A DNA stretch of 33,995 nucleotides, from NCBI GenBank assembly GCA_905181895.1, contig CAJJAB010000113.1, positions 1 to 33,995 of the forward strand, given 5' to 3'. This stretch comes from Flavobacteria bacterium MS024-2A (lineage in GTDB: Bacteria > Bacteroidota > Bacteroidia > Flavobacteriales > Flavobacteriaceae). The position numbers were made by a program, and so were the translations under genes. Shown piece by piece: positions 1 through 33,995 of the stretch; position 1 is the stretch's first letter; each line of letters opens with the position of its first letter. Under the pieces are notes generated by a model that was not told the DNA's origin, did not search any database, and worked only from the letters and a program-made list of their open reading frames with translations.

Positions 1-1
1 T

Positions 2-1900
2 AAAGCAATTGCACCAACTTTTGGCGGTATTAATTTAGAAGATATTAAGTCTCCTGAGGCTTTTATAATTGAGCGCAGATTAAAGGAGGAATTAGATATT
101 CCAGTGATGCATGATGACCAACACGGAACTGCTATTATTTCTGCTGCTGCATTATTGAACGCTTTAGAGCTTGCTAACAAGAAAATTGAAGACATTAAAA
201 TCGTAGTTTCAGGTGCAGGAGCAGCAGCAATTTCGTGTACTAAGTTATATAGAGCTTTTGGTGTTAATGTTGAAAATGTTGTCATGTTAGATAGTAAAGG
301 AGTGATTCGTAAAGACCGCGAATCACTGAGTCAAGAGAAAATTGAATTTGCTACTTCTCGAAACATAAATACCCTTGAAGAAGCTATGATCGATTCTGAT
401 GTTTTTATAGGTTTGTCAAAGGCTAATGTTCTTTCAACGGACATGTTACTTTCAATGGCAAAAGAGCCTATAGTTTTTGCTATGGCTAATCCAAACCCAG
501 AAATTCAATATGATCTAGCTTGTAAAACAAGAGATGATATTATAATGGCTACAGGTAGATCTGATAATCCTAATCAAGTGAATAATGTATTGGGTTTTCC
601 TTTTATTTTTAGGGGTGCTCTAGATGTTCGTGCTACCACTATTAACGAAGCAATGAAAATGGCAGCTGTCAAAGCTCTAGCAGATTTAGCAAAAGAATCA
701 GTGCCAGAGCAAGTTAATTTGGTATACGGTGAAACTCGATTAAGTTTTGGGAAAGAATATATTATTCCTAAACCATTCGACCCAAGATTGATTACAACGG
801 TTCCAGTTGCTGTAGCTAGAGCTGCAATGGATTCTGGAGTTGCCCAAATACCCATTGAAGATTGGGATAGATATAAAGAAACTCTAGAAAATAGATTAGG
901 CAATAGTCAGAAAATGGTTCGTATTCTTCATGACCGTGCCAAAACTGATCCAAAACGGCTTGTATTTGCTGAGGCGGATCAAATGGATGTATTGAAAGCG
1001 GCTCAAATTGTTCAGGAGGAAGGGATTGCCAAGCCTATCTTGTTGGGAAATAAATCTGTAATCGATGATTTGCGAAAGGCAATTGATTTTGATGCTGATG
1101 TTGAAATTATTGATCCAAAAGATCAAAGTCACGACAAGCAACGTAAAATATATGCAAAGTTATTTTGGAAAGATCAAAAACGTAAAGGTTATACGCTCTA
1201 TGACACTGAAAGACTTATGTGGGAGCGAAATTATTTTGCTTCTATGATGGTTAAAAATGGTGATGCAGATGCAATGCTTTCTGGGTATTCTAGAAATTAT
1301 CGTTCAGTGGTTAAACCTATTTTAGAAACAATATCTAAGGCTAAAGGAGTAAGTAAGGTTGCAGCTACAAACTTAATGTTGACAAAGTCAGGTCCTTTGT
1401 TTTTGACCGACACGACAATAAATGTTGAACCCACTTCGAAAGAATTAGCAAAAATTGCTCAAATGACAAGTCATATGGCAGGTCTTTTTGGTATTGAGCC
1501 TGTTATCGCTCTATTGTCTTTTTCAAATTTTGGCTCTTCTCGCTTTAGTCAAGCAAAAAAAGTAACAGAAGCTGTTTCAATTTTGCACAGAAGTAATCCC
1601 AATTTAGTTGTTGATGGACCTATTCAGTCTGATTTTGCGATAAATAAAAATTTACTTAATAAAGTATTTCCTTTTTCCGTATTGAAAAATAAAAAGGTAA
1701 ATATTTTAGTTTTCCCAAACCTTGACGCTGCTAATATAACTTATAAGTTAATGAAGGAACTGAATGATGCCCTTTCTATAGGACCTATTTTGATGGGTCT
1801 AAGTGAGCCAATTCACGTTTTACAGTTGGGGGCTTCAGTAGATGAAATAGTAAATATGTCTGCTGTAGCAGTTATTGATGCTCAATCAAAAAACAAATAA
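2..1900 (+). CDS. maeB: NADP-dependent malic enzyme with C-terminal phosphotransacetylase-like domain (5' truncated by window edge)
   Basis: Frame stays open upstream of the listed ORF start to base 2 (KAIAPTFGGINLEDIKSPEAF...IPVMHDDQHGTA). Malic-enzyme NAD-binding motifs (VVSGAGAAAISC, FAMANPNPEI) are followed by a PTA-like region (DPKRLVFAEADQ...NPNLVVDGPIQSDFA...NILVFPNLDAANI). Confidence 0.93.
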   Translation, partial: KAIAPTFGGINLEDIKSPEAFIIERRLKEELDIPVMHDDQHGTAIISAAALLNALELANKKIEDIKIVVSGAGAAAISCTKLYRAFGVNVENVVMLDSKGVIRKDRESLSQEKIEFATSRNINTLEEAMIDSDVFIGLSKANVLSTDMLLSMAKEPIVFAMANPNPEIQYDLACKTRDDIIMATGRSDNPNQVNNVLGFPFIFRGALDVRATTINEAMKMAAVKALADLAKESVPEQVNLVYGETRLSFGKEYIIPKPFDPRLITTVPVAVARAAMDSGVAQIPIEDWDRYKETLENRLGNSQKMVRILHDRAKTDPKRLVFAEADQMDVLKAAQIVQEEGIAKPILLGNKSVIDDLRKAIDFDADVEIIDPKDQSHDKQRKIYAKLFWKDQKRKGYTLYDTERLMWERNYFASMMVKNGDADAMLSGYSRNYRSVVKPILETISKAKGVSKVAATNLMLTKSGPLFLTDTTINVEPTSKELAKIAQMTSHMAGLFGIEPVIALLSFSNFGSSRFSQAKKVTEAVSILHRSNPNLVVDGPIQSDFAINKNLLNKVFPFSVLKNKKVNILVFPNLDAANITYKLMKELNDALSIGPILMGLSEPIHVLQLGASVDEIVNMSAVAVIDAQSKNK

Positions 1901-1904
1901 GACT

Positions 1905-2486
1905 ATGATTACACAAATTACAGGAAAATTAGTTGAAAAATCACCTACACAAGTAGTAATTGATTGTCAAGGAATTGGATATGAATTGAATATTTCTTTA
2001 CATACTTTTTCTCAATTAGGAGATGATGAGAATATAAAACTATTTACCCATCTTCAAATTCGTGAGGATTCTCACACTTTATTTGGGTTTTATACTCTTG
2101 TAGAACGTTCTGTTTTTAGACTTTTAATATCGGTTTCTGGAATTGGAGCAAGTATTGCACGAACAATGCTCTCATCACTTGAACCCCATCAAATTCAACG
2201 AGCAATAGTTACGGAAGATTTGAATACTATAAAATCAATAAAAGGTATCGGTTTAAAAACAGCTCAAAGAGTTTTAATTGAGCTAAAAGATAAAATGATG
2301 AATCTCTTTGATGGTGAAGAAATTCAGTCTTTTACTAACAATACAATCAAAGAAGAAGCGTTATCAGCATTAGAAGTTCTTGGTTATTCAAGAAAGCAAT
2401 CTGAAAAAATAGTAGATAACGCATTTCAGAGTGTTCCAGAGAGTTCTGTTGAAGAACTTATAAAGGTTGCTCTGAATAAATTATAA
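1905..2486 (+). CDS. ruvA: Holliday junction branch migration complex subunit RuvA
   Basis: MITQITGKLVEKSPTQVVIDCQGIGYELNIS... with HhH motifs (LISVSGIGASIARTML, IKSIKGIGLKTAQRVLIELKDK). Start set to the Met at 1905 rather than the longer ORF start at 1875. Confidence 0.95.
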   Translation: MITQITGKLVEKSPTQVVIDCQGIGYELNISLHTFSQLGDDENIKLFTHLQIREDSHTLFGFYTLVERSVFRLLISVSGIGASIARTMLSSLEPHQIQRAIVTEDLNTIKSIKGIGLKTAQRVLIELKDKMMNLFDGEEIQSFTNNTIKEEALSALEVLGYSRKQSEKIVDNAFQSVPESSVEELIKVALNKL

Positions 2487-2493
2487 AAAACCT

Positions 2494-5400
2494 TTGATTG
2501 AGAATAAACGATATGTAGTTTATAAATATTCCCAAGCTTTAATTCATATATTATTTTGGATATTATCTTCTTTTGGGGTCATTTTATCTCAAGAAAAAGC
2601 TCATGTTGGCGAAATTGCACTCCCAGATTCAAGTAGTATTTCTAAAAAATACACTTACGATTCTGAATCAGATCGGTATATATTTTCTAAAGAAATAGGA
2701 GGTTATTTAATTGGAATTCCCCTAATACTATCTATTAAAGAATATGAGGCTTTAGTCCTAAAAGAACAAATGCAAAATTATTTTAAAAAAAAGGTTCAAG
2801 CTTTAAGTGGTAAAGGTTTAGATATAGATGATACCCAGAAAAATTTACTTCCTGAATTATATGTAAACAACAAATTCTTTCAATCTATTTTTGGTAGTAA
2901 TGCTATTGATATATCGCCGCAAGGATCTATTGGGATTGACTTGGGATATCGTTATCAAAGAAATGATAATCCCATAACTTCTCCTGTAAATAGAAGATCT
3001 CCTGGATTTGAATTTGATCAACGGATTAGTTTAAGTTTATTGGGAAAAATTGGTGAGCGCCTTCAAATAACTGCTAATTACGACACTGAATCTACTTTCG
3101 ATTTTCAAAATCTTATTAAAATTGAATTTAACCCTCCCCAATTATCCGAATTAAAAGATGTAATCCCGGGTAAGATTGGTTCTAGAATCAATGATATTCA
3201 AGGAAAAGTAGGTAATATTAATTCTAAGATTGAAAATGTTAATGCCAAAGTTGAAGACATTCAAAATAAAATTGGAGAAGTTAAAAACACACTTAAACAA
3301 GCACGGCAAAGAATAGATCAATTAAAAAATAATATAAATCAACTCCCTAATAGTTCAGAAGAAGTTGGAAATAGAGTTGCGGACTATTTGAAGGGAAAAG
3401 TAACTGAGGATGCAATCATACAAAATATTGATATTGGAAATATTAGTTTGCCTTTAAATAGTAATTTAATTCAAGGAGCTCAAAGTCTTTTTGGAGTTCG
3501 AGCAGATTTAAAATTTGGGAACACAACCATTTCTGGAATTTTCTCTGAACAGCGTTCCCAATCTCAAAATATCACTTCACAGGGAGGAGGTAAATTAGAG
3601 GAATTCAGTTTATTTGCTTTAGACTATGAAGAAGATCGGCATTATTTTTTGAGTCAATATTTTAGAGATAACTATGATGCTTTTTTAGATACCTATCCTT
3701 ACATAAATTCACCTGTTCAAATTACTCGAATTGAAGTTTGGGTTACAAATAGAGGCTATCAAACCAATAATGTTAGAAATATTATTGCACTTCAAGATTT
3801 AGGAGAAGCCAATGCTGAAAACACAAAACTTGATGAGAGAGTTCCTGATTTTTTCACGGTATTAAACCCTGAATTTCCACCCAGTAATGATATTAACAGA
3901 TTGGATCCTGATGGGATAGGTTTTGGAGGAATTTTAACTAATGCCATTAGAGACATAGCAACGGTTAAAAATGGATTTGGATCTATTAAAACTACCGAAG
4001 GTTATGATTATGCTGTTTTGGAAAGCGCTCGAAAACTAAGTGATCAAGAGTATACTTTTCATCCTCAATTAGGTTACATTTCATTAAATCAACGCTTGAG
4101 TAACGATGAAATTCTGGGAGTATCTTTTCAATATACTTATTTAGGAAAAGTTTATCAAGTTGGTGAGTTCGCAAATGGAGATGTACCCGGTACTTCTTTA
4201 ATTCAGTCTAACGCTTCCCAACAAGCGCAACTAGCACCTGTAGTTCAAACCAATAATTTAGTGATCAAAATGCTTAAAAGTAGCTTGACCGACATACGTC
4301 AACCAATTTGGAACTTGATGATGAAAAACATATACAATACAGGAGCTTTTCAGCTTTCCCAAGAAGACTTTAAATTAAATATACTTTACACAGATCCTTC
4401 TCCAATTAATTACATGACTCCAGTAGATCCATCTATTTGGCCCGAAAACCTTAGCAAAGAAGTTTTATTAAACACAATGGATTTAGACCGTTTAAATGCC
4501 TATCAAGATTTAGTTCCTCAAGGAGACGGTTTTTTTGATTTTATTCCTGGGATTACAATTGACCCTCGTTATGGGCGAATTATATTTCCTAAAGCTGAGC
4601 CTTTTGGAGAATTTTTATTTAACCTATTAGATAATCCAGAATCGGGTAAAGAAGATTACGATATTGAGAGCACTTTTAATAAAAATCAAAAAAAATACGT
4701 TTTTAAAGAGTTGTATTCTTCAACAAAAGCCGCGGCACTCGAGTTTACCGAAAAAAATAAATTTCAATTAAAAGGACGTTATAAATCAGAAGGTGGAGAT
4801 GGCATCAATATTGGTGCTTTTAACGTACCTAGAGGTTCGGTTATAGTTACAGCAGGAGGGAGAGTTCTGCAAGAAGGTCTTGATTATACTGTAAATTATG
4901 AAATAGGACGTGTTAAAATTTTAGATGAGGGATTGAAAGCGTCAAATATTCCAATTGATATTTCTGTGGAAAATAACTCTTTTTTCAATCAACAAAATAA
5001 ACGTTTTTCAGGAATCAATCTCAATCATCGAATTACAGATAAAATTAATGTGGGAGGAACGCTTCTAAACCTGAGTGAAAATCCTCTAACCCAAAAAGCA
5101 AATTATGGAACTGAACCCGTAAATAATACGATGATGGGCTTCAATACCAATTTTTCTACTGAAATTCCATTTTTAACTCGTTTGGTTAACAAATATCCAA
5201 CTATCAAAACGAATATTCCTTCTCAAATTTCTTTTCGAGCAGAAGTGGCAAGTTTGGCAGCTCAAGATCCAAGAAATACCCAATTAAATGGTGAAACAAA
5301 TGTATATATAGATGATTTTGAAGGTGCACAAACTAATATTGATATTAAAGGCTATAATGCTTGGAATCTTTCAAGTGTCCCTGTAAATGATGTTATAGGA

Positions 5401-8400
5401 GCAAATGACGACGGCTTAAAAAGCGGATATGGAAGATCTAAACTAGCTTGGTATTCTATTGATCAAATCTTTTACTTTAGACCTCCGAACGGAATAAATA
5501 ATAACGATATATCTTCAAACGAAACACGGCGAATTTTCATTAATGAATTGTTTCCAGAACAAGATATTGTTCAAGGGACGCCAAGTACACTCCCAACATT
5601 TGATTTAGCCTATTATCCAGAAGAAAAAGGGCCATATAATAATTCTCCAAATGACCAATTTGGTAATAAAATAAAAAAGAATTGGGCGGGCATAATGCGC
5701 TCTTTAAATGCTACAAACTTTGAACAATCAAATGTAGAATTCATCGAATTTTGGTTATTGGATACATTTTCAAATAATGAATCTTCTTCAGACGATCTAG
5801 GTGAGTTAGTTTTTCATTTAGGGAATATATCGGAGGATGTTTTAAGAGATGGAAGAAAACAATTTGAAAATGGATTGCCTGGATCAACTGAACTTTCTCC
5901 AACTTATCAAACAGATTGGGGAAAAGTTCCTGCAAATCAATCGTTAGTATATGCTTTTAATTCTGTAGCAGAAGACCGTGATTTACAAGATGTTGGATTG
6001 GATGGATTAAATGATATTGAGGAACAATACATTTTCACTAATGGACCTATCAAAGATCCGGCTGGGGACAACTATCAATATTTTTTACAAGCAGAAGGTG
6101 GAATTCTAAATCGATATAAAAATTACAATGGATTGGAGGGGAATACTCCTGTTGCTTTTAGTGATTCTGATCGAGGTAATACTACAGAGCCAGATGCAGA
6201 AGATATTAACAGAGATCAAAGTATGAATACGATTGATAGTTATTTTGAATATCGTGTTCCTATTGCTAAAAATATGCAAGTAGGAAATCATCCATTTGTT
6301 ACTGATGTTCGAGAAAACATAAAAGTTAACGCACCTAATGGAGATGAATTAGTAGTTCGTTGGATACAGTTTAAAGTTCCAATTCAAAAAGATTATTATG
6401 AAAACACTTCATTCAACAATTATTTTAAGTCAGTAAACGCAATTAATGATTTAAGATCGATTCGATTTATGCGTATGGTTTTAAGTGGTTTTGAAGAAGA
6501 AGTTACCTTTCGGTTTGGCACTTTGGATTTAGTAAGGGGAGATTGGCGAAGATATAATAAAGCCTTAAATGAAGAGGTTTTAGTAAATGAAAATACTACC
6601 GTAGACATCAGTACAGTAAATATTTTGGAAAATGAAAATAGAATTCCTATTAATTATGTTTTACCTCCAGAGATAAGAAGAGAACAGATAAATAATAATA
6701 ATACAATAATAAGACAAAACGAACAGTCACTGGCATTTAGAGTTTGTGATCTACAGCCTTTGGATTCAAGAGGAATTTACAAAAACTTGAATCTTGACAT
6801 GCGTCAGTACAGTAAGTTGCGTATGTTTTTACATGCCGAGTCTCTTCCAGGTAATGAGCCGCTTCCAGGGGAGGGTTCGGAAGATGAATTTGATAAAAGA
6901 TTGGTTGCTTTTATTCGTTTGGGGACTGATTATCAAGATAATTATTATCAAATAGAGATCCCATTAAAACCCACTGAATATTCATCTGAGATTATAAATA
7001 GACTCACTGCAGAGGAGGTTTGGAACCCTGATTCAAATTCTCTGGAAGTTCCCATAGATCTTTTAGCTAAACTTAAAACGCTTGCAATTCAACAATTAGG
7101 ATTAGGAGAAACAATATATTTTGATGAAGAACTAAACTCAATAGAGGAATTTACGCCGATCAGCAGTCTACCTGGGGATAAAAAATATAAATTTTCAATT
7201 CGAGGAAATCCTTCTTTAGGAGACATAAGAACCTTGATGATAGGAGTTAAAAATCCCTCAACTAATTTAGGAGAATCTTTATGTGGTGAGGTTTGGTTTA
7301 ATGAATTAAGGATTTCTGGAATAGACAGTCAAGGGGGTTGGGCTGCGATTGGCGCTTTAGATGCTAATTTAGCTGATTTTGCTTCTTTTTCTGCATCAGG
7401 AAGGTATTCTACGATTGGTTTTGGGAGTATAGATCAGACTCCTAATCAAAGAGCAAGAGAGGATTTGCTGCAATATGATATAGTTTCTAATATTAACCTT
7501 GAACAACTTACCCCTTCCAAATGGGGGCTTCAAATACCTTTGAGTTTTGCAAGTGGAAAAACAATGATTACTCCAGAATATGATCCTTTTTATCAAGATT
7601 TAAAACTAGTTGATCGACTGGATACGGCAGAAAGAAAATCTCAACGTGATTCAATAAGAGATCAAGCAATTAACTATACAAGTAGAAAGAGTGTTAGTTT
7701 AATTGGAGTAAGAAAAAATAATTTAGGTGAAGATAAAAACTATTTTTACAGTCCAGAAAATTTTGATTTTTCCTATGCCTATAATGAATTGTTGCACAGA
7801 GATTATGAAATAGAAACTCAAGAAGAAATTAATTTATTATTGAGCGCTAATTATGGACATTCTTTCATTTCTAATCCCATTGAACCTTTTAAAAAAGCAA
7901 CTTTTTTTAATCGTAAAAAATACTGGCAGTGGCTTCAGAAAATTAACTTTAATCTTTTACCAAGCTCCCTCGAGGCATCAGCAAATATTAATAGAATTTT
8001 AAATAATCAGAAGTTTAGACAGGTATATTTAGAAGGAGTAGATGCGACGCTACAGCGGAGTTTACCCAATTTACAACAAAGAAACTTTTTGTTTGATTTT
8101 AACTATGCCTTTACTCATAATTTAAGTCGTTCGTTACGTGTAAATTTCAATGCAAATACAAGCAGTATAATTAGGCAACTGGATGCGATTGACTCTGGTT
8201 TGGTAAATCCTTTTATACCTTCAAAACAAATCTTATGGCAGGGATTACTCAATACAGGAGAACCAAATAATCATATTCAGTCCCTGGCTGTAAATTATAA
8301 ATTACCTTTTCAGCATCTCCCTTTTTTAAGTTTTATTGATGCAACTTACAATTATACCGGAAACTTCAATTGGATTAGAGGCTCCGAAGCACTATCACAG

Positions 8401-9945
8401 GTAAAAAATCAGGATGGTATCCCCCTAGGAATAGTAAATACTATTCAAAATAATAACACAAAAACCTTAACCGGAGCATTATCATTTGCAAAATTATATT
8501 CCATTTTGGGTTTAAAATCCAAGAGAAGTTCTTTCACACAAAAAATAAGAAATAGTATTCCTAAAGATTCTGTACCAAAATCAAAGAGTTCTTTCTTAAA
8601 GAAGGGCTTGACCCAATTAGTTGATGTATTGACAGCTGTAAAAAGAGTACAAGCCAGTTATAATGAAAACAATGGTTCTGTATTACCCGGTTATTTACCC
8701 TCAGTCGGTTTTGCAGGTGGGATGCGACCAACCTTGGGCTATACTTTTGGTAGTCAGGCAGATATCCGATATGAAGCAGCACGTCAAGGATGGTTAACAA
8801 GGTATCCAAATTTTAATCAACCTTTCACAAGTTTACATAGTAGCAAGTTTAAAGCATCTGCTCAGGTTGTTCCTCTAAAAAATTTAATTATTGATTTTAA
8901 TGCTGAGCGTGATTATTCCGAAAATAAACTTGAAAATTTTAAAGTAGAAGATCAAAATTATCTCCCTCAAAACTCAAGTTTGTTTGGTAATTTTGGAATG
9001 TCAACAATTTTGATTCAAACGACTTTTAGTAATTCTCGCGGTTCGTCAAGTTCAAATTTTGAAAAATTTAGGGATAACAGAAAAGTTATCGCAAACCGCT
9101 TGGCACAGAATAGTAATTATAGAAATCTAGTGAAGGATAATGATGGCTATCCCCTTGGCTTCGGGAGAAATCAACAAGGTGTTTTGATTCATTCGTTTCT
9201 AGCAGCATATTCGGGTTCTAGCCCAAAAAAAGTTTCGTTAAATCCAATTAGAAGTAACCCTTTACCCAATTGGAATATAAAATTCACAGGTCTTTCAGAA
9301 ATAAAAGCATTATCAAAAATCTTCAAACGTTTTTCAATAAATCATGCTTATCGAGCAAGTTATACCTTGACTAACTTTCAAAATAATTTTGATTTTAATA
9401 CTAATATTCCCGATCAATTAGATAAGTTAGGTAATTTAATTCCACAAAAATTATATTCTAATGTAAATTTAGTTGAGCAATTTAATCCCTTAGTTCGCAT
9501 TGATATTGAGATGAATAATTCATTTAAATTTTTAGCTGAGCTAAGAAAAGAAAGAGCCATCTCGTTAAGTCTTGACAATAATTTAATCACAGAATCAGCT
9601 GGTGATGAATACGTTATAGGAATGGGGTATAGAGTAAAAGATTTACGATTTAGAACTAGTTTTGGAGGCCGCCGGATTATTTTGAAGGGAGATTTAAACA
9701 TAAAAGCAGATGTCTCCTATCGAGATAATATTACTGTTTTAAGAAACTTGGAATACGATAACAACCAGGTGACTGCTGGACAACGTTTGGTAGCTATCAA
9801 ACTAACGGCCGACTACGCATTGACAAAAAATTTGATTGCCCAATTTTTTTATGATCATAATTTCTCAGAATTCGCAATTTCAACTGCCTTTCCGCAAACT
9901 AGTATTCGTTCAGGTTTTACAATTCGTTATAACTTTGGAAATTAA
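2494..9945 (+). CDS. sprA: SprA, giant outer-membrane translocon of the type 9 secretion system / gliding motility; probable TTG start
   Basis: 2483 aa. Characteristic SprA motifs include ANYDTESTFDFQNLIKIEF, IGNISLPLNSNLIQGAQSLFGVRADLKFG, FALDYEEDRHYFLSQYFRDNYD, YIDDFEGAQTNIDIKGYNAWNLSSVP and a C-terminal aromatic beta strand. Confidence 0.95.
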   Translation: MIENKRYVVYKYSQALIHILFWILSSFGVILSQEKAHVGEIALPDSSSISKKYTYDSESDRYIFSKEIGGYLIGIPLILSIKEYEALVLKEQMQNYFKKKVQALSGKGLDIDDTQKNLLPELYVNNKFFQSIFGSNAIDISPQGSIGIDLGYRYQRNDNPITSPVNRRSPGFEFDQRISLSLLGKIGERLQITANYDTESTFDFQNLIKIEFNPPQLSELKDVIPGKIGSRINDIQGKVGNINSKIENVNAKVEDIQNKIGEVKNTLKQARQRIDQLKNNINQLPNSSEEVGNRVADYLKGKVTEDAIIQNIDIGNISLPLNSNLIQGAQSLFGVRADLKFGNTTISGIFSEQRSQSQNITSQGGGKLEEFSLFALDYEEDRHYFLSQYFRDNYDAFLDTYPYINSPVQITRIEVWVTNRGYQTNNVRNIIALQDLGEANAENTKLDERVPDFFTVLNPEFPPSNDINRLDPDGIGFGGILTNAIRDIATVKNGFGSIKTTEGYDYAVLESARKLSDQEYTFHPQLGYISLNQRLSNDEILGVSFQYTYLGKVYQVGEFANGDVPGTSLIQSNASQQAQLAPVVQTNNLVIKMLKSSLTDIRQPIWNLMMKNIYNTGAFQLSQEDFKLNILYTDPSPINYMTPVDPSIWPENLSKEVLLNTMDLDRLNAYQDLVPQGDGFFDFIPGITIDPRYGRIIFPKAEPFGEFLFNLLDNPESGKEDYDIESTFNKNQKKYVFKELYSSTKAAALEFTEKNKFQLKGRYKSEGGDGINIGAFNVPRGSVIVTAGGRVLQEGLDYTVNYEIGRVKILDEGLKASNIPIDISVENNSFFNQQNKRFSGINLNHRITDKINVGGTLLNLSENPLTQKANYGTEPVNNTMMGFNTNFSTEIPFLTRLVNKYPTIKTNIPSQISFRAEVASLAAQDPRNTQLNGETNVYIDDFEGAQTNIDIKGYNAWNLSSVPVNDVIGANDDGLKSGYGRSKLAWYSIDQIFYFRPPNGINNNDISSNETRRIFINELFPEQDIVQGTPSTLPTFDLAYYPEEKGPYNNSPNDQFGNKIKKNWAGIMRSLNATNFEQSNVEFIEFWLLDTFSNNESSSDDLGELVFHLGNISEDVLRDGRKQFENGLPGSTELSPTYQTDWGKVPANQSLVYAFNSVAEDRDLQDVGLDGLNDIEEQYIFTNGPIKDPAGDNYQYFLQAEGGILNRYKNYNGLEGNTPVAFSDSDRGNTTEPDAEDINRDQSMNTIDSYFEYRVPIAKNMQVGNHPFVTDVRENIKVNAPNGDELVVRWIQFKVPIQKDYYENTSFNNYFKSVNAINDLRSIRFMRMVLSGFEEEVTFRFGTLDLVRGDWRRYNKALNEEVLVNENTTVDISTVNILENENRIPINYVLPPEIRREQINNNNTIIRQNEQSLAFRVCDLQPLDSRGIYKNLNLDMRQYSKLRMFLHAESLPGNEPLPGEGSEDEFDKRLVAFIRLGTDYQDNYYQIEIPLKPTEYSSEIINRLTAEEVWNPDSNSLEVPIDLLAKLKTLAIQQLGLGETIYFDEELNSIEEFTPISSLPGDKKYKFSIRGNPSLGDIRTLMIGVKNPSTNLGESLCGEVWFNELRISGIDSQGGWAAIGALDANLADFASFSASGRYSTIGFGSIDQTPNQRAREDLLQYDIVSNINLEQLTPSKWGLQIPLSFASGKTMITPEYDPFYQDLKLVDRLDTAERKSQRDSIRDQAINYTSRKSVSLIGVRKNNLGEDKNYFYSPENFDFSYAYNELLHRDYEIETQEEINLLLSANYGHSFISNPIEPFKKATFFNRKKYWQWLQKINFNLLPSSLEASANINRILNNQKFRQVYLEGVDATLQRSLPNLQQRNFLFDFNYAFTHNLSRSLRVNFNANTSSIIRQLDAIDSGLVNPFIPSKQILWQGLLNTGEPNNHIQSLAVNYKLPFQHLPFLSFIDATYNYTGNFNWIRGSEALSQVKNQDGIPLGIVNTIQNNNTKTLTGALSFAKLYSILGLKSKRSSFTQKIRNSIPKDSVPKSKSSFLKKGLTQLVDVLTAVKRVQASYNENNGSVLPGYLPSVGFAGGMRPTLGYTFGSQADIRYEAARQGWLTRYPNFNQPFTSLHSSKFKASAQVVPLKNLIIDFNAERDYSENKLENFKVEDQNYLPQNSSLFGNFGMSTILIQTTFSNSRGSSSSNFEKFRDNRKVIANRLAQNSNYRNLVKDNDGYPLGFGRNQQGVLIHSFLAAYSGSSPKKVSLNPIRSNPLPNWNIKFTGLSEIKALSKIFKRFSINHAYRASYTLTNFQNNFDFNTNIPDQLDKLGNLIPQKLYSNVNLVEQFNPLVRIDIEMNNSFKFLAELRKERAISLSLDNNLITESAGDEYVIGMGYRVKDLRFRTSFGGRRIILKGDLNIKADVSYRDNITVLRNLEYDNNQVTAGQRLVAIKLTADYALTKNLIAQFFYDHNFSEFAISTAFPQTSIRSGFTIRYNFGN

Positions 9946-9947
9946 AA

Positions 9948-9980
9948 TTGTTTTTTCACAAAAGAAATCTTTTACATTTG
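9948..9980 (+). promoter_or_regulatory. Putative Bacteroidota-type promoter upstream of gcvH (TTG ... TACATTTG)
   Basis: TACATTTG at 9973-9980 matches the TAnnTTTG -7 consensus; TTG at 9948-9950, 22-nt spacing. Confidence 0.5.
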
Positions 9981-10001
9981 TCAAAATGAATTTTTCATAA
10001 A

Positions 10002-10382
10002 ATGAATGTACCTGTAGAATTAAAATACACCAAAGATCATGAGTGGATCAAAATTGAGGGAGACATAGCCACTGTTGGAATTACTGATTATGCTCAAGGT
10101 GAGTTAGGTGATATCGTATATGTGGAAGTAGAGACTTTAGACGAGACACTGGAGAAGGATGTTGTTTTTGGAACTGTTGAAGCTGTTAAAACTGTTTCTG
10201 ATTTGTTTATGCCCGTTTCAGGAGAAGTCATCGCTTTTAATAAAACTTTAGAGGACACCCCAGAAACTGTCAATGAAGATCCTTATGGAGCAGGTTGGAT
10301 GATTAAAGTGAAACTTAGTGATCCAGGGTCAATAGAAAATTTATTAGATGCTACAGCATATATTTCGTTGGTTACAGGCTAA
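10002..10382 (+). CDS. gcvH: Glycine cleavage system H protein
   Basis: [44 protein letters not shown]...[21 protein letters not shown], with the lipoyl lysine in the EAVKT context. Confidence 0.96.
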
Positions 10383-10740
10383 TTATTTTTTTAAGGTATT
10401 TGCAGTATTAGCTACCTTCAGTGTGATTTATTTGAGCCTTAAACCTCCTGGTCAACAAATGACTTACTGGACTTTTCTAAATTTTAGACAAGATTTAGTT
10501 TTTCATTTTACCTGTTATTTTTTTCTTACAGGAATATATTTTGCAGCATTTTTTAAAAATACATCCGTTTTTAAAAAAGCCTTTTTTTTATCTTTTTCCG
10601 TCGGTTTTATTTTGGAGTTCATTCAGCTCATTTCAATATTCAATCGAACCTTTGACTTTAATGATTTATTAGCAAATTTAGCAGGGTCATGTCTTGGAAT
10701 TTTACTAATTCGACTTTTCTTTTCTTATTCTGTAAAGTAA
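10348..10740 (+). CDS. VanZ-like family membrane protein
   Basis: 130 aa, multi-TM; SLKPPG...[17 protein letters not shown]...[10 protein letters not shown]...[17 protein letters not shown] is VanZ-like. Confidence 0.8.
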
Positions 10741-10795
10741 TAGCTTGTTTTTATTCTATTTTTTTTTAGTTTAGCTATCTAAATAATGGTTTATT

Positions 10796-11503
10796 ATGCA
10801 ACCCAAAAAAAATGATAAAGCTGATTTAAGTAAAAACAGCAGCCTTTACTTTGTAATAGGTCTAGCTGTGGTTCTACTTATTTCATGGCAAGCAATCGAA
10901 TGGAAAACATACGACAAAGATCTTTATGGCTATGAAGCTTTAAATGTTGATGAAGACGATGATGAGGAAATCCCAATCACTGAGCAAATAAAAACACCAC
11001 CACCACCACCACCACCTCCACCTCCTGCTCCTGAGGTAATTGAAGTAGTAGAAGATGAAGAAGAAGTAGAAGAAACCGTTATCGAATCTACAGAAACTAA
11101 TGAAGAAGAAATTATAGAGATTGTTGAGGTAGAAGAAGAATACGAGGAAGTGGATGTTCCTTTTGCTGTAATTGAAGATGTGCCTATTTTTCCTGGTTGT
11201 GAGAAAGTTAAGAAATCAGAAAGAAGAGATTGTTTTCAAGAGAAAATGAATAAACATATTCGTAAAAATTTTAGATATCCTGAGATTGCACAAGAAATGG
11301 GAATTCAAGGTAGGGTGTATGTTAATTTTATCATTGCAAAAGATGGACAAATCACAAACATAAGAATGCGTGGACCTGATAAGAATTTGGAAAAAGAAGC
11401 CCAACGTATTATTTCTAAATTACCTAGTATGATACCCGGAAAGCAAAGGGGTAGACCTGTTCGTGTTCCTTTTAGTATTCCTATTACATTTAGATTACAA
11501 TAA
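10796..11503 (+). CDS. tonB: Energy transducer TonB
   Basis: N-terminal TM, poly-Pro/acidic linker (PPPPPPPPPPAPEVIEVVEDEEE), C-terminal TonB domain (RYPEIAQEMGIQGRVYVNFIIAKDGQITNIRMRG...RVPFSIPITFRLQ). Confidence 0.92.
   Translation: MQPKKNDKADLSKNSSLYFVIGLAVVLLISWQAIEWKTYDKDLYGYEALNVDEDDDEEIPITEQIKTPPPPPPPPPPAPEVIEVVEDEEEVEETVIESTETNEEEIIEIVEVEEEYEEVDVPFAVIEDVPIFPGCEKVKKSERRDCFQEKMNKHIRKNFRYPEIAQEMGIQGRVYVNFIIAKDGQITNIRMRGPDKNLEKEAQRIISKLPSMIPGKQRGRPVRVPFSIPITFRLQ
10995..11016 (+). repeat. CAC/CCA trinucleotide microsatellite (22 nt) inside tonB encoding the proline run
   Basis: Uninterrupted caccaccaccaccaccaccacc in the sequence. Confidence 0.9.
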
Positions 11504-11527
11504 TATTACATCTTTATTAAGTACCCG

Positions 11528-11551
11528 AAAACCAGCGATAAGCTGGTTTTT
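11528..11551 (+). terminator. Intrinsic terminator after tonB
   Basis: AAAACCAGC (11528-11536), loop GATAA, GCTGGTTTT (11542-11550), followed by T-rich tgtctttt. Confidence 0.75.
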
Positions 11552-11773
11552 GTCTTTTATAAGACAACTTATATATTGATAGAAGATCTAATTTGAATTA
11601 AACTTTAGAATGCTAAAATTCAATCAAAATGCATTGTTTCCAAATTATCAAGTATAATCTCTAGTAACCAAACTATAATTTACTTTCGTATAACCTGTAT
11701 TGTCTGCTTTTCAATCAAGAATATATTGATTAATTAAATAGTAAAATATTTTATATCTAAATAGGTGATTTGA

Positions 11774-11804
11774 TTGTCCATTGCCTAATTCTCAACTATC
11801 TTTG
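11774..11804 (+). promoter_or_regulatory. Putative promoter for the cyoE/cytochrome oxidase block (TTG-20-TATCTTTG)
   Basis: TTG 11774-11776 and TATCTTTG 11797-11804 match the Bacteroidota TTTG/TAnnTTTG-type consensus; the cyoE ATG lies 23 nt downstream. Confidence 0.55.
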
Positions 11805-11827
11805 TAACCCGAGCGATGCAGATATAG

Positions 11828-12730
11828 ATGCCCCAAAATGATACCCTTACTCTAGCTAACTTTCAGCTAATCTTAAGTGATTTTTCTCAACTCACTAAGT
11901 TTAGATTGTCTGTGACAGTTGTTATTTCTTCAATTGCCGGATATTTTTTAGCCGTTGAAACTATAGATTACCCTACTTTGTTTTTGCTAATTGTTGGAGG
12001 ATATGCAATGGTTGGCGCTTCAAATACTTTTAATCAAGTTTTTGAAAAAGATTTAGATAAGTTAATGTTGCGTACGCAAAACCGCCCAATCCCTAAAGGG
12101 AGAATAAATCCCAATAGTGCCTTGTTCATTGGAGTAATTTTAACTCTAATAGGTGTAGGCGCATTATATGTTATCAACTTAAAAACAGCCTTTTTTGCAA
12201 GTTTATCTATTTTTATATATGCTTGTCTCTACACTCCATTGAAGCAAAAAACTTCATTATCTGTTTTTGTAGGAGCTTTTCCAGGCGCTATTCCCTTTAT
12301 GCTGGGTTGGGTTGCTGCAACAAATGAGTTCGGAATTGAACCGGGTGTATTATTTATGATTCAGTTTTTTTGGCAATTCCCCCACTTTTGGGCAATTGGA
12401 TGGCTAATGCATGATCAATACCAAGCAGCTGGATTTAAAATGTTGCCTTCGGGAGCACGTGACCATTCTACCGCTTTTCAAACGGTTTTTTATACTCTGT
12501 GGACTGTAGTGATTTCATTATTACCAGCTTTCCATAATACTGGTGCACTCTTTTTGTCATTATCCTCTGCTATTTTAGTAGGACTTTTGGGATTGTTTTT
12601 TTTGTTTTATGCCATAAGATTAATGTTTTTAAAAACAGATCAGGCTGCTCGATTTTTAATACGGGCAAGTATTATATACATCACAGGAGTACAATTAGTT
12701 TATGTATTGGATAAATTTTTGATACAATAA
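11828..12730 (+). CDS. cyoE: Protoheme IX farnesyltransferase (heme O synthase)
   Basis: UbiA-family motifs NTFNQVFEKDLDKLMLRTQNRPIPKGRI and YTPLKQKTSLSVFVGAFPGAIPFMLGW; HFWAIGWL. Confidence 0.95.
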   Translation: MPQNDTLTLANFQLILSDFSQLTKFRLSVTVVISSIAGYFLAVETIDYPTLFLLIVGGYAMVGASNTFNQVFEKDLDKLMLRTQNRPIPKGRINPNSALFIGVILTLIGVGALYVINLKTAFFASLSIFIYACLYTPLKQKTSLSVFVGAFPGAIPFMLGWVAATNEFGIEPGVLFMIQFFWQFPHFWAIGWLMHDQYQAAGFKMLPSGARDHSTAFQTVFYTLWTVVISLLPAFHNTGALFLSLSSAILVGLLGLFFLFYAIRLMFLKTDQAARFLIRASIIYITGVQLVYVLDKFLIQ

Positions 12731-12743
12731 AAAATATAAATAA

Positions 12744-13322
12744 ATGAATACAAACGACTCTTTAACGGTAAAAAATAATCGAGCAAAAAAAATGATGCTC
12801 TGGTTTGGAATGATAAGTATGAGTATGACTTTTGCAGGTTTAACCAGTGCCTATGTAGTTAGTAGTTCGAGATCAGATTGGATTCAACAAATTGAGCTGC
12901 CCTTTTCTTTCTCTCTAAGTACTTTACTTATTATTTTGAGTAGTGCAAGTTTTTATAGTGCACTAAAAATGATTCAATCTCAAAAAATAAAAGCTACTCA
13001 GTCATTACTCTTAATAACACTATTACTTGCAATTGGATTTATTTATTTTCAATTTCAAGGGTTTGGTGATATTATTGAAAAAGGTTATTATTTTACTGGA
13101 CCGGAAAGCTCTATAACTACATCCTATTTGTATGTTTTAGTTTTACTTCATTTGGTCCACTTAACGGCAGGCATAATTGTTGTTTTATTACTTTTTTTTA
13201 AGACTATGAGACAAAGTAATACTGATGGAAGTACCCTAGGATTTGAACTTGCCTTGACCTTTTGGCATTTTCTTGATTTTCTCTGGGTATATTTATTTTT
13301 ATTCGTTTCATTCTACGGTTAA
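12744..13322 (+). CDS. Cytochrome c oxidase subunit III-type protein (short paralogue)
   Basis: 192 aa, about 5 TM; SAYVVSSSRSDW, LHLVHLTAGIIVV and LTFWHFLDFLWVYLFLF are heme-copper oxidase subunit III signatures. Confidence 0.88.
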   Translation: MNTNDSLTVKNNRAKKMMLWFGMISMSMTFAGLTSAYVVSSSRSDWIQQIELPFSFSLSTLLIILSSASFYSALKMIQSQKIKATQSLLLITLLLAIGFIYFQFQGFGDIIEKGYYFTGPESSITTSYLYVLVLLHLVHLTAGIIVVLLLFFKTMRQSNTDGSTLGFELALTFWHFLDFLWVYLFLFVSFYG

Positions 13323-13358
13323 AAATTAATAAATTTGCAAAGAATCTAATATGACACT

Positions 13359-14339
13359 ATGGAAGTTACTGTAAAAGCATCTGATGACGATAGCCAAGTT
13401 TGGGCTGGAGGTAATAAACCTCTAAACGCTAGCTATGGTAAAATGATGATGTGGTTTTTTATTGTTTCTGATGCCTTGACATTTACAGGTTTTCTTGTGT
13501 CCTATGGTTTTTCAAGATTTAAAAACATTAATTCTTGGCCCATTGCTGATGAAGTATTTACACACTTTCCTTTTTTACACGGTGTGGATGCTCCCATGTA
13601 TTATGTAGCTTTAATGACTTTTGTATTAATATTCTCATCTGTTACCATGGTATTGGCAGTAGACGCTGGTCATCATATGCAGAAGACTAAAGTGACTTTC
13701 TATATGTTATTGACCATTATTGGTGGTGCGATTTTTGTCGGATCTCAGGCTTGGGAATGGAAAAACTTTATTAAAGGAGAGTATGGTGCTTTGGAAACTA
13801 AAGGAGGTCAAATCCTTCAATTCGTAAATGCAGAAACTGGAAAGCGTGCAGCAATACAAGAATTTGCAGTTGGTATAGAAACTGATCGAACTACCCATCA
13901 GTCAAGTAATGGTATTTGGTATGAAAATGAAACAGCTTTACCGACAGTCTCTTTATTAGGAGTTAAAGAAGGATTTGTTTCTAATACTGATTTAGTGATT
14001 CGGACGGAACAATTAGATGAGAAAGGGCGAAAAAAAGTACTATCAAGAGAAGAGTCTTTAACTAAAATAGATGAGGCAATTTATGTTGTTGAGGGAGCAA
14101 ACCTTATTCGTAATGAATATGGAAATAGACTTTTTGCTGATTTCTTCTTCTTTATCACGGGATTTCATGGATTCCACGTTTTATCTGGAGTAGTTATAAA
14201 TATTATCATCTTTTTCAATGTCATTGTTGGAACTTATCAGCGCAGAGGACACTATGAAATGGTTGAAAAAGTTGGACTTTATTGGCACTTTGTTGATTTG
14301 GTTTGGGTATTTGTATTTACATTTTTCTATCTAGTTTAA
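13359..14339 (+). CDS. Cytochrome c oxidase subunit III with an extramembrane insertion
   Basis: 326 aa; MMMWFFIVSDALTFTGFLVSYG, GSQAWEWKNFI, FFFITGFHGFHVLSGVVINI, GLYWHFVDLVWVFVFTFFYLV. Confidence 0.92.
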   Translation: MEVTVKASDDDSQVWAGGNKPLNASYGKMMMWFFIVSDALTFTGFLVSYGFSRFKNINSWPIADEVFTHFPFLHGVDAPMYYVALMTFVLIFSSVTMVLAVDAGHHMQKTKVTFYMLLTIIGGAIFVGSQAWEWKNFIKGEYGALETKGGQILQFVNAETGKRAAIQEFAVGIETDRTTHQSSNGIWYENETALPTVSLLGVKEGFVSNTDLVIRTEQLDEKGRKKVLSREESLTKIDEAIYVVEGANLIRNEYGNRLFADFFFFITGFHGFHVLSGVVINIIIFFNVIVGTYQRRGHYEMVEKVGLYWHFVDLVWVFVFTFFYLV

Positions 14340-14359
14340 CATAATTAAAAACAAATTAA

Positions 14360-14743
14360 ATGGCAGCAGAAGGGCATAAATTAGCCATCTTTAGAGGTTT
14401 ATTAAAATTTAAATCTAATCAGCAAAAAATTTGGGGAGTATTAATATTCCTTTCAATAGTAACAACTATTGAAGTTGCTTTGGGGATTATTAAACCTGAG
14501 ATATTGATGGGGAGTTTTCTTAGAATGAAAATTCTAAATTGGATTTTTATTATCCTTACCATAGTTAAAGCTTATTACATTGCCTGGGATTTCATGCACA
14601 TTAGAGATGAAAGAAGCGGATTTAAAAATGCGATAGTACTTCCGCTTATAATTTTAATTCCCTATTTAGCTTTTATTCTTTTGATTGAGGCTGATTATAT
14701 TTTTGATGTAATGAATGATGGATTTGTTTCTTGGAATTTTTAA
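14360..14743 (+). CDS. Cytochrome C oxidase subunit IV family protein
   Basis: 127 aa, 3 TM, directly after subunit III; VKAYYIAWDFMHIRDERSGFKNAIVLPLIILIPYLAFILLIEADYI. Confidence 0.82.
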   Translation: MAAEGHKLAIFRGLLKFKSNQQKIWGVLIFLSIVTTIEVALGIIKPEILMGSFLRMKILNWIFIILTIVKAYYIAWDFMHIRDERSGFKNAIVLPLIILIPYLAFILLIEADYIFDVMNDGFVSWNF

Positions 14744-14764
14744 CACAAATAGTATTAAATAATT

Positions 14765-14790
14765 AAGTGGTTTTAAACCGCTTTTTTTTT
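14765..14790 (+). terminator. Probable intrinsic terminator after the subunit IV gene, immediately upstream of the next ATG
   Basis: AAGTGGTT (14765-14772), loop TTA, AACCGCTT (14776-14783; one G-U pair), overlapping a long T-run to 14790. Confidence 0.65.
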
Positions 14791-14795
14791 GTATT

Positions 14796-15461
14796 ATGAA
14801 AAAGGAAGATTTATATAAGAAATTAGTATTAGGATTATTATTTGTATTTCCAATAGTAGTTTATCTTTTTTTTGCATCGGGAAAAAATAATTTTGCTAAA
14901 CTTCCTATTTTATCAAAAGGTGTTAATGAAATACTTGCCATTAAGTCTAATGTAGATAATAAATTAATGCTTAGAGATCATATAACTATATTGGGTTATT
15001 GGGGAGGGAGCCTTCAAAATAAGCAAGCCGAAGCTCTCAATCTAAATGAAAAAATCTACAAGCGTTTTTATGAGTTTGCAGATTTTCAATTTGTATTTTT
15101 TGTTAATCAAGATAGCTTGTCACAAGTAAATATTTTAAAAAGGACATTAAAAGAAGGGGTTGGAACGGACCTTTCCAAATGGAATTTTATTCCTGTATCT
15201 ACAGATGAAATTCAATCACATTTCAACTCGCTTCAAACCCCATTAAAACTTAGTCTAGAGGCAAGCTCACCGTACGTCTTTATAATCGATAAAGATTTAA
15301 ACTTAAGAGGAAGAAATGATGACGAAGATTCAGGAACTCTTTATGGTTTTGACGCTAGATCTGTTGCACAGATCAATAAAAAAATGATTGACGACGTCAA
15401 GGTGATCCTTGCGGAATATAGGCTAGCTTTAAAAATTTATAATACAAACCGTAAAAAGTAA
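14796..15461 (+). CDS. Membrane-anchored SCO/thioredoxin-fold-like protein lacking cysteines (tentative)
   Basis: N-terminal TM (KLVLGLLFVFPIVVYLFFA). Segments line up by eye with the adjacent SCO: ITILGYWGGSLQNKQAEALNLNEKIYKRF / LSKWNFIPVSTDEIQSHF / SPYVFIIDKDLNLRGR. No Cys residue in the ORF. Confidence 0.55.
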   Translation: MKKEDLYKKLVLGLLFVFPIVVYLFFASGKNNFAKLPILSKGVNEILAIKSNVDNKLMLRDHITILGYWGGSLQNKQAEALNLNEKIYKRFYEFADFQFVFFVNQDSLSQVNILKRTLKEGVGTDLSKWNFIPVSTDEIQSHFNSLQTPLKLSLEASSPYVFIIDKDLNLRGRNDDEDSGTLYGFDARSVAQINKKMIDDVKVILAEYRLALKIYNTNRKK

Positions 15462-15466
15462 TTTAT

Positions 15467-16162
15467 ATGCCGAGTTTAAAATATGTGGGTCTTTTTTTGA
15501 TTATTATGATTTTTGGCATCTTATTTATTCCAAAAATAATTGAACGTATCAATTCAAACTCAATAATTGATAGTAGTCGAACTCAATCAGCTGCCCCTTT
15601 AAATTATATTATTTTAAACAATCAAACCAAGAAAGTACCTTCTTTTATATTTAAAAATCAAGACAGTCTCTTGATTTCTAACGAAGATTTTTTGGGGAAA
15701 GTTTATGTAGCAGAATTTTTCTTTACCTCATGTCCTAGTATTTGTCCAATAATGAATAAAAATTTGAAAACAATTGAATCTATCTACGGAATAAGATCCG
15801 ATTTTGGAATTGCTTCTTTTACAATTGATCCAGACCATGATACTCCATCTGTCTTAAAGAATTATGCTAATAATTATGAAGTTTTTTCTCAAAACTGGCA
15901 TTTTTTGACAGGCCAAAAAGAAGCTATATTTGAACTTGCAAATTCTGGATTTAATATATTTGCCTCTATAAATCCGAAAGTAGCTGGAGGTTTCGAACAT
16001 CAAGGCTATTTTGCCTTGATCGATAAAAAAGGCTTTATCCGTTCTCGTTCCGATCAATTTGGAAATCCTATTGTTTATTATATGGGACTTGATCAAGAAG
16101 GAGTGGAGGTTCAAGATGTTGATTTATTAATTGAGGATATAAAAAAATTATTGAATGAATAA
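15467..16162 (+). CDS. SCO1/SenC family copper-dependent cytochrome oxidase assembly protein
   Basis: N-terminal TM, CPSIC motif (FFFTSCPSICPIMNKNL), TIDPDHDTPSVLKNYA, WHFLTG, and a His in FEHQGYFALIDKKGFIRSR. Confidence 0.93.
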   Translation: MPSLKYVGLFLIIMIFGILFIPKIIERINSNSIIDSSRTQSAAPLNYIILNNQTKKVPSFIFKNQDSLLISNEDFLGKVYVAEFFFTSCPSICPIMNKNLKTIESIYGIRSDFGIASFTIDPDHDTPSVLKNYANNYEVFSQNWHFLTGQKEAIFELANSGFNIFASINPKVAGGFEHQGYFALIDKKGFIRSRSDQFGNPIVYYMGLDQEGVEVQDVDLLIEDIKKLLNE

Positions 16163-16685
16163 TATCATGATAAATAAAGGTAAATACAACATTTATATAT
16201 GGATTGTTTCCATTGTAGTACCTGTGCTTGTTGCATTTCTTTTTACTGTTCGTATCCCGAATGTTGAACCTTTAAGTTTTTTGCCGCCAATATATGCGTC
16301 AATTAATGGGTTAACAGCCATATTTTTGATTATTGCTTTATGGGCAATTAAAAATAAAAAAATAGTGTTACACCAAGGCTTGATGAAAATCTCTATTGGA
16401 TTGTCTTTAGTTTTTCTTGTTATGTATGTTGCTTACCATATGACCTCTGACTCAACACCATATGGAGGTGAGGGATTTATGAGATATATTTATTTTTTTA
16501 TTTTAATTACCCATATCATCCTATCCATAGGGGTCATCCCAATGGTTTTAATTACTTATGTAAGGGCTATATCAAAACAATTTGCAAATCATAAAAAAAT
16601 TGCCCGCTATACTTTTCCAATATGGCTTTATATAGCTATTACCGGTGTAATTGTATATCTTATGATTTCACCTTACTATATTTAA
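16155..16685 (+). CDS. DUF420 domain membrane protein (start may be the Met at 16167)
   Basis: VRIPNVEPLSFLPPIYASINGLTAIFLIIALWAIKNKKIVLHQGLMK, YHMTSDSTPYGG, ITHIILS are DUF420-type features; located next to SCO and oxidase subunits. Confidence 0.85.
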   Translation: MNNIMINKGKYNIYIWIVSIVVPVLVAFLFTVRIPNVEPLSFLPPIYASINGLTAIFLIIALWAIKNKKIVLHQGLMKISIGLSLVFLVMYVAYHMTSDSTPYGGEGFMRYIYFFILITHIILSIGVIPMVLITYVRAISKQFANHKKIARYTFPIWLYIAITGVIVYLMISPYYI

Positions 16686-16686
16686 T

Positions 16687-16902
16687 ATGAAATCTAAATT
16701 TTTATTTTCAGCCTTGTTGTTTATAATTTTCACTACTGATTTAGTTTATTCACAATGTTCTATGTGTAGAGCAGTACTTGAGTCCGAAGAAGGTCAAGTA
16801 ACAGCTAAAGGAATTAATAATGGAATTCTTTATCTTATGGCTATTCCTTATCTTTTAGTTGGAGTAGTTGGCTGGAAAGTTTTTCAGATATTAAAAAAAT
16901 AA
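16687..16902 (+). CDS. 71-aa membrane miniprotein with exported CSMC motif
   Basis: Signal-like N terminus ending ...LVYSQCSMCRAVLESEEG, then one TM helix (NGILYLMAIPYLLVGVVGWKVFQIL). Starts right after the DUF420 stop. Confidence 0.75.
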   Translation: MKSKFLFSALLFIIFTTDLVYSQCSMCRAVLESEEGQVTAKGINNGILYLMAIPYLLVGVVGWKVFQILKK

Positions 16903-16914
16903 TTTATACAAATC

Positions 16915-16944
16915 TTGTTTATAAAATAAACTAGTTTATATTTG
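16915..16944 (+). promoter_or_regulatory. Putative promoter of the regulator/exporter unit (TTG-19-TATATTTG) with a palindromic spacer
   Basis: TTG 16915-16917 and TATATTTG 16937-16944; a perfect 14-bp palindrome ATAAACTAGTTTAT lies at 16926-16939. Confidence 0.6.
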
Positions 16945-16958
16945 TGTAAAATATAAGT

Positions 16959-17546
16959 ATGAATTCGTCTAAAGATCAAATTGAAGCAATATCAAGTGTA
17001 ATTAATAACACAAGAGAAAATTTAAAACCAATAAGTATTAATTTTATTTTTTGGGGCTGTTTAGTTATTGTAATGAGTTTGTTTCACATTGCTTTTGAAT
17101 CATTTATTCAAGCAACTCAATATTCAGCGACTTTATTTTGGACAGTTTTACCTTTAATTGGAATGATATTAACTATTTATTACAATATTAAGCACAGAAA
17201 GAAAATAGGATATGAAACTTATCTAAGTAGGGTTATAAAAATTATTTGGGGAGTGTTTAATTTAGCATGGATTTATATTATCGCTGTTTCTCTTACTTTA
17301 AATAATTTCCATCCAGTTCCTCCTATTTTATTTCTCTTGGGTCTTATATTAATTATTACTGGGATGATCATTAAATTTAAACCTATTACTCTGGGAGGAA
17401 TTTTTCTTATCACGTTTACATTCTATCTAAATTTTAACCCTGGAATTGATCTTCTAGTAGTCAATGTAGTTGGAGTTTTTTTAGGAATGTTATTGCCAGG
17501 GTTGGCACTTTTCTATTCTAAGCCCGATAATAAATCTGATGGATAA
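16959..17546 (+). CDS. Multi-pass membrane protein of unknown function, paired with the downstream regulator
   Basis: 195 aa, about 5 hydrophobic helices; coding-like frame; overlaps the next gene by 8 nt. Confidence 0.7.
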   Translation: MNSSKDQIEAISSVINNTRENLKPISINFIFWGCLVIVMSLFHIAFESFIQATQYSATLFWTVLPLIGMILTIYYNIKHRKKIGYETYLSRVIKIIWGVFNLAWIYIIAVSLTLNNFHPVPPILFLLGLILIITGMIIKFKPITLGGIFLITFTFYLNFNPGIDLLVVNVVGVFLGMLLPGLALFYSKPDNKSDG

Positions 17547-17817
17547 ATTATTATTCAACCCAGTTAGATTAAAAATCTTGTCATCTCTAATTAACAATAG
17601 TCAATGTGATTTTAATCACCTAAAAAAGGTTACAGAAGCAACTCAAGGTAATTTGAGTATTCAACTTAAAAAATTAAAAGAAGAAAAATATATCCACATT
17701 GAAAAGAAATTCAGTAAAAATTACCCTAATACAACTTGTTCAATCACAAAGAAAGGCAAAATTAAATTTGAAGAATTTTTCATTAATTTAATTACACTTA
17801 AAGAGAATGGAAAATAG
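17539..17817 (+). CDS. Small winged-helix DNA-binding transcriptional regulator (MarR/ArsR-like)
   Basis: 92 aa; LLFNPVRLKILSSLINNSQCDFNHLKKVTEATQGNLSIQLKKLKEEKYIHIEKKF...CSITKKGKIKFEEF is a classic wHTH with wing. Confidence 0.85.
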   Translation: MDKLLFNPVRLKILSSLINNSQCDFNHLKKVTEATQGNLSIQLKKLKEEKYIHIEKKFSKNYPNTTCSITKKGKIKFEEFFINLITLKENGK

Positions 17818-17881
17818 AAATTATTTTTTGATGAACGATGTAACAATTAGCTGCTTATTAAGTCTAATTTTTAGCAATAAA

Positions 17882-17898
17882 AAAATTGATTCAATTTT
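17882..17898. promoter_or_regulatory. Perfect inverted repeat AAAATTGA-T-TCAATTTT, candidate operator upstream of the ABC transporter genes
   Basis: 8-bp arms with 1-bp spacer, 14 bp before the ATG at 17913. Confidence 0.4.
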
Positions 17899-17912
17899 AA
17901 CTAAAATAAACA

Positions 17913-18614
17913 ATGATTCAAATAAAAAATCTTTACAAATCATATAAAATGGGTACATCTTCTTTGCATGTTCTCAAGGGAATTGATTTGAATATTGAAG
18001 AGGGAGAACTTGTTGCCATAATGGGTTCATCAGGTTCTGGAAAATCTACCCTTTTAAACATCCTTGGAATGCTTGATGTTGCAGATAAAGGTGATTATAT
18101 TTTGGACAGTGTTCCCATAAAAAATCTGAATGAGACAAAGGCTGCTAAATACAGAAACAAATTTCTAGGATTTGTATTTCAGTCTTTTAATTTGATTAAT
18201 TATAAAACTGCTCTAGAGAATGTTTCTTTACCCCTATATTATCAAGGTATTAAAAGAAAAGAACGCCAAGAGTCGGCCTTAGATTATTTAGACCGAGTAG
18301 GTTTAAAAAATTGGGCAACTCATTTGCCAAGCGAACTTTCAGGTGGACAAAAGCAACGTGTTGCTATAGCAAGGGCAATGGCTTCAAAACCTAAAGTTTT
18401 ACTTGCAGATGAGCCTACAGGGGCACTAGACACTACAACATCCTATGAGGTTATGGATCTGATTCAGAAGATTAATCAAGAAGGGAAAACTATTCTAGTA
18501 GTTACTCACGAACCTGATATTGCTCAAATGTGTAAACGTATTGTTAAGCTAAAAGATGGGGTAATCATCGAAGACAAAAAAGTAAATCAAGTTTTAGCAT
18601 CATCTTATGTTTAA
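17913..18614 (+). CDS. MacB/LolD-type ABC transporter ATP-binding protein
   Basis: Walker A GSSGSGKST, Q-loop FVFQSFNL, signature LSGGQKQRVAIARA, Walker B VLLADEPTGALD. Confidence 0.95.
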   Translation: MIQIKNLYKSYKMGTSSLHVLKGIDLNIEEGELVAIMGSSGSGKSTLLNILGMLDVADKGDYILDSVPIKNLNETKAAKYRNKFLGFVFQSFNLINYKTALENVSLPLYYQGIKRKERQESALDYLDRVGLKNWATHLPSELSGGQKQRVAIARAMASKPKVLLADEPTGALDTTTSYEVMDLIQKINQEGKTILVVTHEPDIAQMCKRIVKLKDGVIIEDKKVNQVLASSYV

Positions 18615-19836
18615 CAGAGATCGTTGGATAGAAATTTTTGAAACAATAAGTAAAAACAAACTAAGAACCTTCTTGTCTGGTTTTACTGTTGCTCTTGGAA
18701 TTTTCATCTTTGTGATACTATTTGGTCTTGGGAATGGTTTAAAAAACACCTTTCAAGAGTTTTTTTTAGATGATGCGGGGAATGCTATTTTTTTAAATTC
18801 AGGAAAAACTTCTAAACCTTACAAGGGATTTAAGGCAAATAGAAGAATCGAATTTGAAAATGATGATTTAAATGATATTAAAGAAAATTTTTCCTTTTTT
18901 TTAGAATATTTATCTCCCCGCATTGATAGAAATGCTACATCAAGCTATAAAAAAGAGAGTAATAATTATAATACAAGAGCCATATCACCTGGCCATCAGT
19001 TTATTGAGAAAACTATTTTGATGAAAGGAAGATATATTAACCAGTCTGATATTAAAGGCAAAAGGAAAAGTGCAGTTATTGGTAGACTTGTAGCGAAAGA
19101 TTTATTTAAAACTGAAAATCCAATTGGGAAATATATAGAATTAGGATCTACGACATTTAAAGTTGTTGGAGTTTTTCAAGATGAAGGAGGAGATAGGGAA
19201 GAACGCAATATTTATATTCCTTTTACCACAAGACAGCTTATTGAAAAAGGTAATGATAAACTAAATTCAATCGTAATGACCTACAGAAAAGAGTTAGGTC
19301 ACACAGGCGCAGTAGCATTTGAAAAGGTTTTAAAAAAATACTTTAAAGAGAAGAAATCTATCGATCCTAGTGATACTGAAGGAATTTATATTCAAAACCC
19401 AACAGATGATATTAAGCAAAGTCAGGACTTTGCTGTTGTACTTCAGTATATTGTAAGTTTGGTTGGACTTGGGACACTTATAGCTGGAATTATAGGCATA
19501 TCAAATATTATGGTTTTTGTTGTTAAGGAGCGAACCAAGGAATTAGGAATACGAAAAGCTTTGGGAGCAAGCCCTAGATCTGTAATTCAAATGATTCTTC
19601 AAGAGTCAATTTTTATAACAACTATTTCAGGCTATGTTGGATTATTTTTGGGAATCCTAGTTTTAGAAAATATTGGCTTAAACTTAGAGGAATATTTTAT
19701 TAAGAATCCTTATATAGATTTAGGAACCTCCTTATCGGCCACAATTATTTTAATTATTTTTGGAGCCATAGCGGGTTATATTCCTGCAAAACGCGCTTCA
19801 AGTATTAAACCCATAGTAGCCTTAAGAGATGAATAG
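18607..19836 (+). CDS. MacB-type ABC transporter permease (FtsX domain), first paralogue
   Basis: ISKNKLRTFLSGFTVALGIFIFV N-terminal TM, periplasmic domain, GIIGISNIMVFVVKERTKELGIRKALGASPRSVIQMILQES, C-terminal SIKPIVALRDE. Confidence 0.93.
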   Translation: MFNRDRWIEIFETISKNKLRTFLSGFTVALGIFIFVILFGLGNGLKNTFQEFFLDDAGNAIFLNSGKTSKPYKGFKANRRIEFENDDLNDIKENFSFFLEYLSPRIDRNATSSYKKESNNYNTRAISPGHQFIEKTILMKGRYINQSDIKGKRKSAVIGRLVAKDLFKTENPIGKYIELGSTTFKVVGVFQDEGGDREERNIYIPFTTRQLIEKGNDKLNSIVMTYRKELGHTGAVAFEKVLKKYFKEKKSIDPSDTEGIYIQNPTDDIKQSQDFAVVLQYIVSLVGLGTLIAGIIGISNIMVFVVKERTKELGIRKALGASPRSVIQMILQESIFITTISGYVGLFLGILVLENIGLNLEEYFIKNPYIDLGTSLSATIILIIFGAIAGYIPAKRASSIKPIVALRDE

Positions 19837-21103
19837 TTTAAAAGTAATATTTGATAGAGACACTTGGCAGGAAATTTTTGGATCAATTTCTAAAAATAAG
19901 ACTAGGACTATCATTACTGTGATTGGAGTTCTTTGGGGTATTTTTATTTACATTACCCTTTCAGGTGCAGCCAAAGGGTTGGATAATGGTTTTGAAAGAC
20001 AATTTGAAAATATTGCAAGGAATTCTATGTTTGTTTGGGCGCAGCAAACCAGCATACCTTATGATGGATTTAAAACTGGACGAAAGATCACATTAAAACT
20101 TTCGGATATTGATTATATTAAAAAACGCATTCCAGAAGTAGAGTTTATTGCACCAAGAAACGTTAGAGGTGTTTTTGATGGATCAGTTCCTTTGGTAGTT
20201 CGAAAAAATAAGTCAAGTAACTACAATGTCTATGGTGATTTTCCTGAATACTCCAAGATTGCAACAAAAAAGATTTACGAAGGAGGTCGTTTTATAAATG
20301 AAGAAGACATTAAATATACCCGAAAGGTCTGCGTAATTGGAGAAAGGACACAAACAGAACTTTTTGAAAAAGATGAAGATCCAATTGGACAATACATAAG
20401 AATTGATAATATTTACTTTCAGGTCATCGGAGTTCACAAGTTTATTGAAGGTGGGGGTTTTGATAATGATGGAGATATCTTAATTCCCTTTGAAACCTAC
20501 AGAAAAATATATAATACTGGGGATAGAGTTCAGTGGTTCACAATTGCTGCTTTCGATGATGCAGATGTCGTAGCGGTTGAAAAAGAAATCAAAGCAACAT
20601 TAAAGCGAATTCATAGAGTTTCTCCAGATGATGAGCGTGCTTTTGGTGGATTTAACTTAGGTGAAATTTTTAATAAAATAGTTGGCTTTTCTAAAGGAAT
20701 GACGCTATTATCCTTAATTGTTGGAATTGCAACAATTATAGCAGGTGTAATTGGAATTGGAAATATATTATTAATATCTGTAAAAGAAAGAACTAAAGAG
20801 TTAGGAGTAAGAAGAGCGTTAGGAGCTACACCAGCAGAAGTTAGAAATCAAATTATTTTAGAGTCTGTGTTTTTAACAATTATTGCTGGAATTATGGGGA
20901 TTATCCTTGGGGCTTTTGTTTTATTTGGCTTAAATATAGCTACACAAGACTTAGAAGATTTTCCATATACTAACCCTACTGTTCCTATTCCATTTATTGT
21001 GGGAGCCTTGTTTATTATGGTATCCCTTGGAACATTAATTGGACTCATTCCTGCACAACGTGCAGTAAGTATTAAACCCATTGACGCATTAAGAGAAGAA
21101 TAA
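19829..21103 (+). CDS. MacB-type ABC transporter permease (FtsX domain), second paralogue
   Basis: ISKNKTRTIITVIGVLWGIFIYI, GVIGIGNILLISVKERTKELGVRRALGATPAEVRNQIILES, SIKPIDALREE. Confidence 0.93.
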   Translation: MNSLKVIFDRDTWQEIFGSISKNKTRTIITVIGVLWGIFIYITLSGAAKGLDNGFERQFENIARNSMFVWAQQTSIPYDGFKTGRKITLKLSDIDYIKKRIPEVEFIAPRNVRGVFDGSVPLVVRKNKSSNYNVYGDFPEYSKIATKKIYEGGRFINEEDIKYTRKVCVIGERTQTELFEKDEDPIGQYIRIDNIYFQVIGVHKFIEGGGFDNDGDILIPFETYRKIYNTGDRVQWFTIAAFDDADVVAVEKEIKATLKRIHRVSPDDERAFGGFNLGEIFNKIVGFSKGMTLLSLIVGIATIIAGVIGIGNILLISVKERTKELGVRRALGATPAEVRNQIILESVFLTIIAGIMGIILGAFVLFGLNIATQDLEDFPYTNPTVPIPFIVGALFIMVSLGTLIGLIPAQRAVSIKPIDALREE

Positions 21104-21126
21104 AATAAATTAATATAATTAATAAC

Positions 21127-22269
21127 ATGAAAATTTTAAAATACATAGGAATTACGCTTTTAATTGGTGGAGTTTTATTCGCCGCTGCTTATTTTATTAA
21201 AACAAATAGTAAGTCTGCTATTGAATATGAAACTCAAACAGCAATAATAACATCAATTGAGAATAAGACAGTTGTTACTGGAAAAGTAATTCCAGAAGAT
21301 GAAGTCGAGATTAAACCTCAAATTCAAGGGATTATTGAAACCCTCTTTGTTGAAGAAGGTGATCAAGTAAATACAGGTGACTTGTTAGCCAAAATAAAAG
21401 TAGTTCCTAATGAGCAAAGTTTGAATACTGCTGAAGGAAGATTAGCTAATTCAAAAATTGTATTGAAGAATGCTGAGATTGATTTCAAAAGAAACAAAGA
21501 CCTTTTTGATAAAGGAATAATATCTAAGCAGGATTTCGATAATATTCAATTACGCTATAATCAGTCAAAGCAAGATGTATCTAATGCAATTTCTGACTTA
21601 CAAATTATTCGCTTAGGATCAAAGGGAGGTGCTGCATCAGCTAACACTAATATACGAGCTACAGTTCCGGGGACAGTTTTAGAAATTCCTGTTGAAGAGG
21701 GTTTCCAAGTGATTGCCAGTAATAGTTTTAATGCTGGAACAACTATTGCAACAATAGCCGACCTTAATAAAATGATTTTTGAGGGAAAGGTAGATGAGGC
21801 TGAAGTAGGGAAATTAATAGTAGGAATGCCCTTGGAGGTTAATCTTGGTGCTATCGAAGATCAATCCTTAGAGGCCAAGTTAAAATTCATTGCTCCAAAA
21901 GGGAATGAGGAGCAAGGAGCTGTTCAATTCATTATTGAAGCAGATCTATTTATAAATGATTCAATTTTTGTAAGAGCTGGATATAGTGCTAATGCCTCAC
22001 TTATTTTAGAACGCAAAGAAAATGTAATGGCTATTTCAGAATCCCTATTGCAATTTGATCGCGAAACAGAAATACCATATGTTGAAGTTCAAGTCGCTGA
22101 CCAAAAATTTGAACGTAGAGATATTGAAATAGGATTGTCTGACGGTGTTAATGTTGAAGTGCTTTCAGGGCTTTCTCAGGAAGATCTGATCAAGGTATGG
22201 AATAAAACAGAGCCCATTAAAAAAGGTGACGATGACGAAGACGGTAATCGTAGACGCAGAAATAATTAA
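21127..22269 (+). CDS. Efflux periplasmic adaptor subunit (HlyD/MacA-like membrane fusion protein)
   Basis: N-terminal TM, EIKPQIQGIIETLFVEEGDQVNTGDLLAKIK lipoyl-like half, coiled-coil region, RATVPGTVLEIPVEEGFQV. Confidence 0.92.
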   Translation: MKILKYIGITLLIGGVLFAAAYFIKTNSKSAIEYETQTAIITSIENKTVVTGKVIPEDEVEIKPQIQGIIETLFVEEGDQVNTGDLLAKIKVVPNEQSLNTAEGRLANSKIVLKNAEIDFKRNKDLFDKGIISKQDFDNIQLRYNQSKQDVSNAISDLQIIRLGSKGGAASANTNIRATVPGTVLEIPVEEGFQVIASNSFNAGTTIATIADLNKMIFEGKVDEAEVGKLIVGMPLEVNLGAIEDQSLEAKLKFIAPKGNEEQGAVQFIIEADLFINDSIFVRAGYSANASLILERKENVMAISESLLQFDRETEIPYVEVQVADQKFERRDIEIGLSDGVNVEVLSGLSQEDLIKVWNKTEPIKKGDDDEDGNRRRRNN

Positions 22270-22322
22270 TAATATACATTAAGCTCTTTTAGTAAAGAAA
22301 TGCTAAAAAATAATAAAGAAAC

Positions 22323-23732
22323 ATGAAAAAAACCTTAAGCTTTTTAATTTCTCTATCGACCTTCCTTATTTCCGCTCAAGTAAAAGAATATACCTTGGAA
22401 GAGTGTGTAATGATTGCCCTTGAGAAAAACATCAGTATTCAACAATCTGAATTGGATTTAGAGGGTGCAGATATTGATAGGGCAGACGCCTTCGGTAACT
22501 TCCTTCCACGTATAAACGCTCAATCTCAACATATCTGGAATAATGGTTTAAGTCAAAATATTACAAATGGTTTAATTGAAAATTTAACCACCCAGTTTTC
22601 TTCTTTTGGAGGGAATATTGGTGTTACTCTTTTTAGTGGAAAACAAAACATTAACCAACTAGCTCGTGCTAATTTGAATATCATTTCAAGACAGTACCAG
22701 TTGGATGATATGAAAGATGATATTAGTCTTTTTGTTGCAAATTCTTATTTACAAGTAATGTTTAATAAGGAGTTAGAACAGGTACAACGCTATCAGTTAG
22801 AATTAGCGCAACAAGAGTTGGAGCGAACTCAAATAAGAATTAATGCTGGGGTTCAAACCAAAGTAGAGATCTATGAAATTGAAGCAAATTTAGCTTCTCA
22901 AGAGCAAGCTTTGGTTCAAGCTGAGAATTCTTATCGCCTTTCTCGAATTAGTTTAGCACAGCTACTTTTAATTACAGATTACGAAAACTTTGATATAGCT
23001 CAGGTAGATTATGACGTCCCATTTTCTCAAATTCTTTTAGAAAACCCAAAAAAAATCTATGAAAAAGCTCTTACAATTAGAAATGATATTAAAGTGGGAG
23101 CAACAAATATAGAGATTGCTAAAAAAGATATTGATTTAGTAAAAGGGGCTTTATTGCCGTCACTTTCTGCTTTTTTTAATTATAACACACGTATTTCTTA
23201 CACCGATCGTTTTATTGAAACAGGAAACTTAATTGAAACCCCTATTGGAGTGGTTAAAGAAAATGGTTCTCTAGTTGTTACTCAATTTCCTGAGAGAGAA
23301 ATTACGGGCCCACAATCTTTTGGAGATCAGTTTACTCAAAACGATGGGCAAAGTTATGGTTTGTCCTTAAACATTCCAATTTTCAATGGATTGTCCGTAA
23401 AAAATAATATAAAAAGAAGAAAGTTAAACTTAAAGCGTACTGAAAATCTTTTTGAGCAAACCAAGCTAGATCTTGAAAACACAATAAATCAAGCTTATAA
23501 TAACGCAGAGGGAGCTTACAAATTCTATGAAGCATCTAAGAAAACATTAATAGCAAGAAGTGAAGCTTATTTAATTGCTGAACAACGTTTTGAATTAGGA
23601 GTGATGAATTCTTACGATTATATTCAAGCTAAACAACGATATGAAATTTCAGCTTCTGATAATGTTAGAGCTAAATTTGATTATATTTTTAAGTTAAAAG
23701 TTCTTGAATTTTATTTTGGTCTAAAACTATAA
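22323..23732 (+). CDS. TolC family outer-membrane efflux protein
   Basis: Signal peptide; EYTLEECVMIALEKNISIQQSELDLEGADIDRADAFGNFLPRINAQ; repeated second half with AYLIAEQRFELGVMNSYDYIQAKQRYEIS. Confidence 0.93.
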   Translation: MKKTLSFLISLSTFLISAQVKEYTLEECVMIALEKNISIQQSELDLEGADIDRADAFGNFLPRINAQSQHIWNNGLSQNITNGLIENLTTQFSSFGGNIGVTLFSGKQNINQLARANLNIISRQYQLDDMKDDISLFVANSYLQVMFNKELEQVQRYQLELAQQELERTQIRINAGVQTKVEIYEIEANLASQEQALVQAENSYRLSRISLAQLLLITDYENFDIAQVDYDVPFSQILLENPKKIYEKALTIRNDIKVGATNIEIAKKDIDLVKGALLPSLSAFFNYNTRISYTDRFIETGNLIETPIGVVKENGSLVVTQFPEREITGPQSFGDQFTQNDGQSYGLSLNIPIFNGLSVKNNIKRRKLNLKRTENLFEQTKLDLENTINQAYNNAEGAYKFYEASKKTLIARSEAYLIAEQRFELGVMNSYDYIQAKQRYEISASDNVRAKFDYIFKLKVLEFYFGLKL

Positions 23733-23847
23733 ATTAAAACCTAATCTTAAAATTAGTTATTTCATTTTTTCTTTCCCTAATTACAAATAGTTATAATCTT
23801 TATAAGAATGTTTTTATTCTGTTGAATTAGAATCAATAGCATTTATT

Positions 23848-23855
23848 TACTTTTG
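23848..23855 (+). promoter_or_regulatory. Putative -7 promoter element for tsaB (TACTTTTG)
   Basis: Matches TAnnTTTG; 18 nt before the ATG at 23874. Upstream TTG is at a long (23-nt) spacing. Confidence 0.4.
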
Positions 23856-23873
23856 CATTATCCATTAAAGTAT

Positions 23874-24551
23874 ATGGCATATATTCTACATATTGATACC
23901 ACAACCAAAAAATGTTCGGTAGCTCTTGCTTTAAATGGCGAGTTATGTTCTGAAAAGGAGCTTCTTTCAGACACTTTTAGTCATAGCGAAAAATTACATG
24001 TTTTTATTAAAGAAGTATTAAATAAGGGCGGAATTGAAGCGAACCAATTAGAGGCTGTCGCGATTAGCAAAGGTCCAGGATCCTTTACAGGCCTACGTAT
24101 TGGTGTTGCAGCGGCAAAAGGGCTTTGTTTTGCATTAGACATTCCTTTGATAGCAATTAACACTTTAGAAGTTATGGTTCAGCCTTGTTCGGTGTCAACA
24201 CATACCTTTATCATTCCAATGCTAGACGCAAGGCGTATGGAAGTTTATACCGCTGTTTTTGATTCTGATAAAAATTGTGTAGATAAAACTTCGTCTATGG
24301 TTTTATCAGAAGTCTCTTTTCAAAATATAGTTGGAGATGAACCTTGCTTAATTATAGGGGATGGTGCCACTAAATTCAAAAACCTTCATCCTAAAATAAA
24401 TGCTTTTTTTACTGAGGAAGTTGTTTATCCTTCTGCCAGTGAAATGTTTTCATTGGCTCTAGAACGTTTTAAAAATTTAGAGTTTGAATCTTTGGCCTAC
24501 TTTGAACCTTTTTATTTAAAAGATTTTCATTCAACACCTTCAAAAAAATAA
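23874..24551 (+). CDS. tsaB: tRNA threonylcarbamoyladenosine biosynthesis protein TsaB
   Basis: MAYILHIDTTTKKCSVALALNGEL...VAISKGPGSFTGLRIGVAAAKGLCFALDIPLIAINTLE. Start moved to 23874, downstream of a plausible -7 box. Confidence 0.93.
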   Translation: MAYILHIDTTTKKCSVALALNGELCSEKELLSDTFSHSEKLHVFIKEVLNKGGIEANQLEAVAISKGPGSFTGLRIGVAAAKGLCFALDIPLIAINTLEVMVQPCSVSTHTFIIPMLDARRMEVYTAVFDSDKNCVDKTSSMVLSEVSFQNIVGDEPCLIIGDGATKFKNLHPKINAFFTEEVVYPSASEMFSLALERFKNLEFESLAYFEPFYLKDFHSTPSKK

Positions 24552-24553
24552 GT

Positions 24554-25444
24554 TTATCCGTTTACGGCAACAACATTTTCAATCTTACCGGGCATCATTT
24601 CTTTAAGCATCGTCTCTATGCCATTTTTAAGTGTAAATGTTGATGAGGGACAGCCACTACACGCGCCCTGTAAAATAACTTTAACTTCTTTTTCAGCTTC
24701 ATCGTAAGAATCAAACATGATATTACCACCATCTGACGCAACTGCAGGTTTTATATATTCATCTAAAATAGAAACGATTTGCTGCTCCGTTGAATTTAAA
24801 TCAACTAAAGTTTGATTTTCTTTATTAATCTCGATCGAGATAGGAGCTTCACTTAATATGACATTTCCATCTTCTATAAAAGCACGAATAAATTCACGAA
24901 CCTCCATTACTACGTCTTCCCATTCCGATATTTCAAATTTGGTAATAGAAACATAATTAGCATCCAGGAAGACTTCTTTTACAAATGGAAGATGAAATAA
25001 CTCTTTAGCTAAGGGAGCATTTTTAGCCTCATCAATGTTTTTAAATTCAACACTATGGGTAACAAGTGGTTTGTTAGCTACAAATTTCATTACAGAAGGG
25101 TTTGGGGTACTCTCTGCATAAACACTTACTGGAATTTTTTCATTTCGTTGGACTTCAAGCACTAAACCCCCTTCATTCAGGTAAGATTGAAGCTGCTCTT
25201 TTACTTCTTCAATTACTTCTCCCCATTCGAGTATATCAAATCTTTCAACAGTAATGGTTGTTTCTGAAAGGCTTACTGACTTAACGAAGGGCAAATAAAA
25301 TAACTGCTGAATTAAAGGAGCCCCTTTAGCCTCATCAATATTTTTAAAGTGAGCTATTTCTTTTGGACCAATTACATGATCAACCTCAAAGTGTGCCCAA
25401 TGATCTCCTTTTTTTGATTTTGCTGTAAGTTTAAAAATCTTCAT
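24554..25444 (-). CDS. NifU family Fe-S scaffold protein with two tandem Nfu N-terminal-like domains and C-terminal NifU domain
   Basis: Two similar units (FKNIDEAKGAPLIQQLFYLPFVKSV... and FKNIDEAKNAPLAKELFHLPFVKEV...), then LDEYIKPAVASDGGNIMF...GACSGCPSSTFTLKNGIETML. Confidence 0.93.
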   Translation of the reverse strand: MKIFKLTAKSKKGDHWAHFEVDHVIGPKEIAHFKNIDEAKGAPLIQQLFYLPFVKSVSLSETTITVERFDILEWGEVIEEVKEQLQSYLNEGGLVLEVQRNEKIPVSVYAESTPNPSVMKFVANKPLVTHSVEFKNIDEAKNAPLAKELFHLPFVKEVFLDANYVSITKFEISEWEDVVMEVREFIRAFIEDGNVILSEAPISIEINKENQTLVDLNSTEQQIVSILDEYIKPAVASDGGNIMFDSYDEAEKEVKVILQGACSGCPSSTFTLKNGIETMLKEMMPGKIENVVAVNG

Positions 25445-25541
25445 CTTTTTTTCAAAAATAATGAAAGCATTGAGATTTATAGCTCAAAATCAAAGAGATA
25501 TTTATGCCAAATCTTTTTGTATTTTGGAGTAAACAAATATT

Positions 25542-26051
25542 ATGCTGATAAAGACAGTTCGTGGTTTCACTCCATCTTTTGGAGAAAGATGTTTCATTGC
25601 TGAAAATGCAACATTAATTGGAGATCTTATTATGGGAAATGATTGTTCTATATGGTATCAGGCTGTTATTCGTGGTGATGTCAATACTATTAGAATAGGT
25701 AATGAAGTTAATGTTCAAGATGGTGCTGTCATTCATGCTACATATAAAACAGCACCTACCATTATTGGGAATAAAGTCTCTATTGGTCATAATGCTATTG
25801 TACATGGATGTACTATTGGAGATAATGTTTTAGTAGGCATGGGAAGTATTATAATGGATCACTCTATAGTGGGAAGTAATAGTATTATCGCTGCGGGTGC
25901 TGTAGTAATAAAAAACACAATCATTTCTCCTGGGTCAATTTATGCCGGTATTCCAGCACAAAGAATTAAAAAGATAGATCCAAATCTACATGGAAATGAA
26001 ATTAAGCGAATAGCTCAAAATTATTTAAAGTATGCTTCTTGGTTTAAATAA
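25542..26051 (+). CDS. Gamma carbonic anhydrase family protein (left-handed beta-helix)
   Basis: Hexapeptide repeats: CSIWYQAVIRGDVNTIRIGNEVNVQDGAVIHA...VSIGHNAIVHGCTIGDNVLVGMGSIIMD. Confidence 0.93.
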   Translation: MLIKTVRGFTPSFGERCFIAENATLIGDLIMGNDCSIWYQAVIRGDVNTIRIGNEVNVQDGAVIHATYKTAPTIIGNKVSIGHNAIVHGCTIGDNVLVGMGSIIMDHSIVGSNSIIAAGAVVIKNTIISPGSIYAGIPAQRIKKIDPNLHGNEIKRIAQNYLKYASWFK

Positions 26052-26056
26052 GGCCA

Positions 26057-26087
26057 AAAAAAAACTACCTTATAGGTAGCTTTTTTT
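26057..26087. terminator. Intrinsic (possibly bidirectional) terminator between convergent genes
   Basis: CTACCT-TAT-AGGTAG (26065-26079) flanked by an A-run on the left and a T-run on the right. Confidence 0.75.
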
Positions 26088-26103
26088 GATATTATTCATT
26101 AGA

Positions 26104-26610
26104 CTAAAAACCTAATTCAGTTTTTACATCTGATTTTAAATTTTTGCCTAGAGCAGAAATAACGCTTCCTCCTGGGCTTGAATCTAAAACATAATCAAAT
26201 CCTTGAATTCCTGCAACTTTTTCAATAGCTACACGTGCTTTTTCATAAAGAGGGCGCATCATTTCAGCAGATCGCTTTTGAAGTTCTTGCGAAGCAGTTT
26301 CTCTAAATTCTTGAATACGTTGTTGCATCTCTTGTAATTCAATTTGACGTTGCTGATTAATTAATTCAGTTTGATTCTGCGCATCACCCTGGTAGTTTTG
26401 TGCTTTAGTTTGGAATTCTTTAACAGAAGTTTCCATTTCATTAGCATATTGATCTTCAAGTTTTTTGAGTTCTTTTTGAGCTGCAATAACTTCAGGCATT
26501 TCACTGATTAATTCTTGTGTATTAATATGTGCTACATTAGATTGTGCCATAACATTTAATGGTGCAACTAATAATAATAAGCTAACAATAAGTTTGGTTA
26601 AATGTTTCAT
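26104..26610 (-). CDS. OmpH/Skp family periplasmic chaperone
   Basis: Signal peptide ...LNVMAQSNVAHINTQELISEMPEVIAAQKELKKLEDQY..., coiled-coil, GFDYVLDSSPGGSVI. Confidence 0.9.
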   Translation of the reverse strand: MKHLTKLIVSLLLLVAPLNVMAQSNVAHINTQELISEMPEVIAAQKELKKLEDQYANEMETSVKEFQTKAQNYQGDAQNQTELINQQRQIELQEMQQRIQEFRETASQELQKRSAEMMRPLYEKARVAIEKVAGIQGFDYVLDSSPGGSVISALGKNLKSDVKTELGF

Positions 26611-26627
26611 AAAGTGAGATGTAAATA

Positions 26628-27224
26628 TTAATTTTTTGAGGTTGATATTTTAGTTTTTATAGCCTCCAGTTTATTCTTTTTATTTTGAATTCGTTGTTGT
26701 CTGTTTATTCTTTTAATAACTAGGTCGCTAATATCGTAATTTTTTGCGGAATATAACATAGTTACATTCGAAGATCGATCAAAAATAAAATCATATTTTT
26801 TTTCTTCCGCAATCAGTTTTACAATACTCATCACTTGATCCTGAACAGGTTGAATTAATTTAGATCGTTGAATTATCATATCACCAAAAGGGCCAAATCG
26901 TTTTTCTTGGAGGTTCACAATTCCAGAAGCAAAATCTTGTATTTCTAACTCTCTATCTTTAATTAATTCAGTGGTAAGTAAAATTCGTTCTGTATTTAAC
27001 TGATCCTGATCCTGTTTTAATTGAATTTTTTTAAGTTCAATTTCTTTTTTCCATACAGCTATATTTTTATCTAAAAGACGACTTGCTTCCTTATATTCTG
27101 TAACACTTTCTAAGATTATATTCATATCTATATAACCTACTCGAGTACCTCTTTGAGCATTAACTTTAATACTCATTAAAATAAGAATATTAAAAAAAAA
27201 GATCTTACGAAGGTTTATTTTCAT
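26628..27224 (-). CDS. OmpH/Skp family periplasmic protein (second copy)
   Basis: Signal peptide; RVGYIDMNIILESVTEYKEASRLLDKNI..., KKYDFIFDRSSNVTMLYSAKNYDISDLVIKRI. Confidence 0.88.
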   Translation of the reverse strand: MKINLRKIFFFNILILMSIKVNAQRGTRVGYIDMNIILESVTEYKEASRLLDKNIAVWKKEIELKKIQLKQDQDQLNTERILLTTELIKDRELEIQDFASGIVNLQEKRFGPFGDMIIQRSKLIQPVQDQVMSIVKLIAEEKKYDFIFDRSSNVTMLYSAKNYDISDLVIKRINRQQRIQNKKNKLEAIKTKISTSKN

Positions 27225-27290
27225 AATTATTATAACGTAAACTTATTTAACTTATTTTAAGAATACTAGATTATAAGTTTATTAAATTCA

Positions 27291-29822
27291 TTAAAAACGT
27301 TGTCCTATAATAAAATGGGTTTCCCATCCATTAGAAGTATTTAAATTTTCATTTGCGTTGTCAAATCCATAGCCAAAGTCAATTCCAAGGAGGCCAAATG
27401 CTGGCATAAATATTCGAACACCGACTCCTGCAGAACGTTTGGAATTAAAAGGATCAAAATCTCTAAAGCTGTCATAACCATTACCAGCTTCTAAAAAGCT
27501 AAGTGCATAAATTGAAGCACTTGGTTTTAATGTAATAGGATAACGCAGCTCTAAGGAAAATTTATTATAAAGAACAGAACCATCGTTACCTGACAATGAT
27601 TGGTTTGGATATCCTCTCAATGCAATTGTTTCTCTTCCGTCAAGAGCATAGCTAACCATACCATCCCCCCCTAAGAAGAATCTTTCAAAAGGAATGTTTC
27701 CCCTACTTTGATTATATGCACCTATAAATCCAAAATCAGCTTGAGTTTTTAGTATTAATTTTTCGTAAATTGGAGTATACCAGGTTCCGTTGAACTTAAT
27801 TTTATAAAACTCTAACCACTTGAATTTTTCTTGATCTATTTGAGCAATTAAAGGATTTCCATTATCATCTTGAAATTCAGGAAGATCTCCCAAATTATCA
27901 TAGTCTGTTCCTGTGAAAAGAGAGTAAGGCGGGGTAAATTTTCCTGTGATATTAAATGAAGAACCTCCTGTTGGGAAAATAGGATTAACACGTGTATTAT
28001 TTCTAGAAAGACTTATTGTGTAAGCTAAGTTATTTGCTTGCCCATCTCCAAAAGTGAATAGTCCAGTGTAATAGTTATTTAGGTTGTAGTATTGATAAGA
28101 TATCGACTGAGACAGTTGAAAAAAATCATCCGGAATTGTAAGGCGTTTGGCTAATCCAAATGTGAGACCACTAATTTGAAAAGACTGGCTCTTATCTGCT
28201 AACCCAGTAAAGTAATCATAACGGTATTGTATAGTATGTTGAAGTGAGGTAGAAAACTGAACGGGTTGCTGACCACCTAGCCACGGTTCAGCAAAATTAA
28301 AACTATATGTACTATAAAATTGACTGGCCTGAAGTCTTAGGCCTAAATTTTGACCATCACCCATAGGTAGAGGTTTGTATGCTTTTTTATCAAAAATATT
28401 ACGCATTGAAAAGTTGTTAAACGATAAGCCTAAAGTTCCAATAAAACCTCCTTGACCGTATCCCCCTTGTAATTCTATCTGACTGGCACCTGATTCAACT
28501 AAGTCAAAGCGAACATCAATTGTCCCAGCATTTTGATCTACATTTTCCATTTGAGGGTTGATTTGCTCGGCATCAAAAAAACCAAGTTGACCTAGTTCCC
28601 TTACAGTTCTCACCAATTTGTCCTTACTGTAAAGATCGCCGGGCTTCGCTCTCATTTCACGATAAATTACATGGTCATTTGTTTTGGAATTTCCTTCCAC
28701 TACAATTTTATTAAAGTTGGCTAATTTTCCTTCTGTAATTCTAATTTCAAAATTGATAGTATCATTTATGGCACTAACTTCAACAGCATTGATATTAGAA
28801 AATAAATATCCATTATTTTGATATAAGTTGGTGATATCATTTCCATCAGGTTTAGAGTTATCGGCAATCCGTTTTTTAAGTAAAACACCATTATATACAT
28901 CTCCTTTTTTTAAACCTAGGATTCTTTGGAGTACTGAATTGGAATAAATTGTATTTCCAATAAATTCAATGTCACCAAAATAATATTTATTTCCTTCTTC
29001 TAAATCTAGATTTAAATTAAGGTTACTTAGGTCATCTTCATTTTGGATCAAGGTATCGGAGAGAATACGTGCATCGCGATATCCTTCCTCTTTATAAAAA
29101 TCGATCAATTTGGCGAGATCTTCTTTAAAATCCTTCTCTATAAATTTTGATTTTTTCCAAAAGCGTATCGATTTTTTATGTTTTGTATTTTTAAATTTGG
29201 ACTGTAATTTTTTGTCAGTAAAAACCTCGTTACCATCAAAAAGAATATCTTGAATTTTAACTCTGGGTCCTTTATCAATATTTACAACCATTTTAAAGGC
29301 ATTTCCTTCAACAGTGTCTTTAATGGTGTTTAGGACTACCTTGGTGTTTAAAAAGCCGTCTTTTTTGTATTTGTTTTGAATATAATTTTGAGTGTTGGTT
29401 AAGAAACTTTCTGAAAGTTTTTTTCCGACAGTTAGCTCAGTGTCAGTTAGAATTGATTCTTTTCGACCTTTTTTAATCCCATTGATTTTTACATCTGAAA
29501 GGGTAGGAAGTTCTTCAATTTCTATTTCAACTGTAATCCTATTACCAATAACTCTGGCAACATAAAGATTGATATCACTAAATAATTCTAGTCCCCAAAG
29601 TTTTTTGATTAAACCACTAATTTCTTCACCAGGAACTGTTAATTCTTGCTCTTTTCGTAATCCACTGTAGGAGATTACAGTTTGAGCATTGTAGGTTTTA
29701 AGACCCGAAACAATTATAGAATCCAGTACATAGGTTCTCCCTTTCTTGAAGTTATCTGTCTGGGCATTTATGATTCCTACCATGAGGAATAATAATCCAA
29801 CAAATAAAAATTTGTATCTCAT
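27291..29822 (-). CDS. bamA: Outer membrane protein assembly factor BamA
   Basis: POTRA repeats and C-terminal barrel (FERFFLGGDGM, LRGYPNQSLSG, SAGVGVRIFMPAFGLLGIDFGYGFD). Start set to Met at 29822 (MRYKFLFVGLLFLMVGIINAQ), 1 nt after the uppS stop, not 29855. Confidence 0.93.
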   Translation of the reverse strand: MRYKFLFVGLLFLMVGIINAQTDNFKKGRTYVLDSIIVSGLKTYNAQTVISYSGLRKEQELTVPGEEISGLIKKLWGLELFSDINLYVARVIGNRITVEIEIEELPTLSDVKINGIKKGRKESILTDTELTVGKKLSESFLTNTQNYIQNKYKKDGFLNTKVVLNTIKDTVEGNAFKMVVNIDKGPRVKIQDILFDGNEVFTDKKLQSKFKNTKHKKSIRFWKKSKFIEKDFKEDLAKLIDFYKEEGYRDARILSDTLIQNEDDLSNLNLNLDLEEGNKYYFGDIEFIGNTIYSNSVLQRILGLKKGDVYNGVLLKKRIADNSKPDGNDITNLYQNNGYLFSNINAVEVSAINDTINFEIRITEGKLANFNKIVVEGNSKTNDHVIYREMRAKPGDLYSKDKLVRTVRELGQLGFFDAEQINPQMENVDQNAGTIDVRFDLVESGASQIELQGGYGQGGFIGTLGLSFNNFSMRNIFDKKAYKPLPMGDGQNLGLRLQASQFYSTYSFNFAEPWLGGQQPVQFSTSLQHTIQYRYDYFTGLADKSQSFQISGLTFGLAKRLTIPDDFFQLSQSISYQYYNLNNYYTGLFTFGDGQANNLAYTISLSRNNTRVNPIFPTGGSSFNITGKFTPPYSLFTGTDYDNLGDLPEFQDDNGNPLIAQIDQEKFKWLEFYKIKFNGTWYTPIYEKLILKTQADFGFIGAYNQSRGNIPFERFFLGGDGMVSYALDGRETIALRGYPNQSLSGNDGSVLYNKFSLELRYPITLKPSASIYALSFLEAGNGYDSFRDFDPFNSKRSAGVGVRIFMPAFGLLGIDFGYGFDNANENLNTSNGWETHFIIGQRF

Positions 29823-29823
29823 T

Positions 29824-30543
29824 TTATGTTGTGAGTTGTTTACTCGTTTTTCCAAATCGTCTTTCTCTTTTACAGAAGTTTATTAATGCTTTGTTTAGAT
29901 CTTTTTTTGAAAAATCAGGCCATAGTGTTTTAGTAAAGTATAGTTCAGCATAAGCTATTTGCCATAACAAAAAATTACTTATTCTTTTTTCACCGCTGGT
30001 TCGTATTAGTAAATCTACAGGTGGTAAATAACGAGAGTAAAGATGCTCATTAATCGTGGACTGGTCAACTTTTTCAGGGGAAATTATACTATTTTTAACT
30101 TTATTAGCAATCATTTTTATTGCTTGTGTGAGTTCTTCTTTTGCCCCATAGTTAAGTGCGAGAGTTAGGGTCAGACCTGAATTTTTTTCTGTTTTCTTCA
30201 TAACATAAATTAATTCCTCTTTCACTAAATTTGGAAGTCCATCAAGATCACCGATAGCCTTTAATTTAATGTTATTTTTGATCAATCGATCAAATTCTTT
30301 TTTAAGGGTGCTGACAAGAAGCCGCATTAAAACGCCAACTTCATCTTCTGGACGACTCCAATTTTCAGTTGAAAAGGTGAAAAGCGTCAAATACTTTATT
30401 TCTTTAAGAGCAGCCTCTTCAATCACCCCTCTGACTGCCGAAGCACCTTTTTTATGACCCAATACTCGCTGTTTACCTCTTTGGGTTGCCCAACGACCGT
30501 TTCCATCCATTATAATAGCGACATGTTGCGGTAATTTGTTCAT
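29824..30543 (-). CDS. uppS: Isoprenyl transferase (undecaprenyl diphosphate synthase)
   Basis: LPQHVAIIMDGNGRWATQRGKQRVLGHKKGA, LTLFTFSTENWSRP, DLLIRTSGEKRISNFLLWQIAYAELYFT. Confidence 0.96.
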   Translation of the reverse strand: MNKLPQHVAIIMDGNGRWATQRGKQRVLGHKKGASAVRGVIEEAALKEIKYLTLFTFSTENWSRPEDEVGVLMRLLVSTLKKEFDRLIKNNIKLKAIGDLDGLPNLVKEELIYVMKKTEKNSGLTLTLALNYGAKEELTQAIKMIANKVKNSIISPEKVDQSTINEHLYSRYLPPVDLLIRTSGEKRISNFLLWQIAYAELYFTKTLWPDFSKKDLNKALINFCKRERRFGKTSKQLTT

Positions 30544-31266
30544 TTATTCTTTGCAATAACATGGAAGATCGCCAAAGGTAAATGAAATTGTCAAACCCGT
30601 AAAAATATACCAGTCATTATTCGTAATATTTCCAAATTTATATTCTTGAATATCTTCAAATTCATTTCCTGGATTACTTCCATCTAAATTATCAGTTAAT
30701 GTATAACGAGCTCCCATCTCAAAGGCAAGAACAAAAATTGGGTTGGGATTTATCTTAAAACCGAAAATTAAAGGAAAGGCTATATTTTCATCAGTACCAT
30801 AATTATTATAAGTAGCAGGAGTATTAGACCCATTTGGAGTAAGGTAAAATTGGTTGTATCTGAAATAACTAACTCCATAAAAAATGTAGGGAGTAAAACT
30901 TAAAGTCTCATCATGTAAATTAAAAGCAAAAAAATTTATTTCTATACCTACCATTGCTTCTTGGATGCTATTATCGAGTTTATATGATCTTCGAAAGCGA
31001 TTTAGGTCATTATTTCTGTATTCATTTTCCACTAATTTTGTAAAAGTAAATCCAGCTCGAAGAGAGTAACGGTCAGTAGCATTCCATTTATAAGTCAATC
31101 CAAGTGCTGGTGAATTTGGATTTATATATTTATCAGTCCCTATGTCTCCAATATAGTTGCTAGCTCCAATAAAAGCTCCTACTTCATGATATTGAGCTGT
31201 TAAAGCTATCACAAAAAAATAGAAAAAAATAGTAAAGAATAATTTGTGTAATTTAAACTTAATCAT
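30544..31266 (-). CDS. DUF6089-like outer-membrane beta-barrel protein
   Basis: Signal peptide; YHEVGAFIGASNYIGDIGTDKYINPNSPALGLTYKWNATDRYSLRAGFTF...; C-terminal FTGLTISFTFGDLPCYCKE; located directly before uppS-bamA. Confidence 0.8.
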   Translation of the reverse strand: MIKFKLHKLFFTIFFYFFVIALTAQYHEVGAFIGASNYIGDIGTDKYINPNSPALGLTYKWNATDRYSLRAGFTFTKLVENEYRNNDLNRFRRSYKLDNSIQEAMVGIEINFFAFNLHDETLSFTPYIFYGVSYFRYNQFYLTPNGSNTPATYNNYGTDENIAFPLIFGFKINPNPIFVLAFEMGARYTLTDNLDGSNPGNEFEDIQEYKFGNITNNDWYIFTGLTISFTFGDLPCYCKE

Positions 31267-31267
31267 G

Positions 31268-31307
31268 AATGTTTATACGCAAGGATTACTTGCATTATAT
31301 AAACATT
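31268..31307 (-). other. Long inverted repeat/hairpin between nadK and the DUF6089-like gene
   Basis: AATGTTTATA...TATAAACATT outer arms (10 bp) and GCAAG...CTTGC inner arms (5 bp), loop GATTA; ends 1 nt before the start codon at 31266 on the minus strand. Confidence 0.65.
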
Positions 31308-31319
31308 AAAACGCCTTTT

Positions 31320-32201
31320 TTATTGTGTATTTCTTGAGTCTTGTCCCCAAAAAAGTTTTTCTCGAAGTGTATCGAAAAAAAAGGCTCCTTCTAATTGAAC
31401 GGTTTGAATTGAAAAAGCAGCTTTTTTCAAATAAATATCATTACCATTTTCAATGGTCAAAATTCTTGAGTCTAAAGACAACAAGTGGTTTTTATCTCTT
31501 CCGTCAACAGATATTTTAATAGCTGTAGAATCAGTTACAATCAGTGGCCGCATATTAATATTATGAGGGGCTATTGGATTTAAAATCCAACAAGCGGAAT
31601 CAGGAGACACTATAGGACCTCCGTTACTTAATGAATATCCCGTCGAACCTGTTGGGGTAGAAACGATAAGGCCATCAGCCCAATAGGTGGTAAGATGTTT
31701 TCCATCCAATTCAGCTTTAATACTCAACATGGATGTAGTATTTTTTCTATTAATACTAACTTCATTAAGAGCAAAACCAATTTTCTCAAGAGCACTAATT
31801 GTATTTTTTGTACTCACTTCAAGCAACGAACGTTTAATGAATGTGTATTTCTTTTTAAAAAACAAATCTAAGCCTTCGGCTAATACATCACGATGGAGTG
31901 AGGTCAAAAAGCCTAGTCTTCCGGTGTTGATTCCAAAAATTGGAATTTTAGAATCACGAACTATTGTTATGGATCTCAAAAGAGTCCCATCTCCACCAAT
32001 TGAAAAGAGAAAATCAATATTAGAAGCAAGGATTTCATCATCACTGAAGTAAGAAATACCCTCTTGCTCAGCACTCATATATTTCTTGAGTCTATTAACT
32101 AACGATATATTATGTTGATGGGATTCCAAATAGGCAATTACTGTTCTTATATAAGTCAGTGTTTCGGGAGAAAAAAATGCGCTATAGATCGCTATATTCA
32201 T
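31320..32201 (-). CDS. nadK: NAD kinase
   Basis: FLFSIGGDGTLLRSITIVRDSKIPIFGINTGRLGFLTSL, STPTGSTGYSLSNGGPIV. Start set to MNIAIYS at 32201. Confidence 0.95.
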   Translation of the reverse strand: MNIAIYSAFFSPETLTYIRTVIAYLESHQHNISLVNRLKKYMSAEQEGISYFSDDEILASNIDFLFSIGGDGTLLRSITIVRDSKIPIFGINTGRLGFLTSLHRDVLAEGLDLFFKKKYTFIKRSLLEVSTKNTISALEKIGFALNEVSINRKNTTSMLSIKAELDGKHLTTYWADGLIVSTPTGSTGYSLSNGGPIVSPDSACWILNPIAPHNINMRPLIVTDSTAIKISVDGRDKNHLLSLDSRILTIENGNDIYLKKAAFSIQTVQLEGAFFFDTLREKLFWGQDSRNTQ

Positions 32202-32225
32202 AGAAATATACTTGTGGTAAATGTA

Positions 32226-32233
32226 CAAAAGTA
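32226..32233 (-). promoter_or_regulatory. Putative -7 promoter element for nadK (TACTTTTG on minus strand)
   Basis: caaaagta on plus strand; no clear -33 element at usual spacing. Confidence 0.35.
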
Positions 32234-32333
32234 GAAATAATCACAATAGGTCAGTTTAAAAAATGTACAAGTCAATAAATAAATCCATTTTTATTGAAAG
32301 GTATTCTGTAAAGCTCTTATTTTTACAATAAAA

Positions 32334-33050
32334 ATGACTTTACTGAGCGTTAACATTAATAAAGTTGCTACACTTCGCAATGCTAGAGGCGGAAATATCC
32401 CAAATTTATTAGAGGTTACAAAAGATTTGCAGAGATTTGGAGCACAGGGAATTACAATACATCCTCGTCCGGACCAACGGCATATTCGTTATGAAGATGC
32501 TTTCGCCCTCTCAGAAGGATTAACTAAAGAATTTAATATTGAAGGGAATCCTATTCCTAAGTTTATTGAAATGGTTTTAGATATCAAGCCCGATCAAGTT
32601 ACTTTAGTACCAGATGGGAATGATGTTTTAACTTCAAATGCAGGATGGGATACATCAAAAAATATAAAGTTTTTAACTCCTATTATAAAAGTGTTTAAAG
32701 ATGCTGGAATTCGTACTTCTATTTTTGTGGATCCCGATATCGAAATGATTGAAGGCGCACTGAATTTAGGATCAGATCGAATTGAGTTATATACCGAGGC
32801 ATACGCAACTAATTATCAGAAAGATCCCGACAAAGCAATCGCACCTTATATTGCTGCAGCAAATAAAGCTAATGAAATTGGATTAGGGATCAATGCAGGT
32901 CACGATTTAAATCTGGATAATATTGCTTTTTTCGCTAAAAATATTCCAGGACTACTTGAAGTGTCAATTGGACATGCTTTGATGTGTGAGAGTCTTTATT
33001 TAGGATTTGAAAATGTAATTCCTATGTATCTTCAACGTTTATCCTCTTGA
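32334..33050 (+). CDS. pdxJ: Pyridoxine 5'-phosphate synthase
   Basis: LSVNINKVATLRNARGGNIPNLLEVTKDLQRFGAQGITIHPRPDQRHI, VTLVPDG, GLGINAGHDLNLDN, EVSIGHALM. Confidence 0.96.
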   Translation: MTLLSVNINKVATLRNARGGNIPNLLEVTKDLQRFGAQGITIHPRPDQRHIRYEDAFALSEGLTKEFNIEGNPIPKFIEMVLDIKPDQVTLVPDGNDVLTSNAGWDTSKNIKFLTPIIKVFKDAGIRTSIFVDPDIEMIEGALNLGSDRIELYTEAYATNYQKDPDKAIAPYIAAANKANEIGLGINAGHDLNLDNIAFFAKNIPGLLEVSIGHALMCESLYLGFENVIPMYLQRLSS

Positions 33051-33823
33051 ATATATTACACAGTAACATTATTGGTGACCATGGAAAGGATTTAATAATT
33101 CTTCATGGATTTTTGGGAATGGGAGATAATTGGAAAACACATGCCAAGCAATGGTGCTCTTTGGGCTATCGAGTTCATTTGATTGATCAGCGCAATCATG
33201 GAAAAAGTTTTTGGAGCCCTGATTTTACCTATTCAATTTTAGCTAAGGATATAATTAATTATTGTAATTATCATCAATTAGAAAGAGTTTTAGCATTGGG
33301 ACATTCTATGGGAGGAAAAACTTTAATGCGTCTAGCTTCTGATTTCCCCAAATATATTAAAGCTTTTATAATAGCAGATATTGCTCCAAAAACCTATAGT
33401 CCAAATCACCAAGAGATTTTAAATGGATTAAGTCATTTTGATTTTACTCAAATTAAGACACGTATTGATGCTGACAATTCTTTATCGAATTACATAAAGG
33501 ATCAAGGGATAAGAATGTTTTTATTGAAAAACTTATATTGGGAAAGTAAAGGAAAGTTGGCTCTTCGATTAAATATTGAAGTATTGAAAAACGCGAATGA
33601 ATTAATAGGGGAGGGATTGCCACTTAATGCTAAATCAACTCATCAGTGTCTATTTATTAAAGGGGAAAAATCAGATTATATTTTAAAAAAAGATACTTCA
33701 ATTATTAAGCATCATTTCCCTAATGCAGAGCAAATAACAGTTCCAAATGCAGGACATTGGCTCCATGCAGAGAACCCCTCTTTCTTTTTTGAGGTGGTCA
33801 CAGAGTGGTTGCAAAAACAGTAA
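33047..33823 (+). CDS. Alpha/beta hydrolase (YbfF-like esterase), probable TTG start overlapping the pdxJ stop
   Basis: LIILHGFLGMGDNWKTHAKQW, DQRNHGKS, ALGHSMGGKTLMRLA, NAGHWLHAENPSFF. Confidence 0.88.
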   Translation: MNILHSNIIGDHGKDLIILHGFLGMGDNWKTHAKQWCSLGYRVHLIDQRNHGKSFWSPDFTYSILAKDIINYCNYHQLERVLALGHSMGGKTLMRLASDFPKYIKAFIIADIAPKTYSPNHQEILNGLSHFDFTQIKTRIDADNSLSNYIKDQGIRMFLLKNLYWESKGKLALRLNIEVLKNANELIGEGLPLNAKSTHQCLFIKGEKSDYILKKDTSIIKHHFPNAEQITVPNAGHWLHAENPSFFFEVVTEWLQKQ

Positions 33824-33914
33824 TATTTTAACACTATTCTTTTAAAATGTGATATTTATTGTAACATTCGGTGATACGATTTACATGTCCTACATTTACA
33901 ATGAAATTAAAAAA

Positions 33915-33995
33915 ATGAAAGCTATTATTCGCACTGCTATTGCTTCAGACAGTTCAGCTATTTTATCGTTAATCAAAGAATTAGCTCTTTTTGAA
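33915..33995 (+). CDS. GNAT family N-acetyltransferase, N-terminal fragment (truncated by window edge)
   Basis: MKAIIRTAIASDSSAILSLIKELALFE resembles the N terminus of GNAT acetyltransferases; open to the end of the window. Confidence 0.65.
   Translation, partial: MKAIIRTAIASDSSAILSLIKELALFE

Follow-up and report, generated by a model that had tools for sequence, protein, structure and literature searches.

The window analysed here, a stretch of 33,995 nucleotides from a member of the Flavobacteriaceae, encodes two SCO-like proteins in tandem, the first of which has lost its copper ligands and is called pseudo-SCO in what follows. Comparison with related genomes indicates that pseudo-SCO probably derives from an ancestral bifunctional SCO and serves as a membrane-anchored, copper-free docking or assembly factor for the CuA oxidase. 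The original prediction had put forward a partner or scaffold in oxidase assembly, and such a role is the best inference from the comparisons described below.

The pseudo-SCO locus

The features of the locus are listed in Table 1. In Bacillus and Staphylococcus, aa3/caa3 activity depends on CtaM, the DUF420 protein (PMC9145763). The small protein encoded behind it, whose CSMC motif lies near the N-terminus, is kept after DUF420 across Bacteroidia cox loci. A convincing family match for this protein was not found; it may act in oxidase assembly as a small metal or thiol protein. The window also contains a very long ORF of 2483 aa (2494-9945), which we take to resemble SprA, a gliding/type IX secretion protein.

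Table 1. Position of pseudo-SCO, its segments and the neighbouring genes in the window
Feature	Position	Strand	Remarks
ctaB, two COX III-like genes, coxD (subunit IV)	11828..14743	+	upstream structural cox genes
Hairpin and T-run in the coxD/pseudo-SCO spacer	14765..14791	+	resembles an intrinsic terminator
pseudo-SCO gene	14796..15461	+	221 aa, ATG start, no Cys
N-terminal membrane anchor and adjoining motif (KKLVLGLLFVFPIVVYLFFASGKNNFAKLPILS)	14817..14915	+	codons 8-40
Position of the CxxxC motif, reads LQNKQ	15012..15026	+	codons 73-77; both Cys replaced in alignment
C-terminal helix and basic tail (VAQINKKMIDDVKVILAEYRLALKI)	15363..15437	+	codons 190-214; conservation 0.89-0.93
Active SCO (CPSICP, GGFEH), TM-anchored, short C-end	15467..16162	+	PF02630, 87 bits
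DUF420 / CtaM-family membrane protein	16155..16685	+	PF04238, 1.6e-44
Small conserved protein of 71 aa, CSMC motif, final gene of the block	16687..16902	+	3' of DUF420 in nearly all loci

Pseudo-SCO is related to SCO proteins in sequence and predicted fold

Scanning the 221-aa protein against Pfam and NCBIfam gave no match, and the same scans of 48 relatives returned scattered weak redoxin/thioredoxin matches and nothing more. Searches of the PDB chain sequences with pseudo-SCO found no relative. Direct BLASTP against the neighbouring SCO was weak (E 0.010 over 51 aa); single-sequence searches with the pseudo-SCO ORF matched SCOs of other families at 1e-10. In profile-profile comparisons (hhalign), the pseudo-SCO profile matched the family of neighbouring (paired) SCOs with an E of 4.8e-6 and the anchored cox-operon SCOs of Bacteroidia with an E of 1.2e-22 (probability 99.5). 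Judged by sequence, the homology of pseudo-SCO to SCO proteins is secure despite the weak BLASTP match to its neighbour. The original prediction had paired three stretches of the two proteins by eye, and these pairings agree with those from the alignment; the neighbour, taken for a canonical SCO, is recognised as such by Pfam.

An AlphaFold2 model of pseudo-SCO, built from 48 sequences (pLDDT 84.9, pTM 0.76), has a transmembrane helix at residues 3-27 and, behind it, a beta-alpha-beta core; its C-terminal helix is long. Its first Foldseek match in the PDB was BsSco (1xzo; E 3.9e-5, probability 1.00, TM 0.64 by target), followed by another SCO1/SenC protein and then by ResA-type folds, with 4hde among the top hits. 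The paired active SCO gave the same first matches, more strongly. The predicted structure thus has the SCO/thioredoxin fold that had been claimed for it. An N-terminal transmembrane segment had likewise been claimed for both proteins and was found in both; an N-terminal hydrophobic segment is present in all 148 pseudo-SCOs that were compared.

Pseudo-SCO shares with the SCO1/SenC copper chaperones (PF02630; BsSco 1xzo, human SCO1/2) the fold, the single N-terminal transmembrane segment and the cox operon, and has retained the conserved Trp and the IDK-strand Asp. It differs from them in that CxxxC and His are gone, the basic C-tail is extended and Pfam does not recognise the window protein. 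The TlpA/ResA thiol oxidoreductases, which were lower Foldseek matches, also have a thioredoxin-like fold, but they are CxxC catalysts, whereas pseudo-SCO has no such motif.

The copper ligands are absent from pseudo-SCO homologues

The absence of cysteine noted in the original prediction is true of all 221 residues. The loss of CxxxC and of the ligand His extends to the homologues: in aligned columns, the first Cys is absent in 148/148 pseudo-SCOs, the second also in 148/148, and the distal His in 144/148, the other four having His. Orthologues that keep CxxxC and His were looked for among these 148 homologues, and none was found. The Trp and the IDK-strand Asp are retained in nearly all of them. 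All three ligands are kept in the same columns of 141/141 paired active SCOs and 33/33 single SCOs; one active SCO that seemed to lack CxxxC (locus L110) was rejected as an exception, the apparent loss being due to ambiguous bases. From the aligned columns, pseudo-SCO is predicted to be unable to bind copper at the SCO site or to perform CxxxC thiol chemistry.

New residues, such as the acidic loop LRGRxDDED, might instead make pseudo-SCO a chaperone for a different ligand, or for CuB rather than CuA. The acidic loop and its RGR are indeed highly conserved in Flavobacteriaceae, but the loop is unconserved in distant members and there is no conserved set of His, Met or Cys, which makes this possibility improbable.

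Pseudo-SCO is universal in the sampled Flavobacteriaceae and under purifying selection

Codes such as f5, f10 or g90 label families and genera in what follows. Within the window's genus, pseudo-SCO was found in 34 of 36 relatives, the two without it being 57-58% complete. In a sample of 248 genomes of the order, it was found in 53/53 other genomes of the window's family, Flavobacteriaceae. Beyond this family it occurs in four Flavobacteriales families, namely in members of f10, f12 and f13 and in one genus of f15. Maribacter, Flagellimonas, Allomuricauda and Sinomicrobium are among the named bearers. Across 297 genomes of the phylum, those outside Flavobacteriales yielded SCO-like proteins only, and no orthologue. 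The adjacency to the active SCO is conserved as well, the order coxD-pseudo-SCO-SCO-DUF420 (CtaM) being kept almost throughout. One Flavobacteriaceae genus has an intermediate form (locus L159, genome G198): weak Pfam SCO/AhpC-TSA matches remain in its pseudo-SCO, and its active SCO is a lipoprotein located after the small gene of the block.

Within the genus, median dN/dS values were 0.087 (pseudo-SCO), 0.135 (SCO) and 0.143 (DUF420); selection on pseudo-SCO is purifying. We therefore rejected a local degenerate copy, since the protein is universal in the sampled Flavobacteriaceae and has this dN/dS. That it might more generally be a functionless degenerate remnant of a duplicated SCO, as the lost ligands and the fast divergence between families could suggest, is hardly credible in view of its presence in every Flavobacteriaceae genome sampled, its low dN/dS and its near-invariant tail.

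Anchor and tail are divided from the copper ligands in paired loci

In families f7, f8, f11, f14 and most of f15, the slot of pseudo-SCO is occupied by a single SCO, which carries a characteristic N-anchor motif, the copper ligands and the basic C-tail. Such a three-module SCO is found in this slot also in other families of the class, outside Flavobacteriales, and this is therefore likely to be the ancestral state. The anchored cox-operon single SCO of other Bacteroidia shares the coxD/DUF420 slot, the anchor motif and the C-tail with pseudo-SCO; unlike pseudo-SCO, it has kept CxxxC and His and has no separate active SCO gene alongside.

An HMM of the N-anchor, trained exclusively on single SCOs, gave a median of 36.0 bits for pseudo-SCO and 1.1 for the paired active SCO, pseudo-SCO scoring higher in 141/141 loci. 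The corresponding values for the tail HMM were 17 and 2.4 (pseudo-SCO higher in 129/141 loci). Past the conserved Asp, the median tail length is 21 residues in pseudo-SCO, 20 in single SCOs and 7 in paired active SCOs; in the window, the active SCO stops about 14 residues short of the end of pseudo-SCO. Conservation of pseudo-SCO peaks in the C-tail (0.93), in helix 1 (0.89) and around IDK (strand and turn), and the anchor reaches 0.82; the lost ligand site is not among the most conserved segments. In the paired active SCO, the peak is the CxxxC strand (0.87).

At the level of sequence, these comparisons establish that in paired loci anchor and tail were retained by pseudo-SCO and the ligands by the active SCO, which lost the tail and the anchor motif. 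Anchor, tail and gene position all make pseudo-SCO appear to be the successor of the ancestral operon SCO; the active copy next to it would be the one whose anchor changed and whose tail was lost. A lipoprotein anchor as the rule for paired active SCOs was considered and rejected: it fits f10, f13, f15 and g33, but most of those in Flavobacteriaceae have a different transmembrane segment. The retention of anchor and tail is silent on what these bind.

A second, stepwise loss of ligands in family f17

Outside Flavobacteriales, alignment and tree reveal a second, stepwise loss of ligands, in the anchored operon copy of f17, another family of the class. Several genera have this SCO with all ligands; its His is changed to Tyr, Phe or Leu in g92 and g206, and both Cys and His are absent in g90. 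Graded loss, of His and then of both Cys, was seen in loci L226, L282, L219, L221, L257 and others. In 4/4 f17 genomes where a second SCO was read, a lipoprotein SCO with full ligands is encoded elsewhere in the genome.

In the tree, the operon proteins of f17 group together (support 100), those of g90 among them, and the g90 protein of L226 has about 40-45% identity to its f17 kin and at most 29% to any Flavobacteriales pseudo-SCO. An AU test of one common pseudo-SCO clade gave p values of 0.067 (full length) and 0.53 (core only), so that a single origin was not rejected; the core-only tree did not separate the two origins, and the deep branches of the trees are long. Independent origins of the f17 and Flavobacteriales pseudo-SCOs appear likely from these data, the AU test being no proof.

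Pseudo-SCO appears to follow the oxidase and is grouped with assembly genes

The genomes of family f5 have kept SCO, COX III is absent in all but two of them, and pseudo-SCO was looked for in them and not found. This pattern indicates that the presence of pseudo-SCO follows the oxidase, not SCO. In the tree, the f5 SCO nests among paired active SCOs, which points to pseudo-SCO having been lost along with the oxidase. The absence in f5 probably goes back to a single loss, and the association with COX III thus rests on few events. Subunit II of the window's genus has kept its CuA ligands (CNKICGASHYNM), so that copper must still be loaded. Most relatives in the genus have COX2, which was not found in the genome of the window itself (only 64% complete).

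Extra COX genes were observed in two metagenome assemblies, probably as contamination. In both they resemble eukaryotic mitochondrial DNA, with an ordinary COX2 adjoining COX1 in G009 (locus L211) and six in-frame TGA in G129 (G129:C5:5871-6641).

A terminator-like hairpin was found in 86 of 146 distinct coxD/pseudo-SCO spacers, versus 1.6 expected in shuffles, and the Bacteroidetes-type motif TAnnTTTG in 52/146, often 3' of the hairpin. The spacers before single SCOs (median gap 3 bases) had a hairpin in 0/30. In Flavobacteriaceae, the position and pairing of the hairpin persist as its sequence changes. The hairpin suggests that the genes from pseudo-SCO through SCO and CtaM to the small protein are probably transcribed as an assembly unit of their own in this family.

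These data bear on the possibility that pseudo-SCO is an accessory structural subunit, which stays in the mature aa3 oxidase or in an ACIII (alternative complex III) supercomplex and braces subunit II. Pseudo-SCO is the first gene past the structural cox genes, its helix 1 and tail are strongly conserved, it has a transmembrane anchor, and F. johnsoniae does have ACIII-aa3 supercomplexes (PMC8552683). Yet the terminator usually parts it from the structural genes and groups it with SCO and CtaM. PDB chain sequences contain no relative of it, an absence that says little since Flavobacterium oxidase chains were not among the PDB matches. On balance, we regard a structural subunit as unlikely.

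Discussion

We propose that pseudo-SCO, a membrane anchor followed by a periplasmic SCO/thioredoxin domain, would act as follows. The ancestral cox-operon SCO would have combined an N-anchor (ILxxP...Y...GxxNFxxLP), a Cu/thiol core and a C-terminal helix with a basic tail. As the comparison of loci shows, it was duplicated in the lineage of Flavobacteriaceae and near relatives, and the modules were divided. Pseudo-SCO would most likely use its anchor and tail to dock on an aa3 oxidase subunit or on an assembly intermediate, the probable site being the membrane portion of subunit II. In this position it may hold the apo-CuA domain, the active SCO with CtaM, or both in place, and the active SCO would meanwhile load copper or reduce the CuA cysteines. 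Docking by anchor and tail, the docking partner and the cooperation with the adjacent SCO are what we infer here.

Plant HCC2 (AtSCO2) is, like pseudo-SCO, an SCO homologue without the Cys and His ligands alongside an active paralogue. It has been reported to interact with the metallochaperone module and to complement a yeast sco2 mutant (PMC6696091). Loss of HCC2 leaves oxidase activity intact (PMC3971200), which counts against the assembly reading of pseudo-SCO and would fit a protein of redox stress or of copper-independent signalling that has no part in oxidase assembly, as proposed for HCC2. We nevertheless think a signalling role of this kind quite doubtful for pseudo-SCO, which lies invariably within the cox block and is absent where COX III is absent in f5; furthermore, most pseudo-SCOs have no Cys at all and hence no thiol chemistry. 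HCC2 differs from pseudo-SCO in being eukaryotic, otherwise Cys-rich, linked to UV-B stress and not needed for oxidase activity. The confinement of pseudo-SCO orthologues to Flavobacteriales in the phylum sample argues for an origin separate from that of HCC2.

A survey of copper homeostasis in one Flavobacteriaceae genome lists SCOs with CxxxC and no ligand-free one (PMC11213822). We found no literature on a bacterial Cys-less SCO family, in a search with thin coverage of subscription papers.

The ligand-free HCC2 of plants has raised the question whether SCO has a role besides copper carriage. In the present case, the copper-free half is maintained throughout a bacterial family as a gene of its own beside the copper-binding half. 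The conservation of a ligand-free twin beside SCO suggests that SCO also has a copper-independent job in building the oxidase. There is perhaps an even chance that Bacteroidia SCOs have two separable jobs, copper/thiol chemistry and copper-independent docking by anchor and tail, that bacteria have split these on more than one occasion, and that a dedicated copper-free SCO has thereby become an obligatory platform for CuA oxidase assembly. Since the copper-free part is a separate gene and genetics are workable in F. johnsoniae (PMC8552683), the non-metal function could be deleted alone. With the present analysis, a protein that goes unrecognised by curated models acquires a name and a role that can be tested.
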